NCBI RefSeq assembly: GCF_014194695.1
Contig: NZ_JACIAH010000005.1
Coordinates: forward strand, 186,001 to 250,000
Length of the DNA: 64,000 nt
From: Rhizobium sp. BK399
GTDB taxonomy: Bacteria > Pseudomonadota > Alphaproteobacteria > Rhizobiales > Rhizobiaceae
Reading direction: 5' to 3'
Shown: positions 1 to 64,000 of the stretch, piece by piece
How the letters are laid out: the number at the start of each line of letters is the position of its first letter
Numbering within the stretch: position 1 is the first letter of the stretch
Translations under genes and position numbers: made by a program
Notes under the pieces: generated by a model
The model's database searches: none
Told to the model about the DNA's origin: nothing
What the model saw: the letters and a program-made list of their open reading frames with translations, nothing else

Positions 1-149
1 GGGAGTTTCCGGCGCGCAACATCGCCTATGTCATCCTCTGCGTCATCGCCGCATGGACGGCCAACCGCCGCTTCCACGCCGTCTTCGTCTGGCTCAATCT
101 GCTCTATCAGGTCAGCTTCATTTTCCGCATCTATGACGTCCTGGGATAA
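1..149 (+). CDS. C-terminal end of a membrane protein (5' truncated by window edge)
   Basis: An open frame (codons starting at position 3) runs in from the left edge and stops with TAA at 147-149, giving about 48 residues ending FRIYDVLG. The visible part has one hydrophobic stretch (AYVILCVIAAW), a short basic turn (NRRFH) and a second hydrophobic stretch (VFVWLNLLYQVSFIF). This looks like a hairpin of two membrane segments at the C-terminus of an integral membrane protein. The start and most of the protein lie outside the window, so family and function cannot be assigned. The next gene follows on the same strand 67 bases later and need not be co-transcribed. Confidence 0.5.
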   Translation, partial: EFPARNIAYVILCVIAAWTANRRFHAVFVWLNLLYQVSFIFRIYDVLG

Positions 150-216
150 ATGCGCAACTTTTTGGTTGCTATTTCGCCGCCACCATGAGACAAAAGGCAA
201 CCAGGAGGTTGCCGAT

Positions 217-663
217 ATGTCTGATCGCATCGAGAAAATCATCGAACTGAACGCTTCGGTCGAGCGCGTCTGGAAGGCCATCACCGATCATCGCGAATTC
301 GGCGAATGGTTCCGCGTCCAGCTCGATGGACCCTTCGTGCCCGGCCAGAACTCGACTGGCCACATCACCCATCCCGGCTACGAACACATTCGCTGGCAGG
401 CCACCGTCAAACGCATGGAGGAGCCCAAGCTTTTTTCCTTCACGTGGCATCCCTACGGCATCGATCCCAACGTCGACTATTCCAAGGAAGAGCCGACGCT
501 CGTCGAGTTTCGTCTCGAGCCGACGTCGTCGGGTTCGCGCCTGACGGTCACGGAATCGGGTTTTGACAAAGTCCCGCCGCATCGCCGCGAGGAGGCATTC
601 CGTATGAACGACGGGGGCTGGGCCGAACAGATGAAAAACATCAAGGAATACGTCGATAGATAA
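217..663 (+). CDS. SRPBCC (START/AHSA1-like) domain protein
   Basis: A 148-residue protein of the AHSA1/SRPBCC helix-grip fold, whose members form a hydrophobic ligand-binding cavity. The diagnostic opening is seen at residues 6-31: a beta strand, then ASVERVWKAITD and the FGEWF turn. The C-terminal helix (about 120-148) closes the cavity. The ATG at 217 is chosen because AGGAGG lies at 203-208; the in-frame upstream extension has no such site. It overlaps the following ArsR-type regulator gene. SRPBCC plus ArsR is a frequent rhizobial pair in which the regulator probably controls the SRPBCC gene. No substrate can be inferred. Confidence 0.85.
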   Translation: MSDRIEKIIELNASVERVWKAITDHREFGEWFRVQLDGPFVPGQNSTGHITHPGYEHIRWQATVKRMEEPKLFSFTWHPYGIDPNVDYSKEEPTLVEFRLEPTSSGSRLTVTESGFDKVPPHRREEAFRMNDGGWAEQMKNIKEYVDR

Positions 664-988
664 CGTCGATTTCCACCGCGAGAACGCGGCAATCCTGTTC
701 GCCGCCTTGGGAGACCCGACGCGCCTGTCACTGCTGACAACCCTCAGCGACGGGCGCGAACGCTCGATCGCAGGGCTTTCGGTCGGCACTGTCCTCACCC
801 GGCAGGCGGTGACAAAGCATCTGCACGTGCTGGAACAGGCCGGCCTCGTTCGCTCCACCAAGGTTGGGCGGGAAAGCCATTACGCTTTCCAACCCGATCG
901 GATCGGCGATATGCGTGCCTATCTCGACAGCGTCTCCCGGCAATGGGACGACGCGCTCGAACGCCTGCGCGCCTTCGTGGAGCGGTAG
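656..988 (+). CDS. ArsR-family winged-helix regulator, uncertain (possibly ATA) start
   Basis: A small ArsR/SmtB-type DNA-binding protein: GDPTRLSLL in helix 2, the recognition helix VLTRQAVTKHLHVLEQAGLV, and the wing around GRESHYAF. No metal-binding cysteine pair is seen, so it is the GDPTR type usually linked to SRPBCC genes. The frame is open from 635 with no ATG, GTG or TTG before a TTG at 707. Starting at 707 would delete the first helix (ENAAILFAAL). ATA at 656 overlaps the stop of the preceding gene (ATAGATAA), has AAGGA 7 nt upstream, and begins the protein where I would expect homologues to start. I give 656 as the most plausible biological start; CTG at 695 or TTG at 707 are alternatives. 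Translation is probably coupled to the SRPBCC gene. Confidence 0.8.
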   Translation: MDNVDFHRENAAILFAALGDPTRLSLLTTLSDGRERSIAGLSVGTVLTRQAVTKHLHVLEQAGLVRSTKVGRESHYAFQPDRIGDMRAYLDSVSRQWDDALERLRAFVER

Positions 989-1010
989 ACACATCAGCTA
1001 GCGAATGGGC

Positions 1011-1364
1011 CTAGCCGCGAAAAATGAAGGATGCACCGATCGCGATCAGGGCAAAGCCGATCGCATGGTTCCACGTCAGGTTCTCGCCGAGCCAGAAGAC
1101 CGAGAACCCGGAGAAGACGAGAAGCGTAATTACCTCCTGCATCGTCTTCAGCTGCGCCGTCGAATAGACAGCCGAGCCGATGCGATTCGCCGGCACGGCA
1201 AGGCAATATTCGAAAAAAGCGATCGCCCAGCTGACGACGATGGCGATGAACAGCGCCGCCCCCTTATGCTTCAGATGGCCGTACCAGGCGAAGGTCATAA
1301 AGATGTTCGACGCGAAAAGCATGACGACCGGCCAGACGGCGGCTGGGCTGAGGGCAAAAGGCAT
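1011..1364 (-). CDS. DMT-superfamily small membrane protein (DUF486 type)
   Basis: A 117-residue inner-membrane protein with four predicted hydrophobic segments: PVVMLFASNIFMTFAWY, AALFIAIVVSWAIAFFEY, TMQEVITLLVFSGFSVFW and AIGFALIAIGASFIF. The length and the motifs WYGHLKHK, PANRIGS and LKTMQEV match the DUF486 branch of the drug/metabolite transporter superfamily. That branch has a single four-helix unit and must oligomerise; the substrate is unknown. The start at 1364 (MPFALSPAAV) is preferred over upstream in-frame codons because it begins directly at the first membrane segment and has GGGAA upstream. It stands alone, convergent with the ArsR gene. Confidence 0.82.
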   Translation of the reverse strand: MPFALSPAAVWPVVMLFASNIFMTFAWYGHLKHKGAALFIAIVVSWAIAFFEYCLAVPANRIGSAVYSTAQLKTMQEVITLLVFSGFSVFWLGENLTWNHAIGFALIAIGASFIFRG

Positions 1365-1670
1365 GGGTGATTCCCGGAAATTGAAACTGGCGGCAGCATG
1401 TATCGCCAAATTTCCGCTCTGCAAGGGCCCGTGCGGACTTGCAGCCGCCTCTACGTCCGCAATCGAGTGTAACACCTCAAAGGATCACTCATTCAGCAAT
1501 CAGTGGTTGATGTTAATTTGTGTGAATTTCTCAAAGGCTGTGCGCCTAATAGGAAAGGCATCCGCAGATTGACAGTCCGATACGCTGCAGCGGAACGAAT
1601 TGCCCGCAACATCGCCGCGCGTCGCCCGTCCGGATCGCCTTCACCAGTCGTCTACCGGAGGGGACGCGCC

Positions 1671-2906
1671 ATGGACACGATCACAGATATAGGCAAAACC
1701 AGCTTGGCCGGAGTGCTCGCCGCTCTGGCGCAGGCAAAAATGAAGATCGGCTCGATTGTCGACGCCGGCGGCACCTATTCGGTCACCTACGATCTCGCGT
1801 CGTCTTCTTCGGACGGAGCTAGTCTCAACGAGACCCTGCCCAGCACGCCACCCGTCGCGAACATGGACAGCCCTGCCCCGCCGCCCGCCGGCGCGCATGG
1901 ACCGTTCGTTCACGCTCGAGCAATCGCACCTAAAACGATCCTCTATACCGACGCGAGTGGCCGCGACGAAATCCGCGAAGGCGGATCACGCTCCTGGCGC
2001 AACTGCAACGCGGGGAATATCCGCAAGGGTGACTTCTCGATCAATTGTGGCGCCATCGGCGATGACGGCAGCTTTGCAATCTTCCCTGACGAGGATACCG
2101 GAAAGGCGGCCATCATCGCGCTGTTGCGAACGGCAACCTATATCAAGCTCACGCTCAAGCAGGCGATTTTCCGCTACGCTCCGCCGGAGGAGAACAAGTC
2201 AGCTGAGTACGCTCAGTTCATCCACGATAAGACAGGCGTTGCGCTGACTGCGGTTCTCGCCGACCTGAAAATGGACGATTTCCGAAAGATCGCCAGGTTC
2301 ATTCAGGTCGTTGAAGGTTGGAAGCCCGGCACAATCAGACCGAACGCACCGCCTGCACCGCTGATGGGAGCGGCGATTGGCGTGGCATCCTCAGCGGCAT
2401 CGGCAACGCAGGACTGGATGACCATCGCCCGCCGCGAAGCAGCCCTCCCGGCGCATGAACGTAGCCAGTGGCCGGATCCCGGCGAGAACCCCCGCATCCT
2501 CAATTACTTCAAGGTCTGCGCACCATGGTTCGAGGTTGCCGGCGGCGACGAGGTCGATTGGTGCGCCGCCTTCGTCAATTACTGCCTGGTCAGTAGCGGC
2601 CACATGGGCACCGATCATCCCGGCGCCCGTTCGTTCTTCTGGAACAAGAAGAACCAGTTCCTCGTGCTCAAGGAACCGAAACCGGGCGCGATCGCGGTTC
2701 GTCGCTATGCGCCCTTTACCGATCCGAGCTGGGCAACCGGCAACGGCCATGTCGGTTTCGTGGTCTCCTGGACCAATACGACCATCACACTGCTTGGTGG
2801 AAACCAGAGCAACACGGTTTGCGAGAAAACCTTCCCCCTAATCGAAAAGAACGGAAACACCAAAGAATCCGAGTTCGTCCGTTTCCTGATGCCCGTGATC
2901 GTCTGA
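1671..2906 (+). CDS. TIGR02594-type cell-wall hydrolase-like protein with an extra N-terminal lysozyme-like domain
   Basis: A 411-residue protein with two recognisable parts. Residues about 90-220 contain RSWRNCNAGNIR, IFPDEDTGKAA and YAPPEENKSAEYAQFI. This resembles the lysozyme-like region of phage tail and structural proteins that act on peptidoglycan. Residues about 250-411 look like the TIGR02594 family, a papain-fold (CHAP/NlpC-like) domain, with candidate catalytic Cys298 (VDWCAAFVN), His360 (NGHVGFV) and a polar third residue near Asn378 (LGGNQSN). The segments are joined by Pro/Ala-rich linkers (60-90, 220-245). No signal peptide is visible, so export would need a specialised route or lysis. 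The ATG at 1671 is preceded by GGAGGGG at 1657-1663. No phage or secretion genes flank it. Family calls are from motif memory. Confidence 0.75.
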   Translation: MDTITDIGKTSLAGVLAALAQAKMKIGSIVDAGGTYSVTYDLASSSSDGASLNETLPSTPPVANMDSPAPPPAGAHGPFVHARAIAPKTILYTDASGRDEIREGGSRSWRNCNAGNIRKGDFSINCGAIGDDGSFAIFPDEDTGKAAIIALLRTATYIKLTLKQAIFRYAPPEENKSAEYAQFIHDKTGVALTAVLADLKMDDFRKIARFIQVVEGWKPGTIRPNAPPAPLMGAAIGVASSAASATQDWMTIARREAALPAHERSQWPDPGENPRILNYFKVCAPWFEVAGGDEVDWCAAFVNYCLVSSGHMGTDHPGARSFFWNKKNQFLVLKEPKPGAIAVRRYAPFTDPSWATGNGHVGFVVSWTNTTITLLGGNQSNTVCEKTFPLIEKNGNTKESEFVRFLMPVIV

Positions 2907-2917
2907 ACTCGAACGGT

Positions 2918-2946
2918 AAGCGGGCGCGGACACACCGCGCCCGCTT
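2918..2946. terminator. Bidirectional stem-loop between convergent genes
   Basis: A perfect 12-bp GC-rich inverted repeat (left arm 2918-2929, right arm 2935-2946, 5-nt loop) lies between the stop of the cell-wall hydrolase-like gene (2906) and the stop of the MFS gene (2967, opposite strand). There is no clear T-run on either side. The position and stem strength still suggest a shared bidirectional terminator. Confidence 0.7.
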
Positions 2947-2966
2947 CCAGCGGTTCGTTTGGCCGA

Positions 2967-4217
2967 TCATGCACGCAGACCGCGTGGCTCCTCGGCCTCC
3001 TCCGTTCCGAACCGCACATCCTTCTTCTCGTAACCAAAGCCGGCGAGCAGCGCGACGACGATGGCAACGACGGCCGCGACCATAAGCAGCGCGTACGCAT
3101 AGTCGCCGTCCCAACGCTCGGCCAGTCCCGCCTGCAGCGTCGCATTGCCTGACGCGAGCAGATTGCCGAGCTGGTAGGCAAATCCCGGGAACGTGCCGCG
3201 TACCTCGTCTGGCGACAGCTCATTGAGATGCACCGGCACGATGCCCCAGGCGCCCTGCACGAAGAACTGCATCAGGAACGCACCGATCGCGAGCAGCACC
3301 GGTCCCGGCGCATAGACCCAAAGCGGCGCCACCGGCACGGCGATCAGCGATGCGATGACGATCGCCTTCTTGCGCCCGATCCGCTGCGAAAGCGCACCGA
3401 AGAAGAGACCACCGCAGATCGCGCCGATATTGTAGACGATGGCAATCGCGCCGGTCGTATAGCTATCGTAGTTGCGTTGGGTCTCCAGGAAGGTCGGATA
3501 GAGATCCTGCGTTCCGTGGCTGAAGAAGTTGAACGCTGTCATCAGCAGCACGGACCACAGGAACAGCGGCACGTTTTCACGTAGCACTGTATGGAACGGT
3601 CGGCGTCCCTGTTTCTGCCGCTTGAGAAACGCCGGGCTCTCCTCGACGCTGCGCCGGATGTAGAGCACCAGCAACGCCGGCAGCGCCCCGACGAAGAACA
3701 TGCCCCGCCAGCCGATGACTGGGAAGAGCAGGAAAAAGACGATCGAGGCGAGCAGATAACCAGAGGGGTAACCGGCCTGCAGGATGCCGGAGACAATGCC
3801 ACGGCTATCTTCAGGGACGGTTTCCATGACGAGTGACGCGCCGACGCCCCATTCGCCGCCCATGGCGATGCCGTAGAGCGCCCTGAGCATGATGAACATG
3901 GTCAGCCCCGTCGAGAAACCGGTCAGAAACTCGAACAGCGAATAGAGCGCCACATTCACCATCAGCGTGATACGGCGGCCATATTTGTCTGATGCGAGCC
4001 CGAAGAGCAGGGCGCCGAGCGGCCGCATCGCAAGCGTCAGGAAGATCGCGACCGACACGGCCGCGACGTCGGTGTGAAACTCATCTGCAATGTGCTTGAG
4101 AACGAAAACCAGAATGAAGAAATCGAAGGCATCGAGCGTCCAGCCGAGATAGCTGGCAATAACGGTGTTGCGCTGCTGCGAGGTGAGCGCGCGCAGGCTC
4201 TGCAATGCGGACATCAT
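2967..4217 (-). CDS. MFS transporter, SHS (sialate/lactate:H+ symporter)-like
   Basis: A 416-residue major facilitator with about 12 hydrophobic segments. The loop 2-3 signature appears as GLASDKYGRR, the SHS/MHS-type first helix as SYLGWTLDAFDFFILVFVLK, and the helix 4-5 region as GIAMGGEWGVGASL. These point to the proton-coupled carboxylate (sialate/lactate/Jen1-like) branch. The true substrate is not determined by sequence alone. Two adjacent ATG codons (4217 and 4214) follow GGAGG; the second has the better spacing (6 nt). The central cytoplasmic loop is basic (KRQKQGRRP). The gene stands alone, ending at the strong stem-loop at 2918-2946. Confidence 0.85.
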   Translation of the reverse strand: MMSALQSLRALTSQQRNTVIASYLGWTLDAFDFFILVFVLKHIADEFHTDVAAVSVAIFLTLAMRPLGALLFGLASDKYGRRITLMVNVALYSLFEFLTGFSTGLTMFIMLRALYGIAMGGEWGVGASLVMETVPEDSRGIVSGILQAGYPSGYLLASIVFFLLFPVIGWRGMFFVGALPALLVLYIRRSVEESPAFLKRQKQGRRPFHTVLRENVPLFLWSVLLMTAFNFFSHGTQDLYPTFLETQRNYDSYTTGAIAIVYNIGAICGGLFFGALSQRIGRKKAIVIASLIAVPVAPLWVYAPGPVLLAIGAFLMQFFVQGAWGIVPVHLNELSPDEVRGTFPGFAYQLGNLLASGNATLQAGLAERWDGDYAYALLMVAAVVAIVVALLAGFGYEKKDVRFGTEEAEEPRGLRA

Positions 4218-4375
4218 GTTCCTCCGTCCGAAAGCGGCGGCGAGGCGGGCAATGTCCGGATGCCGTCGAAGAGAGGGATCGCCCGGGGATGGGCGAGGTC
4301 GAAGCTGTGACAGGCAGCCTCGTTTAACGTCAGCATTGCTGCCCTTGTTCCCGGCTGCGACAGTTTGACCGTCGC

Positions 4376-4702
4376 TCAGCTTTCACCGGCAAGCTTTTCG
4401 CGAATGTGATCCGGCCCGCCGGTCATGCGCCTGGCAAAAGGCCGGTCGGGATCCACGACACGCCAGAACGGCGCGCTGCCCTCCTTGCTGATGTGCACCA
4501 GATGCCGCTGCACCGTGACGGGGCAGCAGGCATCCGCGCCGTATTTCGCCGCGAGCGCGCGCCGGATCTCCGCCAGATCCGACAGCTGCCCCGTCGGCGC
4601 GCTTTGCAACGCATCGACGACCATGCTTTCGCTCGGGATCAGCATGCGCTGCTCCTGAGCCCTGCCCTTTGGCCGCATCTTGATAACGGGAATATCGCTC
4701 AT
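4376..4702 (-). CDS. Conserved small protein of unknown function (faint alkyltransferase-like resemblance)
   Basis: A 108-residue basic protein. I do not recognise the family with certainty. The middle (MVVDALQSAPTGQLSDLAEIRRALAAKYGAD) reads like a helical DNA-binding unit. The ACCPVTVQRHL stretch followed by PFWRVVDPD faintly recalls the winged-helix and Pro-[His/Trp]-Arg-Val part of O6-alkylguanine alkyltransferase-like proteins. The two adjacent cysteines are not in the canonical PCHRV context, so this is only a hint. It is followed 28 bases downstream of its start, on the same strand, by the end of the RibD-C reductase gene, so the two may share a transcript. Coding is supported by its composition and the absence of a better alternative frame. 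Confidence 0.6.
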   Translation of the reverse strand: MSDIPVIKMRPKGRAQEQRMLIPSESMVVDALQSAPTGQLSDLAEIRRALAAKYGADACCPVTVQRHLVHISKEGSAPFWRVVDPDRPFARRMTGGPDHIREKLAGES

Positions 4703-4730
4703 GGTATCCTCTGCAGATCGAGAGCCGCGC

Positions 4731-5390
4731 TCAGGTGAGGTTCCTGCGACGCTCTACCTCGGCAGCGGTCGGCTGTTCGAACTCGAACGAGCCAGTCACG
4801 ATATCGCCGTCGCGAACATACTTGTTCACCGTGACGCCAGTGCCCGAAGTCCGCGAACTGATGAGCTTCAGCTTGCCCGGAGATGCTCCGTCGCCGAACA
4901 GCCGCTTGCCCTTGCCGAGCACGACAGGAAAGAACGAGACATACAGCTCATCGACCAGATCGTTCCGGAACAGCGTCTGCAGGAAGTGGGTCGATCCTTG
5001 CGTCAGCAGGTCAGGTCCAACGCTCGCTTTCAACGCCTTGAGCGCGCCGACGACGTCGGCTCCGAGCACTTGGCTGTTCTGCCAACCTGGCTTGAAGTCC
5101 GGATTGCGCGTGGCGACATATTTGGTGATCTTGTCGAACAGCGGCCCGATCGGATCGTCTGACGCAACGTAAGGCCAATGCGCGGCAAAGATGTCATAGG
5201 TCTTGCGGCCAAGCAGCAGATCGAAGGGATTGGCGAACATCTCGCCGACCGACTCTCCCATCGCCTCGTCGAAATAAGGCGCGGCCCAGCCGCCATAGCG
5301 GAAACCGCCGATCGGATCCTCATCCGGACCGCCCGGCGCCTGCATGACGCCGTCGAGACTGACGAATGCACCTGTCATGATCTTCCGCAT
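4731..5390 (-). CDS. Dihydrofolate reductase-like (RibD C-terminal domain) protein
   Basis: A 219-residue protein of the RibD-C/DHFR-like family, NADPH-dependent reductases of uncertain physiological substrate. Visible features are the first strand and loop [31 protein letters not shown] in the nucleotide-binding region, [34 protein letters not shown], which is highly typical of the family, and a C-terminal strand pair ending FEFEQPT. GGAGG precedes two close ATGs (5396 and 5390); the second gives the usual MRKI start at 9-nt spacing, while the first leaves only 3 nt. The gene is divergent from uvrB, with about 180 bases between the starts. Confidence 0.82.
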
Positions 5391-5574
5391 CCTCATTTTC
5401 CTCCATGAAAACCTGCGTAGCTTGTGCACCAAGGACGTTCGCCCGCCGCCCGCGCCGACAATTGCATCCGACAAAATCCGCCGCCACTGTTTGCCAAATC
5501 CGAACGATTCTTTTGTTTCCCTTTTGTACTCTTTGCCCCTTCACTTTCGCGGTGACTCTCGCCATATTCCGGCC

Positions 5575-8487
5575 ATGGCCAAAACTCCGAAGAAATCCCC
5601 CGCCCCTGTTGGCTTCGAGGAAGCCCCGCATTCGTCCTTCGAGGGCGCGCCCCTGTCCGGTTCCGTATCCGATTGGGTGAAGCAGCTGGAGGCCGATGCC
5701 GAGGCGTCAAGTGTCGAGACGCAGCGCCAGATCGCCTCGAAGGCCGGCAAGCACCGCAAGAAGGTGGAGATCGCCGCCTCCAAATCCGCGCGCGGTACCT
5801 CCATGGGCGGCTCGACCGACCCGAAAACCCGCGCCGCCGCCGGCCTCAACCCGGTCGCGGGCATGGACACGACGCTGGAGGAAGCCGCTTCGCTGCAGGC
5901 CGGCACCGCCGTCACCGCCACTGTCGAGGCCCTGTCGGCGCTGATCGAGAGCGGCAACCCGCTTCACAAGAACGGCAAGATCTGGACGCCGCACCGCCCC
6001 GCCCGGCCCGACAAGTCCGAAGGCGGCATCTCGATCCGCATGGACTCGGAATACCAGCCCGCCGGCGACCAGCCGACCGCCATCAAGGACCTCGTCGAGG
6101 GCCTCGAAAATGGCGACCGCAGCCAGGTTCTGCTCGGCGTCACCGGCTCCGGCAAGACCTTCACCATGGCCAAGGTGATCGAGGAAACCCAGCGCCCGGC
6201 CCTGATCCTGGCGCCGAACAAGACGCTCGCCGCCCAGCTCTATTCCGAGTTCAAGAACTTCTTCCCCGACAACGCGGTTGAGTACTTCGTCTCCTACTAC
6301 GACTACTACCAGCCGGAAGCCTACGTGCCGCGCTCCGACACCTATATCGAGAAGGAATCCTCGATCAACGAGCAGATCGACCGCATGCGCCACTCGGCGA
6401 CGCGCTCGCTGCTCGAGCGCGACGACTGCATCATCGTCGCCTCGGTCTCCTGCATCTACGGTATCGGCTCGGTCGAGACCTATACCGCCATGACCTTCCA
6501 GATGAATGTCGGCGACCGCCTCGACCAGCGCCAGCTGCTCGCCGACCTCGTCGCCCAGCAATACAAGCGCCGCGACATGGATTTCCAGCGCGGCTCCTTC
6601 CGCGTCCGCGGTGACACCATCGAAATCTTCCCTGCCCACCTGGAAGACGCGGCCTGGCGCATAAGCATGTTCGGCGACGAGATCGACGCGATCACCGAGT
6701 TCGACCCGCTGACCGGCGCCAAGACCGGCGACCTGAAATCGGTGAAGATCTACGCCAACTCGCACTACGTCACCCCGCGCCCGACGCTGAACGCCGCCAT
6801 CAAGTCGATCAAGGAGGAGCTGAAGGGCCGCCTCGCCGAACTCGAAAAGGCCGGCCGCCTGCTGGAGGCCCAGCGCCTGGAACAGCGCACCCGCTACGAT
6901 ATCGAAATGCTCGAGGCCACAGGCTCCTGCCAGGGCATCGAGAACTATTCGCGTTATCTCACCGGCCGCGACCCCGGCGACCCGCCGCCGACGCTGTTCG
7001 AATATGTCCCCGACAACGCCATCGTCTTCATCGACGAAAGCCATGTCACCATCCCGCAGATCGGCGGCATGTACCGAGGCGACTTCCGCCGCAAGGCGAC
7101 GCTCGCCGAATACGGCTTCCGCCTGCCCTCCTGCATGGACAACCGTCCCTTGCGCTTCGAGGAATGGGACGCCATGCGCCCGGACACGATCGCCGTCTCC
7201 GCCACCCCCGGCGGCTGGGAGATGGAACAGGCAGGCGGCGTCTTCGCCGAACAGGTCATCCGCCCGACCGGCCTGATCGACCCGCCGGTTGAGGTCCGCT
7301 CGGCCCGCAGCCAGGTCGACGACGTGCTCGGCGAAATCCGCGAGACCGCGGCCAAGGGCTACCGCACCCTCTGCACCGTGCTCACCAAGCGCATGGCCGA
7401 GGACCTGACCGAATACCTGCACGAACAGGGCGTCCGCGTCCGCTACATGCACAGCGACATCGACACGCTCGAGCGCATCGAGATCATCCGCGACCTCCGC
7501 CTCGGCGCCTTCGACGTGCTGGTCGGCATCAACCTTCTGCGCGAAGGCCTCGACATTCCCGAATGCGGCTTCGTCGCCATCCTCGATGCCGACAAGGAAG
7601 GCTTCCTGCGCTCCGAGACCTCGCTGATCCAGACCATCGGCCGCGCCGCACGTAATGTCGACGGCAAGGTCATCCTCTATGCCGACAACATCACCGGCTC
7701 GATGCAGCGCGCCATGGACGAGACCGCGCGCCGCCGCGAAAAGCAGGTGGCCTATAACGAGGAACACGGCATCACGCCGGAGAGCGTCAAGGCGAAGATC
7801 TCCGACATCCTCGACTCGGTCTACGAACGCGACCACGTCCGCGCCGACATTTCAGGCGCCTCGGGCAAGGGTTTTGCCGATGGCGGCAACCTCGTCGGCG
7901 GCAACCTGCAGACTCATCTCAACGCGCTGGAAAAGCAGATGCGCGACGCCGCCGCCGACCTCGACTTCGAAAAGGCCGCCCGCCTGCGCGACGAGATCAA
8001 GCGCCTCAAGGCCGCCGAACTCGCCGTCATGGACGACCCGATGGCGCGCGAGGAAGCACGCTCGCAGGAGGGCAGCGGCAAGAAGAGCGGCAAGCCGGCC
8101 GCTGGCGGAAGCTCCCTCTTCGCCAAGCCCGGCCTCAACGACATGGGCCCGGGCACCGACACCGAAACCCCGCTCTTCCGCAAGCCCGATCTCGATGAAA
8201 TGGGCCGCGACGTCGCGGACCCCGCCGGCAAGAGCCTCTTCCGCCGCAACAGCCTCGACGAAATGACCGTCGGCCGCACCGAAAAACCGGTCGCCGGCCA
8301 CCTGCCGGACAAGCCCGAGGCCGCCAAGGGCACGAAGCGCTTCTCACCGCTGCTGGAAGGCCAGCCGGAACGCGACGCCGTCAGGCCGCTGGTGCGCGGC
8401 AAGACCGGCGTCGGCAGCTACGAGGATGCGGTGGACCAGAAGCGCAAGGGTCGGACAAAGGGCAAGACGGGTCGGCCCGGAAGATAG
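5575..8487 (+). CDS. uvrB: Excinuclease ABC subunit UvrB, with long N- and C-terminal extensions
   Basis: UvrB is the helicase-fold damage-verifying subunit of nucleotide excision repair; it acts with UvrA and UvrC. The protein is 970 residues, roughly 300 longer than E. coli UvrB. The Walker A motif GVTGSGKT is at 188-195, followed by the beta-hairpin region ([12 protein letters not shown]), motif II FIDESH, motif [14 protein letters not shown], motif [11 protein letters not shown], and the UVR/UvrC-interaction motif at about 783-813. The first about 150 residues are a low-complexity extension outside the core. The last about 150 carry three copies of a short LFxKPxLDEM motif at residues 848, 867 and 888. 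The start at 5575 (MAKTPKKS) is the first ATG giving a normal rhizobial-type N-terminus; the upstream open frame is excess. No LexA-type box was recognised. Confidence 0.97.
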
Positions 8488-9092
8488 AGGATGTCTCCTC
8501 TCGACCCAAAGCGGACTTATGGGCGTTCGCGTCCTTCGAGGAGGATGTCACGATCATCGCCTATGCGGTTTCCGATTCCAGCGGCAAGCCGCTCGTCTCC
8601 CACGTTCGCGGTAGCGCCGACCTGGTGCAGCACAAGCTGGCGGGCGGGGCGGCGCGCGCTAGGATGGACGGCCCTCAGGGCGCGGCCGGGATGGCGAAGG
8701 AGCGCAACGGTGCCGTTCCGGCACAGTTTCCCGAAACGGCACAACATCAGCTGTGAGTGCTTACGATTCGTCAAGTGTCTGAATCTTTGTCGATTCCCGT
8801 GTCGCAGAATCGCGTGCCACAATATTGCCGCTTGCCTTTTGCTTCGAATGCTGTCACCAAATGCGGCTCTCGGGCATTTGCATGCCGGTGACTGGACTGA
8901 TGTGGTAAAGCTTTCCGGCAGGAAGGCGGCGTGGGGGACACCCGCGTACGTAGACGTTCTTTCCCCGTTCGTGAACTACTCGACTGACCCTTCGCGCGCT
9001 GAATTTTGATGAGGGGGCGCGAAAGCTAAAGCCGTCCGTTTCCTCTCGCGGGGGATGGATACCAAACAGACTAAGGGAAAAGGACTATCCCA
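8488..9092. other. 605-base gap between uvrB and cspA; no confident gene
   Basis: No frame here has convincing coding character. An open frame of about 170 codons exists, but its Arg/Ser/Pro-rich translation looks like a compositional artefact. At 8488-8520 the sequence (on the minus strand GTCCGCTTTGGGTCGAGA...) resembles a short palindromic repeat scattered in many alphaproteobacterial genomes. The last about 90 bases, before the ATG at 9093, are the leader of the cold-shock gene with GGGAAAAGGA as ribosome-binding region. Confidence 0.5.
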
Positions 9093-9305
9093 ATGGCCAC
9101 CAAGGGCACCGTAAAATTCTTCAACCAGGACAAGGGTTTTGGTTTCATCACGCCAGAAGGCGGCGCGAAGGACGTTTTCGTCCACATCTCCGCGCTGCAG
9201 GCTTCCGGCATCCAGTCGCTGCGCGAAGGCCAGCAGGTTACCTTCGACACCGAGCCGGACCGCATGGGCAAGGGCCCGAAGGCCGTCAACATCTCGGCTA
9301 ACTAA
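9093..9305 (+). CDS. cspA: Cold-shock protein, CspA family
   Basis: A 70-residue single cold-shock domain, a five-stranded OB-fold RNA/ssDNA chaperone. RNP1 is KGFGFITP (residues 14-21) and RNP2 is VFVHIS (28-33), both intact; the length is standard for bacterial Csp proteins. The ATG at 9093 follows GGGAAAAGGACT. A long AT-poor leader precedes it and an excellent intrinsic terminator follows at 9334-9361, so it is monocistronic. Whether it is cold-induced or constitutive cannot be judged from the sequence; rhizobia carry several paralogues. Confidence 0.96.
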
Positions 9306-9333
9306 TTCATTTTCTGCTTCGGCAGGAAAGAGG

Positions 9334-9361
9334 ACGGCGCTCCGCAAGGGGCGCCGTTTTT
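9334..9361 (+). terminator. Rho-independent terminator of cspA
   Basis: A 10-bp stem (one T-G wobble) closes on a GCAA tetraloop: left arm 9334-9343, right arm 9348-9357, followed directly by TTTT. It lies 28 bases after the cspA stop codon and before the convergent dusA stop. Confidence 0.92.
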
Positions 9362-9448
9362 CGTTTGCGGGATCGATCGGCTGCCCCGCGAAACGCTCGA
9401 GCGGCAATGCGGCTCGCCAGCCGAGCTCCGTTTCGTCGCGCGGCAGCG

Positions 9449-10477
9449 CTATGCGCCGACCGCTTCCCGCGCACCTTCGAAATCGACCGCAGCAAAGGCT
9501 GCGGCAATCACCTCGGGCCCGGCTCCTGCCTTGACGGCATCGGTCGACAGGATCTGCCGATAGCGCCGCGCGCCAGGCAACCCGGTAAACAGCCCGACCA
9601 TATGCCGCGCCACCTGCTGCAGCCGCCCGCCATTGGCGACATGACGCTCGGCATAGGCCATCATCCGGTCGCGGATATCGCCCCAGTCTGCCGCCTCCGG
9701 CGCCGCGCCATAGAAGCGGCGGTCGACATCGGCGAGGACGCCGGCGTTCTGATAGGCCGCGCGTCCGAGCATGATGCCGTCGATATGGTCGAGATGCCCG
9801 GCCGCCTCGTCCAGCGTCTGGATGCCGCCGTTGATGCCGATGAAGACATCCGGCCGCGCCTGCTTCATGCGGTAGACGATCTCGTAGTCGAGCGGCGGGA
9901 TCTCACGGTTCTCCTTCGGCGACAGGCCCTTCAGCCAGGCCTTGCGCGCATGGATCCAGATCGCATCGGCGCCGGCATCGAGCACGCGGTCGAGAAGGCC
10001 GGGCAGCGCCGCATCAGGATCCTGCTCGTCGACGCCGATCCGGCATTTCACCGTCACAGGCACGTCGGCCACCGCCTTCATCGCCGCCACGCAGGCCGCC
10101 ACGGTCTCGGGCGTCAGCATCAGGCAGGCGCCGAAGGTGCCCGATTGCACTCGGTCCGAGGGACAGCCGACATTGAGGTTGATCTCGTCATAGCCATAGG
10201 GTGCCGCGATCCTGACCGCCTCGGCAAGCTTCGCCGGATCCGATCCGCCGAGTTGCAGCGCCACAGGATGCTCCGCCGTATCGAAGGATAGTAGCCGTTC
10301 GCGAGGCCCATGGATGATCGCATCGGCCACGACCATTTCCGTGTAGAGCAGCGCATTGCGGCTGATCTGCCGGTGGAAATAGCGGCAATGGCGATCGGTC
10401 CAGTCGATCATCGGCGCAACGGCAAAGATCGGCTGAGCTGACTTCAGGGCATCGGCGTAGAAATTGGATGTAGTCAT
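9449..10477 (-). CDS. dusA: tRNA-dihydrouridine(20/20a) synthase DusA
   Basis: A 342-residue FMN-dependent TIM-barrel enzyme that reduces uridine 20/20a in the D-loop of tRNAs. Characteristic features are VAPMIDWTDRHCRYF at the N-terminus (the WTDRHCR pattern marks the DusA subfamily), INLNVGCPSDRVQSGTFGACLM containing the catalytic cysteine of NVGCPS, VKCRIGVDEQD, IHARKAWLKGLSPKENREIPPL, INGGIQ, and GIMLGRAAYQNP-like MLGRAAYQNAG at the phosphate-binding end. The open frame extends to a TTG at 10495, but the ATG at 10477 (MTTSNFYADAL) is the likely start. It is convergent with cspA. Confidence 0.95.
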   Translation of the reverse strand: MTTSNFYADALKSAQPIFAVAPMIDWTDRHCRYFHRQISRNALLYTEMVVADAIIHGPRERLLSFDTAEHPVALQLGGSDPAKLAEAVRIAAPYGYDEINLNVGCPSDRVQSGTFGACLMLTPETVAACVAAMKAVADVPVTVKCRIGVDEQDPDAALPGLLDRVLDAGADAIWIHARKAWLKGLSPKENREIPPLDYEIVYRMKQARPDVFIGINGGIQTLDEAAGHLDHIDGIMLGRAAYQNAGVLADVDRRFYGAAPEAADWGDIRDRMMAYAERHVANGGRLQQVARHMVGLFTGLPGARRYRQILSTDAVKAGAGPEVIAAAFAAVDFEGAREAVGA

Positions 10478-10634
10478 GCCGCGCTCATAGCGCAAAGACG
10501 GGTGAAATGCCAGTTTGCGGCGCGCAAGGCAGCAATGCGGCGATGCACGGCAGCCACTAATCGGCGAACCGCACTTTCCCCCCCGCTTCCTTTCCGTCTA
10601 AGATGCCGGGACTCACAAATAGCACGAGCCTGCA

Positions 10635-11330
10635 ATGTCCCTTCCCGCAACTGTCATCCCCCTTCACCAACCCGTCCTGCTTCCCGTCGAAGGCACCGCT
10701 GACGCATTTCCCGTGCGTCGCGTCTACTGTGTCGGGCGCAACTATGCCGACCACGCGATCGAGATGGGCCATGACCCGAGCCGCGAGCCGCCCTTCTTCT
10801 TCCAGAAGAACGCCGAAAACCTGGTGGCTGAGGGCAAGAATTTCCCTTACCCGCCGCTTTCAAGCGATGTGCATTTCGAAGTCGAGTGCGTTCTGGCGCT
10901 GAAGGCCGGCGGCCAGGATATTCCCGCTGAGAAGGCGCTTGATTGCATCTACGGCTATGCCGTCGGTATCGACTTCACGCGTCGCGACCTGCAGGCGGAG
11001 GCGAAGAAGCTCGGTCGTCCCTGGGAGGTCGCCAAAGCCTTCGAATATTCCGCACCCGTATCGCCGATCGTCCCGGCGGCCAAGCTCGGGCATCCCTTGG
11101 CGGGTCGTATCTGGCTGGAACTGAACGGCAAGCGCGTCCAGGATGGCGACCTCAACCAGATGATCTGGAAGGTGCCAGAGATCATCGCCGAACTATCGAA
11201 ACTCTTCATCCTGGCGCCGGGCGACGTCATCATGACCGGCACGCCAGCCGGTGTCGGCGCCGTGACGAGGGGCGACCACGTCAAGTGCGGCATCGACGGT
11301 ATCGCCACACTGTCGGTGAAGGTGGCCTGA
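10635..11330 (+). CDS. Fumarylacetoacetate-hydrolase family protein (fumarylpyruvate hydrolase-like)
   Basis: A 231-residue FAH-fold hydrolase. The motif RVYCVGRNYADHAIEMG, the metal-binding acidic residues in HFEVECVLAL and GYAVGIDFTRRDLQ, the catalytic-lid lysine region RPWEVAKAFEYSAPV, and LAPGDVIMTGTPAGVG are all intact. The family cleaves C-C bonds in acylpyruvates with a divalent metal. The compact length and the FFFQKNAENLV segment fit fumarylpyruvate/acylpyruvate hydrolases of the gentisate type, but no gentisate genes are adjacent. It is followed 12 bases later by the gamma-carbonic-anhydrase-type gene, so the two form an operon. Confidence 0.88.
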   Translation: MSLPATVIPLHQPVLLPVEGTADAFPVRRVYCVGRNYADHAIEMGHDPSREPPFFFQKNAENLVAEGKNFPYPPLSSDVHFEVECVLALKAGGQDIPAEKALDCIYGYAVGIDFTRRDLQAEAKKLGRPWEVAKAFEYSAPVSPIVPAAKLGHPLAGRIWLELNGKRVQDGDLNQMIWKVPEIIAELSKLFILAPGDVIMTGTPAGVGAVTRGDHVKCGIDGIATLSVKVA

Positions 11331-11342
11331 GAGGAGACGTCC

Positions 11343-11870
11343 ATGCCTGTCTACGCGCTCGGCGGACTGACGCCGGATCTACCGGCACCCGGCACCTACT
11401 GGATCGCGCCTGATGCCCATGTCATCGGCCAGGTTTCGCTTGGTGTCGATGTCGGCATCTGGTTTGGGGCAGTGCTGCGCGGCGACAATGAGCCGATTCT
11501 GGTCGGGGCGGCGACGAATATCCAGGAAGGTGCGATGCTGCATACCGATCCAGGCTTTCCCGTAACGATCGGTGAAGGCTGCACCATCGGTCATCACGCC
11601 ATCGTCCACGGCTGCACGATCGGCAACAATTCGCTGATCGGCATGGGCGCCACGGTCCTGAACGGCGCGAAGATAGGCAGCAACTGCCTGGTCGGCGCCA
11701 ATGCGCTGATCACCGAGGGCAAGGAGTTTCCCGACAACTCCCTGATCGTCGGCTCGCCCGCGCGCGTGGTCCGCACGCTCGACGAGGCGGCGATCGAAAA
11801 GCTCCGCCGTTCCGCCGAGAAATATGTCGGCAACTGGCAGCGCTTTGCGCGGGATCTTCGTCCCCTCTGA
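11343..11870 (+). CDS. Gamma-type carbonic anhydrase / hexapeptide-repeat protein (YrdA/PaaY-like)
   Basis: A 175-residue left-handed beta-helix protein with hexapeptide repeats through residues about 25-130 (DAHVIGQVSLG, NIQEGAMLHTD, IGEGCTIGHHAIVHG, IGNNSLIGMGATVLNGAKIG) and a C-terminal alpha helix (EKLRRSAEKYVGNW). The zinc-ligand histidines expected for gamma carbonic anhydrases are present in MLHTD and GHHAIVHG. Many YrdA-type members bind metal but have weak or no carbonic anhydrase activity, so the specific reaction is uncertain. It starts 12 bases after the FAH-family gene with AGGAGA ahead of its ATG. Confidence 0.9.
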   Translation: MPVYALGGLTPDLPAPGTYWIAPDAHVIGQVSLGVDVGIWFGAVLRGDNEPILVGAATNIQEGAMLHTDPGFPVTIGEGCTIGHHAIVHGCTIGNNSLIGMGATVLNGAKIGSNCLVGANALITEGKEFPDNSLIVGSPARVVRTLDEAAIEKLRRSAEKYVGNWQRFARDLRPL

Positions 11871-11873
11871 CCG

Positions 11874-12227
11874 TCAGAACAGCAGGCCTACCCCGGTCAC
11901 GTTCTTGACAGCCGTTTTCACGAGGTCGAAGACGGCATTCAGGATCTTCTGCGCGGCGGCGTAAAGGAGGAATTCGAACTCGGCCAGCGCGCTGTTGAGA
12001 TTGAGTTCGAGCAGATGCAGCGTCAGGTCCGCGGCCTTCACGGTGATCGTCTTGGCCGCCAGTTGCGCCATGACCTTGGCGGTCTTTTGCGCGATGAAGC
12101 CCAGCTGATATGTCATCTCGTCGCGAATGGCGGTCCATTGGCCTTTTGCCGTCGCCGCAGCGACGGACAGCAGTCCTTCAAGCAGCTCCCCGGCAGATTT
12201 TGGTGCGAAAGTCGCGTCAACAGGCAT
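11874..12227 (-). CDS. Unknown helical protein, second gene of a two-gene unit
   Basis: A 117-residue protein without a family I can name. It is almost entirely amphipathic helix rich in Ala, Leu and Lys (AGELLEGLLSVAAATAKGQW, MTYQLGFIAQKTAKVMAQLAAKTI, LTLHLLELNLNSALAEFEFLLYAAAQKILNAVFDLVKTAVKNV), ending in a hydrophobic GVGLLF. The heptad-like pattern recalls phasins or other surface-associated helical proteins, but no signature is present. It begins 11 bases after the stop of the lipoprotein gene on the same strand, so the two are co-transcribed. The start has GGAGAAAC upstream. Confidence 0.6.
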   Translation of the reverse strand: MPVDATFAPKSAGELLEGLLSVAAATAKGQWTAIRDEMTYQLGFIAQKTAKVMAQLAAKTITVKAADLTLHLLELNLNSALAEFEFLLYAAAQKILNAVFDLVKTAVKNVTGVGLLF

Positions 12228-12238
12228 GGATGTTTCTC

Positions 12239-12679
12239 CTACTTCAATGAGCCTTCCATCGTCCTGGCAATGCCGCAGGTGTTCCGAACGATGGAGATGT
12301 TGTCTGCTTCGTTGGGCTGCTGACCATTCTCTTCGAAGGCGGCTCGCGATAGTTCGATTGACTGCCGGCAGCGTTCGATGTTGTCTGCCAATAGTTGGGC
12401 GGCACGCGCCGAAGGTTTTCCCTGGAGATATGCCGGGCGTTGCCCGGCGATCTCGCCCGCGTCCTTCACCATCGCGAGAGCCTCGATGTAATATGGCTCC
12501 ACGTCACGATAACGCGTGCGTTGCGGCGCCTTCGTCCCCAGCGCGGTTTCGATCTTGGTCAGACTGGAGTGTGCACCCTCAAGCTTCGTATAGACGGCCT
12601 CGTTGTAAGCAGGCGCAAAGATTGCGCATCCGTCGAGCGGAATCGTCACGGCCAGCAAGAGTAGATAATGTTTCGGCAT
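12239..12679 (-). CDS. Putative lipoprotein of unknown function
   Basis: A 146-residue protein starting MPKHYLLLLAVTIPLDGCAIF: a short basic n-region, hydrophobic core and lipobox LDGC, so the mature protein should begin at Cys18 with a lipid anchor (the residue after Cys is Ala, compatible with outer-membrane sorting). The mature part is mainly helical (NEAVYTKLEGAHSSLTKIETALG, SARAAQLLADNIERCRQSIELSRAAFEE) with two further cysteines. I do not recognise a family. The ATG at 12679 is chosen because it puts the signal peptide at the N-terminus; the open frame extends further. The unknown helical gene follows 11 bases after its stop. Confidence 0.65.
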   Translation of the reverse strand: MPKHYLLLLAVTIPLDGCAIFAPAYNEAVYTKLEGAHSSLTKIETALGTKAPQRTRYRDVEPYYIEALAMVKDAGEIAGQRPAYLQGKPSARAAQLLADNIERCRQSIELSRAAFEENGQQPNEADNISIVRNTCGIARTMEGSLK

Positions 12680-12794
12680 ATGCGCGGTCCCCAGTCCCTG
12701 CCGCACATCATAATTCAACCTGAAATACAATCAATAATTACATATAGAAAAATACACAATCAATGCGAGATATTGGTTGCAAGCTGGCGTTAGC

Positions 12795-13193
12795 CTAAGC
12801 GGCACACGCCTCACACAGACCGCGGATCTCGATTGTCGTCTTCTCCGCCTTGAATTTCTTCCCGCGCGTCCAGTCCATGAGGCGGTGATCGACCTCGTGG
12901 TCGTGGAATTCCATCACGTGGCCGCAGCTCTCGCAGATGGCGAAGGCGACGATGCCGTGACTATGGCAGTTCTGGTCCGGGTGCGCGCAGGCCACGAAGG
13001 CGTTGATGCTTTCGAGCCGGTGCACGACGCCATACTCAAGCAGCTTCTCAAGCGCACGGTAGACCTGCAGCGGCGCGCGAAAACCGTGATCGCGCAGCTT
13101 GTCGAGGATCGTATAGGCACTGAGCGGTCCGTCCGCCTTTTCGAGAACCTCAAAAACGAGAGCCTGGTTCTTGGTCAAAGCAGGTGCATTCAT
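12795..13193 (-). CDS. zur: Zinc uptake regulator Zur (Fur family)
   Basis: A 132-residue Fur-family repressor that binds DNA when loaded with zinc. The N-terminal winged helix is residues about 8-75 (LTKNQALVFEVLEKADGPLSAYTILDKL, QVYRALEKLLEYGVVHRLES). The regulatory domain has ACAHPDQNCHSHG, the structural-site pairs CESC and CEAC, and MEFHDHEVDH. Its position directly after znuB and two inverted repeats in the znuC-znuA intergenic region identify it as Zur rather than Fur or Mur. The ATG at 13193 overlaps the znuB stop (TGATG), so translation is coupled and the regulator is probably autoregulated with znuCB. Confidence 0.93.
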   Translation of the reverse strand: MNAPALTKNQALVFEVLEKADGPLSAYTILDKLRDHGFRAPLQVYRALEKLLEYGVVHRLESINAFVACAHPDQNCHSHGIVAFAICESCGHVMEFHDHEVDHRLMDWTRGKKFKAEKTTIEIRGLCEACAA

Positions 13194-14005
13194 CAACGTT
13201 GTCCTTCCGGGACCTGCCCGCGTCCACGCTTCGGCAGCAGGCTCAGAATGAAGAGGATCAGGGCTGCGACAACGATCGACGGGCCGGAGGGCGTGTCGTA
13301 GGTCAGCGAGCCGAACAACCCGCCGACCACGGCGACAGCGCCGATCAGCGAGGCGAAGATGGCCATCACCTCGGGCGTCGAGGCAAAACGGCGCGCTGCG
13401 GCCGCCGGAATGATCAGCAGCGAGGTGATCAGCATGATTCCAACGATCTTCATGGCGATGGCAATGACGACGGCCATCAGCAGCATGAAGAAGAGCCGCG
13501 CCCGCTCAGGCTGCAGCCCTTCGGCCTCTGCAAGCTCTGGATTGACGGTGGAGGCCAGAAGCGGCCGCCAGAGCCAGGCGATCGCCGCCAGCACGAGAAT
13601 GCCGCCGCCCCAGATCATGACGATATCCGTCTTCGAGACCGCGAGGATGTCGCCGAACAGGAAGGCAATGAGATCGATGCGCACCCAGCTCATGAAGGCG
13701 ACCATGACGAGGCCGATCGCCAGCGTCGCATGCGAGAGAATGCCGAGCAGCGCATCAGCCGACAGCGCCTGGCGTTTCTGCAGGAACAGCAGGAGGATCG
13801 AAACCGTCGCCGCTACCAGGAACACCGCAAGTGTCAGGTTGAACTGCAGCAACAGCGACAGCGCGACACCAAGCAGTGCGGAATGGGCGATCGTATCGCC
13901 GAAATAGGCCATGCGCCGCCAGATGATGAAGCAGCCGAGCGGGCCGGTTGTCAGCGCCAGGCCAACGCCGGCGAGGATGGCGCGGACGAAGAAATCGTCA
14001 AACAT
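13193..14005 (-). CDS. znuB: Zinc ABC transporter permease ZnuB
   Basis: A 270-residue inner-membrane permease of the ABC-3 (zinc/manganese) family with eight or nine hydrophobic segments. Family hallmarks are GPLGCFIIWRRMAYFGDTIAHSALLGVAL near the N-terminus, which contains the histidine conserved in metal permeases, HATLAIGLVMV, EAEGL, and KIVGIMLITSLLIIPAAAARRF at the ATPase-coupling loop. The start at 14005 (MFDDFFVRAI) is preferred; the longer frame is low-complexity readthrough of the histidine-rich znuC tail in another frame. It overlaps the end of znuC by 8 bases and its stop overlaps zur. Confidence 0.95.
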   Translation of the reverse strand: MFDDFFVRAILAGVGLALTTGPLGCFIIWRRMAYFGDTIAHSALLGVALSLLLQFNLTLAVFLVAATVSILLLFLQKRQALSADALLGILSHATLAIGLVMVAFMSWVRIDLIAFLFGDILAVSKTDIVMIWGGGILVLAAIAWLWRPLLASTVNPELAEAEGLQPERARLFFMLLMAVVIAIAMKIVGIMLITSLLIIPAAAARRFASTPEVMAIFASLIGAVAVVGGLFGSLTYDTPSGPSIVVAALILFILSLLPKRGRGQVPEGQR

Positions 14006-14939
14006 GGCGCTCTCCTGCGGGCTGCTTGTGATCGTGGCCGTCATCGTGATTATGACCGACGCTGGCACGGCTGTGGTCGTGGCTATGGCCGGCGTGGTCG
14101 TGATGGGCGTGGTCGTGCCCGTCATCGCCATGATGGTGGCCATCGTCGGGGTGGCAGTGATCGGTGACGGAACCGTCGGAATGCAGCACCCGGCCATCCG
14201 GCAGATGCGTGTGGTCGTGGTGATGGCTATAGACCGCGAGCGCCTGCGCCGCACGGCTGCCGAACAGGCGGACATATTCCGCGCTCTGAGTCACCGCCTG
14301 CGGCGTACCGCGGCAGCAGACATGGCCGTTGAGGCAGATCACGGTGTCCGTCGCCGCCATGACCACATGCAGGTCGTGCGAGATCAGCAGGATACCGCAG
14401 CCGGTCGTGTTGCGGATCGACTGGATCAGGTCGTAAATCGCGATCTCTCCGGAAAAATCGACACCCTGCACAGGTTCGTCGAGCACCAACAGATCGGGCT
14501 TGCGGGCGATGGCGCGCGCCATCAAAGCCCGCTGAAATTCGCCGCCGGACAAATGCTGCACTTCGGCACCGAGCATGTGCGACAGTCCAACCGCGTCGAG
14601 AGCAGCCGCCATATCGGCGTCGGAGAGAGGCCCGGTCAGCGTCATCAGCCGGCGCACGGTAAGCGGCAACGTCCAGTCGATCGCCAGCTTCTGCGGCACA
14701 TAACCGACCTTGAGGCCGCCAGCACGCTCCACCCTGCCCTCGTCGGGCTTCAACACGCCAATCGCCGTCTTCACCGTCGTCGACTTGCCAGAGCCGTTAG
14801 GGCCGATCAGCGTGACGATCTCGCCGCGCGAGACGGAGAAATCCACACCGCGGACGAGCCAGCGGTCGTTTCTGCGAACGCCAACATTGGAAAGCGAGAC
14901 CAATGGCTTCGCTTCGGAATTTGCAGGAGAGAACATCAT
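13998..14939 (-). CDS. znuC: Zinc ABC transporter ATP-binding protein ZnuC with histidine-rich tail
   Basis: A 313-residue ABC ATPase: Walker A GPNGSGKS at 46-53, Q-loop VGYVPQ, signature LSGGEFQRALMARAI, Walker B LLVLDEP, H-loop ISHD. After the ATPase core the last about 77 residues are a His/Asp-rich tail with about two dozen histidines (HHHDHTH, HHHGDDGHDHAHHDH, GHDHK). Such a tail is seen on ZnuC of some alphaproteobacteria and would bind or buffer zinc in the cytoplasm. The start is at tandem ATGs 14939/14936. It is divergent from znuA across a 98-base region with two Zur-type inverted repeats, and overlaps znuB downstream. Confidence 0.95.
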   Translation of the reverse strand: MMFSPANSEAKPLVSLSNVGVRRNDRWLVRGVDFSVSRGEIVTLIGPNGSGKSTTVKTAIGVLKPDEGRVERAGGLKVGYVPQKLAIDWTLPLTVRRLMTLTGPLSDADMAAALDAVGLSHMLGAEVQHLSGGEFQRALMARAIARKPDLLVLDEPVQGVDFSGEIAIYDLIQSIRNTTGCGILLISHDLHVVMAATDTVICLNGHVCCRGTPQAVTQSAEYVRLFGSRAAQALAVYSHHHDHTHLPDGRVLHSDGSVTDHCHPDDGHHHGDDGHDHAHHDHAGHSHDHSRASVGHNHDDGHDHKQPAGERHV

Positions 14940-14976
14940 TTTTCCGAATGTGCTGTTGCGACTTGCTATCGCACAC

Positions 14977-14989
14977 GTTATAGCATAAC
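14977..14989. promoter_or_regulatory. Predicted Zur box 1 (perfect GTTAT-N3-ATAAC)
   Basis: GTTATAGCATAAC is a perfect 5-bp inverted repeat around three bases, matching the half-site style of Fur/Zur boxes in Rhizobiales. It lies 38 bases upstream of the znuC start and 49 upstream of znuA, suited to repress one or both divergent promoters under zinc excess. Confidence 0.8.
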
Positions 14990-14998
14990 GCAATTGAT

Positions 14999-15011
14999 GT
15001 AATAACATAAC
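14999..15011. promoter_or_regulatory. Predicted Zur box 2 (one mismatch)
   Basis: GTAATAACATAAC matches the first box except for one half-site base (GTAAT instead of GTTAT). It is centred 22 bases from the first box, about two helical turns, and lies closer to znuA. Two boxes would allow separate control of the divergent promoters. Confidence 0.65.
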
Positions 15012-15037
15012 AATTGCAATTCAAGCGGAGTACGCCG

Positions 15038-16012
15038 ATGAAATTCGCGATGGCCCTTACCCTCGCAATCCCTGCCATCTTCTTTGCCGAGGCGGGCAGA
15101 ACGGCGGATGCGCCTGTCGTGGTCACCTCGATCAAGCCGGTACACTCGCTGGTATCGGCGATCATGCAGGGCGTCGGCACACCGGAACTGATCGTTGATG
15201 GCGCGGCCTCGCCGCATACCTACAACATGAAGCCGTCGAACGCGCGGGCGCTGCAGAACGCCAAAGTAGTGTTCTGGGTCGGCCCCGGGCTCGAAGCATT
15301 TCTGGAGAAGCCTCTGGAAGCGATCGGGTCAGACGCCGGCGTCGCCGAGCTCGACAAGGCGCCGGGCCTCACAAAGCTCAAGTTCCGCGAAGGCGGCGCC
15401 TTCGAGCCGCACGATGACGGCGAAGATCATCATGATGGCGATGGACACGACCATGCTCATGCAGACGCCGATCATGGCCACGATCATGGGGTATTCGACA
15501 CCCATCTCTGGCTTGATCCGCAGAATGCCAAGGCAATGGCTGCCGAGATCACCACCACCCTCGTCGCAGCCGACCCCGCCAATGCCCTCACCTACCAGGC
15601 CAACGCCAAGACGCTGGACGACCGGCTCGACGCGCTGGACAAGGAAATTTCAAGCATCGTATCACCAGTCAAGGACAAGCCATTCATCGTTTTCCACGAC
15701 GCCTACCAGTATTTCGAAAACCGCTATCACGTGCGGGTCGCTGGCTCGATCACCGTCAGCCCTGAAACGATCCCCGGCGCCGAACGCATTGCCGAGATCC
15801 ACAAGAAGGTCGGTGAACTCGGCGCCACCTGCGTCTTCGCCGAACCGCAGTTCCAGCCACGATTGGTCGATGTGGTGATCGAGGGAACGAAAGCGAAAGC
15901 CGGCGTCCTCGATCCCGAGGCCGCCACGCTCGACGCCGGGCCGGACCTCTATTTCAACCTCATGCACGGCATCGCCAACAGCATGAAGGAGTGCCTTTCG
16001 CGAGAAAGCTGA
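15038..16012 (+). CDS. znuA: Periplasmic zinc-binding protein ZnuA
   Basis: A 324-residue cluster A-I solute-binding protein that delivers Zn2+ to ZnuBC. The signal peptide is MKFAMALTLAIPAIFFAEAG with cleavage near residues 20-24. The expected zinc ligands are His60 (ASPHTYNMKPS), His156 (DTHLWLDP), the His in FHDAYQYFENRY and a C-terminal acidic residue. Between the first two lies the histidine/aspartate-rich loop (about 124-150, with HDDGEDHHDGDGHDHAH) typical of ZnuA. The ATG at 15038 has GGAG 9 bases upstream; the longer frame starts with TTG and lacks a site. It is divergent from znuC under the two Zur-type boxes and followed by a stem-loop at 16088-16113. Confidence 0.96.
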   Translation: MKFAMALTLAIPAIFFAEAGRTADAPVVVTSIKPVHSLVSAIMQGVGTPELIVDGAASPHTYNMKPSNARALQNAKVVFWVGPGLEAFLEKPLEAIGSDAGVAELDKAPGLTKLKFREGGAFEPHDDGEDHHDGDGHDHAHADADHGHDHGVFDTHLWLDPQNAKAMAAEITTTLVAADPANALTYQANAKTLDDRLDALDKEISSIVSPVKDKPFIVFHDAYQYFENRYHVRVAGSITVSPETIPGAERIAEIHKKVGELGATCVFAEPQFQPRLVDVVIEGTKAKAGVLDPEAATLDAGPDLYFNLMHGIANSMKECLSRES

Positions 16013-16087
16013 GATGGCAAGGGCGGTTGCAGGACCCGCCCTGCACCAGTCTGCCCACGAGTACAGCGTCCTACTCCGATTGAATCA

Positions 16088-16113
16088 GAAGGGCGGCATT
16101 TAAGCCGCCCTTC
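16088..16113. terminator. Stem-loop between znuA and the convergent RcnB-like gene
   Basis: A perfect 10-bp inverted repeat (left arm 16088-16097, right arm 16104-16113, loop ATTTAA) lies 76 bases after the znuA stop and just before the stop of the opposing gene. There is no long T-run, so it is probably a bidirectional terminator or 3'-end-protecting hairpin. Confidence 0.65.
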
Positions 16114-16131
16114 ACATGGTGACGTCAGCGC

Positions 16132-16443
16132 TTAGCGAATGACGATATTCGCGACCACGCCGTTGACCGAGCCGATGAGCAGGAAGTCATTATCGACCTG
16201 TACCCAACGATAGCCGCGCGGCGGAGCCGACAGGCGGTAGCGATGATAGTCGCGTACGTCGCGCATATGGCGGCGCTCCGCCTGCGTCATGCGATGGCCG
16301 CGCGACCACTTGTACTTCGTGACGTGAACATCGCGCTCCACAACAACCGGCCGACGATGATCCTGGGCGCTTGCTTCGGTCGTTGCCAGCAGCGGAGCGG
16401 CAATCACAGTCGCGGCGAGAAGGAGGGTGGTGATCTTTTTCAT
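16132..16443 (-). CDS. RcnB-like periplasmic protein
   Basis: A 103-residue protein with a clear signal peptide (MKKITTLLLAATVIAAPLLA, cleavage after ASA). The mature part is strongly basic (RRPVVVERDVHVTKYKWSRGHRMTQAERRH). It ends with the RcnB-type motif RDYHRYRLSAPPRGYRWVQVDNDFLLIG followed by a short hydrophobic strand. RcnB in E. coli is a periplasmic protein affecting nickel/cobalt efflux, but most homologues have no tested role. The start at 16443 is placed at the signal peptide, 13 bases after GAGGAA. It is convergent with znuA; a role in metal homeostasis is suggested only by this neighbourhood. Confidence 0.82.
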   Translation of the reverse strand: MKKITTLLLAATVIAAPLLATTEASAQDHRRPVVVERDVHVTKYKWSRGHRMTQAERRHMRDVRDYHRYRLSAPPRGYRWVQVDNDFLLIGSVNGVVANIVIR

Positions 16444-16568
16444 TGGGAGGTTCCTCGTGTTGAACACGCCCCGAACCTAGGCCCAAAAAGATGAACCGAA
16501 ACTGAAACTTAGATTAAACTTCTGTAATCATAACACATACTTAAAAGCATATGCTAAATTACAAGATG

Positions 16569-16599
16569 CGATATCGCCCGGGTTTTCCGGGCGATATCG
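16569..16599 (-). terminator. Stem-loop after the GH43 gene (end of carbohydrate operon)
   Basis: A perfect 13-bp inverted repeat (16569-16581 and 16587-16599, 5-nt loop) lies 10 bases beyond the GH43 stop on the minus strand and is followed by AT-rich sequence. The stem is very strong although the T-run is interrupted. It is the likely 3' end of the carbohydrate operon. Confidence 0.75.
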
Positions 16600-16609
16600 G
16601 ACCGCTCGA

Positions 16610-18223
16610 TCAAAGTTCGTCGTAGTTGAACCAGTCGAAATCTGCCGTCTTTGCGCGCCCCGACGTATCGAAGGCGAAGACCCCGGCGAAGGCGCCGGTA
16701 AACGAGCCGTGCTCGCCTCGCCCGCCTTCGTCGGAGACGACACCGGCATCGAGGACCGGACCGATCGGCTGCCACGCCCCCTTACCCTCCGTCTGCCAGA
16801 AGAACTGCAGGTCGTTGTCCCGGATCTCCATGGAAAGCTGCACGCGTCCCTCCGCCGGAATGGCGACGGCGCTGCCTGCCGGGAAGCTCAGGCGGCTGTT
16901 CGGGTAGTCGCCATCACAGGAGAAGATCGTGACGCAGCGCCCCAGCTTCTCGTGCAGGGTCACGCCGATCGCATGGAACTTGTGCCTGTTGTAGTAGTGG
17001 GTCAGGCCGGCGACCTGCTGGTAGGTGTCGGGGTCGAACTCAACCACCGTCTCCGCCCGGAAGCTGTGATGCTCCTGCCGCCGCGCGACCAGGGCCTGCT
17101 CGAACCAGGAGCCGATGCTCTCGCGCGCAATCAGTCTCAAGTGCCCTGCCCGGTCGGTGAGGTTGAATATGCGCTCCGGCTTCGGGGTGCGAAGCCACTG
17201 GAAGTCGGCGGGCAGGCTGCCGCCATCGAAACTGTATTCGCTGCGCATGGGCTTCTCGGCAGGCACGGCACCAGCCAGTCCAGGCACTGTGACATCGGGA
17301 ACAGTGGTGCCGTTTTCGAGATAGAGCCAACCGTCATCCTTCCAAACGCATTTCTGCAGGCTGGTTTCGCGCCCGAGCGTGCAGCGGCGTTTCGGCGGCA
17401 TCGGCCGGCCGCAGAGATGCGTGTGATAGACCTGCCCGTCAGGCGTTTCGACATACTGGCCGTGCCCTGCCCGCTGCAGAACGGCTTCCGGATGATCCTT
17501 CGAGGTGATGAGGTGCTTGTTCGGATGCATCTCATAGGGACCGTCGATGGTGCGTGAGCGCGCCATCGTCACGGCATGATCGTAGCCGGTACCGCCCTCG
17601 GCAGTTGTCAGGTAGTAGTAGCCGTTGCGCTTGAAGAGATGCGGTCCTTCGACCAGGCCGAGCGGGCTGCCGGCGAAGATGTTCTTGATCGGCCCCTTCA
17701 ACGATTTCGTGGCCGCGTCCCACTCCTGCATGAGGATGCCATCGAAGGCCGGCGACTTCGGTGCGCCGCCGAAGCTCTCGGTACGGTGGTTCCACTGCAT
17801 GTTCAGGAACCACTTGCGACCGTCATCGTCATGGAACAGCGACGGGTCGAAACCGGAGGAATTCACGTAGACCGGCTCGGACCAGTCGCCCTCGATCGTT
17901 GGCGACGTCACGATGTAGTTATGCGCGTCCTTGAAGTTGCCGTCGAAGCGCTTGACGTCGGTATAAACCAGCCAGAACAGCCCATCGGCATAGGAAAGAC
18001 AGGGAGCCCAGACGCCGCAGCTATCAGGATTACCGCGCATGTCGAGCTGCGACTGACGCTCGAGCGGACGGCGCACCATCGTCCAGTTCACGAGATCGCG
18101 CGAATGATGGATCTGGACGCCGGGATACCATTCGAATGTAGAGGTGGCGATGTAGTAGTCATCCCCGACACGGCAGATCGATGGGTCGGGGTTGAAGCCC
18201 GGCAGAATAGGGTTGCGGATCAT
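16610..18223 (-). CDS. Glycoside hydrolase family 43 beta-xylosidase (GH43_11-like)
   Basis: A 537-residue GH43 enzyme: a five-bladed beta-propeller (about 1-310) plus a C-terminal beta-sandwich (about 330-537). The propeller shows the catalytic base region NPILPGFNPDPS (Asp13), the pKa-modulating Asp in SGFDPSLFHDDDGRKW, and the acid Glu in GLVEGPHLFKRNGYYYL. The sandwich has GSWFEQALVARRQEHHSF and ends TADFDWFNYDEL. As I recall it, the sequence tracks characterised GH43 beta-xylosidases of the XynB3 type closely, so exo-hydrolysis of xylo-oligosaccharides is expected; arabinofuranosidase side activity is possible. There is no signal peptide, so it works on imported oligosaccharides. The start at 18223 has GGAGGAG upstream. 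It is the last gene of the locus, behind an intrinsic terminator at 18285-18312. Confidence 0.93.
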   Translation of the reverse strand: MIRNPILPGFNPDPSICRVGDDYYIATSTFEWYPGVQIHHSRDLVNWTMVRRPLERQSQLDMRGNPDSCGVWAPCLSYADGLFWLVYTDVKRFDGNFKDAHNYIVTSPTIEGDWSEPVYVNSSGFDPSLFHDDDGRKWFLNMQWNHRTESFGGAPKSPAFDGILMQEWDAATKSLKGPIKNIFAGSPLGLVEGPHLFKRNGYYYLTTAEGGTGYDHAVTMARSRTIDGPYEMHPNKHLITSKDHPEAVLQRAGHGQYVETPDGQVYHTHLCGRPMPPKRRCTLGRETSLQKCVWKDDGWLYLENGTTVPDVTVPGLAGAVPAEKPMRSEYSFDGGSLPADFQWLRTPKPERIFNLTDRAGHLRLIARESIGSWFEQALVARRQEHHSFRAETVVEFDPDTYQQVAGLTHYYNRHKFHAIGVTLHEKLGRCVTIFSCDGDYPNSRLSFPAGSAVAIPAEGRVQLSMEIRDNDLQFFWQTEGKGAWQPIGPVLDAGVVSDEGGRGEHGSFTGAFAGVFAFDTSGRAKTADFDWFNYDEL

Positions 18224-18284
18224 GGTGAAGTCTCCTCCCTGAAATACGCGCGCAGCTTGCGGCACGTACATCAAAATTCAATAG

Positions 18285-18312
18285 AAAAACGCCCGGAAGG
18301 TTGTTCCGGGCG
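18285..18312 (-). terminator. Intrinsic terminator between aldo/keto reductase and GH43 genes
   Basis: On the minus strand a 9-bp perfect stem (CGCCCGGAA / TTCCGGGCG, 18290-18298 with 18304-18312, 5-nt loop) is followed immediately by TTTTTC (18285-18289). It begins 7 bases after the aldo/keto reductase stop and lies 62 bases before the GH43 start. It is a proper rho-independent terminator inside the gene string, so GH43 expression must come from readthrough or from a promoter within 18224-18285. Confidence 0.85.
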
Positions 18313-18319
18313 CTTCGGT

Positions 18320-19351
<1,032 letters not shown>

Positions 19352-19374
19352 AGTATTCATCCCTCGTATAGAAA

Positions 19375-19399
19375 CGGCGCGGGCTCGTCGCCCGCGCCG
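19375..19399 (-). terminator. Hairpin between Gfo/Idh and aldo/keto reductase genes
   Basis: A perfect 10-bp GC stem (19375-19384 with 19390-19399, 5-nt loop) lies between the Gfo/Idh stop (19420) and the reductase start (19351). On the minus strand it is followed by only TTTC, so it may act as a weak terminator or as an RNA-processing/stability element. Confidence 0.65.
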
Positions 19400-19419
19400 G
19401 ACCATAGACCTTTAGGCAC

Positions 19420-20553
19420 TTACTTCAAGAGCGCCTGCGCCTCTTCGATGCCGAGTGCGGCCGGCTGCGTGCAGGTCGTCGTCAGCTCGATGAAGCGGCC
19501 CTCTTCGCCCGATTTCAGGATGGACGTCATGACGTCGACGCCGTGCAGCGTGCGATCGAGCGAGCAACGCGCATCGCGGCCCTCGATGATCCCCATCGCC
19601 ATGTCGGCAAGACCTGCGGTGCGATAGTTGGCGCGCGGTCCCTGCTGGCTCTCCTGGTTGTTGATGCCGAAGGGGTGCTCCCAACCGTCGAGCGGCTTGA
19701 TGTCCTTGTCCTTGCCGCTGGCCTCTACGACGCCGCCGAAGAAGTTCGGATCCGGCACGTAGATGGAGCCCTCGGTGCCGTAGAGTTCCATGTTGGCGTG
19801 GCGGTGAGACCAGACATCCCAGCTTGCCGTCAGCGTGACGGTCGCACCGCTGACGAATTCCAGGATCGCCTGGATCGTCGTCGGCGTCTTCACCGGGATC
19901 ACCTCGCCGTTGCGCGGCTCGCTGGTGATCGTACGGGTCGGAGAAGCCATGGAGGTCATGGCGCCGACGCGCTTCACCGGTCCGATCAGGTTGATCAGGT
20001 TGGCGATGTAGTAAGGACCGAGATCGAGGATCGGCCCCCCGCCGGGCAGGAAGAAGAAGTCCGGGTTCGGATGCCACATCTCCATGCCCGGGCTCATGAC
20101 ATAGCACGCACCCGAGGTAACGCGGCCGATGCCGCCGTCGTCGATGAACTTGCGGGCCAGCTGGTGTGCGCCGCCGAGGAAGGTATCCGGCGCGCAACCG
20201 ACGGAGAGGTTCTTCTCCTTGGCGATACGGCGCAGTTCCTCACCCTGCTCGAGGGTGAGAACCAGCGGCTTTTCCGAGTAGACGTGCTTGCCGGCTTCAA
20301 GGATCGACTTCGAAACCGGGAAATGCGCATCCGGGATGGTCAGGTTGACGACGACGTCAACCTCGTCATTGGCGAGAAGCTCGTCGATCGTCTGCGCCTT
20401 GACGCCGTATTCCTCGGCGCGGGCCTCGGCCGCCTGCATATTGAGGTCGGCGCAGGCGACGATCTTGAGGCCCTTGAAGAGCGGAGCGAGCGAGAAGTAG
20501 GTGGTGGAGATGTTGCCGCATCCGATGATGCCGACGCCAAGTTCCTTGGTCAT
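19420..20553 (-). CDS. Gfo/Idh/MocA-family NAD(P)-dependent sugar dehydrogenase
   Basis: A 377-residue oxidoreductase. The N-terminal Rossmann fold has GIIGCGNISTTYF (residues 8-20) and the acidic ribose-binding ACADLN. The conserved EKP appears in HVYSEKPLVLT, and the C-terminal alpha/beta domain (about 130-360) carries GGGPILDLGPYYIANLINLIGPV, typical of the family, with the catalytic His region near PDTFLGGAHQLARKFID. Members oxidise or reduce sugars, inositols or their epimers. Paired with the adjacent sugar-phosphate-isomerase-type gene, it probably forms a keto-sugar oxidation/epimerisation step. It starts 9 bases after the stop of that gene. Confidence 0.92.
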   Translation of the reverse strand: MTKELGVGIIGCGNISTTYFSLAPLFKGLKIVACADLNMQAAEARAEEYGVKAQTIDELLANDEVDVVVNLTIPDAHFPVSKSILEAGKHVYSEKPLVLTLEQGEELRRIAKEKNLSVGCAPDTFLGGAHQLARKFIDDGGIGRVTSGACYVMSPGMEMWHPNPDFFFLPGGGPILDLGPYYIANLINLIGPVKRVGAMTSMASPTRTITSEPRNGEVIPVKTPTTIQAILEFVSGATVTLTASWDVWSHRHANMELYGTEGSIYVPDPNFFGGVVEASGKDKDIKPLDGWEHPFGINNQESQQGPRANYRTAGLADMAMGIIEGRDARCSLDRTLHGVDVMTSILKSGEEGRFIELTTTCTQPAALGIEEAQALLK

Positions 20554-20561
20554 GATTTGCC

Positions 20562-21326
20562 TCAGTAGGTCTTGAAGGATGCGATCGAGCGGGTGATCAG
20601 GCGATCGACATCTGCCGGATTGTCATGCTCGACGACGTAGTGCTTGGTCTTGGTGCCCTTGAGAGCTGCAATAAGCTTTGCCCAAGGCAGCGTGCCGTGG
20701 CCGACGTCTGCCCAGCCATCCTCGTTCTTGTTCTCTCCTGCGGGCGCGATGTCCTTGACGTGTGCTGACGTGATGCGCGAGCCGAGCTTCTCGATCCATG
20801 CAAACGGATCCGCGCCGCCGCGAACGACCCAGGCGATGTCCGCTTCCCAGGAAATGTCAGGCGCGCCTTCAAAGATGCGCTCGATCGGCAGCGAACCGTC
20901 AGCGAGCTTCACGAATTCGAAGTCGTGGTTATGCCAGCCGAACTCATAGCCCGCATCCTTGTAGGGCTTGCTCATTTCCTGCAGGCGCTTGCCGAATGCC
21001 AGCCAGCCGGCACCATCGGTCGGGCGCTGTTCGGCTGCCAGATGCGGCGCATAGATCGAGTCCATGCCAAGGATCTTGGCGATGTTCAGCGACTTCTTGA
21101 CTTCACCGTCGAGGAAATCGGGGCTGAAATGGCCGCTTGCCATCGTCAAGCCGTTCTTGTCGAGTTCTGCGCGCAGGCTGTTCAGGCCGGCATCGTCGAG
21201 ATCGGCGTAGATGCCACCGAAGCCTTCGACTTCCTGATAGCCGGCCTTGCCGAGCTTTTCAAAGATCGCCGAATAGGGCTGGAAGTTGCGGGCGCTGTAA
21301 AGCTGGAAACTCAGTTTCGTCATCAT
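20562..21326 (-). CDS. Sugar phosphate isomerase/epimerase (xylose isomerase-like TIM barrel)
   Basis: A 254-residue AP-endonuclease-2-type TIM barrel. Metal- and substrate-binding positions are seen in FQLYSARNF, GYQEVEGFGG, ASGHFSPDFL, YEFGWHNHDFEFVKL (GWHNHDFEF is highly characteristic), WEADIAWVVRGGADP, ITSAHVKDI and YVVEHDNPAD. This family contains inosose dehydratases, 3-keto-sugar isomerases/epimerases and related enzymes. It starts MMTKLSFQ after GGAGGA; either ATG is possible. It sits between the GH2 and Gfo/Idh genes with short spacers, consistent with stepwise metabolism of a keto-sugar released inside the cell. Confidence 0.9.
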   Translation of the reverse strand: MMTKLSFQLYSARNFQPYSAIFEKLGKAGYQEVEGFGGIYADLDDAGLNSLRAELDKNGLTMASGHFSPDFLDGEVKKSLNIAKILGMDSIYAPHLAAEQRPTDGAGWLAFGKRLQEMSKPYKDAGYEFGWHNHDFEFVKLADGSLPIERIFEGAPDISWEADIAWVVRGGADPFAWIEKLGSRITSAHVKDIAPAGENKNEDGWADVGHGTLPWAKLIAALKGTKTKHYVVEHDNPADVDRLITRSIASFKTY

Positions 21327-21365
21327 TCCTCCTCGGGCCTCGTGCCCATTACATTTCAGTCAGGA

Positions 21366-23831
21366 TCAATCCACGGACTGACAGGATTGCAGGTCGTAGA
21401 AACGGAAATCCGGTAGTGCGCCGCCCTCGAGCGGCGTTGCCGGGGTGAAGGTGATGCGGCGCGTCTCGCCCGCCGCCAGATCGAAGGCATTGTCGGAATA
21501 CTTGCCGTCGGTGTCGGTCTCGATCATCACGAAGAGAGCAAGTCCCTTCGCGGTGACGTTGAGGCAGACGGAGCCGTCTTCCTCGACATATTCGTGCGTG
21601 ACCATCAGGCCCGCCGGCTCGAGCTCCAGCGCCTTGTAGGTGCCGTGAACGTAGTGCCCCTCGCCGCCCATGCCATTCGATGCCGTGAAGCGCCAGGCAA
21701 GCAGCGTGCCTGCGGGGATCTCCGAGACGTCGATGCTGGTGGCCGTCACGGCTGCGTCAGGGGTGCAGACCGCCTGCACATCCTTCAGGTGCTTGCGTTC
21801 GCCCTTCATGTCGATAACGGAGATCGACAGGTCGACGCTGACTTCTGCGAGCGTGTCGTTGACCAGCGAGAAACGGATCTGCTTGCCGTCTTCCGATGGG
21901 ATGGCGGCAACCGCCACCGGCTGGAAGAAGCGCTTGACGAGATAGTGCATTGCCTTCCAGCGCCCGCCGTAATCGAGGCTCGACCACGAGGCCACCGGCC
22001 AGGTGTCGTTGAGCTGCCAGTAGATCGTGCCCATGCAATGCGGCTTCAGCGACCGCCAGTATTCCACCGCCGTCTTGATCGCTAGACCCTGCTGGATCTG
22101 GCTGAGATAGACGAAGTTCGGGAAATCCTTCGGGAAGCGGAAGTAGCGGAACATGGTGCCAGCAATGCGCTCGTTGCCGCCCGCATTCTTCTGGTGCAGT
22201 TCCATGACGGGCGACGCGACGTTCATGTCCTTGGCATTGGCATAGGTCTTGATGACGGGCAGCGAGGTATAGGACTGGAAGCCGAATTCCGAGCAGAAGC
22301 GCGGCCGCACCGAGCGATAATTGTCGAACGACTTGTTCTCGTGCCAGACCGACCAGTAATGCATGTCGCCGGAGCCGTCGGCATGCCAGGCATCGCCGAA
22401 ATCGAGATAGCCGGATGCCGGGCTCGACGGCCACCAGATCGCATCCGGGGCTGCCTTCTTCATCGCTTGCTCGATCACGCGGTTCAGGCGATCGTAGGAG
22501 ACTAGATAGCGGTCGCGGTCCTTGCGCGATTCCTCGAACCAGGTCAGCGCCCCCACGAGTTCGTTGTCACCGCACCAGAGCGCGATCGACGGATGCGAGT
22601 TCAGGCGGCGGACCTGATAATCGACCTCGAGCGAAACGTTGTCGAGGAAGTCTTCGGTCGAGGGATAGAGATTGCAGGCGAACATGAAGTCCTGCCAGAC
22701 CATGAGGCCGAGCCGGTCGCAGAGATCGTAGAAATGATCGTGCTCGTAGAAGCCGCCACCCCAGACACGGATCATATTCATGTTGGCCGATTTGGCCGAC
22801 TGCAAGAGATCCTCGGTCTTTTCGGGCGACGAGAGCGAAAACAGCGCATCGGCCGGGATCCAGTTGGCGCCGCGGCAGAAGATTTCGCGGCCATTCACCT
22901 TCAGCGCAAAACGGGCGCCAGCAGCATCCGGCGTCGTGATCAGTTCGACGGTGCGAAGACCGATCTGCTTGGTGACGGCATCCGATGGCAAATCAACCGT
23001 CAGCGCATAAAGCGCCTGCTCGCCGCTGTCCGACGGCCACCAGAGCCGCGGCTTCTCGATTTCGAAGACATGATTGACGACCGTTTCGCCGGCTCCGACA
23101 CCAACGTCGAGACGAACACGCTCGCCATCGAGCGAGAAATGCACAGGCACGATGCCCGGATTCTTGGCAAACAGGGTCGCGGTAACCTGGAGGTTTACGG
23201 AGCCGTTGAGGTTATGAACCTGCCGCGTCGTGACGTGCTCGATGCGAGCCGTTTCTAGCTTGCGCAGTGCGATCGTCCCGTAGAGGCCGAGTGGAGCGAT
23301 GGCAATGTTCCAGTCCCAGCCGAAATGGCACTGCGGCTTGCGCAGCATGTTGCCGTTGGGGATCGGCGAGTTGCCCGTCGAATAGGGAATATAGAAAGGC
23401 TGCCTGGCCTGCCGGTCGGCGCCCGCCGCGATGCTTGAATGCAGGACAATGCGAATAACGTTGTCGCCGGCCTTCAGCTGGCCGCCGACATCAGGTCGAT
23501 AGCGCCGGAAGCTGTTATCCGCGAGCAAGACCGGCGAGCCGTTGATGAAGACAGCGGCCACCGTATCGAGGTAGTCGATGTCGAGATACCAGTCGCCATC
23601 CGGCTCCGACAGCGTGAAACTGCGCTCAAGAACCCAGTCGCGATGCGCCACCCACTGGATGACTTCCTCGTTACGGCCAAAATAGGGATCCGGAATAAGC
23701 TCGGCGGCATGCAGCGCAGTGTGCACATCACCCGGCAGTGTAATCGCCGTCGTAACTTCGCCATCGGTTGAGCTGAGAGTCCACGATCCGGAAAGGTCGA
23801 GGTTGAACCCGTTTGTCGGCAAGGATGTCAT
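21366..23831 (-). CDS. Glycoside hydrolase family 2, beta-mannosidase-like
   Basis: An 821-residue GH2 protein: a sugar-binding jelly-roll (about 1-180, DLSGSWTLSS, LPGDVHTALHAAELIPDPYFGRNE), an immunoglobulin-like domain, the TIM barrel (about 280-600) and C-terminal beta domains. The mannosidase-type signatures are GRNEEVIQWVAHRDWVLERSF, QCHFGWDWNI, FCRGANWIPADALFS, MIRVWGGGFYEHDHFYDLCDRLGLMVWQDFMFACNLYP, the acid/base Glu in WCGDNEL and the nucleophile Glu in RFCSEFGFQS. There is no signal peptide, so it acts on imported oligosaccharides, releasing terminal beta-mannose or a related residue. The start at 23831 (MTSLPTNGF) has AGGA 7 bases before it. It is fifth in the operon, after the ABC transporter. 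Confidence 0.93.
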   Translation of the reverse strand: MTSLPTNGFNLDLSGSWTLSSTDGEVTTAITLPGDVHTALHAAELIPDPYFGRNEEVIQWVAHRDWVLERSFTLSEPDGDWYLDIDYLDTVAAVFINGSPVLLADNSFRRYRPDVGGQLKAGDNVIRIVLHSSIAAGADRQARQPFYIPYSTGNSPIPNGNMLRKPQCHFGWDWNIAIAPLGLYGTIALRKLETARIEHVTTRQVHNLNGSVNLQVTATLFAKNPGIVPVHFSLDGERVRLDVGVGAGETVVNHVFEIEKPRLWWPSDSGEQALYALTVDLPSDAVTKQIGLRTVELITTPDAAGARFALKVNGREIFCRGANWIPADALFSLSSPEKTEDLLQSAKSANMNMIRVWGGGFYEHDHFYDLCDRLGLMVWQDFMFACNLYPSTEDFLDNVSLEVDYQVRRLNSHPSIALWCGDNELVGALTWFEESRKDRDRYLVSYDRLNRVIEQAMKKAAPDAIWWPSSPASGYLDFGDAWHADGSGDMHYWSVWHENKSFDNYRSVRPRFCSEFGFQSYTSLPVIKTYANAKDMNVASPVMELHQKNAGGNERIAGTMFRYFRFPKDFPNFVYLSQIQQGLAIKTAVEYWRSLKPHCMGTIYWQLNDTWPVASWSSLDYGGRWKAMHYLVKRFFQPVAVAAIPSEDGKQIRFSLVNDTLAEVSVDLSISVIDMKGERKHLKDVQAVCTPDAAVTATSIDVSEIPAGTLLAWRFTASNGMGGEGHYVHGTYKALELEPAGLMVTHEYVEEDGSVCLNVTAKGLALFVMIETDTDGKYSDNAFDLAAGETRRITFTPATPLEGGALPDFRFYDLQSCQSVD

Positions 23832-23928
23832 AGCATTATCCTGATCGAGCCGCGCTTGGGAATGCCCGCACACGCGAGCCGCAGCCGAACTTGGTGGCCA
23901 GATGGCCGATTGGACGAACGGGCGGAAC

Positions 23929-23952
23929 CAGAGCTCCGCCCGCATTGCGGTT
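23929..23952 (-). repeat. Hairpin between ATPase and GH2 genes
   Basis: An 8-bp perfect GC inverted repeat (23929-23936 with 23945-23952) lies directly after the stop of the ATPase gene (23954). No T-run follows. It probably marks transport-gene mRNA for stabilisation or partial termination before the enzyme genes. Confidence 0.55.
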
Positions 23953-23953
23953 T

Positions 23954-25039
23954 CTAAAGGCGCAGCTCGGTCTCGGCATCGAAGATTGACGCCAAGGACA
24001 TATCGAAACCGAGCTTGACGGCCGTGCCGGGATTGAAGCGGCGCGCGCCATTGATACGCACCGACATCGTGTGGCCGGCGTGCTTCAGCCAGAGCAGGTT
24101 GTCGGCGCCCATCGGCTCTTCGATGTCGACGGTCGCATCGTGAACCTCGGCACCGAGGTTCTCGTTGACCTTCACATGTTCTGGACGAACGCCGAGGATG
24201 ACCTTGCGACCAGCCTGCAGCGTCTCCGGCGTATCGTACTCGGCGACAGAGAAATTAACGCCATTGGCGGTGAAGAACGTCTGATCTCCCTGCCTGGTGA
24301 TCTCTCCGCGCAGGAAGTTCATCGACGGCGAACCGATGAAGCCGGCAACGAAGAGATTGCGTGGCTTGTTGTAGATCGTCGTCGGATCGGCGAGCTGCTG
24401 GATGATGCCGTTCTTCATGATCGCGATGCGGTCGGCGAGCGTCAGTGCCTCGATCTGGTCGTGGGTGACGTAGATCATCGTGTTCTTCAGCGACTGGTGC
24501 AGGCGCTTGATCTCGACGCGCAACTCCGAACGCAGCTTGGCGTCGAGGTTCGACAGCGGTTCGTCGAAGAGGAACACGTCCACATCGCGCACCAGTGCAC
24601 GGCCGATCGCCACGCGCTGGCGCTGGCCGCCAGAAAGCTCGGCCGGCTTGCGCTTCAAGAGCGGCTGGATCTGTAGGATCTCGGAGGCGCGTGCCACGCG
24701 CTTGTCGATCTCCTGCTGCGACACCTTGGCCACCTGCAGGCCGAAGGAGAGGTTCTTCTCGACCGTCATCTGCGGGTAGAGCGCATAGGACTGGAACACC
24801 ATGCCGATGCCTCGGTCCTTGGGTTCTTCCCAAGTGACGTTCTTGCCCTTGATGAAGATCTGGCCGTCGGAGGCGTCGAGCAGGCCGGCGATGCAGTTGA
24901 GCAAGGTCGACTTGCCACAACCGGACGAGCCGAGCAGCACGAGGAATTCGCCGTCGTTGATTTCGAGATTAAGGTCCTTGAGAACGCTGACCGCGCCGAA
25001 ATTCAAAGACAGATCGCGGATGGAAACACTTGAATTCAT
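23954..25039 (-). CDS. Sugar ABC transporter ATP-binding protein (CUT1, UgpC/MalK-like)
   Basis: A 361-residue MalK-type ATPase. Walker A is GSSGCGKST, the Q-loop GMVFQSYALYPQMTV, the signature LSGGQRQRVAIGRAL, Walker B VFLFDEPLSNLDAKLR and the H-loop VTHD. It is followed by a C-terminal TOBE/OB regulatory domain (about 240-361, ILGVRPEHVKV, EPMGADNLLWLKHAG). It energises import of a carbohydrate with the two permeases and binding protein encoded upstream. It starts immediately (3 bases) after the stop of the second permease. The regulatory domain is typical for CUT1 systems that take di- or oligosaccharides. Confidence 0.95.
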   Translation of the reverse strand: MNSSVSIRDLSLNFGAVSVLKDLNLEINDGEFLVLLGSSGCGKSTLLNCIAGLLDASDGQIFIKGKNVTWEEPKDRGIGMVFQSYALYPQMTVEKNLSFGLQVAKVSQQEIDKRVARASEILQIQPLLKRKPAELSGGQRQRVAIGRALVRDVDVFLFDEPLSNLDAKLRSELRVEIKRLHQSLKNTMIYVTHDQIEALTLADRIAIMKNGIIQQLADPTTIYNKPRNLFVAGFIGSPSMNFLRGEITRQGDQTFFTANGVNFSVAEYDTPETLQAGRKVILGVRPEHVKVNENLGAEVHDATVDIEEPMGADNLLWLKHAGHTMSVRINGARRFNPGTAVKLGFDMSLASIFDAETELRL

Positions 25040-25042
25040 GGA

Positions 25043-25969
25043 TCAGCCTTTCACTGCGCCGGCGGCGATGCCACGGACGAACAGACGTCCCGATACGAAG
25101 TAAACAACGAGCGGCACCAGACCCGTGAGGATCGTTGCGGCCATGTTGACGTTGTATTCCTTCACGCCCTGGACGGAATTGACGATGTTGTTGAGCTGCA
25201 CGGTCATCGGGTAGTACTCCGGCCGCGTGAAGACCACGCCGAACAGGAAGTCGTTCCAGATGCCCGTGACCTGCAGGATCATGGCGACGACGAAGATCGG
25301 CAGCGACATGGGCAGCATGATCTTGAAGAAGATCTGCCAGAACCCCGCCCCGTCGATGCGCGCCGCCTTGAAGAGTTCCTGCGGCAGTGATGCGAAGTAG
25401 TTGCGGAACAGCAGCGTCAGGATCGGCATGCCGAAAATGCTGTGCACGATGATGAGGCCGGTCAGCGTCCCGTAGATCCCCATTTCGCGCAACACGATAA
25501 CGATCGGATAAATCATCACCTGATAGGGAATGAACGCACCGACGACGAGGATCGCGAAGAACAGTTCGGATCCCTTGAAGCGCCAGTTGGCGAGCGCATA
25601 GCCGTTCACAGAGGCAATTGCGATAGAGACAACCACTGACGGAACGGTGATGCGCACCGAATTCCAGAAGCCGCGCGAGAGACCGTCACAGTTGAGACCC
25701 GTGCAGGCCGTCGCCCAGGCCTTCACCCACGGCTCGAAGGTGATTTCGACGGGCGGCGAGAAGATGTTCCCGAGCCGGATTTCAGGCATCCCCTTCAGTG
25801 ACGTGACAATCATCACGTAAAGCGGAAGCAGGTAATATGCGGCGGCAACGAAGAGCGTGCCGTAGAGCATGATGTTGCGCGGAGAAATGACCCGCTTCGG
25901 CTTCGGACCGCTGGGGCCGGACACGGACTTGCCGGACGCGGCAGTGTTGAGAGCAATAGCATCAGGCAC
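25043..25969 (-). CDS. Sugar ABC transporter permease (MalG-like)
   Basis: A 308-residue CUT1 inner-membrane permease with six predicted membrane segments and the EAA loop (ELFKAARIDGAGFWQIFFKIMLPMSLP) that docks on the ATPase. A periplasmic insertion containing TACTGLNCDGLSRGFW carries two cysteines. The start is taken as GTG at 25969 (VPDAIALNT) because GGAGGG lies 7 bases upstream, giving an 8-base overlap with the first permease gene and implying translational coupling. The longer frame has no such site. It ends with the usual RLFVRGIAAGAVKG, 3 bases before the ATPase start. Confidence 0.93.
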   Translation of the reverse strand: MPDAIALNTAASGKSVSGPSGPKPKRVISPRNIMLYGTLFVAAAYYLLPLYVMIVTSLKGMPEIRLGNIFSPPVEITFEPWVKAWATACTGLNCDGLSRGFWNSVRITVPSVVVSIAIASVNGYALANWRFKGSELFFAILVVGAFIPYQVMIYPIVIVLREMGIYGTLTGLIIVHSIFGMPILTLLFRNYFASLPQELFKAARIDGAGFWQIFFKIMLPMSLPIFVVAMILQVTGIWNDFLFGVVFTRPEYYPMTVQLNNIVNSVQGVKEYNVNMAATILTGLVPLVVYFVSGRLFVRGIAAGAVKG

Positions 25970-26864
25970 GTTTACGCCCTCCGAATTCCAGATAGGCCCA
26001 GGGGATGATGATGATCGCAACGGTGATCAGCATCATGGTCGAGGCGGCGAAGCCCTGCCCCAGATTCTGCGCCTGGAACATGTAGTCGTAGACGTATTTG
26101 GCGGGAACTTCCGACGCGATACCGGGACCGCCCGATGTCTGCGCCACCACGAGGTCGTAGACCTTGACGATGCCGCTCGCGATGATCACGAGCGTCGTGA
26201 TGAACACCGGCCGCATCATCGGAATGACAATGAAGAGATAGGTCTTCCACATCGGGATGCCGTCGACGCGCGCAGCCTTCCAGATGTCTTCGTCGATGCC
26301 GCGCAGACCGGCCAGCATCAGGCACATGACAAGTCCGGTGCCCTGCCAGAGAGCAGCAATCAGGATGCCGTAGATGACGATGCTTGGCGTATAGAGCGGA
26401 TCGAAGGTGAAGCTCGACCAGCCGAGCGCACGGACAACGGACTGGATGCCGAACTCCGGATTGAGCACCCACTGCCAGACGAGGCCCGTCACGATGAACG
26501 AGAGAGCAAAGGGGTACAGAAAGATCGTGCGGAACGTGTTCTCGAACCGGATCTTCTGATCCATCAGGGCCGCGAGCACGAAGCCGATCACAAGGCTGAA
26601 GATAAGGGAGAGAACGCCGTAGACGGCAAGGTTCTCGATGGAAACGATCCAGCGTGGAGCGGCCCAAAGGCGCTTGTACTGATCGAAACCGACGAAGCTC
26701 AACCGCGGAAGGAGCTTCGAATTGGTGAATGAATAGAACACCGTCCACGCCGTGCCGCCGAGAAAAATGACCAGCGCGGTCAGGATCATGGGGATGGATG
26801 CAATCTTCGAATTCAGATTGCGCAGTAGTTGATTTGGCCGGCCTGCTTTCGCTTGACCCGTCAT
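25962..26864 (-). CDS. Sugar ABC transporter permease (MalF-like)
   Basis: A 300-residue CUT1 permease with six hydrophobic segments; the first is SIPMILTALVIFLGGTAWTVFYSFTNS. The EAA loop is DEDIWKAARVDGIPMWKTYLFIVIPMMRP. The start ATG at 26864 (MTGQAKAGRPN) follows GGAGGAATTACA; the longer open frame is rejected. It is separated from the upstream binding-protein gene by about 210 bases containing a stem-loop at 27023-27049, the usual arrangement when the binding protein must be made in excess. It overlaps the second permease gene by 8 bases. Confidence 0.93.
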   Translation of the reverse strand: MTGQAKAGRPNQLLRNLNSKIASIPMILTALVIFLGGTAWTVFYSFTNSKLLPRLSFVGFDQYKRLWAAPRWIVSIENLAVYGVLSLIFSLVIGFVLAALMDQKIRFENTFRTIFLYPFALSFIVTGLVWQWVLNPEFGIQSVVRALGWSSFTFDPLYTPSIVIYGILIAALWQGTGLVMCLMLAGLRGIDEDIWKAARVDGIPMWKTYLFIVIPMMRPVFITTLVIIASGIVKVYDLVVAQTSGGPGIASEVPAKYVYDYMFQAQNLGQGFAASTMMLITVAIIIIPWAYLEFGGRKRA

Positions 26865-27022
26865 TGTAATTCCTCCTGAATCGCAATTCCTCTGTGATCC
26901 AGAGCGGCGAACGTCTGCCGGTCGCCTCCTCTTCTCACTCCCATATCGAGACCGACCGTGTATCAGCACGAGTCAGTCCCGAGCGCTGCTACCACCCGGA
27001 TCACGATGGGAGTTCCGGGCAA

Positions 27023-27049
27023 ATCCGGCCCCGTCGAGCGGAGCCGGAT
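27023..27049 (-). repeat. Stem-loop between binding-protein and permease genes
   Basis: ATCCGGC and GCCGGAT (27023-27029 and 27043-27049) pair, extended by a further CCG/CGG after one mismatch. The hairpin lies 24 bases after the binding-protein stop. It has no T-run; such hairpins commonly stabilise the upstream binding-protein mRNA while limiting readthrough. Confidence 0.7.
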
Positions 27050-27073
27050 CGCAACAGCATCGGAATGCTACGA

Positions 27074-28309
27074 TCAGTCAGCAGAACCGATGATTTCAGC
27101 GAAGCGCTTCTGAGCGGCTTCCGGCGTCATCGACGGATTTGCGAAGAACTCGGAGAAGAGGTCTTCCTTCTGCTTCTGGCTGTCTGCAGAGAGGAGCTGG
27201 TCCGTGCCCTGGATGACATTGCCCTTGGCGAGGATGTCCAGACCCTTCTTCATGCAGTCGTTGGCAGCAGCGAGATCAACGTCGCCGCGAACCGGCAGCG
27301 AGCCCTTCTTCAGGTTGAAGGCAACCTGAGTCTTGGGGTCGAGCAGCGTCTTGGCGAGAACGTCCTGCGCCTTCGACTTGTCAGCGTCCTTGAGCTTCGG
27401 GAAGTAGAACGCGTCGCCGCCAGTGGAGATGATCTCGTTCACGCCGAGGCCCGGAAGGCAGGTGTAGTCGCTACCGGCCTTCTGACCAGCCAACTGGAAC
27501 TCACCCTGCGCCCAGTCGCCCATGATCTGCCCGCCGGCCTTGCCGGTAATGACAAGATTGGTTGCCTGGTTCCAGTCCTGAACGTTGCTGCCCTTCGACA
27601 TCTTGCGAGCGTCGTCGGCAGCCTTGAAGACCTTCGCAATCTCCGGACCGGCAGCCGCTTCGGCATCCTTGTCCTTGAACACCTTCAGGAAGGTGTCCTT
27701 GCCGGCGATCGCCACCATCAGCACGTCGAACGCGCCAGCGGCCTGCCACGGCTGACCACCAACGGCGAGCGGCACGATGCCGGCCTTTTCAAGCGCCGGA
27801 GCCGAGGCGACGAATTCGTCCCAGTTCTTCGGCACTTCGACGCCAGCCTTCTTGAAGGCTGCATTCGAGAGCCACAGCCACTGCCAGGAGTGGATATTGA
27901 CCGGGGCGCAATAGATCTTGCCGTCGATCGTGCAGGAATCGAGCAGGCTCGACGGACGGATGATGTCCTTCCAATGCTCGGCGGTTGCGACGTCGGTCAG
28001 GTCCCGCATCAGGCCAGCCTGGACCAGTTCTTCCGCCTGGCGACCATGGTTGAACTGCGTGGCACCCATCGGGTCGCCGCCGGTGATGCGGCTGATCATG
28101 ATCGGACGTGCGGTACCACCGGAACCGGCGATTGCGCCGTCGACCCACTTGTTGCCGGTCGCATCGAATGCCTTGGCGAGTTCAGCCACGGCAGCAGCTT
28201 CGCCGCCGGACGTCCACCAATGCGTGACTTCAAGATCGGTCGCGTTCGCCGCACCGAGCGGCAGCACGACGGAAGCGGCGAGCGCAGCCGCCATCAAACG
28301 AAAATTCAT
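27074..28309 (-). CDS. Periplasmic sugar-binding protein (CUT1 family)
   Basis: A 411-residue extracellular solute-binding protein (family 1). The signal peptide is MNFRLMAAALAASVVLPLGAANA, giving mature DLEVTHWWTSGGEAAA. The GAIAGSGGTARP and GGDPMGATQFNHGRQAEEL segments, IHSWQWLWLSNAAFKKAG and GDWAQGEFQ fit the glucose/mannose-type or oligosaccharide-binding group. The ligand cannot be read from sequence, but the enzymes downstream (GH2, GH43) suggest a beta-linked mannose- or xylose-containing oligosaccharide. It is first in the operon and divergent from the LacI regulator. Confidence 0.94.
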   Translation of the reverse strand: MNFRLMAAALAASVVLPLGAANATDLEVTHWWTSGGEAAAVAELAKAFDATGNKWVDGAIAGSGGTARPIMISRITGGDPMGATQFNHGRQAEELVQAGLMRDLTDVATAEHWKDIIRPSSLLDSCTIDGKIYCAPVNIHSWQWLWLSNAAFKKAGVEVPKNWDEFVASAPALEKAGIVPLAVGGQPWQAAGAFDVLMVAIAGKDTFLKVFKDKDAEAAAGPEIAKVFKAADDARKMSKGSNVQDWNQATNLVITGKAGGQIMGDWAQGEFQLAGQKAGSDYTCLPGLGVNEIISTGGDAFYFPKLKDADKSKAQDVLAKTLLDPKTQVAFNLKKGSLPVRGDVDLAAANDCMKKGLDILAKGNVIQGTDQLLSADSQKQKEDLFSEFFANPSMTPEAAQKRFAEIIGSAD

Positions 28310-28766
28310 GAGTTCTCCTCCCTCACTGAAACGTTGCCGGAAAAACTTAGTTCAATCGATATTTGGGTGCAACAGCCATACGCGAAATTTTTCCCGTTGC
28401 CGGCCATTTGCTACCATTGCCTGTCAAACTGCCTCGTATTTCGACAGTGTGCTACAGGGACAGGTGGCGAATCTCGCGCTTGCACAATTCGCGTATTTAT
28501 ATGATTTTTATATATATTTATGAATCGTCTTAAGATCCTTGCGCTCACCCGCGCTCGCACCTGCAAAAAATCCGGGCAAAAATCCTAGTTTCAACCAATG
28601 AGAGTACACGTCGCGCGTTTCTGAAAAAAGACACTCGACATTTGAACTGTATCGTTACAGATTTTGCTTCTTCAGAGGGGAGGAGCAGCTTTTGCGCTCA
28701 TTGTGCTTACAGCGCTTCGAAAAGACACTATAAGCGGACCAAAATCGCGCAGGACGGCCTAGAGGG
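28310..28766. promoter_or_regulatory. Divergent regulatory region of the carbohydrate locus
   Basis: A 457-base gene-free region, clearly AT-richer than its neighbours (notably 28490-28520, runs of TTTATATATATT), between the binding-protein gene and the lacI-type gene. An inverted repeat CTGTATCGTTACAG at 28647-28660 and a 10-base direct repeat AAAAGACACT at 28626-28635 and 28720-28729 are candidate operator elements for the LacI-type repressor. No small gene is convincing. Promoters could not be placed precisely. Confidence 0.55.
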
Positions 28767-29807
28767 ATGGAAAATAAAGCAAATTTTGCAGGGGCGGCGT
28801 CCGAGGCAACTCGAGAACGACCGACACTCAAGACGATTGCCTTCATGACGGGCCTTGGCGTCACGACCGTGTCGCGGGCGCTCAAGGATGCTCCTGATAT
28901 CGGCGCGGAGACCAAGGAGCGCGTTCGTATGGTCGCCCGCCAACTCGGCTACCAGCCGAACAGGGCGGGCGTGCGCCTGCGAACCGGCAAGACCAATGTC
29001 ATTGCGCTGGTCCTCAGCATCGATGAAGAAATCATGGGCTTCAGCAGCCAGATGGTGTTCGGCATCTCGGAAGTGCTGACCGGCACGCCGTATCACATCG
29101 TCGTTACGCCGCACTCCCACAGCAAGGATCCGATGCTGCCGGTGCGCTACATCCTGGAAACGGGGTCCGCCGACGGGGTCATCATCTCGCGCATCGAGCC
29201 CGACGATCCGCGCGTCCGCCTGCTCGCCGAGCACAACATGCCGTTTGCGACGCATGGGCGCACCGATGCCGGCCTCACCCATCCCTTTCACGACTTCGAC
29301 AACGAGGCGTTTGCTCATCAGGCGGTTGAAAAGCTCGTCGGCAGGGGCCGCAAGCGCATTGCGCTCCTTCAACCGCCGAGCAAGCTGACCTACTACACAC
29401 ATACCCGCATCGGCTTTCAGACCGGACTGCACGACTACGGGGCCGAGGAAGTACCGCTGCGCGTCACGATCGATAACCCGCTGGAGGAAATCCGCAACGC
29501 CGTCGAGGCGATGATGCGCGCGCCCAATGCGCCGGACGGAATCGTCTGCTCGGCCGGAAGCGCTGCCATCGCCGTCAACGCCGGCATTGAAGCCGCCGGC
29601 AAGCGGCTTGGCGTGGACGTGGATATGGTCTCAAAGGAATCGGCGCCGATCCTCAACTGGATCCGCCCGGAGATCATCACCGCCTATGAGGATGTTCGCC
29701 ATGCCGGTCGGGAGATGGCGAAGGCTGTCATCGCGCGCATTGACGGGATTGAGCCAGAACTGCTGCAAAGTATCAGCCAGCCGGTCTGGTCGCGAGAGGG
29801 CAAATAG
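28767..29807 (+). CDS. LacI-family transcriptional regulator of the sugar operon
   Basis: A 346-residue LacI/PurR-type repressor. The helix-turn-helix is at about residues 19-45 ([21 protein letters not shown]) with the hinge helix around [15 protein letters not shown], followed by a periplasmic-binding-protein-like effector domain (about 75-335, [45 protein letters not shown]). A 19-residue extension precedes the HTH. It is divergent from the binding-protein gene across the 457-base region, so it most likely represses or controls the locus in response to a sugar or its breakdown product. Confidence 0.92.
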
Positions 29808-29875
29808 CTCATCGTCAAGGCAACGCTATCTGCTGGCGCTAGAATACGAGCAATCACGGTGGAGATTCACTGGAC

Positions 29876-30433
29876 ATGACCACGGCACTGCTGATCATTG
29901 ACGTTCAAAACGCCATTCTTGCGGGAAAGAGCAGTCCCGACCGTCAACCCATCATCGATGCAGCGCTGAACGAAACCGTTTCACGCCTGCAGTCGTTGCG
30001 TGCCGAAGCCCACCGAGTCGGCGCACCCGTTGTCCTCGTGCAGCACGACGGCGATCCCGGCCATCGGCTGGCTGTCGGCACTGACGGCTGGGCGATCCGA
30101 CCAGAACTTTCGCCAGTCAATGGCGACATGGTTGTTCACAAGAAGAGCTCGGACTCGTTTTTCGAAACGGATCTCGCCGACAGGTTGGCAGAGCGAAACG
30201 TCACGCATCTCATCGTCGGCGGCTGCATGACCCAGTTCTGCGTGGACACGACGGTCAGGCGTGCGGTGTCGCTGGGCTACAATGTCACGCTTGTTGCCGA
30301 TGGGCACACGACAGCCGACTCGGACACGCTGAACTTCGCCGACATCGTCGCGCACCATAACGAAACCCTAGACGATTTCGATGCTGGCAGCGCCCGTATC
30401 CTGGTTCGTCCGATCGAGGACATCCGCTTCTGA
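29876..30433 (+). CDS. Isochorismatase-like cysteine hydrolase
   Basis: A 185-residue alpha/beta hydrolase of the isochorismatase/nicotinamidase superfamily. The catalytic triad is intact: Asp9 (LLIIDVQNA), Lys90 (VVHKKSSDSFF) and Cys122 (GGCMTQFCVDTTVRRA), with the cis-peptide preceding the Cys region. It probably hydrolyses an amide or imide; no partner gene narrows the substrate. ATG 29876 follows GGTGGAGA. It lies 68 bases behind the lacI-type gene on the same strand, so partial co-transcription is possible, and converges on gnd across a strong stem-loop. Confidence 0.88.
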   Translation: MTTALLIIDVQNAILAGKSSPDRQPIIDAALNETVSRLQSLRAEAHRVGAPVVLVQHDGDPGHRLAVGTDGWAIRPELSPVNGDMVVHKKSSDSFFETDLADRLAERNVTHLIVGGCMTQFCVDTTVRRAVSLGYNVTLVADGHTTADSDTLNFADIVAHHNETLDDFDAGSARILVRPIEDIRF

Positions 30434-30438
30434 TGCGA

Positions 30439-30466
30439 TTGCCAGCCGGGCGATCCCGGCTGGCAA
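30439..30466. terminator. Bidirectional stem-loop between isochorismatase-like gene and gnd
   Basis: A perfect 12-bp inverted repeat (30439-30450 and 30455-30466, 4-nt loop CGAT) fills the space between two convergent stop codons (30433 and 30479). It is a likely shared terminator, although neither flank has a long T-run. Confidence 0.75.
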
Positions 30467-30478
30467 CTCTCAGCAAAC

Positions 30479-31909
30479 TTAGAATGTGGCCGCACCACTG
30501 CCCCATGGGCCGTGGTGGAAGTCCTTGCCGTCGAGGCGGTCGAAGCCATGGGCGCCGAAGAAGTCGCGCTGTGCCTGGATCAGGTTGGCGGTGCCGCGGC
30601 CCTGGCGATAGGCATCGAAGTAGGTCAAAGCCGAGGTCAGCGCCGGAACCGGCAGCCCAGCCTGCAGAGCAGCACCGACCACACGCCGCAGGGCCGGCAG
30701 CGATTCCTTCACCATCTCGGAGAAGGCCGGCGTCACGATCAGGTTGGCCGCATCCGGAGCCTTGGTGAAGGCCGAGGTGATCTCGTCGAGGAACTGCGAG
30801 CGGATGATGCAGCCGGCACGCCAGATCTTGGCGATGACAGGCATCGGCAGCGACCAGTTGAACTCGCGCGAGGCTTCCGCCATCACCGCAAAGCCCTGCG
30901 CGTAGGCACCGATCTTGGCGGCGAAAAGCGCCAATTCGAGATCCTTGTCGAGGTCCGGACCGTAGGCGATCGGGAACTTGTATTCCGGCTTGCCGAAGAT
31001 CTTCTCGGCCGCCTCGCGCTCGGTCTTCATCGATGACAGGCTGCGAGCGGCGACAGCCGCTTCGATTGCGGTGGCCGGGATGCCCATATTCTGGGCTTCG
31101 ATGGCCGACCATTTGCCGGTACCCTTCTGACCCGCCTTGTCGAGGATCATGTCGACCATCGGGCCGCCGGAGACCGGATCGCTGGCGGCCAGCACCTTCT
31201 CGGAGATCTCGATCAGGTAGGAGTTCAGGCGACCCTTGTTCCATTCGCCGAAGATACCACTGATGTCCTTGGCGCTCTTGCCAAGCCCGTCGCGCAGGAT
31301 GCCGTAGATTTCAGCGATCATCTGCATATCGGCATATTCGATGCCGTTGTGGATCGTCTTGACGAAGTGGCCGGCACCGTCATTGCCGAGCCAGGCGACG
31401 CACGGATCATCATTGTACTTGGCGGCAATCGAGGTCAGCACCTTCTCGACGCGCTTCCAGGAGTCTTCGGTGCCGCCGACCATGATTGAAGGACCATGAC
31501 GCGCACCTTCCTCGCCACCCGAGACGCCCATGCCAATGAAGGTCAGGTCGGTGTTCTTCAGGCGATCGAAACGGGCGATCGTGTCGCGGAAATTGGCGTT
31601 GCCGGCATCGATCATGATGTCGCCCTTGGTAAGGTGCGGCCGCAGCGCCTCCATCTGCTGGTCGACGGCCTCGCCGGCCTTGATCATGATGATGATCGGG
31701 CGTGGCGGGCGGATCGCCTCGACGAACTCTTCGATCGTCTTGCAGGGAATGATCTGCTTCTTCAGATCGCCGGCGCTTTCGTAGAACTCATCCGTTTTCT
31801 CAGGAGTACGGTTGAAAACAGCAATCTTGTTGCCTTTTTCCGCAATGTTGAGCGCCAGGTTGGAACCCATGACGGCAAGGCCGATCAGCCCGATTTCTGC
31901 CTTTTCCAC
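30479..31909 (-). CDS. gnd: 6-phosphogluconate dehydrogenase, decarboxylating
   Basis: A 476-residue enzyme of the oxidative pentose phosphate pathway, converting 6-phosphogluconate and NADP+ to ribulose 5-phosphate and CO2. The Rossmann motif is GLIGLAVMGSNLALN, the phosphate-binding region VFNRTPEK, the substrate signature FIGMGVSGGEEGARHGPSIM, the catalytic Lys and Glu are in GHFVKTIHNGIEYADMQMI, and the C-terminal tail FDRLDGKDFHHGPW is typical. The start is GTG at 31909 (VEKAEIGLIG), 6 bases after GGAGG, giving exactly the usual long-form length. It is monocistronic and divergent from the AraC gene. Confidence 0.97.
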   Translation of the reverse strand: MEKAEIGLIGLAVMGSNLALNIAEKGNKIAVFNRTPEKTDEFYESAGDLKKQIIPCKTIEEFVEAIRPPRPIIIMIKAGEAVDQQMEALRPHLTKGDIMIDAGNANFRDTIARFDRLKNTDLTFIGMGVSGGEEGARHGPSIMVGGTEDSWKRVEKVLTSIAAKYNDDPCVAWLGNDGAGHFVKTIHNGIEYADMQMIAEIYGILRDGLGKSAKDISGIFGEWNKGRLNSYLIEISEKVLAASDPVSGGPMVDMILDKAGQKGTGKWSAIEAQNMGIPATAIEAAVAARSLSSMKTEREAAEKIFGKPEYKFPIAYGPDLDKDLELALFAAKIGAYAQGFAVMAEASREFNWSLPMPVIAKIWRAGCIIRSQFLDEITSAFTKAPDAANLIVTPAFSEMVKESLPALRRVVGAALQAGLPVPALTSALTYFDAYRQGRGTANLIQAQRDFFGAHGFDRLDGKDFHHGPWGSGAATF

Positions 31910-32055
31910 GATACACCTCCGATGAGTCAATTTGGACCGGTGTTGTGGCACTCTCTGGCTCAAACGGCAAGTTCGATTCGCCTTCGAATTGGCCTCGTAT
32001 TGCCGGCATTCCAAACTAAGCCATATTCCCTCGTAGCATCACAGGAATGGGAACG

Positions 32056-32844
32056 ATGAGCCGCACAGCAGCACAGGAGGCCGCCGTTTTGGCGTCACGC
32101 GCCGGTTGGTATAGGGAGTATGCGCCGACGCCCGTGCTTGCAGCTCATTTTCACTGCCTGTGGTCACACGATATCCACGACGGCCCCGAGCACAGGATTG
32201 CCATTGTGCCGGACGGCTACTGCGACATCGTCTGGATGGGTGGCAGACTTGTGGTCGCGGGGCCTGACCGGAGTAGTGCCTTCCCATCGATTGCCGGCGG
32301 AGAAAGGATCGTGGGGGCTCGGTTCGCCCCGGGCGCAGCCGCCGACTGGCTCCGGGTGCCACTCTGCGAGATTGTCGGCCAATCCATTCCTCTGGAGAAT
32401 TTTTGGGGCGCAGCGGCGCTACGATTGAATGAACGGCTGGGAGGCTGTGCGGAACCGTACGAACGCCTGCTGCAGTTGAAGACCGCACTTGAGCAGGCGG
32501 CCACCAGACATACGGCACCAGCCAGTGACATGGCATCGGTATTTACGCGAGCGAGCGACCTGTCACAATCAGGGAGCCTCGCCGATGCGATGCTCGACGA
32601 ACTCTCGATCGGCGCCCGCCAGCTTCGCCGGCGCTGCCATACCCATTTCGGCTATGGGCCGAAAATGCTCGCTCGAATTCGCCGCTTTCAGGGAATGCTC
32701 GGTCTATGTCGAAGTCCGAAGGCCCTCCCACTCGCGGAACTGGCCGCAGCGGCTGGCTATGCGGATCAGGCTCACATGACCCGCGATGCGCGCGAAATTT
32801 CGACACTGACGCCAATGCAGCTCCAGCAGCAATTGGCCGGTTGA
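32056..32844 (+). CDS. AraC-family transcriptional regulator
   Basis: A 262-residue regulator with an N-terminal domain (about 15-140) of the type often called DUF6597 (REYAPTPVLAAHFHCLWSHDI, RIAIVPDGYCDIVWM, GARFAPGAAADWLRVP). The C-terminal AraC-type DNA-binding domain (about 175-258) carries LDELSIGARQLRRRCHTHFGYGPKMLARIRRFQ and the second HTH ADQAHMTRDAREI. AGGA lies 9 bases before this ATG; an upstream ATG at 32047 adds three residues but directly abuts the site. It precedes the SRPBCC and VOC genes on the same strand and may control them. Confidence 0.85.
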   Translation: MSRTAAQEAAVLASRAGWYREYAPTPVLAAHFHCLWSHDIHDGPEHRIAIVPDGYCDIVWMGGRLVVAGPDRSSAFPSIAGGERIVGARFAPGAAADWLRVPLCEIVGQSIPLENFWGAAALRLNERLGGCAEPYERLLQLKTALEQAATRHTAPASDMASVFTRASDLSQSGSLADAMLDELSIGARQLRRRCHTHFGYGPKMLARIRRFQGMLGLCRSPKALPLAELAAAAGYADQAHMTRDAREISTLTPMQLQQQLAG

Positions 32845-32913
32845 ACGTCCGTTTTCTTCAATACGAAAACGGACATTCTGCTATTTCCATTTAGAACCAC
32901 GCAGGAAAGCGCC

Positions 32914-33312
32914 ATGTCTACGATGACCGCAAAGATCGTCCACCGCTCCATCGACCGGAACTGGCGTGATGTCTATGCCTTCGCCGCGGCCCCTGAAAAC
33001 ATGCCGCTGTGGGCGTCGGGCTTGGCGTCCGGGCTCGAACTCAGTGGAGATGACTGGATTGCGACCGGCACACTCGGTGCAGTCAACGTCAGTTTCGTCC
33101 CGCACAACGAGTTCGGCGTCATCGATCATACCGTGACGATCGAGAGCGGCTTGCGGGTCTACAACGCGCTCCGCATCGTGCCGAATGGCGACGGCTGCGA
33201 GATCATGTTCACGTTGTTACGCATCCCTGGCATGACCGATGAGCAGTTCGAGGCCGATGCCGCCCATATCGCGAAAGATCTGGCGGCACTGAAGGCATTG
33301 ATGGAAGCATAG
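32914..33312 (+). CDS. SRPBCC/polyketide-cyclase-type protein
   Basis: A 132-residue helix-grip protein (IDRNWRDVYAFAAAPENMPLWASGL at the N-terminus, and a long C-terminal helix DEQFEADAAHIAKDLAALKALMEA). Such proteins bind lipophilic ligands; no catalytic residues can be assigned. It follows the AraC-type gene by about 70 bases and is followed after 9 bases by the VOC gene, so the last two are surely one operon. GAAAGCGCC precedes the ATG, a weak ribosome-binding site. Confidence 0.82.
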   Translation: MSTMTAKIVHRSIDRNWRDVYAFAAAPENMPLWASGLASGLELSGDDWIATGTLGAVNVSFVPHNEFGVIDHTVTIESGLRVYNALRIVPNGDGCEIMFTLLRIPGMTDEQFEADAAHIAKDLAALKALMEA

Positions 33313-33321
33313 GGGGAAATC

Positions 33322-33675
33322 ATGGCCACACCAACGGACAACCGACGCATCGATTACGTCGAATTCAATGTCAACAACATCGAGGCTTCGAAAGCGTTCT
33401 ACGGCAAGGCTTTCGGCTGGTCCTTTACCGACTACGGCTCGGAATACTGCGAATTCGATGATGGACGGCTCAAAGGCGGCTTTACGACATTGGGCACTCC
33501 GCGGCCCGGTGGAGCTCTCATCGTCCTCTATGCTGACGATCTTGAAGCCGCCCTTTCAAGTGTGGAAAGCGCCGGCGGAACCATAGTGAAGCCGATCACC
33601 GGATTCCCCGGCGGACGCCGGTTTCACTTCAGTGATCCGGATGGGTATGAACTCGCCGTCTGGACGAAGAGCTGA
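33322..33675 (+). CDS. VOC (glyoxalase/bleomycin-resistance fold) protein
   Basis: A 117-residue vicinal-oxygen-chelate protein with one complete beta-alpha-beta-beta-beta pair. It has VEFNVNNIEASKAFYGKAFGWSF at the start and RRFHFSDPDGYELAVW at the end, the latter carrying the usual Glu metal ligand. The short length is typical of dimeric VOC proteins near AraC regulators. Function (lyase, dioxygenase or binding protein) is open. It starts 9 bases after the SRPBCC stop with GGGGAAATC ahead; its stop abuts the stop of the convergent PAS gene. Confidence 0.85.
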   Translation: MATPTDNRRIDYVEFNVNNIEASKAFYGKAFGWSFTDYGSEYCEFDDGRLKGGFTTLGTPRPGGALIVLYADDLEAALSSVESAGGTIVKPITGFPGGRRFHFSDPDGYELAVWTKS

Positions 33676-34509
33676 TCACGCCGCGACGGTGGACGCTGTC
33701 GCTCCAGCGTGCTGTAGAACGATCAGAGCTCCAATGACGCTTCCCGACGAATCGCGAAGCGGTGACATACGGCAACGAACAGTCCTCATGGTGGCGCCGT
33801 CGCGACGCTCGTACGCATAATCGCTGCCACGTCCGGCGAAACATTCGTCGAGCTTCGCCTTCGGCCCCTCGTAGAAGCGCTTTTCGCCGATGAACTCGAT
33901 CAGATGACGCCCAATCATGTCGATCGGCTTCCGGCCGAGATATGCCGAGTTCACGGTGTTGGAATAGAGGTAGCGATAGTCTCGCGTCAGCACGGCGACG
34001 CGGTCCGGCATTGCATCGAGGATTGCAGCGTTCAAGAAGTTGCCGTTGTCGACATTCGGCGTAAATGCGAAGGGATCGGCGACAGGCAGCCGTTCCACCG
34101 GAGGCATCCGCCACCGCGGCGTCGCACTACCGAAATACTTGTCCATCAAGGACGAGAGCAATCCGACATAGCCGCGCACGGACTCGCTGTCTTCGGCATA
34201 CTGCTCGATAAGGCAGCCAACAAATTCGAGCTGCATGTGAACTTCGAGAACTGTAGTTGCGGGATGCGCAAGGATCGCATCGACAAGTGGCTCGACCGAG
34301 CAATCGAGTACGCTTACGCGCAGATCATCCCCCGCAGCGATGGCCGCGTCGATTTGCGCACAACACAACGAAAACGCCCGAAAAAGTCCCAGCAAGACGC
34401 CTCCAAATACATCCTCTAAAAGAATGCCACCGAGATCGGCCGAGCTTTGCATCACGCAAGTTGAAGCCGCCGGTGTCCGGCCACTCGCCTTGATGGAAAT
34501 TGGTAACAT
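33676..34509 (-). CDS. PAS-domain protein, possible sensor
   Basis: A 277-residue soluble protein. Residues about 155-270 look like a PAS domain (AAILDAMPDRVAVLTRDYRYLYSNTVNSAYLGRKPIDMIGRHLIEFIG, then RTVRCRMSPLRDSSGSVIGALIVLQHAG, ending in the characteristic beta strands). The first about 150 residues are helical (GILLEDVFGGVLLGLFRAFSLCCAQIDAAIAAGDD), with no DNA-binding, kinase or GGDEF domain. It may signal by protein-protein contact or be a ligand sensor. The start is uncertain: ATG 34509 has only GAACGAG before it and the alternative ATG 34452 has no site. It lies upstream of nothing on its strand and is convergent with the VOC gene. Confidence 0.65.
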   Translation of the reverse strand: MLPISIKASGRTPAASTCVMQSSADLGGILLEDVFGGVLLGLFRAFSLCCAQIDAAIAAGDDLRVSVLDCSVEPLVDAILAHPATTVLEVHMQLEFVGCLIEQYAEDSESVRGYVGLLSSLMDKYFGSATPRWRMPPVERLPVADPFAFTPNVDNGNFLNAAILDAMPDRVAVLTRDYRYLYSNTVNSAYLGRKPIDMIGRHLIEFIGEKRFYEGPKAKLDECFAGRGSDYAYERRDGATMRTVRCRMSPLRDSSGSVIGALIVLQHAGATASTVAA

Positions 34510-34580
34510 GACGCTCGTTCACATTCAATGAACGCATATCACTGTTTTTCAATGACAAGATGTAGGGATCGCCAGAGCGT

Positions 34581-35516
34581 TTACTTCAGGACGTCGTGCT
34601 TTATCTTCCAGCGGTCGTGATACCAAAGCCATTGCTCAGGATATTCTCGAACCCAGCTTTCCACCTTGTCGTTCAGGAGCTGCGCAGTCGCGACCATGTC
34701 GAGATTGCCGTTGGCATCCCGCGGCATCTCAAGCTTCGGCTCTATCTCCAGCCGATAGCGATTTCCCGGAAGCCGAATGCAGCGTGCCGGATAAACGTCG
34801 CAGTTGAACTGCCGGACCAGCTTTCCAAGCAGCGGATTGGTCTTTACGTCGAGGCCGAAGAACTTTGTATTCAGTCCCTTGCCGAACTTCTGGTCAACCA
34901 GCACGCCGACGCCCTGCCCCGCTTCAAGCTGCCGGGCCAGCGCAAACGACGAACCAGCGTGAGATGGGACCAGCTTGCCCATGCGGGCGCTGCGAAAGTC
35001 GAAGACTTTCTGCGCGACATAGGGATTGTTCGGTGGCCGGAAAAGGACGGACACATAGAGACCGAACGCCGCACCGGCCACCGGCAAGAGTTCGAAATTG
35101 CCGGTATGCCCCGTGAATACGATAAAGGGACGCGGATTTTCGAGTAGGTCGATGAAGATCGGTATCCCCGAGACTTCAACCCGGCCTGGCTCTTCGCGTT
35201 GATACTCGAAATCAAACAGTCGGTCGAGGAACACGTACTCTGCAGCAAGCCGCCCCATGTTGCCCCAGCTCGCTAAGGCAATCTCCTCAATCTCAGCATC
35301 GCCCTTTTCGGGAAAGGCATTGCGGAGATTGGTCAGCATCAGCCGGTGACGTTTCGTGCGCGGACCGAGCTTGCGGGTCAGCCAATCCGCGAAGTTGATC
35401 GCACCGTCAGCCGGGAACAGCTTCAGGAAGTTCAGGAAACCGAACATCGCCTGGGCGATCAACCACTGGCGAAAGTGGATGAGAGCCAGCACGATCTTAG
35501 TGATGAAGAGCTTCAA
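34581..35516 (-). CDS. lpxXL: Lipid A very-long-chain acyltransferase LpxXL
   Basis: A 311-residue membrane-associated acyltransferase of the HtrB/LpxL family. The catalytic HX4(D/E) motif is seen as HTGNFE, with the second block FRPPNNPYVAQ, the DQKFGKG loop and PEQWLWYHDRWK at the C-terminus. LpxXL transfers 27-hydroxyoctacosanoate from AcpXL to the Kdo2-lipid A precursor of rhizobia. The start is inferred as TTG at 35516 (LKLFITKIVLAL), which begins 4 bases after the upstream stop; the frame extends further but into that gene. It is last in the acpXL cluster, which supports the specific assignment over a general LpxL. Confidence 0.9.
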   Translation of the reverse strand: MKLFITKIVLALIHFRQWLIAQAMFGFLNFLKLFPADGAINFADWLTRKLGPRTKRHRLMLTNLRNAFPEKGDAEIEEIALASWGNMGRLAAEYVFLDRLFDFEYQREEPGRVEVSGIPIFIDLLENPRPFIVFTGHTGNFELLPVAGAAFGLYVSVLFRPPNNPYVAQKVFDFRSARMGKLVPSHAGSSFALARQLEAGQGVGVLVDQKFGKGLNTKFFGLDVKTNPLLGKLVRQFNCDVYPARCIRLPGNRYRLEIEPKLEMPRDANGNLDMVATAQLLNDKVESWVREYPEQWLWYHDRWKIKHDVLK

Positions 35517-35520
35517 GGGC

Positions 35521-36549
35521 TCAATCCATCTTGAGGATGATCTTGCCGAAGATCTGACGCGATTCCATGCGCTCCAATGCCCGATCGATGTCATCGAATC
35601 GGACTTCAGTATCGATGACAGGATGCACCAGTCCGCGCCCCATTTTTTGCATGGCGTTCGCCATGTTCTCCATGCGGCAACCGAACGAGCCGAGCAGCTT
35701 CAGCTGCTGCTGGAAGAGCATCATCAGGTTCATGTCGGTGGAAACGCCGGACGTCGAGCCGCAGGTCACGAGGCGGCCGCCGCGCTTCATCGACAGCATT
35801 GAGCCTGCCCAGGTGTCCTTGCCGACGTGCTCGAAAACGACGTCGACGCCCTTCTTCTTGGTCAGCTTGCGAACGACGCCTTCGAAGCGGTCCGTGCGGT
35901 AGTTGATGACGTGATCCGCGCCGAGTGCCTTGGCCTTCTCGATCTTGTCGTCGGAGCCGACAGTCGTGATGACAGTGCAGCCGATCTTCTTGGCGAGCTG
36001 AATCGCCGCCGTGCCAATGCCGGAACCACCCGCATGAACTAGGATGGTTTCGCCCGGCTCCAGCTTGGCGTTGTCGAACAGCATGTGCTCAACCGTTCCG
36101 AAGGTTACCGGAGCGAGTGCGGCGCCAATCGCGTCAACGCCCGGAGGAGCAGGAACCAGCAGGCGCGCCGGCAGGTTCACCTTTTCCTGGGCGAATCCGT
36201 CAAGGTGGAAGCCGTGAACGCCGGAGACATGCTCACAGAGATTGTCGCGTCCCTCGCTGCACGGACGGCAGAGACCGCAGGTGCGGGCGCCATAGATCGA
36301 TACAAGCTGGCCTGGCAGGACGTTGGCAACGCCAGGCCCGATCGTTTCCACAACGCCTGCAGCTTCCGCGCCGATCACCAGCGGCATCTTGCGCTTAGCA
36401 AACGCCATGCCGCGCCAGCCCCAGACATCGATGTGATTGAGGGCAACGGCCTTGACACGCAGCGTAACCTCGCCCGGGCCGGGCGCATCCGGTTCCGGAA
36501 GGTCGGTGATCTCAAGCTTGCGATCGTCAATCAGTTGCAAAGCGCGCAT
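35521..36549 (-). CDS. Zinc-binding alcohol dehydrogenase-like MDR protein of the acpXL cluster
   Basis: A 342-residue medium-chain dehydrogenase/reductase. It has the catalytic region GADHVINYRTDRFEGVV, nucleotide binding VHAGGSGIGTAAIQLAKKIGCTVITTVGSDDK, and the structural-zinc cysteine cluster GARTCGLCRPCSEGRDNLC. The quinone-oxidoreductase-like N-terminus (LRVKAVALNHIDVWGWRG) lacks the usual catalytic-zinc Cys at the Asn-His position. In this cluster it would act as the reducing step of very-long-chain fatty acid synthesis (enoyl reduction) or in generating the omega-1 hydroxyl; this role is inference. lpxXL begins 4 bases after its stop. Confidence 0.9.
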   Translation of the reverse strand: MRALQLIDDRKLEITDLPEPDAPGPGEVTLRVKAVALNHIDVWGWRGMAFAKRKMPLVIGAEAAGVVETIGPGVANVLPGQLVSIYGARTCGLCRPCSEGRDNLCEHVSGVHGFHLDGFAQEKVNLPARLLVPAPPGVDAIGAALAPVTFGTVEHMLFDNAKLEPGETILVHAGGSGIGTAAIQLAKKIGCTVITTVGSDDKIEKAKALGADHVINYRTDRFEGVVRKLTKKKGVDVVFEHVGKDTWAGSMLSMKRGGRLVTCGSTSGVSTDMNLMMLFQQQLKLLGSFGCRMENMANAMQKMGRGLVHPVIDTEVRFDDIDRALERMESRQIFGKIILKMD

Positions 36550-36603
36550 GGCAAAGTCCTTCGCCGCGAAGGCGTTCTATCTCGATGTTTTGTCGGGAAC
36601 CGA

Positions 36604-37890
36604 TTAAGCCGGTTCGAGCGCCATGACAAGGCTGGCATTCTGCCCGCCGAAGCCGAAGGAGTTGGAAAGCACGGCGTTGACCTGGCTTTCCCGCTTCTTG
36701 TTTGGCACCACGTCGATAACGATCGATGGATCGGGGTTTGTGTAGTTGATCGTCGGCGGTAGCGTGCCGGTCAGCATCGTCTGGAGCGAGAACACCGCTT
36801 CCACCGCGCCTGCAGCCGTCAGAGTGTGGCCGATCATCGACTTGTTCGACGACAACGGAATGGACGCCATCCGCTCGCCGAACACAGCCAGCATGGAGGC
36901 ATATTCCATCTTGTCGTTCTCTGGTGTCGAAGTGCCGTGGGCGTTGATGTAGCCGATGTCGCCCTCACCCATGCCAGCGTCGGCCAGCGCCGCGCGGATC
37001 GTCGCGATCGCGGGTCCGCCATCAGGCGATGAACGTGTACGATGGAAGGAGTCGGCCTTTTCGCCGGCCCCCTTCATGATGCCGAGAATCTTGGCGCCAC
37101 GCGCTACCGCCGCCTCCAGCGACTCCAGCACCAGCGTAGCAGCACCTTCGGCGATGACGAAGCCGTCGCGATCCTTGCTGAAGGGCTTGGAAGCCTTGGT
37201 CGGCGGATCGTTCTGGGTGGAGAGCGCCGAAAGCAGCGAGAAGCGGATCAGTGCCTCTGCGCTTACAGAACCATCGGTCGCGACCGCAAGCGCCCGCGAC
37301 GTGCGCCCTTGGCGGATCGCTTCTATTCCGAGCTGGATGGCAGTCGCGCCAGACGCGCAGGCCGTCGACAGTGTGACCGGCAGGCCGCGTGTGCCGAAGC
37401 GGTCGGCCAGGCGCTCGGAAATCGCTCCGAACAACGATGCCTCGTGGAAAGCCGCATCCGGACGCTGGCGCATGGCAGCCAGGAACCGGTCGTAGGCATC
37501 CCCGGCATGATCGGCCGGCGGCGAACGGTCGGCGAGATCGAAGCGTGCGCTCCATTCCGGTTCGATCGGCGGCGCCGCGAGAAATAGCGGACCGTCGAAA
37601 TCGCCACTGATGCCAGCATCGGCCAGCGCTTCGATCGTCGTTTCACGCGCGAATGCGTAAGACCGCTCCACGGCATTGGCGACCGGAATGTCGATAAAGT
37701 CGACGGTGCCGGCGATGCGGGTCGACAGTCCCTCGGTCGGAAAGCGCTCGATGGCGTGAATGCCGGAGGTACCGGCGGTGAGTGCCGCCCAGTTGTCCTT
37801 CAGGCCCTGCCCCAGCGAAGTAATGATACCGACACCCGTCACTGCGACGATCGGACGGCCGAGGTGATCCTTGTAAGCCGAATCTTTCAT
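36604..37890 (-). CDS. fabF: Beta-ketoacyl-ACP synthase II-like (catalytically complete KS of the acpXL cluster)
   Basis: A 428-residue condensing enzyme. The Cys-His-His triad is intact: Cys178 in STACASG, His318 in INAHGTST and His355 in SNKSMIGHT, and SNSFGFGGQNASL closes the thiolase fold. It should elongate AcpXL-bound acyl chains towards C28. The ATG at 37890 (MKDSAYKD) lies 7 bases after AGGAG; an upstream GTG is rejected. It starts 11 bases after the stop of the degenerate ketosynthase gene, and the two presumably act together. An extra segment around residues 105-150 is longer than in standard FabF. Confidence 0.93.
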   Translation of the reverse strand: MKDSAYKDHLGRPIVAVTGVGIITSLGQGLKDNWAALTAGTSGIHAIERFPTEGLSTRIAGTVDFIDIPVANAVERSYAFARETTIEALADAGISGDFDGPLFLAAPPIEPEWSARFDLADRSPPADHAGDAYDRFLAAMRQRPDAAFHEASLFGAISERLADRFGTRGLPVTLSTACASGATAIQLGIEAIRQGRTSRALAVATDGSVSAEALIRFSLLSALSTQNDPPTKASKPFSKDRDGFVIAEGAATLVLESLEAAVARGAKILGIMKGAGEKADSFHRTRSSPDGGPAIATIRAALADAGMGEGDIGYINAHGTSTPENDKMEYASMLAVFGERMASIPLSSNKSMIGHTLTAAGAVEAVFSLQTMLTGTLPPTINYTNPDPSIVIDVVPNKKRESQVNAVLSNSFGFGGQNASLVMALEPA

Positions 37891-37901
37891 TTGCACACTC
37901 C

Positions 37902-39098
37902 TCACGCTTCCGCGGAAAGAACCGCGACGCCTTCGCCGCGTTGGTGACCGACGGTGGTAACGATCGCTGCCTTGGTCGCGGCTGCCATCGGCTTCTCGTG
38001 GCTCGGATCAAAGACCGGAACCTTCGCCTTGCTATCGACGGCCAATGCTCCCAGCGCCAAGCCAAGCGTGAAATGCGCCTCAAGGCCGTGGCCAGTGATA
38101 CCGCCGAAACCGCGGACAGCGGCACCCGGCAGATGACGCTCGAGGACGGATCGCTCGCGGGTGGCCAGATCGGGAATACCGGTCGAGCCTGAGAAGATCG
38201 CTGTGCTTTCCGGCGACAGGCCGGACGCGTTTTCAAGCAAGCGCTCGAGGCGTTTCTCGAGGTTACCGGCATTGCGGTTGCCGCGGTCGCCTTCGATCGA
38301 CGTGATCGACGCGTAGATGCGCGCGCCGCGTGCTTCGGCATGCGCGCGCGACTCAAGCACCAGAAACGCACCCAGCGAACCGGAAATGACGCCGCCATGA
38401 TCGCGAGACCAGAGTGGCTGCCATTCGTCGCGGCAGTAGACGTTGATGGCTTCGAACAGGAGCACCATATCCAGGCGCTCGGCTGAATAGGCGCCGCCCA
38501 CCAGCGCGTGGGTCGATTCACCCGACCTGATGCGATGGAAGGCTGTCTCGACGGCGGAAATGCCGGCGGACTCCTCGCCCATGAAGGTTCTCGAGGAACC
38601 GGTGACCTTGTGGACGATGGAAATGTTGCCTGCGAGCAGGTTCGAAAGCTGGGCCAGAAACAGGGTCGGCCGCAGTTCCGTCGTCAACTTCTCGTTCAGG
38701 AGAGCTTCGCGGTCATTACGCTTCAGGCCCTCGTCTACGATCAACGTATCGACATTGATGTCGCGCTCGCCACCACCGGCAGCGACGATCATGTCCATGG
38801 TGCCGCAGGCGTCCGCATTATCCTTGAAGCCGGCATCATCCAGCGCGAGGCCGGCTGCAAAAACACCGATCCGCTGCCAGTTTTCCATCTGCCGCTGATC
38901 GCCACGCTTGGCGATCTGTTGCGACCAGTCGATCTCCGGCAAAGGATGGACCGGGTAAGGCCTGAATTTATCAAGCTCGACAATCGTCTGCGGCGCGCCT
39001 TCGGCGTTGAGCAACGCAACATGCGGCTCCTTGCCGACGCCCTGGCAGGTGACAATGCCGACGCCTGTAATCACGACATCATTCTGAGCCTTACTCAT
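37902..39098 (-). CDS. Degenerate ketosynthase (FabF-like) lacking the catalytic cysteine
   Basis: A 398-residue thiolase-fold protein clearly related to FabF (VVITGVGIVTCQGVG at the N-terminus, GGITGHGLEAHFTLGLALG near the end), but the nucleophile region reads FMGEESAGISAVETAF. Aligned by the following GxxAV/I segment, Glu176 occupies the place of the catalytic Cys, and the first active-site His motif (NAHGTST) is absent. It cannot be a normal condensing enzyme. It resembles chain-length-factor (KS-beta) partners of heterodimeric ketosynthases, here next to an intact KS. Its start overlaps the fabZ stop by 4 bases (ATGA). The function is inference; the missing residue is visible. Confidence 0.9.
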   Translation of the reverse strand: MSKAQNDVVITGVGIVTCQGVGKEPHVALLNAEGAPQTIVELDKFRPYPVHPLPEIDWSQQIAKRGDQRQMENWQRIGVFAAGLALDDAGFKDNADACGTMDMIVAAGGGERDINVDTLIVDEGLKRNDREALLNEKLTTELRPTLFLAQLSNLLAGNISIVHKVTGSSRTFMGEESAGISAVETAFHRIRSGESTHALVGGAYSAERLDMVLLFEAINVYCRDEWQPLWSRDHGGVISGSLGAFLVLESRAHAEARGARIYASITSIEGDRGNRNAGNLEKRLERLLENASGLSPESTAIFSGSTGIPDLATRERSVLERHLPGAAVRGFGGITGHGLEAHFTLGLALGALAVDSKAKVPVFDPSHEKPMAAATKAAIVTTVGHQRGEGVAVLSAEA

Positions 39099-39577
39099 CC
39101 ATTCACTCCCTGCGCAGCGATCGCATCCATCAGGCCGACTTCACCGGCACGCTTCTTGACGATATCTCCCAGCGGAACCTCGCTGAAAGGCATGGTCCGC
39201 AACTTCAATTGCGCATCGCAAACCTTTTTGCCGGCGCTTGTGATCTTCGCCTTGGTTACGGCAAATCCCGAGCCGTCGTGCTCCAAAAGCGCCTCGATAT
39301 CAAGCACAGCTTCCGGCTCCACGAAGGTACGCATCTTGGCGCCGTCGACGGACATCAGGAAAGGCATGGCAGCAAAATCAGTGGCTGCGAGCACGAGCAT
39401 GCCCGATGCTTGCGCCATCGTTTCGATCAGCAGCACGCCGGGAACCAGGGGCATACCGGGAAAATGACCTTCGAAGACCGGGCTCTTCGCCGGCACGACG
39501 GAGCGCGCCCTCAGCGTCCCCTTCTGAAGGTCGACCGCCTCGATGCGGTCAATCATCTGGAAGTATTCCAGTAGCAT
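39095..39577 (-). CDS. fabZ: 3-hydroxyacyl-ACP dehydratase, FabZ-like, of the acpXL cluster
   Basis: A 160-residue single hot-dog-fold dehydratase. The catalytic His is in FEGHFPGMPLVPGVLLIETMAQASG, the classical FabZ/FabA block; the second active-site acid lies in the ETMAQ helix (Glu). It dehydrates 3-hydroxyacyl chains during elongation of the very-long-chain acyl group on AcpXL. ATG 39577 follows GGAGG by 5 to 6 bases. It is separated from acpXL by a 116-base spacer with an intrinsic terminator, and its stop overlaps the start of the degenerate ketosynthase gene. Confidence 0.92.
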   Translation of the reverse strand: MLLEYFQMIDRIEAVDLQKGTLRARSVVPAKSPVFEGHFPGMPLVPGVLLIETMAQASGMLVLAATDFAAMPFLMSVDGAKMRTFVEPEAVLDIEALLEHDGSGFAVTKAKITSAGKKVCDAQLKLRTMPFSEVPLGDIVKKRAGEVGLMDAIAAQGVNG

Positions 39578-39631
39578 CGAATCCTCCGGCCACAAGGACA
39601 CCTTGCCCCGCGGCTAGGCCTACTTAGGAAC

Positions 39632-39670
39632 AAAACCGCCCGGCCGCCATGGTTAACAGCGGCAGGGCGG
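39632..39670 (-). terminator. Intrinsic terminator between acpXL and fabZ
   Basis: On the minus strand an 11-bp stem with one internal mismatch (right arm 39659-39670, left arm 39636-39647, 11-nt loop) is followed by TTTTG (39632-39635). It lies 24 bases after the acpXL stop. It would end most transcripts after the carrier protein, so the downstream elongation genes receive less mRNA. Confidence 0.75.
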
Positions 39671-39693
39671 GAGAAAAAGATGACGGTGCCGAA

Positions 39694-39972
39694 TCAGGCC
39701 TTGGCGGCGCGCAGCTCGTCGATCTTGGCACAGAGGTTCTTCAGCACGAAATATTCTTCCGTGGAAACCTTGCCTTCGTTGACTTCCTGCGTCCACTTCT
39801 CGAGCGGGATCTTGATGCCGAATTCCTTGTCGATGGCGAAGACGATATCGAGGAAGTCGAGGCTGTCGATACCGAGGTCGTCGATCGTATGGCTCTCCGG
39901 CTTGATCGTATCGCGATCGATCTCGCTGGTTTCTGCAATGATGTCGGCAACTTTATCGAATGTAGCGGTCAC
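39694..39972 (-). CDS. acpXL: Acyl carrier protein AcpXL
   Basis: A 92-residue specialised acyl carrier protein that carries 27-hydroxyoctacosanoate for lipid A in rhizobia. The phosphopantetheine attachment site is Ser37 in [18 protein letters not shown]; the following acidic helix 2 and the extra C-terminal helix ([21 protein letters not shown]) distinguish it from AcpP. The start is GTG at 39972, after AGAGGTAAAGGC. It is first gene of the cluster, with its own terminator downstream, consistent with higher expression than the elongation enzymes. Confidence 0.94.
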
Positions 39973-40143
39973 GCCTTTACCTCTTGAAATGACGATTTAA
40001 CCCTCCTCATAGGCAAATCCATTTCAAAAAGCCAATGCTTTCCGCCGTCCCGGCACGCAATTTGCAGGACCAGTGTTGCTTAAACAGCAAAGCATAACGA
40101 GCCGCTTGCCACCAAGCGCGTTGGCAACACAGCTTGCCTGCGC

Positions 40144-41124
40144 CTAGAGCAGCAGGAGGAAAAGAACTAGGGCCGCCCCAGCAAGCATTGAACAGCTGGC
40201 ATAGAAGACAGAGATGCCATCCTCGATATCGGCGACAGTTGCCGTTTCACGCCCACTGCCGTTGATCATCGGCTCCATGACAACGATGCCGGAGTAAACT
40301 CGTGGCCCGGCAAGCTGTACATCCAGCGCGCCGGCCATTGCTGCTTCCGGTCGCCCGGAATTCGGCGAGCGGTGGAGGCCACCGTCGCGCGCAGCAATGC
40401 GAAGGGCCTCCTGGCAGGCGGTTCGCCCTCGCCGCAACCAGGCCCCGGCTGCGATAAGGAGAATCGAAAAGCGTGCCGCCGGCCAATTGGCGAAATCGTC
40501 CAGACGCGCCGCAGCCCAACCGAAATCGGCGTATCGCTCGGACTTGTGGCCGATCATCGAATCCGCCGTGTTCAGCATCTTGTAGGCAAATAGGCCGGGC
40601 AAGCCGAACACGGCATACCACAAAGCAGGCGCAACGACGCCATCCGAGAAATTCTCCGCCAGACTCTCGATCGCGGCGCGGCAGACGGCGGGCTCGTCCA
40701 ATGTTTCCGGGTCACGCCCGACAATTCGCGAAACCGCCTGCCGGCCACCATCCAGGCCACCGTTTTTCAGACCGGCCGCAACAGCTCCCACGTGGTCGGC
40801 AAGGCTTTTTTGCGCCATGAAGACGGCAACGCACATAACCTCCAAAAGTATCCCGGCCACACCGAACAGCGAGAAGACCCAGTGCAACACGGCGCCGGCA
40901 ACGGCACTCACGCTCAGGAGGCCGACAATCGACCAGACCCCATTACGCCGGCGCACGCGTTTGTGAAGCTCTTCCCGATTGAACATCCGGTCGATGCGCG
41001 AGATCGCATTTCCAAACAGCACGACTGGATGCTGCAGCCGCATCCACAGCGCATCCGGATCACCGACGATCCGGTCAAGCAAAAGGGCCAGAACCAGCAC
41101 GAGGAGATTATGGTCAAGCGTCAT
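40144..41124 (-). CDS. cobD: Adenosylcobinamide-phosphate synthase CobD/CbiB
   Basis: A 326-residue integral membrane enzyme that attaches (R)-1-amino-2-propanol phosphate to adenosylcobyric acid. Motifs: LLLDRIVGDPDALWMRLQHPVVLFGNAIS at the N-terminus, IESLAENFSDGVVAPALWYAVFGLPGLFAYKMLNTADSMIGHKSERYADFGWAAARLDD (the family hallmark), and RDGGLHRSPNSGRPEAAMAGAL. Several hydrophobic segments flank these. ATG 41124 overlaps the cobC stop (ATGA), coupling translation. It is last of the cobA-cobB-cobC-cobD string. Confidence 0.95.
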   Translation of the reverse strand: MTLDHNLLVLVLALLLDRIVGDPDALWMRLQHPVVLFGNAISRIDRMFNREELHKRVRRRNGVWSIVGLLSVSAVAGAVLHWVFSLFGVAGILLEVMCVAVFMAQKSLADHVGAVAAGLKNGGLDGGRQAVSRIVGRDPETLDEPAVCRAAIESLAENFSDGVVAPALWYAVFGLPGLFAYKMLNTADSMIGHKSERYADFGWAAARLDDFANWPAARFSILLIAAGAWLRRGRTACQEALRIAARDGGLHRSPNSGRPEAAMAGALDVQLAGPRVYSGIVVMEPMINGSGRETATVADIEDGISVFYASCSMLAGAALVLFLLLL

Positions 41125-42122
41125 GGTCTGAAACTCTGCAGTGCATTGGACAGCCGCTGGTCGCCAGCTACATCGGCGGCAAGACCGAAGCGCAACCATC
41201 GCGGCTCATAGTCGAATTTGCGGACCAGAATGTGATTCCGGCAAAGATGCTGGTGCAACTCGCCTGCCTGCTCATCGTCGACAAGCGCAAACAGATCGGT
41301 CCCGCCGATGACCTGTAGGCCGCCTTCTTCGAGAGTTCTGCGCAACACGCCGGCCCTTTCCGACAGCCGACGCTGTATTGCGGTGACATCCGATGCAAAC
41401 AACTCTGTTGCGATCGAAAGCGCGGGCCCCGATACCGCCCAGGGCCCTTGCAGTTCTTCGAGCCGTCGCAGAATTGGCACCACGGCCACGACAAATCCCA
41501 GGCGCAATCCCGCCAGCCCGAAAAACTTGCCGAACGAACGACAGATGAGAACATTCGGTAGCTGTGCCACAAAGGGCACCAAGCTCAGCTCGGGGCATGT
41601 GTCGCCGAAGGCTTCATCCAGGACGACAAAAGCTCCCCTAGCGTGCACTTCCTTGCTGAATGCGACAAGTTCCTCCGGAGCATAGGCACGACCGGTGGGA
41701 TTGTTCGGATTGGCGATGACGATAACTGCGTGCTCGGTTTCGACGTCATCCAAGCGGGTGACCAAATCAACGGAGCAGCCCGCCATCCTGAAGGCGCGCT
41801 CATATTCACCGTAGGTCGGCCCGAGAATCGCGACCCTCCCGGCAACCTCGAGGAGCCGCGGCAACAGCTGGATCACCGATTGCGTGCCCGGAACGGGGAG
41901 CGGCAAAATCTCGCCGCTGCGATAATAGCTCCGCGCCGCAGCGCGCGCCCGATCGACTAGATACCTGTCCGGCAGACGATGCCATGCGCGCATCGGGACA
42001 TCGGGCAGCGGAACGGGGCACGGGTTAATCCCTGTGGAGAGATCGAGCCACTGCTCCAACTCGCCGCCATACATGACAGCTGCAGCCGTTATCCCGCCCC
42101 CGTGAACGATCGGGGTGTTCAT
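41121..42122 (-). CDS. cobC: L-threonine-O-3-phosphate decarboxylase-like aminotransferase CobC
   Basis: A 333-residue fold-type I PLP enzyme of the histidinol-phosphate aminotransferase family, supplying aminopropanol phosphate for the cobalamin nucleotide loop. It starts MNTPIVHGGGITAAAVMYGG, typical for CobC. It has LDLSTGINPCPVP, VIVIANPNNPTGR, VVLDEAFGD, and the PLP-lysine region LICRSFGKFFGLAGLRLGF. ATG 42122 overlaps the cobB stop by 4 bases and its own stop overlaps cobD by 4. The longer open frame upstream is a shadow of cobB. Confidence 0.94.
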   Translation of the reverse strand: MNTPIVHGGGITAAAVMYGGELEQWLDLSTGINPCPVPLPDVPMRAWHRLPDRYLVDRARAAARSYYRSGEILPLPVPGTQSVIQLLPRLLEVAGRVAILGPTYGEYERAFRMAGCSVDLVTRLDDVETEHAVIVIANPNNPTGRAYAPEELVAFSKEVHARGAFVVLDEAFGDTCPELSLVPFVAQLPNVLICRSFGKFFGLAGLRLGFVVAVVPILRRLEELQGPWAVSGPALSIATELFASDVTAIQRRLSERAGVLRRTLEEGGLQVIGGTDLFALVDDEQAGELHQHLCRNHILVRKFDYEPRWLRFGLAADVAGDQRLSNALQSFRP

Positions 42123-43426
42123 CTTGTCCCCTCGGCAACGTCGATGAGATGCATATAGGATCCAGCAATCTGGCCACGCTGGAGGCCTGCTTGCCCGAGG
42201 TCGTTGCCCAAGGCATCCGTCACCTGGAAAAGCCGATCGGCCTTGCCTTCGGAAACCACGGCCGAATAGTGAAACTCGTGCGCCGTCATGGCTTTTTCGA
42301 AGTAGGGCGAGTTCAACGGCGTCACGCGTCGATAGCCGAGGTGCCGCTTGCGCTCCTCGTAGCTTGTGACGACTGGCAGGAGGCCGAGCATCTCGTGGCG
42401 CTTGCCGGCTCCGTCTATCAAGCCTTCGCCGAGAACCATGTATCCGCCGCACTCGCCGTAGATCCGCACGTCCTTAGCCGCGGCATCGAGAAGCCTTGCC
42501 CGGAAATTGCGCGCAGCGGCGATCCGCCCGGGATGCAGTTCGGGATAGCCGCCCGGAAGATAGATTGCGTCAGTCGTCGGATCCGGCCCCTCATCGGCAA
42601 GCGGTGAGAAGAATGAGATCTCCGCGCCGCGTCGGCGCCAGCCGAGCAACATATGTTCATAAGAGAAGGCAAAGGCGATGTCGCGGGCGACCGCAATCTT
42701 ACTACCGAGCGGCGGTAGCCGCGCAATGTTCGCGGTGGATGGACGGTTCAGGCCTTGCCGCGCAATGCGCAGCAGAAACTCGAAATTGCATTCTTCCGAT
42801 ACGGCATCCGCCGCATGCTCTATGAAGCTCTCGAGCGTCTGGTGCTCTCCCGCCTGAACAAGCCCGAGATGTCTCTCAGGCAGGGCGATCTCATTGTCCC
42901 GGCGGACGACGGCAACGATCGGCATACGGATCGCTTCGAGCGCCCCGCGAAGCATCATCTCGTGACGATCGCCACCAACCTTGTTGAGGATCACGCCTGC
43001 GATGCGGACATCGGCGCGGAAACCCGCAAATCCTGTCACCAGCGCCGCCACCGACTGCGACATATGCGAGGCATCGACGACAAGCACGACGGAAAGGCCG
43101 AGCATGGCTGCGAGATCGGCCGCGGTCCCCTTGCCGTCGGTCGCACCATCGAAGAGCCCCATCATCGCTTCGATGATGAGAATGCGGTCTCCGGAGCGAT
43201 GCAGGGTCGCATTGGCGGAGATCAATTCCGGCCGCATCGCCCACGGATCGAAGTTGAGACAGGCAACACCACTTGCCGCAGCGTGAAACGCCGGGTCGAT
43301 ATAATCTGGGCCCGCCTTGCCGGGCGCGATCGCAACACCGCGTTTGCGAAGCGCGCGCAGCAACCCCAGCGTCACCGTCGTCTTCCCCGATCCGGAGGAA
43401 GGAGCCGCAATCAACAAACCGCTCAT
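42119..43426 (-). CDS. cobB: Hydrogenobyrinic acid a,c-diamide synthase CobB
   Basis: A 435-residue two-domain amidotransferase. The N-terminal ATP-binding domain has the P-loop APSSGSGKTTVTLGLLRAL and GPDYIDPAFHAAASG; the C-terminal glutaminase domain has the nucleophile Cys in YGECGGYMVLGEGL and the His near GYRRV/HEFHYS. It amidates the a and c side chains before cobalt insertion by CobNST, as expected for the aerobic pathway. ATG 43426 overlaps the cobA stop by 4 bases, and its stop overlaps cobC. Confidence 0.96.
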   Translation of the reverse strand: MSGLLIAAPSSGSGKTTVTLGLLRALRKRGVAIAPGKAGPDYIDPAFHAAASGVACLNFDPWAMRPELISANATLHRSGDRILIIEAMMGLFDGATDGKGTAADLAAMLGLSVVLVVDASHMSQSVAALVTGFAGFRADVRIAGVILNKVGGDRHEMMLRGALEAIRMPIVAVVRRDNEIALPERHLGLVQAGEHQTLESFIEHAADAVSEECNFEFLLRIARQGLNRPSTANIARLPPLGSKIAVARDIAFAFSYEHMLLGWRRRGAEISFFSPLADEGPDPTTDAIYLPGGYPELHPGRIAAARNFRARLLDAAAKDVRIYGECGGYMVLGEGLIDGAGKRHEMLGLLPVVTSYEERKRHLGYRRVTPLNSPYFEKAMTAHEFHYSAVVSEGKADRLFQVTDALGNDLGQAGLQRGQIAGSYMHLIDVAEGTR

Positions 43427-44271
43427 GCCGTCTCCCTGCTGTTCGAGTCCCGAAACGGATCAGGGCGCAACCTGCGTCCTGCGAGTGCACCCAGCCAATC
43501 AAGCGACTGCCGCAGCCGCACGACCTCCCCGACAACGACGATCGCCGGTGGCTCAAGGCCGGAGGCAGCAACAGCCGAAGGAGCCTCAGCAAGTATGGTT
43601 TCAAGCACCTGCTGGTCACCGGTCGACGCGTTGCAGACGAAAGCGACCGGCTCTGTCGGAGAACGCCCCGCGGCAATCAGGTTCCTGCTGATCTGAGCGA
43701 TATGCTTCATCGCCATGTACATGACGATCACCGGCGAGCCTTTTCCGATCGCTTCCCAATTGATGGCGTCCGGCACGATCCCCGAGGAGTCGTGCCCTGT
43801 CAGGAATGTCACCGCATGGTTGACATCGCGGTGGGTGACCGGAATGCCGGCATAAGCCAGCCCGCCGATCCCGGCGGTGATGCCCGGAACGATGCGAAAC
43901 GGAATGTTGTGCTCGACCAGCGTCAGCGCTTCCTCGCCGCCACGACCGAAGACAAAGGGATCGCCGCCCTTGAGACGGAGGACGCGCTTACCGGCACGGG
44001 CGAGTTCGACAAGCCGAAGCGAAATATCGCGCTGCTTGGCAGACGGCTTGCCACCTCGCTTTCCCGCATATTCCAGCAAGGCGTCTGGCCTAGCGAGCTT
44101 GAGGCAGTCGGCGTTCACTAGTGCATCGTGGACCACGACGTCCGCCTCCGCCAAGCCCTTGGCCGCGAGAAGCGTCAGCAGCCCAGGCTCGCCCGGCCCT
44201 GCACCAACAAGCCAGACGCTGCCCGGCTCAAGAGCCGGCAGATGTGAAAACGCAGCTTCGATCATTGGCAT
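43423..44271 (-). CDS. cobA: Uroporphyrinogen-III C-methyltransferase CobA
   Basis: A 282-residue SAM-dependent methyltransferase that makes precorrin-2 from uroporphyrinogen III, the entry to cobalamin and siroheme. Motifs: VWLVGAGPGEPGLLTLLAAKGL at the N-terminus, the substrate loop LLEYAGKRGGKPSAKQRDI, VLRLKGGDPFVFGRGGEEAL, and GITAGIGGLAYAGIPVTHRDVNHAVTFLTGHD. It is a stand-alone SUMT with no CysG dehydrogenase domain. Starts at ATG 44271 or ATG 44265. It heads the cobA-B-C-D string, 143 bases after the nucleoside hydrolase stop. Confidence 0.96.
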   Translation of the reverse strand: MPMIEAAFSHLPALEPGSVWLVGAGPGEPGLLTLLAAKGLAEADVVVHDALVNADCLKLARPDALLEYAGKRGGKPSAKQRDISLRLVELARAGKRVLRLKGGDPFVFGRGGEEALTLVEHNIPFRIVPGITAGIGGLAYAGIPVTHRDVNHAVTFLTGHDSSGIVPDAINWEAIGKGSPVIVMYMAMKHIAQISRNLIAAGRSPTEPVAFVCNASTGDQQVLETILAEAPSAVAASGLEPPAIVVVGEVVRLRQSLDWLGALAGRRLRPDPFRDSNSRETA

Positions 44272-44414
44272 GATCTATGCCCCACCGCTGGCAAGGTCAA
44301 CGCCGCTGATCGGGCAGGCGCGAGATGTGAGCGCACACCTGCTCCGACCGTTCCATCGCGGGCAATCTTTATTTGCGATTCGCGCTCGGAAGCCCGCGTG
44401 ACGAGAGCCAATCC

Positions 44415-45365
44415 TCAGGTCCGCAGCAGGGTATCGCGTATCAGACCGATGACCTTCTCAGATTCGATGCCGGTGCAGACCACCTGGCTTGGCAGGCCAT
44501 CCCAATCACCCGGCGGGAAGCGGCGACCGTCCGGCTTCACGATCGTCTGTCCGTCGGCAATCCCGCCGCAGACAACCCGAACGGGACCGCTGACGATCGA
44601 GAACAGCTCGGGCGCGACGACGTAGACGCATGCGCAGCTGTCGTGAACCATCATGCCGTCTTCGACCGCATGCTTGTAAAAGTCGATGTAATCCTGCGAG
44701 AGGTCGTTCAGCAGCTTGACGGCGCCGTCGCCCTTGGCCGCAATGTCGGCAAGGTAGCCGCGGCTCATCGTCGTGATCGCGGTTACGTCGAGGCCAATGA
44801 CGGCAACCTTCCAGGGTGCCGTCAGAACGATGTCGGCGGCCTCGGGATCGCCGTGGATGTTGGCTTCGGCGACCGGCGACACATTGCCGGGGACATAGAA
44901 GTTGCCGCCCATGATGACGACATCCTTCACGAGGCCGGCGATCTCCGGATCTTCCTTGATCGCCATCGCGAGGTTGGTCATGCGACCGACGGCAACCAGC
45001 CTGACCTCGCCGGGATTGGCGCGGACCGTATCAATGATGAAGCGATGAGCAGGCCGTGGGTCGAGCGGCAGATCGACGGTTTCAGGCACCTCGATGTTTC
45101 CGAGGCCGTTCTCGCCATGCACGAAGGTCGGCCACGCCCTTTCCTCGCGCGTCGGATCCACGGTCACGCTGGCCCCCTTGGCGACCGGCGCCGGAATGTT
45201 CCATTCGCGCTTGAGGAACAGCGCGTTGCGCGTCGTCGTCTCAACCGATGCGTTGCCGAAGACGGTGGTGATTCCGATCAGATCGATCTCGGGATGGCGG
45301 TGCAGGAAGAGCAGAGCCATTGCATCATCGACGCCCGGATCCGTGTCATAAATGACCTTGTGCAT
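44415..45365 (-). CDS. Inosine-uridine preferring nucleoside hydrolase family protein
   Basis: A 316-residue ribohydrolase. The calcium-binding aspartate cluster is intact as YDTDPGVDDAMALLF (Asp7, 9, 13, 14). Further signatures are IGITTVFGNASVETTTRNAL, VVIMGGNFYVPGNVSPVAEANIHGDPEAADIVL (the ribose-binding block), and the active-site region MMVHDSCACVYVVAP. It hydrolyses the N-glycosidic bond of ribonucleosides, salvaging bases. The start at 45365 (MHKVIYDTD) has AGAGGCACACTC before it. Its placement between cobE and cobA on the same strand is unusual, and a link to alpha-ribazole/DMB metabolism is possible but unsupported. Confidence 0.92.
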   Translation of the reverse strand: MHKVIYDTDPGVDDAMALLFLHRHPEIDLIGITTVFGNASVETTTRNALFLKREWNIPAPVAKGASVTVDPTREERAWPTFVHGENGLGNIEVPETVDLPLDPRPAHRFIIDTVRANPGEVRLVAVGRMTNLAMAIKEDPEIAGLVKDVVIMGGNFYVPGNVSPVAEANIHGDPEAADIVLTAPWKVAVIGLDVTAITTMSRGYLADIAAKGDGAVKLLNDLSQDYIDFYKHAVEDGMMVHDSCACVYVVAPELFSIVSGPVRVVCGGIADGQTIVKPDGRRFPPGDWDGLPSQVVCTGIESEKVIGLIRDTLLRT

Positions 45366-45439
45366 GAGTGTGCCTCTTTTCGTTATTGTCGCAGGGCAGC
45401 CGGACGGCGCCGCGAAGTCGGCGGTCACCATAACGTCCG

Positions 45440-45868
45440 CTAATCTTTCTGCAACAGGGCGCACGCAATCGCTGCCGTTGCGCGCGGCGACTTGATCTTC
45501 GGAACAACAAGCTCCCCGTTCGGTCCGATCGCCGCAAGCGCAGCGGATTCGGCGACCCCGTGGCACCCCACCCTGGCAAAAACAATCGCTGAAGGATTTT
45601 TCAGCCTCGGCGTTTCCTCCTCGAGCCGCACCGCAGCGAAGGTCAGAAACGGGACTGCGAGGTCATGGGCTATTTCACGGATCGCGCGCTCGTTGCCACG
45701 CGTATCAATGGAGGCAACGGCTGCCAATTCACCCGGGCCGATGCCCGCCGACGCCAGCGCGGCATTGGCAAGCTCAGTCACCTCGTCTACCGGTGTTCCA
45801 CGCTCGCAGCCGAGACCGAGCACATACCGGCGCGACCCGTCGAATACATTTCCAGTCACGTGCGACAA
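45440..45868 (-). CDS. cobE: Cobalamin biosynthesis protein CobE (CbiG C-terminal domain)
   Basis: A protein of about 142 residues with the CbiG-C fold: RRYVLGLGCERGTPVDEVTELANAALASAGI, IDTRGNERAIREIAHDLAVPFLTFAAVRL, and ARVGCHGVAESAALAAIG. The motif GLGCERGTP is diagnostic of CobE/CbiG. Its role in the aerobic pathway is auxiliary and not fully defined. The start is uncertain: TTG at 45868 (LSHVTGNVFDGS), GTG at 45859 and an ATG at 45934 are all possible; no strong ribosome-binding site decides. It is upstream of the nucleoside hydrolase and divergent from the TSUP permease gene. Confidence 0.88.
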   Translation of the reverse strand: MSHVTGNVFDGSRRYVLGLGCERGTPVDEVTELANAALASAGIGPGELAAVASIDTRGNERAIREIAHDLAVPFLTFAAVRLEEETPRLKNPSAIVFARVGCHGVAESAALAAIGPNGELVVPKIKSPRATAAIACALLQKD

Positions 45869-45956
45869 TGAAACCTGCCCCTGTGTCCACCAAGCCATTG
45901 CAGCACAGAGCCGGAAATGCAACATGCGCCGCATACCGTAGTCCAGAGTTTCCTCC

Positions 45957-46742
45957 TTGTCCGATCTTGCCCCTCATCTCGTCTTCATGCTGGCCGCAGC
46001 CGGGTTTTTCGCTGGCTTTGTCGATTCCATCGCCGGTGGCGGAGGCTTGATTACCGTCCCGGCGATGTTGATCGCAGGCATCCCACCGCTGCAGACGTTG
46101 GGCACCAACAAGGTGCAGTCGGTATTTGGGGCAGCTTCCGCGACGATCGCCTATGCCCGGAAGGGACATGTTCACCTGCGCACGCAGCTGCCGATGGCGC
46201 TGATGGCGGTTCTCGGCGGCTCGCTCGGCGCCGCCTTGGCAACAATTGTACCGGGAGATGTCCTTCGAGCGATCATGCCGGTCCTTCTGGTGGCAATCGC
46301 GCTCTATTTTGCGTTGAAGCCGAACCTCGGTGATGTCGACAAGCACCGCCGCATCTCGCCCTTTGTGTTCGGTCTGACGCTGGTGCCGGCCATTGGATTC
46401 TACGACGGTGTCTTTGGTCCGGGCACCGGATCGTTCTTCATGCTGTCCTTCGTGTCTCTTGCCGGCTTCGGCATGCTAAAGGCAACGGCGCACACCAAAC
46501 TCCTGAACTTCGGCTCCAATGTCGGCGCCCTCGTTGTCTTTATTTCCTTCGGGGCGATCATCTGGAAGATCGGGCTGATGATGGGCGTCTGCCAGTTCCT
46601 GGGCGCGCAGCTAGGCTCGCGGCTCGCGATGCGCACTGGCGCGCGTCTGATCAAGCCTCTGCTGGTTCTTGTCTGCATCGCCTTCACGATCAAGCTTCTC
46701 GCCGATCCGGCCAATCCAATCCGCGTTTGGCTTGAAATCTGA
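45957..46742 (+). CDS. TSUP-family permease (TauE/SafE-like)
   Basis: A 261-residue integral membrane protein with about eight hydrophobic segments arranged as an internal repeat. Family marks are GFFAGFVDSIAGGGGLITVPAMLIAGIPPLQTLGTNKVQSVFG in the first half and GFYDGVFGPGTGSFFMLSFVSLAGFGMLKATAHTKLLNFGSNVGAL in the second. TSUP proteins export sulfite and organosulfonates, or carry other anions; some are linked to metals. The frame has no ATG before residue 11, so TTG at 45957 is the probable start, although the preceding sequence is a poor site. It is divergent from cobE, possibly within the cobalamin regulon by position only. Confidence 0.88.
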   Translation: MSDLAPHLVFMLAAAGFFAGFVDSIAGGGGLITVPAMLIAGIPPLQTLGTNKVQSVFGAASATIAYARKGHVHLRTQLPMALMAVLGGSLGAALATIVPGDVLRAIMPVLLVAIALYFALKPNLGDVDKHRRISPFVFGLTLVPAIGFYDGVFGPGTGSFFMLSFVSLAGFGMLKATAHTKLLNFGSNVGALVVFISFGAIIWKIGLMMGVCQFLGAQLGSRLAMRTGARLIKPLLVLVCIAFTIKLLADPANPIRVWLEI

Positions 46743-46840
46743 CGCCGCGTCCGATTACCTCCGGCGTAATTGAAGGGGCGCCGTCGCTTCTCCATGATCG
46801 CGATGCCTGGACGAACCGGGCGTCAACAGGAGATGATGCA

Positions 46841-47206
46841 ATGACCGATGCGAACACCCTAGCCCAACGCTACATCGCGATCTGGAACGAGACGGAGGCG
46901 GCCCGCCGCAGCGCGTTGATCACGGAAAGCTGGCATGAGGCCGGCACCTACATCGATCCCTTGATGCGCGGCGTAGGCCACGACCAGATCAGCGCGCTTG
47001 TTGAAGCCGTGCATGCACGCTTCCCGGGTTTCCGGTTTGAACTTCTCGGTGCGGCCGATGGGTATGGCGACAATCTACGTTTTTCATGGGGCCTCGGACC
47101 GACGGGCGCCGAGCACCTCATAAAAGGCACTGATTTTGCAGTGCTCGAAGGTGGGCGGCTGAAGACCGTACACGGCTTCATCGATCAGCTTCCGGAAGCC
47201 GCGTGA
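46841..47206 (+). CDS. SnoaL/NTF2-like protein
   Basis: A 121-residue cone-shaped NTF2-fold protein (AQRYIAIWNETEAARRSALITESWHEAGTYIDPLMRGVGHDQISALVEAVHARFPGFRFELLG, then strands ending DFAVLEGGRLKTVHGFIDQLP). The family includes isomerases and hydrolases such as SnoaL, steroid isomerase and limonene epoxide hydrolase, as well as many of unknown function. It has AGGAGATG ahead of ATG 46841, and its stop overlaps the start of the XRE-type regulator gene, so they form an operon. Rhizobia commonly encode such a pair, regulator plus target. Confidence 0.85.
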   Translation: MTDANTLAQRYIAIWNETEAARRSALITESWHEAGTYIDPLMRGVGHDQISALVEAVHARFPGFRFELLGAADGYGDNLRFSWGLGPTGAEHLIKGTDFAVLEGGRLKTVHGFIDQLPEAA

Positions 47207-48024
47207 TGATGACACCCGCCCGCTCCCTTGGAGACTATCTCCGCGACTGGCGGCAGAAGCGCCGAATGAGCCAGCTCGACCTCGCGCTCGAGGCCGAAAT
47301 CTCGCAGAGACATCTGAGCTTCATCGAGAGCGGGCGGTCGATCCCCAGCCGGGACATGCTGCTGCATCTGGCCGAACGGCTCGGCGTGCCGCTGCGCGAT
47401 CGCAATCCAATGCTGCTTGCCGCCGGTTTTGCGCCGCTGTTTTCCGAGCGCTCGCTCGATGATCCGGCGCTCAAACCGGCGCGGCAGGCAGTCGACATGC
47501 TCCTCAAGGCACACGAGCCCTATCCCGCCCTTGCGATCGACCGCCACTGGACGTTGATTGCCGCCAATGACGCCATCGCCCCGCTTCTTGCCGGCATCGC
47601 AAATCGTACTTTGCTGGACGGCCCCATCAACGTCCTCCGTCTCAGCTTGCATCCCGACGGCTTGGCCCCGAAGATCGCCAACCTGCTGGAATGGCGGGCC
47701 CATCTCCTCGAGCGCCTGCACCAGCAGATTTCGGTTACAGGTGATCCAATCCTCGGCGAATTGCTGAAGGAATTATCCGCTTACCCGGTCTGCTGCGGCC
47801 GCGCGGAGATGAGCAGGAACGCCGACTATGCCGGTATCGCCGTCCCGCTCGAACTGGAAACAGAAGCAGGTTTGCTCTCGCTCCTGTCGACAACCACCGT
47901 TTTCGGCACGCCCGTGGACGTGACGCTCTCCGAACTTGCGATCGAATCCTTCTTCCCCGCCAACGAGCAGACGGCGACGATACTCATGCAAATTGCAAAG
48001 AGCGCAAGCTCCCAGGCGCTTTGA
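47203..48024 (+). CDS. XRE-family regulator with MmyB-like ligand-binding domain
   Basis: A 273-residue regulator. The N-terminal HTH (residues about 8-65: LGDYLRDWRQKRRMSQLDLALEAEISQRHLSFIESGRSIPSRDMLLHLAERLGVPLRDRN) is followed by a longer C-terminal domain. The motif LLAAGFAPLFSE, AIDRHWTLIAANDA and the NVLRLSLHPDGLAP stretch place it in the MmyB-type group whose ligand-binding domain is PAS-like. Such regulators usually control the adjacent NTF2/SnoaL or oxidoreductase gene. It starts at GTG/ATG 47203-47208, overlapping the SnoaL stop. It converges with cobO (adjacent stops 48024/48025). Confidence 0.88.
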   Translation: MMMTPARSLGDYLRDWRQKRRMSQLDLALEAEISQRHLSFIESGRSIPSRDMLLHLAERLGVPLRDRNPMLLAAGFAPLFSERSLDDPALKPARQAVDMLLKAHEPYPALAIDRHWTLIAANDAIAPLLAGIANRTLLDGPINVLRLSLHPDGLAPKIANLLEWRAHLLERLHQQISVTGDPILGELLKELSAYPVCCGRAEMSRNADYAGIAVPLELETEAGLLSLLSTTTVFGTPVDVTLSELAIESFFPANEQTATILMQIAKSASSQAL

Positions 48025-48657
48025 TCAGAACTCGACGCCCGGTTGCCCCTTGATACCCGAGCGGAACGGATGCTTGATCAGCTCCATCTCGGTCACGAGA
48101 TCAGCGATCTCGATCAGTTCGTCCTTGGCGTTGCGGCCGGTCAGGACGACATGAGTCATATACGGCTTCTCGTTCTTCAGGAATTCCACCACCTCATTGA
48201 TGTCGAGGTAATCATATCGAAGTGCGATGTTGATCTCGTCGAGCAGCACCATGGAATTGCGCTCGTCGCGGATCAACTCTTTCGCCTTCTCCCAGGCGGC
48301 ACCGGCCGCTGCCACATCGCGGGCGCGATCCTGCGTCTCCCAAGTGAAGCCCTCGCCCATGGTGTGGAACTGGCAGATGTCGGAGAAGTGCTTTTCGATC
48401 AGGTCGCGCTCGCCAGTCCACATCGCACCCTTGATGAACTGCACGACGGCCGAAGGCTTGCCATGCGCGATGTGCCGGAAGATCATCCCGAAGGCGGACG
48501 AAGACTTGCCCTTGCCCTTGCCGGTATGGACAATGATAAGGCCCTTCTCATCGGTCTTTGAGGCCATGATCTTGTCGCGGGCAGCCTTCTTCTTCGCCAT
48601 CTTCTCGGCGTGGCGGGCGTCGTCGTGGCCAGCGGCTTCGGTGGTTTCGTCGGTCAT
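48025..48657 (-). CDS. cobO: Corrinoid adenosyltransferase CobO
   Basis: A 210-residue ATP:co(I)rrinoid adenosyltransferase of the BtuR/CobO family. The P-loop is HTGKGKGKSSSAFG (46-54 region). Other marks are VVQFIKGAMWTGERDLIEKH, QFHTMGEGFTWETQDR and the Walker B-like LLDEINIALRYDYLD, and the tail HPFRSGIKGQPGVEF is typical. It adenosylates the cobalt after reduction to Co(I). ATG 48657 is preceded by GGGGAA overlapping the cobN end, and its stop abuts the XRE gene convergently. It is last in the cobPWNO string. Confidence 0.96.
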   Translation of the reverse strand: MTDETTEAAGHDDARHAEKMAKKKAARDKIMASKTDEKGLIIVHTGKGKGKSSSAFGMIFRHIAHGKPSAVVQFIKGAMWTGERDLIEKHFSDICQFHTMGEGFTWETQDRARDVAAAGAAWEKAKELIRDERNSMVLLDEINIALRYDYLDINEVVEFLKNEKPYMTHVVLTGRNAKDELIEIADLVTEMELIKHPFRSGIKGQPGVEF

Positions 48658-48658
48658 C

Positions 48659-51600
48659 TCAATGTTCCCCGGATACAAGCTTGCCCTGATGCAAGCCGAA
48701 TGTGTCTGAAAGGTCGAACCGCGCGGAATTGCTGCGCGGCGTCCAGAGGCGGCGATCGATCGCTTCCAGCAGCCGCTCCTTCATGTCGGCGAAGGCGGCG
48801 GGATTCTTCTCGATCATGAAATCGCGGACCTCAGCATCCACCACGAAAGCCTGGTACACGGCTTCGAAGTGATGGTTGCCAACGGCGCCCGTGGTTGCCG
48901 CAAAGGCAAAGAGGTAATCGACGGTCGCGGCAATCTCGAAGGCACCCTTGTAGCCATGGCGCATGACGCCATCGATCCACTTCGGATTGACGACGCGGCC
49001 ACGCACGACGCGACCGATCTCTTCCTCCAGCGAACGGATCACCGGCTTCTCCGGCCTCGAATGGTCGTTGTGATAGATCGATGGCCGATCGCCCGCCAGC
49101 GTTTCGGCCGCAGCCGCCATCCCGCCCTCGAACTGGTAATAATCGTCGCTGTCGAGAAGGTCGTGTTCGCGATTGTCCTGGTTCTGCACGACTGCCTGGA
49201 TCGAGCGCAGCCGTTCTTCGAAGACACCGCGCTCCGCCCGACCCTCTTCGCCAGCGCCATAAGCGTAGCTTCCCCAGACAAGGTAGGCCTCGGCCAGATC
49301 GGCGCGACGCTCCCATCCCTTTTCGTCGATCAGCGCCTGCAGACCGGCACCGTAAGCGCCTGGCTTCGAGCCGAAAATTCGATAGCCGGCCCGGCGGTCA
49401 GCCTGCGCTGCATCCAGTCCAGCGGCTTCAAGTCGGGCTGCTTCACCGCGCATGCGCTCGGCAATCGGATTGTCCGCAGCATCTTCTTCCAGCGCCCCGA
49501 CGGCGCGGATTGCCTTATCGAACAGCGCGATCTGTTCTGGAAAGGCGTCCCGGAAGAAGCCGGAGATACGCAGCGTCACATCGACACGCGGCCGACGCAG
49601 CAGCGCCGGCGGAATGATTTCATAGCCGGTGACGCGCCGCGAGGTCATGTCCCACACCGGCTTCACACCGATCAGGGCGAGCGCCTGGGCGATATCGTCG
49701 CCGCCAGTGCGCATGTTCGAGGTGCCCCAGGCCGTCAGGCCGAAGGAGACCGGCCATTCGCCGTGATCCTGCACGTAACGGCGGACCAGCAGTTCCGCGG
49801 ACTTTTTCCCGAGCTCATAGGCCGCCGGCGTCGGCACGGCCCGGCTGTCGACCGAGTAGAAATTTCGTCCGGTCGGCAGCACGTCCGGTCGGCCCCGCGT
49901 CGGAGCCCCGGATGGTCCCGGCGCCACGAAACGGCCGTCGAGCCCTCGAAGCAGGCCTTCGATCTCAGCCGTCCCGCAGGCGAGAACGGCAGGCTTGAGC
50001 CGCGTTTCGATCTCCGCGAGAACCGTGCGGGTGGCCTCCCAACTTTCCAGGCAACCAAACTCGCCGGCGACCAGCCGTGCCGCAAGCAGTTCGATCCGCT
50101 CGACGGTGTCGCCGTTCGTCCGCCATGTGGCATCCGTGACTCTTGCAAGAATACCGGGCAGTGGCCCGCTCCAAACTCCGGCCATGTCGCAGTCGAGCGG
50201 GTCGAACTCCAAGCACAGATCCGCGGCAATCGCACGCTGAAGGCTGCGGTCACCGCCCTGCCCGAGCCCGCGCGGAACCCTGGCCAGCGCCACCGTCAAA
50301 TCCGTCAGCAGCCGGCCCTGCGGCGAGACGCCGAAGACATGCAGGCCGTCGCGGATCTGCAACTCCTTGAGATCGCAGAGATAGGCATCGAGCTTCTTCA
50401 ATGCCGCGGTCTCGCTCTCTCCCTTGTCGATGCCGGCATCGCGATCGAGGCCGATATCCGCCACTAGTTCGAGGATCTGCTTGCTGAGAAGCCGAATGCG
50501 GCGCGGATCGCCGCCCGACGCCTCGTAATATTCGTCGACCAGCGCCTCCAGATCCTTCAGCGGTCCATAGCTCTCGGCGCGCGTTAGCGGCGGCGTCAGA
50601 TGATCGATGATGACCGCGCCGGCGCGGCGCTTCGCCTGCGTTCCCTCGCCGGGATCGTTGACGATGAAGGGATAGAGATGCGGCATGGGGCCGAGGATGG
50701 CTTCCGGGTAGCATTCCTCTGACAGCGCCAGAGCCTTGCCGGGCAGCCATTCCAGATTGCCGTGCTTGCCCATGTGAATGACGGCGTGAGCGCCGAACTC
50801 ATGGCGAAGGAAGGCATAGAAGGCGAGATAACCGTGCGGTGGGACGAGATCCGGAGAATGGTAGCTTTCCTTCGGATCGATGTTGTAGCCGCGCGCCGGC
50901 TGGATACCGACCAGCACCTGGCCAAGCCGCATGAACGGCAGCGCAAAGGCGCCATCCACGACATAGGGATCGGCCTCCGGTGCACCCCAGCGGGCGCCGA
51001 TTTCATCCTGAATCTTTTTCGGAAGATTTTCGAAGAAAGCTTTGTAACGACTCAAGGAAAGCGATTCGCGGATAAGCTTGCCGTCGCTGCCGGAGTTCGT
51101 CGGCCCTTCCATGAGACGCCGGATCAGCGCGTCGCCATCGTCAGGCACGTCTGCAACCGAATAGCCGGCTGCGCACATGGCTTTGAGCACCTCAACGGTG
51201 CCTGCGGGGGTGTCCAGCCCGACCCCATTGCCGAGCCTGCCGTCACGGTTTGGATAATTCGCAAGGACAAGCGCGATGCGCCGCTCGCCGGCGGCCGTGG
51301 TGCGCAGCTGCGCCCAATTGGCCGCAAGTCGAGCGGTATAGCGCATCCGCTCGAGGTCGGGCTCGCTGCCGACGATGTTGACCTCGACCCTCGCATCGTA
51401 GCGGGCGGCTGATTTGAAGGAGACGGCACGCGACAGCACGCGGCCGTCCACCTCGGGCAGCGCGACGTTCATGCCGAGATCGCGCGCCGAAAGCCCCTGC
51501 GAAGACGCGGCCCAGGCCTCACGTGACGAGGCCGAAAAGATCGCCTGCAGCACGACGGCGTCGTTGGCCTCGAGAACGGTCGGCTCGCGATCCGCGCCCG

Positions 51601-52438
51601 GCGCCGACACGGCGAAACCAGTCGTGTTGATCACCACCTCGGGCTTGATGACATCAAACACGCTCTTCAGAATGCCCTTCGACACAGGATCCTTCAGACT
51701 GTAGGCGAATACCGGCAGCGGCCGGATACCTTCCGCCAGCAGCGTGTCGACCAGGGCCTCGACCGGTCGTGTCTCACCGCTCTGCACGAGCGCGCGATAG
51801 AAACTGATAGCTACAGTAGGGGCTCCGCTTTCCCAAGCAGCGCCAAGCCGCTCGTCGCAAGCCGCTGTCCAGTCGTCGACGCCAAGCACGCCCTTGCCCG
51901 GCCACCAGATGCCGGCCTTCATCAGCGGCGATGCCGCTTCCGGTTTCTCCGCTCCTGCCAACATCGCACCGGCATAGGCGAGAAACGCCCGAGAATTGCC
52001 GTCGCCACCCTCGATCAGGTAGGCCCAAAGCGCATTCAGATCCTCAAGCGGAACATTCGAAAACGGCGTCAAACCCGCATCCGGCTTAGAATCTCCCGGT
52101 AAAACCGCAATCAGCGCGCCGGATCGCGCCGCCGCGGCATGAAGCGCCTCCAGCGCATAGTGAAAGTAGCTGGCGCCACCCAGCGCCCTCACGACGATCA
52201 GCTTCGCATGCCGGGCCGTCCGCTCGATGTAGGCATCGACCGACATCGGATGCTTGAGGCTCATCAGGCTTGCCAGCCGCAGCGAGAAGCCGGCCGCCGC
52301 TTCGTCATAAGCGGCGGCGATCGCGGCAAGCTCGGTATCGGCGGCTGACAGGAACAGGACGTCGCCGGGAGACTGACCGAGATCGATCGCCTCCTCGCCG
52401 TCGCTGATCGTTCCCTGCTGTGCCAGAAGCAGATGCAT
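48659..52438 (-). CDS. cobN: Cobaltochelatase subunit CobN
   Basis: A 1259-residue large subunit of the aerobic ATP-dependent cobaltochelatase (with CobS and CobT, not in this window), inserting cobalt into hydrogenobyrinic acid a,c-diamide. It has the CobN/BchH family marks VVRALGGASYFHYALEAL, GKGVLGVDDWTAACDERLG, RGYNIDPKESYHSPDLVPPHGYLAFYAFLRHEFGAHAVIHMGKHGNLEWLPGKALALSEECYPEAILGPMPHLYPFIVNDPGEGTQAKRRAGAVIIDHLTPPLTR, and DMTSRRVTGYEIIPPALLRRPRVDVTLRISGFFRD. Length is normal for CobN. ATG 52438 starts 9 bases after the cobW stop. Without CobST the chelatase is incomplete, so those genes must be elsewhere. Confidence 0.97.
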   Translation of the reverse strand: MHLLLAQQGTISDGEEAIDLGQSPGDVLFLSAADTELAAIAAAYDEAAAGFSLRLASLMSLKHPMSVDAYIERTARHAKLIVVRALGGASYFHYALEALHAAAARSGALIAVLPGDSKPDAGLTPFSNVPLEDLNALWAYLIEGGDGNSRAFLAYAGAMLAGAEKPEAASPLMKAGIWWPGKGVLGVDDWTAACDERLGAAWESGAPTVAISFYRALVQSGETRPVEALVDTLLAEGIRPLPVFAYSLKDPVSKGILKSVFDVIKPEVVINTTGFAVSAPGADREPTVLEANDAVVLQAIFSASSREAWAASSQGLSARDLGMNVALPEVDGRVLSRAVSFKSAARYDARVEVNIVGSEPDLERMRYTARLAANWAQLRTTAAGERRIALVLANYPNRDGRLGNGVGLDTPAGTVEVLKAMCAAGYSVADVPDDGDALIRRLMEGPTNSGSDGKLIRESLSLSRYKAFFENLPKKIQDEIGARWGAPEADPYVVDGAFALPFMRLGQVLVGIQPARGYNIDPKESYHSPDLVPPHGYLAFYAFLRHEFGAHAVIHMGKHGNLEWLPGKALALSEECYPEAILGPMPHLYPFIVNDPGEGTQAKRRAGAVIIDHLTPPLTRAESYGPLKDLEALVDEYYEASGGDPRRIRLLSKQILELVADIGLDRDAGIDKGESETAALKKLDAYLCDLKELQIRDGLHVFGVSPQGRLLTDLTVALARVPRGLGQGGDRSLQRAIAADLCLEFDPLDCDMAGVWSGPLPGILARVTDATWRTNGDTVERIELLAARLVAGEFGCLESWEATRTVLAEIETRLKPAVLACGTAEIEGLLRGLDGRFVAPGPSGAPTRGRPDVLPTGRNFYSVDSRAVPTPAAYELGKKSAELLVRRYVQDHGEWPVSFGLTAWGTSNMRTGGDDIAQALALIGVKPVWDMTSRRVTGYEIIPPALLRRPRVDVTLRISGFFRDAFPEQIALFDKAIRAVGALEEDAADNPIAERMRGEAARLEAAGLDAAQADRRAGYRIFGSKPGAYGAGLQALIDEKGWERRADLAEAYLVWGSYAYGAGEEGRAERGVFEERLRSIQAVVQNQDNREHDLLDSDDYYQFEGGMAAAAETLAGDRPSIYHNDHSRPEKPVIRSLEEEIGRVVRGRVVNPKWIDGVMRHGYKGAFEIAATVDYLFAFAATTGAVGNHHFEAVYQAFVVDAEVRDFMIEKNPAAFADMKERLLEAIDRRLWTPRSNSARFDLSDTFGLHQGKLVSGEH

Positions 52439-52447
52439 TAGACTGCC

Positions 52448-53497
52448 TTATGCCAGCGCTTCGATCGCCTTGCGCACCGCTGCCTCGTCCATTTCGTGCA
52501 GACCGATGACAACAAGACGGGTGCCGCGCGCTTCGCCAGGCGCCCAGGCGCGATCGAAATAGTGGTCGATACGGCTGCCGACTGCCTGCAACTGCAGACG
52601 CATCGGCTTGCCGGGGACATCGACGAATCCCTTGAGCCGCAGCACGTCATGCTCGCCGATGATGCCTTTCAGGGCATCTACGAAGGCTGCCGGATCGGCA
52701 ATAGCGCCGAGTTCCACCACGAAGCTGTCGAACTCATCGTGATCGTGGGGAACGCCATCCTCATGCTCGAGCTCATGATGAGACTTGCGATTGACCACAT
52801 CGCCTTCGGTGCCAACGCCGAGCCCGAGCAGCACGCTCGCGGGAACCTCGCCGTTGCGCGCCTCGATCATGACGGGCTTGCGGGCAATGCGCGACGCGAC
52901 CTCATCGCGCACGCGGCCAAGACCGTCGGCATCGAGAAGATCGGTCTTGTTGAGCACGATCAGATCGGCGCAGGTCAGCTGGTCCTCGAAAAGCTCCTCG
53001 ATCGGGCTCTCGTGGTCGAGCGACTCGTCTTCCACGCGACGAGCCTCGACGGCATCGTGATCATCCGCGAAGCGGCCAGCGGCAACGGCGGCGCTGTCGA
53101 CGACAGTAATCACGCCATCGACGGTGACCTGCGTGCGGATATCAGGCCAGTTGAAGGCGGCAACGAGCGGCTGCGGCAGCGCGAGGCCTGAGGTTTCGAT
53201 GACGATATGATCAGGGCGCTGCTCGCGCTCCAGAAGCTTGGTCATCGTCGGAATGAAATCGTCGGCAACCGTGCAGCAGATGCAGCCGTTGGTGAGCTCG
53301 ATGATATCGTCCTCGGTGCAATTCTCCGCGCCGCAGCCCTTCAGCACCTCGCCGTCGACACCGAGATCGCCGAACTCGTTGATGATAAGCGCGATCTTCT
53401 TGCCGTTCGTATTGGAGAGGAGATTGCGGATCATCGTCGTCTTGCCGGCGCCGAGGAAGCCGGTGATCACGGTCGCCGGGATTTTCTGCTGGTTCAT
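52448..53497 (-). CDS. cobW: CobW GTPase (cobalt chaperone-type COG0523 protein)
   Basis: A 349-residue G3E GTPase of COG0523. The P-loop is GFLGAGKTT (residues 13-21), the metal-binding CxCC motif is in NGCICCTVADDF, the guanine-specificity motif is VLNKTDLLD, and a His/Asp/Glu-rich stretch (HHELEHEDGVPHDHDEFD) precedes the C-terminal domain. It is proposed to supply cobalt to CobN. The likely start is ATG 53497 (MNQQKIPATV), preceded by AAGGG; TTG 53506 overlaps the cobP stop. It lies between cobP and cobN in the riboswitch-controlled operon. Confidence 0.95.
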   Translation of the reverse strand: MNQQKIPATVITGFLGAGKTTMIRNLLSNTNGKKIALIINEFGDLGVDGEVLKGCGAENCTEDDIIELTNGCICCTVADDFIPTMTKLLEREQRPDHIVIETSGLALPQPLVAAFNWPDIRTQVTVDGVITVVDSAAVAAGRFADDHDAVEARRVEDESLDHESPIEELFEDQLTCADLIVLNKTDLLDADGLGRVRDEVASRIARKPVMIEARNGEVPASVLLGLGVGTEGDVVNRKSHHELEHEDGVPHDHDEFDSFVVELGAIADPAAFVDALKGIIGEHDVLRLKGFVDVPGKPMRLQLQAVGSRIDHYFDRAWAPGEARGTRLVVIGLHEMDEAAVRKAIEALA

Positions 53498-53502
53498 GAA
53501 AT

Positions 53503-54027
53503 TCAACCCTTCATCTTCAGCGGCAGACCTGCCGCGATAAAATACACGTCCGCGGCCTCTGCCGCGATCATTTGATGCAAGCGACCGGCGTGATCGCGGA
53601 ATTCCCGCGCCATGCGGTTCTCAGGAACGATGCCCAGCCCGACCTCGTTGGAAACGATAACGAGCCGTGCACGCGCTGTCGGCAGATACGCGGCTAGCGA
53701 AGCAAACTCGGCCTCCATGTCGCGCTCCTCCATCATCAGATTGGTGACCCATAGCGTCAGGCAATCGACAAGGATCGCCCGCCCCTCGCCGTCGATCGCT
53801 CGCAGGCAGCCGACTAGATCAAGAGGCTCTTCATGGGTGTGCCAGAGCTCGCCACGATCGGCCTTGTGCTTGTCGATCCGGGCGCGCATTTCCTCGTCCC
53901 AGGCCCGGCCCGTCGCCACGTAATGGCGCTCCAGCTCGCTTGAGGCGACCAGTTGTTCGGCAAAACGTGATTTTCCCGAGCGCGCGCCGCCCAGGACGAA
54001 GGTCGCACCGGAGGATATCGGGCTCAT
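53503..54027 (-). CDS. cobP: Adenosylcobinamide kinase/guanylyltransferase CobP
   Basis: A 174-residue bifunctional enzyme (CobU/CobP family): phosphorylates adenosylcobinamide and adds GMP. The P-loop is [15 protein letters not shown] (GGARSGKS at 13-20), followed by [38 protein letters not shown] and [30 protein letters not shown], all characteristic. ATG 54027 shares its ATGA with the stop of an upstream 29-codon reading frame and has no strong ribosome-binding site of its own, suggesting translation coupled to that frame. It is first enzyme gene downstream of the cobalamin riboswitch. Confidence 0.95.
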
Positions 54028-54113
54028 GGCAGATGATATCCGATCTGCGGGACGCTGCCGCAAAGGAGCGGAATGGCTGTTGGACGCAGCCGAAAACTCT
54101 TTTGTTCAGCCAT
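54024..54113 (-). CDS. Unannotated 29-residue leader peptide between cobalamin riboswitch and cobP
   Basis: ATG at 54113 is preceded by GGAGG with 5-base spacing, the best ribosome-binding site in the region. The frame encodes [20 protein letters not shown] and nine further residues, ending at TGA 54024-54026 that overlaps the cobP ATG (ATGA). I do not recognise the peptide. The site lies just 3' of the riboswitch, where a ligand-dependent fold could hide the GGAGG. The simplest reading is that ribosomes start here and reinitiate at cobP, so the riboswitch controls cobP through this frame. Coding is inferred from the RBS, the overlap and position, not from homology. Confidence 0.6.
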
Positions 54114-54114
54114 G

Positions 54115-54310
54115 ACAACCTCCGTGCTGGCAGCGGGCATAAGCCCAGGGATGGGCTTCTCGCCCGGCACGGTTGGCAGGTCTCCTGGCTCGCGGGTCTT
54201 GGCCGCGATCGGGGCGGACCGGAAACCGGTCGCCCCAGATCGTGCCAGCGGATTTTCCTCGCCTTCCCGGCTGCATTTCATGAAAAGGCGGACGATTCGT
54301 AGACGTAAGA
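54115..54310 (-). promoter_or_regulatory. Adenosylcobalamin riboswitch upstream of cobP-cobW-cobN-cobO
   Basis: On the minus strand the B12 box AGCCAGGAGACCTGCC is at 54175-54190. 5' of it are elements expected for this class: a segment like TGCAGCCGGGAAG and GAGGAAAATCC (about 54254-54280), and a GC-rich paired region (GGGGCGACCGG...CCGGTCCGCCCC). The B12 box is followed by further stems up to the GGAGG of the leader frame at 54113. High adenosylcobalamin would repress the downstream genes. Exact borders are estimated. Confidence 0.9.
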
Positions 54311-54798
54311 GGCGTCCTGCCCCGGTTGATCATGATGCACTGCCAGTGACTTTTCCGTCGCCATCTCCGCGCCGCCCGCCTGCACCATTGCAGGCTGTCA
54401 TCAACGCGAAAACAACGCCGGACGGAAAACCCTGACCGCTCTACAGTCGCGGGGTCGGCTATGATGACGGTGCCCGGATTGGGTCCACCGCTTCACATTC
54501 CCTTTTCATCCGCACCGATTCAACCGGTCCGGAACCATCCGTTGTGAACTCATCGTTAGGCAAGGCCCTTGGTGAAGTCAATCGGAAGCCGATGCGCGCC
54601 TCGGCACGGTATACTGCCGGACCCGCTCTCAACACGACCTTCTCTACCAAATTCATCGTCTTTTATCAGTTACTTACGTCACAAATTATTGTTGCGATCG
54701 CCGGTCTTTTGCCGCAATTGCGTCGCAAGCGGGTCGCGCCACCGATTTGCCCTTCCCTCCCTTCCACTTGATCGCGCCCACTGCCGCCTAGTTTTCCC
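54311..54798. other. Gap between the cobalamin riboswitch and the ClC channel gene; no confident gene
   Basis: Divergent promoter region of cobP (minus) and the ClC gene (plus). Short open frames exist (for example around 54544-54771) but have no ribosome-binding site or recognisable composition. AT-rich sequence at 54657-54700 (TTTTATCAGTTACTTACG) probably contributes to a promoter. I see no repeat or RNA beyond the riboswitch. Confidence 0.5.
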
Positions 54799-56592
54799 GT
54801 GATGCTCCTAAGAATCGATATCCGCCGTTTCGGTCCATTCCATACCCTTCTCGACATCGGGCGGATGCGCGCACTGCTGCGACGCACTGAGCTGGGGATG
54901 GTCATCGCGGGCGCGATCGTCGGCGTTATCTCCGGACTTGCGGTGACGGGCATGAGCCTCGTTTCCCGCGAAATGCACAGTCTGATCTTCGGAATCAGCG
55001 ATATCGAGCGGCTGAGTTCCTCGCAGATCGACAACAAGCTGCTGTTGCTGACGGCGCCTGTCTGCGGCGGCATACTATTGGGTCTGATGCTCTTCGTGCT
55101 TGCCAAAACGCGCAAGAAGCCGATGGTTGACCCGATCGAGGCTAACGCGCTGCATGGCGGCCGACTATCGCTCACCGACAGTATTCTGGTGGCGGTCCAG
55201 AACCTCATTTCGAACGGCTTCGGCGCTTCAGTGGGCCTAGAGGCCGGCTACACGCAGCTGGCGGCGGGACTGGCCTCGAAGCTTGGACTGAAGCTGCAGC
55301 TTCGCCGATCGGATCTGCGCGTTCTCGTCGGATGCGGTGCCTCGGGTGCGATTGCGGCGGCCTTCAACGCTCCGCTGACCGGCGCCTTCTATGCGTTTGA
55401 GCTGATCATCGGCTCATATACCATCGTCTCGCTGACGCCGGTCGTCGTTTCCGCACTGGTATCGACCCAAATTGCACGCCTGCTGGCCGGCAGCGATTTT
55501 CTTATTGACGTCGGTGACTTTGGAACCGTCATGCCTGCAGACTACGTTCCGGCGCTGTTACTCGGTGCATTCTGCGCCGGCGTTGGCATCATGATCATGC
55601 AGGGCGTCGCCTGGATCGAGGAATTGGCTCGCCGGAGTTCCATTGCAACGCCGCTGCGCCCTGCCCTTGGCGGCATCGTCGTCGGCCTGCTCGCGCTGAT
55701 TACGCCGCAGGTGCTGTCGGCCGGTCACGGTGCACTGCACCTCAATCTCGGCCGCGATGTCGCAATTCCGGTGCTTGTCGGCCTTCTTCTTCTCAAGGCA
55801 TTCGCTTCGGCTATCTCGATCGGTTCCGGCTTCAGAGGCGGCCTATTCTTCGCGTCCCTGTTCATGGGTGCACTCCTCGGCAAGCTCTTCGCCTATTCGG
55901 CACCCTATTTCGCTCATGCGACGCTGACACCCGTCATCTACGCGGTCGTCGGCATGAGTTCGCTTGCGGTCGCCGTCATCGGTGGACCGTTGACGATGAC
56001 GTTTCTTGCGCTCGAGATTACCGGCGACTTTCCGATCACGGCGCTCGTGCTTGCGGCGGTGATCACCTCCTCGCTAGTCGTGCGCAGCACCTTCGGTTAC
56101 TCCTTCGCAACATGGCGCTTCCACCTGCGCGGCGAGAGCATCCGGAGCGCGCACGATGTCGGCTGGATCCGTAACCTGACCGTTGACCGGCTGATGCGCG
56201 CCGACGTGAAGACGGCGAATGCCGCCCTCACCATCGACGAGTTCAAGGAGCGCTTCCCCATCGGTTCGGCGCAGCGCGTTGTCCTGGTTGATGACACCGG
56301 CAAATACAGCGGCCTGGTGCTCGTTCCCGATATCTACGCAAACCTGACCGACACCGACGAGACCGGCAAGGATCTGGGAGAATTCATCCGCTTCAAGAAC
56401 GATTTCCTGCAACCGCAAATGAACGCCAAGCAGGCAGCAGCGATCTTTGACAAGACCGAAAGCGAAGCGCTGGCGGTCGTCAATAATCTGATTGAGCGGA
56501 AAGTCGTCGGGCAGCTGAGCGAGGCCTACACCCTACGCCGCTATAGCGAAGAACTGGACCGCCGCCGCCGCGAAATCTCCGGCGAGATCTAA
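54799..56592 (+). CDS. ClC-type chloride channel/antiporter with C-terminal CBS domains
   Basis: A 597-residue membrane protein with about 10-12 hydrophobic helices up to residue 430, then a soluble region. Anion-pathway motifs: NGFGASVGLEAGYTQLAAGLAS (GxExGYTQ, with Glu at the gating-glutamate position), SGAIAAAFNAPLTGAFYAFELI, and SGFRGGLFFASLFMGALLG. The last about 150 residues look like a CBS pair (VDRLMRADVKTANAALTIDEFKERFP, QRVVLVDDTGKYSGLVLVPDIY). The start is GTG 54799 or ATG 54802. Its stop overlaps the convergent cobQ stop by 4 bases. Function: Cl- conduction or Cl-/H+ exchange; acid-stress role is common in the family. Confidence 0.92.
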   Translation: MMLLRIDIRRFGPFHTLLDIGRMRALLRRTELGMVIAGAIVGVISGLAVTGMSLVSREMHSLIFGISDIERLSSSQIDNKLLLLTAPVCGGILLGLMLFVLAKTRKKPMVDPIEANALHGGRLSLTDSILVAVQNLISNGFGASVGLEAGYTQLAAGLASKLGLKLQLRRSDLRVLVGCGASGAIAAAFNAPLTGAFYAFELIIGSYTIVSLTPVVVSALVSTQIARLLAGSDFLIDVGDFGTVMPADYVPALLLGAFCAGVGIMIMQGVAWIEELARRSSIATPLRPALGGIVVGLLALITPQVLSAGHGALHLNLGRDVAIPVLVGLLLLKAFASAISIGSGFRGGLFFASLFMGALLGKLFAYSAPYFAHATLTPVIYAVVGMSSLAVAVIGGPLTMTFLALEITGDFPITALVLAAVITSSLVVRSTFGYSFATWRFHLRGESIRSAHDVGWIRNLTVDRLMRADVKTANAALTIDEFKERFPIGSAQRVVLVDDTGKYSGLVLVPDIYANLTDTDETGKDLGEFIRFKNDFLQPQMNAKQAAAIFDKTESEALAVVNNLIERKVVGQLSEAYTLRRYSEELDRRRREISGEI

Positions 56593-58043
56593 CTGAGGAG
56601 TTCGTCGAGCCAACGCCCGTCGAGACAGGCCTCGAGTTCTGCTGCAATGTCGTCGAGAGCTTTCTCGACGCCAGCACGGTAATCGGTCCTCTCGCCCGCA
56701 AGGCCAAAACTCTGCAGCAAGCGGGAACGGTAGGCGTCACTCGCGAAGAGCCCGTGCAGATAGGTGCCGGCGACCCGGCCGTCTGCCGACACGGCCCCAT
56801 CCGGCTTTCCGTCAACGATCGCGAACGGACGGCCGCAGTCTTCGCCGGACGTAACGCCAAGATGGATCTGGTAGCCTGAAAGCGGTGAACCGTCTTCCAC
56901 CATCGTCGCGACGCTGTTGCGGACTGTCTTTTCGGGCGCCATCTCCGTCTCGACGTCAAGCAGCCCCAGCCCCTCTACCTCCAAGGTAGAGCCTTCAATG
57001 CCGAGGGGATCATGCACCTTGCGTCCGAGCATCTGATAGCCGCCGCAAATGCCCATGACCCGCCCGCCGCGTTTTACATGGACCAGAAGATCGGAATCCC
57101 AAGCCTGAGCGCGCATATCCGCCAGATCCGATACCGTTGATTTTGAACCTGGCAAGATCACCAAGCCGGCGTCCGCAGGCAGCCGCTCGCCGGCGCGAAC
57201 AAAAACCAACTCGACATCCGGCTCGGCCCTTAGCGGATCGAGGTCGTCGAAATTTGCGATCCTGGAAAAGACCGGCACGGCGACCTTGAGTGCTCCGGTG
57301 CCGCCGCGCGCCAGCTTCTCCAACGCAACCGAATCCTCGGCTGGCAAGCGGGAGGCGTCCTTGAGCCACGGCACGACACCAAAGCACGACCATCCCGTAA
57401 AGTGCCGCACCGCCTCGATGCCGGCATCGAAGAGCGAAACGTCGCCACGGAACTTATTGATGATATAGCCGGATATCATTGCCCGGTCCTCGTCGGGCAA
57501 AATCGTGTGGGTGCCGACCAGCGAAGCGATCACGCCTCCACGATCGATGTCACCGACAAGTATCACCGGCACGCCGGCACGGGTCGCAAATCCCATATTG
57601 GCAATGTCGCCCGCCCTGAGGTTGATTTCTGCCGGCGAACCCGCGCCTTCCACGATCACCAGATCCGCCCCGGTAGAAACCTCGGAAAAGCTCTGCATCA
57701 CGTAATCGAGAAGCGTCGGTTTGAGCTTCTGATAGTCCCGTCCCTTGGCCTGCCCCCAGACCTTGCCCTGGACGATGATCTGGCTGCCGTATTCCGATTG
57801 CGGCTTGAGCAACACGGGGTTCATGTGCACCGAAGACGGCACCCGCGCAGCGAGCGACTGCAGCCATTGTGCCCGGCCGATCTCTCCGCCGTCATCAGCA
57901 ACCGCTGCATTGTTCGACATGTTCTGCGGCTTGAACGGACGAACTGAAAGGCCACGGTTGGCAGCAAGCCTGCAAAGACCCGCGACAAGAACCGTCTTGC
58001 CGACATCGGAGCCGGTCCCTTGCAGCATGATAGCCTTGGTCAT
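56589..58043 (-). CDS. cobQ: Cobyric acid synthase CobQ
   Basis: A 484-residue glutamine-dependent amidotransferase that amidates side chains b, d, e and g. The N-terminal DTB-synthetase-like domain has the P-loop QGTGSDVGKTVLVAGLCRL and KPQNMSNNAAV; the middle has GAGSPAEINLRAGDIANMGFA; the glutaminase domain has the Cys in GICGGYQMLGRKV and the His near the C-terminus (YLHGLFASDAYR). It starts at ATG 58043 with GGAGTTTCGCGACA ahead. It is monocistronic, away from the other cob strings, and has no recognisable B12 box in its 565-base upstream region. Confidence 0.96.
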   Translation of the reverse strand: MTKAIMLQGTGSDVGKTVLVAGLCRLAANRGLSVRPFKPQNMSNNAAVADDGGEIGRAQWLQSLAARVPSSVHMNPVLLKPQSEYGSQIIVQGKVWGQAKGRDYQKLKPTLLDYVMQSFSEVSTGADLVIVEGAGSPAEINLRAGDIANMGFATRAGVPVILVGDIDRGGVIASLVGTHTILPDEDRAMISGYIINKFRGDVSLFDAGIEAVRHFTGWSCFGVVPWLKDASRLPAEDSVALEKLARGGTGALKVAVPVFSRIANFDDLDPLRAEPDVELVFVRAGERLPADAGLVILPGSKSTVSDLADMRAQAWDSDLLVHVKRGGRVMGICGGYQMLGRKVHDPLGIEGSTLEVEGLGLLDVETEMAPEKTVRNSVATMVEDGSPLSGYQIHLGVTSGEDCGRPFAIVDGKPDGAVSADGRVAGTYLHGLFASDAYRSRLLQSFGLAGERTDYRAGVEKALDDIAAELEACLDGRWLDELLS

Positions 58044-58608
58044 TGTCGCGAAACTCCGGGGAACTTGACCCGGACTACAATGGCCTCTCTGCTGCGGTCA
58101 ATTGCAAGCCCTGAAAATGCGAAGGCCGCGTCAACCGTTTCCAGTTGCGCGGCCTGCCGAAATACGCTGGCACATTCGCCCATACACGGCGAAGCTCACG
58201 TTCTCCGGGACGCTCTACCTGATCCGGAGAAGCAGCGGTGTCCCCCGCTACGCAACAACAGATAGCGCCACATTGTTACCGGAGGGTTAGCAAGCGATTA
58301 AGCAAAGATGAATTTCGTATTTTTCTGACATTTCTTGATGATCCAGGCGTCGCAGGCGGCTCCATGGGGAGATCTCGAATACCAACCGCAATCTTCTGCG
58401 GAACTATCATTACCGATTTCAAATCAGGCGCTTAGACTCCCTGCTTCACGCGCAGAAGACAATTGATTTCCGCAGCCGAACGCGTAGGCTGCCCTGCAAG
58501 GCGTCAGGACGAACGCCACAGCAACAGCCTGCAGAAACAGCAAGAGCCTCCTCCGCAAACTGCGGAACGCCTAGGTTGTAGCCGCGACAGCAAGAATGGG
58601 AACGCAAG
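58044..58608. other. 565-base divergent gap between cobQ and an OpuAC-type binding-protein gene
   Basis: No gene of convincing quality. The middle (58265-58340) is AT-rich (TTTTTCTGACATTTC) and probably carries promoters for both flanking genes. I searched both strands for the B12-box core (AGCCAGGAGACC) and found none, so cobQ is not visibly under a cobalamin riboswitch here. Short open frames up to about 65 codons lack ribosome-binding sites. Confidence 0.5.
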
Positions 58609-59607
58609 ATGAGATTTCTCTGCACGTCAATCCTGCTTGCCGCAGGAGTTTGTGCAGCCGCCGCGACGGCGCGGGCTGCTGAATGCGGCAACGTCACCAT
58701 CGCTGAAATGAAATGGGCGTCGGCGGGTATTGCCGCCAACTTCGACAAGTTTATTCTCGAGAAGGGTTACGGCTGCTCGGTCAGGATCGTCCCGGGTGAC
58801 ACGATGCCGACGTTCCTTTCGATGGACGGAAAGGGTGAGCCCGATATCGCTTCCGAATTCTGGATCAATTCGGTGCGCTCCGAACTCGACATGGCGGTCA
58901 AGGAAGGCAAGCTGATCCAGGCTGCTGAAATCCTCTCGGAGGGCGCGGTCGAAGGTTGGTGGATACCGAAATTCATCGCAGATGCGAACCCGGATATCCG
59001 CAGCGTCGAGGACGCACTCAAGCATCCGGAGCTATTCCCGGCATCCGACAATGCATCGCAGGGCGCCGTCCATAGTTGTCCTGTCGGGTGGAGCTGCCAG
59101 ATTTCGACATCCAATCTCTTCCGCGCGCTGGGGGCTGAACGGGACGGGTTTCAACTTGTCGAAGCCAGCAGCCCACAGGACCTCGATGATTCCATCGCAA
59201 ATGCATTCCAGAAAAAGGCCGGCTGGCTTGGCTACTACTGGGCCCCCACCGCCATCCTTGGCAAATACGACATGACACGCCTGAGCTTCGGCGTCGCTCA
59301 TGACAAGGCAGAGTGGGACAAATGCACCTCGATCCCGGGTTGCGCTCGGCCGCAGGTCAACTCCTACCCGGTCTCGCGGGCCTATACGATTGTCACCAAA
59401 GCCTTTGCCGACCGGGCCGGACCGGCCATGGATTACCTTAAGCTTCGCTCATGGGACAATACGACGATCAACGAGGTGCTCGCCTGGCAGGACGAAAACC
59501 AGAAGAGCAACGAGGAAGCCACGGAGTACTTCCTTCAGAATTATTCGGCCCTATGGACCAAGTGGGTTCCTGCCGACGTCGCAGAAAAGGTCAAGGCCGG
59601 GCTCTAG
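58609..59607 (+). CDS. Glycine betaine/choline-type ABC substrate-binding protein (OpuAC-like), orphan
   Basis: A 332-residue periplasmic protein with signal peptide MRFLCTSILLAAGVCAAAATARA. The mature part belongs to the OpuAC/ProX family: NVTIAEMKWASAGIAANFDKFILEKGYGC, VPGDTMPTFLSMDGKGEPDIASEFWINS, and the tryptophan-rich GWWIPKF, HSCPVGWSCQISTSN, GYYWAPTAIL. These would supply the aromatic cage for a quaternary amine. Four or more cysteines in the mature region suggest disulfides. No permease or ATPase gene is adjacent, so it must use partners elsewhere or serve as a sensor. The ligand is uncertain. Confidence 0.88.
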   Translation: MRFLCTSILLAAGVCAAAATARAAECGNVTIAEMKWASAGIAANFDKFILEKGYGCSVRIVPGDTMPTFLSMDGKGEPDIASEFWINSVRSELDMAVKEGKLIQAAEILSEGAVEGWWIPKFIADANPDIRSVEDALKHPELFPASDNASQGAVHSCPVGWSCQISTSNLFRALGAERDGFQLVEASSPQDLDDSIANAFQKKAGWLGYYWAPTAILGKYDMTRLSFGVAHDKAEWDKCTSIPGCARPQVNSYPVSRAYTIVTKAFADRAGPAMDYLKLRSWDNTTINEVLAWQDENQKSNEEATEYFLQNYSALWTKWVPADVAEKVKAGL

Positions 59608-59725
59608 GACGAACAACGATCTCGGCCAATGACAAAGTCTTCACTCCGGAGGCATCGGTTTCCTATAAGCACCGACCGCTTGGTCGCCCGAATCGCGCCC
59701 GCTTGCCCAGACGAGGAAAATACAG

Positions 59726-60073
59726 ATGACATCCGCTCCGTTTCCCGACCGCGACACGATCGCCTCGAAGCTTGCCAGCCTTGACGAACAGGAGAAATCC
59801 TACGTTGCCTTGCTGATGGAAAATGTGGCGCAGGACGAAAACGTCATTGATGGCCTTCACCGCCATCTGAACAACGCAGCCAGTGCGCCGTTTCTGAACA
59901 CGCTGAAACTCGAAAATCTTGGGAAATGGATTGGCGAGACAGCGCCTGCCCGCCTGCAGATACGACTGATGGAGGCAGCGAAATCAAGCCAGCATCCGGC
60001 TTACATGGCGTTCCGGACTGGGCTTTCGCGTTCCGGCGGGTTGGAAAACGCTTACCCGCCGGCTGCGATCTGA
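59726..60073 (+). CDS. Small conserved-looking protein of unknown function
   Basis: A 115-residue soluble protein I do not recognise. It is mainly helical: RDTIASKLASLDEQEKSYVALLMENVAQDENVIDGLHRHLNNAASAP, then TLKLENLGKWIGETAPARLQIRLMEAAKSSQ, ending in AYPPAAI. A short spacer with a weak ribosome-binding site (AAATACAG) precedes ATG 59726. It ends 7 bases before the convergent entericidin-like gene. Codon usage resembles its neighbours. It could be a stand-alone stress or envelope-associated protein; nothing in the sequence decides. Confidence 0.55.
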   Translation: MTSAPFPDRDTIASKLASLDEQEKSYVALLMENVAQDENVIDGLHRHLNNAASAPFLNTLKLENLGKWIGETAPARLQIRLMEAAKSSQHPAYMAFRTGLSRSGGLENAYPPAAI

Positions 60074-60080
60074 GGTCTTG

Positions 60081-60236
60081 TTACCTGGTGGCGGCGCGGC
60101 CGACCGAACGACCTGCATCCTGGGTCGCGTTCACCGCGTTTGCCGTATCCCGGCCAATACCGCGGATCGTGTTTCCACACGAGGAAAGTACGAGCAGAAT
60201 TGCGAGGGCTGAGCCGATCTTGGCCATTATCGTCAT
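60081..60236 (-). CDS. Entericidin-like small lipoprotein
   Basis: A 51-residue protein. MTIMAKIGSALAILLVLSSC gives a signal peptide with lipobox LSSC, and the mature peptide CGNTIRGIGRDTANAVNATQ plus a short Ala/Arg tail matches the entericidin (EcnA/EcnB) pattern CNTxRGxGxD. Entericidins are small membrane lipoproteins with antidote/toxin roles in enterobacteria; in alphaproteobacteria they are common and of unclear role. AAGGA lies 8 bases before ATG 60236; ATG 60227 is an alternative that shortens the signal peptide slightly. No partner gene is adjacent. Too short for default gene calling. Confidence 0.8.
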   Translation of the reverse strand: MTIMAKIGSALAILLVLSSCGNTIRGIGRDTANAVNATQDAGRSVGRAATR

Positions 60237-60329
60237 TGCGAAATCCTTCTTTCTCAGTCGTCCGAGCGCGGGCGACTCCCGCCGCGCGAATTAAACCCCG
60301 GAGGAAGAAAAAAGGTCACCGCAAACTTG

Positions 60330-61229
60330 TCAAGCAGCAACAGCCTTGGCTTTTTCGGCAAAGGCAAAGCGGATGCTCTCGGCCACAGCGCGCATCGGGC
60401 CGTTCATCTGCGATGCAGTAAGCAGCCGGATGTCGAAGGAGCCGAGTTCGGGCAACCCTTCCTGCACGCCGAGGATCGTCATCTCGTCGGTGACATAGGA
60501 GCGCGGCAACGGCGCGATCGCGAGGTCGGAAACCACGGCCGCACGCTGCGCCATGGTGTGGCCACTGAGGAAAGCAACGCGATAGCCGCGCTTCATGCGC
60601 TCAAGTTGCGATATTGCCTCCGAGCGCCAGATGCAGCCATCCTCCCAGATCGAGATCGGCAGCGGCTCGCGACGGTGCGCCGTACCGCACTTGGCACCAG
60701 CCCATATCAGCCGCTCCCGAAACACGATCTCGCCATCCGTCGGCAAGGGGCGTGTCGCGCAGTTAATGAGTGCCAGGTCGAGGCGCTGCTCCTCCATCCG
60801 CTTCTTGAGGCCGATGCTCATGTCGATGGTGACATCGACCATGATGCTCGGGAAGCTTTCGGCGAAGCTTTTCAGAATGCTGGGCAGCAATCGCTCGCCG
60901 ATATCTTCCGGCGCGCCAAGCCGAACCACACCGCTAAGCTCGGGCATGATGAAGCGCGAAACCGCCTCGTTCGACAGAGCGAGAATGTTGCGTGCGTAGG
61001 AGAGTAGCAGTTCGCCGTGCTGGGTCAGGCTGACCGAACGCGCATCACGAAGGAAAAGCGTCGCACCGAGCTGCTCCTCCAGCTTCTTGATCTGCATGGA
61101 GACAGCCGACGGCGTCCGATATACGGCTTCCGCGGCGGTCGAAAAATTGCCGGTCTCTGCGATGGCAACGAACGTCCTCAGGACGTCGTTATCAAGCAAA
61201 GGAATGGGACGGCGAAAGGGAATGCTCAT
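60330..61229 (-). CDS. LysR-family regulator of the LsrB/VtlR-like group
   Basis: A 299-residue LTTR. The N-terminal winged HTH is DNDVLRTFVAIAETGNFSTAAEAVYRTPSAVSMQIKKLEEQLGATLFLRDARSVSLTQHGE (residues about 14-75), and the effector domain follows to residue 299. The TPSAVSMQIKKLEE and RDARSV features recall LsrB of Sinorhizobium and VtlR of Brucella/Agrobacterium, regulators tied to small DUF1127 genes and virulence or symbiosis; this is a memory-based comparison. The start is set at ATG 61229 (MSIPFRRPIPLL); the longer frame is discarded. It is divergent from a DUF1127 gene with an LTTR-type box between. Confidence 0.85.
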   Translation of the reverse strand: MSIPFRRPIPLLDNDVLRTFVAIAETGNFSTAAEAVYRTPSAVSMQIKKLEEQLGATLFLRDARSVSLTQHGELLLSYARNILALSNEAVSRFIMPELSGVVRLGAPEDIGERLLPSILKSFAESFPSIMVDVTIDMSIGLKKRMEEQRLDLALINCATRPLPTDGEIVFRERLIWAGAKCGTAHRREPLPISIWEDGCIWRSEAISQLERMKRGYRVAFLSGHTMAQRAAVVSDLAIAPLPRSYVTDEMTILGVQEGLPELGSFDIRLLTASQMNGPMRAVAESIRFAFAEKAKAVAA

Positions 61230-61239
61230 CGTCACATCT

Positions 61240-61260
61240 TTCAATTTTTCTGAATTTGAA
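61240..61260. promoter_or_regulatory. Candidate LysR-type (T-N11-A) operator
   Basis: TTCAA-N11-TTGAA: arms at 61240-61244 and 61256-61260, an inverted repeat with the T-N11-A layout of LTTR boxes. It sits 11 bases upstream of the LysR start and about 84 bases before the divergent DUF1127 ATG, as expected for joint regulation of both genes. A second short TTGA-N3-TCAA repeat lies at 61281-61291. Confidence 0.55.
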
Positions 61261-61343
61261 TTCCATATCATTTTGTTTGATTGAAAGTCAACCCGACAGT
61301 ACCCTTCGATCATGGCGGCTAAAACCGATGAAAGGAGGCCGCA

Positions 61344-61505
61344 ATGAGCACTCTCAACGCAATCTTCGACATCTTCTACGCATTTAGAACGCGTCAGATC
61401 TCACGCCTGACACGCAATCGTACCCGAGATCAATTGGCGCGCCTGCCGAGACATCTGGCGGATGACCTCGATCTGCAAGCCTTGGGCATGACAGACCCTC
61501 GCTGA
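61344..61505 (+). CDS. DUF1127 small protein
   Basis: A 53-residue arginine-rich protein: MSTLNAIFDIFYAFRTRQIS, then LTRNRTRDQLARLPRHLADDLDLQALGM. The C-terminal pattern RxQLARLPxHLADDLDL is the DUF1127 signature. AAGGAGG at 61331-61338 gives a strong ribosome-binding site before ATG 61344. Recent work on rhizobia and Brucella links DUF1127 proteins to RNA turnover, phosphate and carbon metabolism and LysR (VtlR) control. It is divergent from the LysR gene. It is below the usual length cutoff for gene calling and could be missed. Confidence 0.85.
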   Translation: MSTLNAIFDIFYAFRTRQISRLTRNRTRDQLARLPRHLADDLDLQALGMTDPR

Positions 61506-61587
61506 GCACTCGCTGGGCAACACCTTCAAAGACACCATGAAAGGTTCTAATATGCGCCCAGAGCGGTGGCTATGGAGCGCAACGATC

Positions 61588-62400
61588 ATGGCTATAAATG
61601 ATGCGTGTTTTCAAGGCGATATCCCTGCGGCTTACGACCGCTACATGGTACCGATCCTGTTCGACCCTTACGCGGCCGATCTGGCCCAGCGCCTGGCGTC
61701 GTTTCATCCGCACCGCGTTCTCGAGGTCGCCGCTGGGTCGGGCGCCCTTACGCGCGCAATATCGTCAGCGCTTCCGCACGCGGAAATCATCGCCACCGAT
61801 TTGAACCAGGCGATGCTGGATGTCGCCGCACGGCGACACTCCGGAGGGCATGTCGTATGGCGCCAGGCCGACGCATTGAGCCTGCCCTTCCCCGATCAGA
61901 CCTTTGATGCCGTCACCAGTCAGTTCGGCGTCATGTTCTTTCCCGACAAACACCGCGCCTATCACGAAATCCTTCGCGTGCTGAAGCCGAAAGGAACGTT
62001 TCTCTTCAACACGTGGGACACGGTCGAGAGCAACGATTTCGCAGCCGCCGTCAGGGCTGCAACAGACGCCGTGTTTCCGGGCGATCCGCCGGAATTCTTT
62101 CGACGGACGCCGCATGGCTATTTTGATGCCGAGACGATCCTATCCGAGCTCGAGCGCGCCGGTTTCCAGTCGGCGACCTTCGCAAAGGTCGAAAAGACGT
62201 CTCATGCATCCTCGGCACATGATGCAGCCACCGCCTTCTGCAGGGGCAGTCCGCTCCGCATGGAAATCGAAGCACGTCAGCCGAAGGTCGATGTCGTGGC
62301 ACGCGTAGCGGAAGCGCTTGAGAAAACCTTCGGCAAGGGGCCGATCGAAGGGCGAATGTCGGCGTTTGTGTTCACCGCCGAGGCACCACGCCAAAACTAG
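61588..62400 (+). CDS. SAM-dependent class I methyltransferase
   Basis: A 270-residue Rossmann-fold methyltransferase. Motif I is VLEVAAGSGALTRAI, the acidic ribose-binding residue is in IIATDLNQAML, motif II/III is PFPDQTFDAVTSQFGVMFFPDKHRAYHEILRVLKPKG. The N-terminal IPAAYDRYMVPILFDPYAADLAQRL is typical of UbiE-like small-molecule methyltransferases. The substrate is not determined. The frame extends to 61537, but the ATG at 61588 (MAINDACFQGD) has GGAG 10 bases upstream; ATG 61552 is another option. It stands alone after the DUF1127 gene. Confidence 0.85.
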   Translation: MAINDACFQGDIPAAYDRYMVPILFDPYAADLAQRLASFHPHRVLEVAAGSGALTRAISSALPHAEIIATDLNQAMLDVAARRHSGGHVVWRQADALSLPFPDQTFDAVTSQFGVMFFPDKHRAYHEILRVLKPKGTFLFNTWDTVESNDFAAAVRAATDAVFPGDPPEFFRRTPHGYFDAETILSELERAGFQSATFAKVEKTSHASSAHDAATAFCRGSPLRMEIEARQPKVDVVARVAEALEKTFGKGPIEGRMSAFVFTAEAPRQN

Positions 62401-62442
62401 CGGTGGGCGCGCCGAGAGGCAGCAGCCTGAACAATACCTTTG

Positions 62443-62566
62443 CGGTTCGGAACATCCGAACCGTAGCAACGTTCTTCCTGGGCAGCGCACCCTTTGTCGT
62501 TGCACTGACTGCGTTTCCCTCAACTGCAGTCACATAGGCCCGGCGCTGTCCAAACCAGCACCGGGC
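62443..62566 (+). repeat. Three consecutive stem-loops downstream of the methyltransferase gene
   Basis: Three inverted repeats follow one another: 8 bp at 62443-62463 (5-nt loop), 7 bp at 62506-62532, and 10 paired bases with one mismatch at 62538-62566, followed by CTTTGCTTG. The last is the best terminator candidate for the methyltransferase gene. The group in a 284-base gene-free stretch may also be a structured RNA. No small gene is supported there. Confidence 0.5.
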
Positions 62567-62684
62567 TTTGCTTGCGCCACCGGACACACCTTCACCCTTC
62601 GTATAATTCAGCAACACCTAATTTATAACTTGAAATCCCGGCTTCGGTCGCGATGATGCTTGCCGTCAGCTTAGGAGGGGATCG

Positions 62685-62912
62685 ATGTCACAGTACCAGG
62701 AGACGCGGCGGTTCAAATGCACGGGTGACGCTGGAAATCCTTGCATCGTGATTGAGCAGATCAGGGTAGCGGATGAGACCATGTCCAGTCCCAGAACGGA
62801 CTACATGACGGTAGACGGCGACGTCGCCAACCGCCTCGACAAGAAGCACTTCCTGATCCTGATGAAGGGCGAGATTGTCAAGGTTCAAAGGGCCCTGAGG
62901 AGAAAGCACTGA
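62685..62912 (+). CDS. Small protein of unknown function
   Basis: A 75-residue basic protein (MSQYQETRRFKCTGDAGNPC, then IVIEQIRVADE, TDYMTVDGDVANRLDKKHFLILMKGEIVKVQRALRRK). I do not recognise a named family, but the core DYMTVDGDVANRLDKKHFLILMKGEIVKV, a short beta-rich unit, looks like a conserved rhizobial small protein. AGGAGGGG at 62672-62679 precedes ATG 62685, a strong ribosome-binding site, and a TATAAT at 62602-62607 lies at a suitable distance. It has two cysteines near the N-terminus that might bind metal. It is alone between the stem-loop region and the glycosyltransferase gene. Confidence 0.7.
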   Translation: MSQYQETRRFKCTGDAGNPCIVIEQIRVADETMSSPRTDYMTVDGDVANRLDKKHFLILMKGEIVKVQRALRRKH

Positions 62913-63087
62913 GTTCAGCGTTGGCAGCCGCTGGCATGACGCGCTAACAACTTGCTCCGATGCTCCTGTTAACTCCTCACAGAGCAACAGGCAGATGTCA
63001 TCATCGCGTCATGTGACGATGATGTCTTAGCTCACCGGGCGCTGAGACTCGTTTTCATTCCGGCGCTGTTCACCGCTGGAATGACTG

Positions 63088-64000
63088 ATGCTGTATATCA
63101 TTGCCGTCGCCGGTGCCCTGTTGGCAGCCAATACCCTCAGCCTTGTTATCGCGGGATGGCGGATTCGATCCCGCCAAGACAAAACGCCAAGCGTTTCCGC
63201 CCGTCCGCCGGTCTCAATCGTGATACCCCTTCGCGGGGTGGAACAGTTCTCGCGGGAGACGCTCGAAAGTGCGCTGAGCCTGGATTGGCCCGACTACGAA
63301 ATCATCTTCTGCGTTGCCGACAAGGCCGATCCGGTAATTGGCCTGGCTGAAGAGGCTCGCCGGGCGAAGCCGCTGACAAAGGCAACGGTCCTTGTTGGGG
63401 ACGATCGCGTCAGCGCAAATCCGAAACTCAACAATTGTGTCAAGGGCTGGAACGCAGCGTCGCACGAATGGGTCGTGCTTGCCGATTCCAACGTTTTGAT
63501 GCCCAGCGACTATCTCGCGCGCCTGATCGCTGCATGGCGGCCCGATAGTGGACTTGTCTGCTCGACGCCACTTGGCTCCCGCCCCACAGGGTTTTGGGCG
63601 GAGGTGGAATGTGCGTTTCTCAACACCCACCAGGCCCGTTGGCAATATGCAGGAGAGGCTCTTGGATTTGGCTTCGCGCAAGGCAAGAGCATGCTGTGGC
63701 GAAAGAAGACCCTCAACTCCCACGGCGGCATCCAGGCACTTGGGGCTGAGATCGCAGAAGATGCCGCGGCCACCAAGCTGGTGAACCGAATGGGCCTCAA
63801 GGTGCATCTGGTTGGTGGGCCGTTCGAGCAGCCGTTAGGAAGAAGAACCTTTCGCGAGATATGGGCGCGACAATGCCGCTGGGCGCGGCTGAGACGCGTG
63901 ACTTTCCCGCATTTCTTCGCCCCGGAGATCCTGTTGGGCGTGGTTCCGCCCCTATCACTGTGCGTGTGCGCCGCGTTCGTTGTCGGTGCCAGTCTTTCCA
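63088..64000 (+). CDS. Ceramide glucosyltransferase-like GT2/GT21 protein (3' truncated by window edge)
   Basis: An open frame from ATG 63088 runs off the right edge (about 304 codons). An N-terminal hydrophobic segment (MLYIIAVAGALLAANTLSLV) is followed by a glycosyltransferase domain: VSIVIPLRGVEQFSRETL, the D1 acidic residues in FCVADKADP (Asp78/Asp81), D2 at VVLADSNVLM (Asp133), D3 in EIAEDAAATKL, and a QxxRW-type RQCRWARL near the visible end, then a second hydrophobic stretch. This D1-D2-D3-(Q/R)xxRW arrangement defines ceramide glucosyltransferases, known in Agrobacterium-type rhizobia, acting on sphingolipids or related lipids at the inner membrane. Downstream gene content is unknown. 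Confidence 0.85.
   Translation, partial: MLYIIAVAGALLAANTLSLVIAGWRIRSRQDKTPSVSARPPVSIVIPLRGVEQFSRETLESALSLDWPDYEIIFCVADKADPVIGLAEEARRAKPLTKATVLVGDDRVSANPKLNNCVKGWNAASHEWVVLADSNVLMPSDYLARLIAAWRPDSGLVCSTPLGSRPTGFWAEVECAFLNTHQARWQYAGEALGFGFAQGKSMLWRKKTLNSHGGIQALGAEIAEDAAATKLVNRMGLKVHLVGGPFEQPLGRRTFREIWARQCRWARLRRVTFPHFFAPEILLGVVPPLSLCVCAAFVVGASLS

Follow-up and report, generated by a model that had tools for sequence, protein, structure and literature searches.

The window examined here, a stretch of 64,000 nucleotides from Rhizobium sp. BK399, carries on its minus strand a cobalamin riboswitch followed by a short leader frame, cobP, and cobW. cobP (53503-54027) encodes a CobU-type adenosylcobinamide kinase/guanylyltransferase of 174 amino acids (PF02283, E=2.9e-62; NF004469, E=2.3e-65), and the next gene of the operon is cobW (52448-53497; TIGR02475 CobW, E=4.7e-172). 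A chloride-channel gene (54799-56589; PF00654, E=6.5e-65) diverges from the riboswitch-cobP operon, and a cobQ-type gene (PF07685) lies on the minus strand at 58043-56592. A sequence-only reading of the locus had described a B12 box, a GGAGG motif, and an ATG at 54113 opening a 29-codon frame that shares ATGA with cobP, and this layout was confirmed in the sequence. The Shine-Dalgarno (SD) motif GGAGG of the leader is located at 54119-54123, with a spacer of 5 nt before the ATG (54113-54111); the leader frame, 29 codons plus stop, occupies 54024-54113; and the ATGA overlap (54024-54027) consists of the leader TGA (54026-54024) and the cobP ATG (54027-54025). The leader also lies in phase inside an 85-codon frame opening at an ATG at 54281. 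The anti-SD duplex was calculated at -10.2 kcal/mol for the leader start and at -3.3 kcal/mol for cobP of the window, with a background median of -2.4 kcal/mol at random positions.

When the window was searched against Rfam, no match reached the gathering score. Under relaxed settings, RF00174 matched at 54407-54554 (25.8 bits) and at 54158-54307 (21.0 bits), the gathering score being 31.5; we infer that the two matches are halves of one riboswitch, an aptamer split by a long internal insert, with approximate limits of 54175-54554. The B12 box GCCAGGAGACCTGCC (54175-54189), an exact match, was the sole match to this motif in the window when up to 2 mismatches were allowed. About 265 nt ahead of the box, and in the expected order, stand AAAGGGAA and CCCCGCGACTGT, which are conserved in close relatives and which we take to be landmarks of cobalamin riboswitches. 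An outer helix was assigned by eye between the 5' strand ACGGATGG (54535-54542) and CCAACCGT after the B12 box, and matching changes of the two strands, such as ATTGG/CCAAT, were noted by eye in other genera. Elsewhere in the window's genome, a strong RF00174 match of 115.4 bits (L262, G000:C5:115103-115283) lies beside bluB (TIGR02476, E=7.1e-90).

Folding of the stretch between box and start predicted an expression platform with hairpins (54122-54174), in which the arms CCGTGC (54172-54167) and GCACGG (54127-54122) flank the SD; the arm complement was found in 119 of 148 distinct box-to-start stretches having GCACG. The platform fold was uninformative as to the state in which the start is closed. 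In addition, the SD-start-Ala2 stretch (54111-54123) is complementary to the B12 box, with 13 predicted pairs, two of which are broken, in one row each, among 128 distinct Rhizobium rows. The energy of this pairing is not unusual, being reached by 4.6% of random SD+AUG tails and by 13.5% of tail shuffles, and as the ligand-free fold it would give the switch a sign opposite to that of known B12 switches. Repression by the ligand is assumed here on the established behavior of cobalamin riboswitches.

Leader start and stop across Rhizobium

A DNA search of 148 Rhizobium genomes yielded a match in 147, and all 147 loci were fetched. The query contained the SD block and loci were picked by DNA similarity; because 147 of the 148 genomes matched, little can have been missed despite the presence of the block in the query. 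The dropped rows were a second copy of the window's own locus (L001), a locus on a contig that ends before cobP (L068), and a genome that is 82% complete and gave no match (G110). With L068 ending too early, the leader was followed to cobP in 146 genomes, and for the start of cobP the ATG closest to the P-loop motif was used, with the leader left out of account.

The SD and start block was present behind the B12 box in all 147 loci, and in most genomes DNA similarity stops just past the leader start. The block occurred as GGAGGTTGTCATGGC in 76 loci, GGAGGTTGTTTTGGC in 34, GGAGGTTGTCTTGGC in 30, and GGAGGTTGTCGTGGC in 5, together with two single variants with ATG. ATG served as the start codon in 78 loci, TTG in 64, and GTG in 5; CTG was never seen. 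The second codon encoded alanine (Ala2) in 146/146 leaders. Beyond this point the body sequence is not conserved, and leader length ranges from 17 to 164 codons when a fused case is set aside, so that the fixed length of 29 codons in the earlier description is a local feature.

The cobP ATG lies within -4 to +3 nt of the end of the leader stop in 136 of the 146 loci, with offsets of -4 in 88, -1 in 5, +2 in 9, and +3 in 34. The ten outlying offsets were -510 (the fused L066), -13 (L105), +6 (L132), +9 (L148), +15 (L144), +16 (L108, L145, L146, and L147), and +223 (L033). In L066 (genome G147), the leader is fused in frame to cobP, giving 262 codons, and the stop is kept in its relatives. A comparable case was encountered in Sinorhizobium meliloti, where the start stands after CACGGAGGTTGTC upstream of cobP: in strain Ak57 (CP090106; L326:2909-3502), the GTG after the block reads without a stop into the annotated cobU. 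The start annotated for cobU in Ak57 (2975) may be misplaced downstream by 22 codons; alternatively, the strain may carry a natural leader-cobP fusion.

Origin of the leader start

In the family search, cobP was found in 102 of 121 genomes. Outside Rhizobium, 88 loci from 100 family hits were examined (12 were not fetched), and 87 of them had the cobP motif (L302 was without it). A CbtB-like ORF was present in 50 of these loci. As in the Rhizobium leaders, CbtB begins at the same CACGGAGGTTG block in 28 of the 50, which have the order riboswitch-cbtB-cbtA-cobP, at the start position that the leader ATG occupies in the window; no such block was found at the start of the other 22. Pfam confirmed two of the 28 as CbtB (PF09489, E=2.4e-18 and 1.2e-16), and the CbtB annotated on a Nitratireductor plasmid also opens at a CACGGAGGTTG block. 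On the plasmid of Nitratireductor rhodophyticola (L329, NZ_CP139721), the B12 box and the annotated CbtB and CbtA are flanked by a copper-translocating ATPase on one side and a multicopper oxidase on the other, and the stretch shown is without a cob gene.

The block was followed by a short leader in 17 loci outside Rhizobium, and in 14 of them the stop falls -16 to +12 nt from a cobP start. Of the candidate cobP starts in these genera, the one closest to the stop of the leader was used, a choice that favors coupling. In the other three (L162, L272, and L303) the stop stands 112-298 nt before cobP. By eye, the L303 leader resembles a CbtB minus its middle (compare L277), and a Pfam search with this shortened CbtB-like leader gave no match. 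In L174, L280, L286, and L296, the riboswitch is followed by a HupE/UreJ-like ORF instead of cbtB (one matched PF04955 at 8.6e-13), with CACGGGAGTTG replacing CACGGAGGTTG. The remaining loci comprised three with a box and no block and 13 without a box.

A tree of cobP plus cobW with 55 rows implied six changes between the short-leader and cbtBA states, two of which are forced by well-supported branches; for this count L174, which has a box and a HupE-like ORF, was filed as boxless, and L162, with its stop 298 nt from cobP, as a short leader, the cbtBA labels being unaffected. By itself, the 55-row tree gives no direction between the two states. The window's genome, moreover, has a separate CbtB gene (PF09489, 1.9e-9) beside a weak RF00174 match of 26.6 bits (L263, G000:C4, about 12332-12482). 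The start position common to leader and cbtB, the apparently shortened CbtB of L303, and this separate CbtB gene by a weak RF00174 match favor a loss of cbtBA in the Rhizobium lineage over a gain. The Rhizobium loci share the B12 box, the CACGGAGGTTG block, and the start position with riboswitch-cbtB-cbtA-cobP operons of other Rhizobiaceae (28/50 loci) and differ in what follows, which is a CbtB of 57-62 amino acids in those operons and an unrelated frame ending at cobP in Rhizobium. Given that the same SD and start open cbtB in 28 loci of other genera, the leader is best read as a relic of the cbtB start kept as a translational relay; its frame is probably what remains of the beginning of a cobalt-transporter gene that has disappeared.

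A proposed translational relay to cobP and probable selection on the frame

We propose that the cobalamin riboswitch gates initiation at the SD and start at 54123-54111 and not at cobP. The gated site would be the old cbtB start. Once the Rhizobium lineage had lost cbtB and cbtA at this site, the SD, the start codon, and the Ala2 codon would have been retained as the 3' end of the riboswitch expression platform. Ribosomes starting there would translate whatever frame intervenes, end translation at or next to the start of cobP, and then reinitiate on cobP. Judged from comparative sequence data, such a riboswitch-gated relic of the cbtB start, relaying ribosomes to cobP by termination-reinitiation, is the likely explanation of the locus. 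The observations behind it are the conserved SD and start, the open frame, the length changes that preserve phase, the placement of the stop, and the identity of position with the cbtB start; closure of the leader start by the ligand, translation of the leader, and arrival at cobP by reinitiation would be the steps that connect them. The coupling model of the sequence-only reading, in which the riboswitch gates the leader and cobP is translated by termination-reinitiation, thus gains support from the comparison with relatives, leader translation and reinitiation themselves being presumed.

According to the accessible portion of a report (PMC11260477), a relay of this type was demonstrated experimentally in Mycobacterium tuberculosis, where a B12 riboswitch is followed by the uORF uPPE2 and by ppe2-cobQ(U). 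As far as that text goes, the M. tuberculosis locus has the same layout with evidence for termination-reinitiation, and the mechanism is therefore already known. In both cases the riboswitch sets an SD ahead of a short ORF in another frame, this ORF overlaps the downstream gene by AUGA, and B12 genes lie in the downstream operon. The downstream gene of M. tuberculosis is without a strong SD, and here the SD is weak for cobP of the window and stronger in much of the genus (see below). The riboswitch of M. tuberculosis, where the authors suggest that ppe2 invaded the locus, belongs to Class IIb and was described for a single organism group, whereas the one described here is of the class with a long peripheral insert and is near-universal in Rhizobium. 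Moreover, the relay was proved there, whereas here it is deduced from sequence, with a near-neutral leader body and a start derived from cbtB.

An alternative that we regard as unlikely is that leader translation, controlled by the riboswitch, serves mainly to cover the RNA and block Rho-dependent termination, while cobP uses its own ribosome-binding site. This would accord with long leaders that are open along their entire length, and also with the SD-like stretch scoring -6 or better that was found before 81 of the 146 cobP genes, compared with 8% of random positions. The earlier statement that cobP lacks a strong ribosome-binding site consequently stands for the window (-3.3 kcal/mol) but not across the genus, and where cobP has a moderate SD, as in roughly half of the loci, this may assist reinitiation or permit independent starts. 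However, a stop within -4 to +3 nt of the cobP ATG in 136/146 loci is nearer than coverage alone requires, and this tight contact of stop and start favors reinitiation over mere protection from Rho. The weak SD of the window's cobP also speaks against this alternative, as does, in the accessible text of the M. tuberculosis study, a nostop mutant of ppe2 that argued against Rho as the cause (PMC11260477).

Less probable still is a standby or distance effect, in which ribosomes loaded at the riboswitch SD would arrive at the start of cobP with the frame left untranslated. In the part of the work available to us (PMC9373788), an effect of this kind was proposed for metA behind the SAM-II riboswitch of S. 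meliloti, where the SD is needed and translation starts 74 nt downstream. That system resembles the present one in that a riboswitch SD serves a start some distance downstream in a related rhizobium; it differs in that two AUG codons lie in the same frame and that a new mode of initiation was proposed, whereas here the leader is usually in another frame than cobP with its stop touching the cobP start. With a standby site, neither an open frame, nor in-phase length changes, nor a start pattern restricted to ATG, TTG, and GTG would be expected, and leaders of up to 164 codons also weigh against it.

The open frame, which disfavors a standby site, was scored up to 16 nt before cobP. Among all 146 leaders, the frame of the start was open in 141, frame +1 in 64, and frame +2 in 13; together with the block in 147/147 loci and the stop beside cobP in 136/146, this answers in the affirmative the check, suggested earlier, of whether the leader start and frame are conserved in relatives. 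Of the 77 leaders of at least 120 nt, 76 were open in the start frame, compared with 9 and 0 in the two others. For the 69 shorter leaders the corresponding counts were 65, 55 (frame +1), and 13, and with frame +1 open in 55/69, openness there says little. When the leaders were grouped into 51 sequence clusters, 49 of the 51 representatives were open, compared with 21.9 expected from dinucleotide shuffles, and the long representatives were open in 20/20 cases, compared with 2.6 expected (sd 1.5). Changes of length were also compared between nearest neighbors by cobP (identity of at least 0.88). The start-to-cobP length differed in 57 neighbor pairs, which share members and are not independent events, and the difference was a multiple of three in 51 of them. 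Four of the six out-of-phase pairs were cases of 95 versus 96 nt, compensated by another stop, and the others involve L033, a real frame break, and L066, the fusion into cobP. In the adjoining box-to-start stretch, multiples of three accounted for 0 of 33 length differences, most of which are one recurring 1-nt difference. Taken together, these comparisons are best explained by selection that would keep the frame open and the stop beside cobP while leaving the amino acid sequence nearly free.

The suggestion that the leader might encode a functional peptide did not hold up. dN/dS was computed for 39 disjoint pairs of equal leader length, chosen for leader similarity, with cobP anchored on the P-loop. 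The value was 0.86 for the leader body (bootstrap 0.72-1.03), near the 0.78 and 0.67 obtained in the two wrong leader frames and unlike the 0.12 of cobP, and a peptide so close to neutral is unlikely to be functional. The 51 clusters are unlike one another in sequence, and Pfam returned no family for the leader of the window or for one leader of the R. tropici group. Simple motifs detected repeat pieces of three types in 60/146 leaders, which likewise tells against a selected product. The points in its favor are that the first codons are fairly conserved, including the Ala2 codon, and that leader divergence (dS 0.12, dN 0.11) is below the dS of 0.36 in cobP, so that a constraint at the nucleotide level may exist, although the pairs had been picked for leader similarity. 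A functional peptide was accordingly rejected on dN/dS, the family search, and the unconserved sequence, and we assign it a very small probability.

Dispersed palindromic repeats were observed within the leader frame of many Rhizobium genomes, where they are read through in phase. One repeat piece, from the L024 leader, was tested; it recurs at other, scattered places of its own genome (G030), and a weaker relative occurs in the genome of the window.

The least probable reading, an open frame that arose by chance and has no role, draws on the cheapness of an ATGA stop where cobP often starts with ATG-A and on the openness of frame +1 in short leaders, and was ruled out by the openness of long leaders (76/77, with 9 and 0 in the other frames; 20/20 representatives), by the phase of the length changes (51/57), and by the start-codon pattern.

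Relation to earlier work and implications

The riboswitch before cobP of S. meliloti already appears in earlier lists (PMC2573895, PMC2245857), and the accessible portions of these two papers do not mention a leader frame at this riboswitch. According to the available parts of two other reports, the S. meliloti cobU riboswitch was tested with GFP as one among eight (PMC5948670), and Ribo-seq of S. meliloti has been described (PMC10117765). Among the titles listed in searches of open-licence PMC papers, none concerned a rhizobial leader frame that separates a B12 riboswitch from cobP. Relative to those titles, the near-universality of the leader in Rhizobium, the origin of its start from cbtB, and the separation of selection on the frame from selection on the peptide appear to be new.

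We lean towards a general interpretation of the leader as an "empty cistron," the product of which would be irrelevant and which would be selected only to start under the riboswitch, to stay open, and to end at cobP. Such a cistron would arise when cbtBA is lost, would retain the former start codon within the riboswitch, would accept dispersed palindromic repeats as long as phase is kept, and would occasionally lose its stop, giving CobP an N-terminal extension. If this is true, it would be a case in which a reading frame is under selection while its product shows no sign of it, which dN/dS screens and annotation pipelines would miss; it also suggests that the annotated cobP start may be too short in at least one S. 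meliloti strain. The 146 leaders, with 17-164 codons and several stop/start spacings, plus two in-frame fusions, would then form a natural series for the needs of reinitiation, and the Rhizobium loci would show how a riboswitch with a fixed platform is re-targeted once its first gene is lost.
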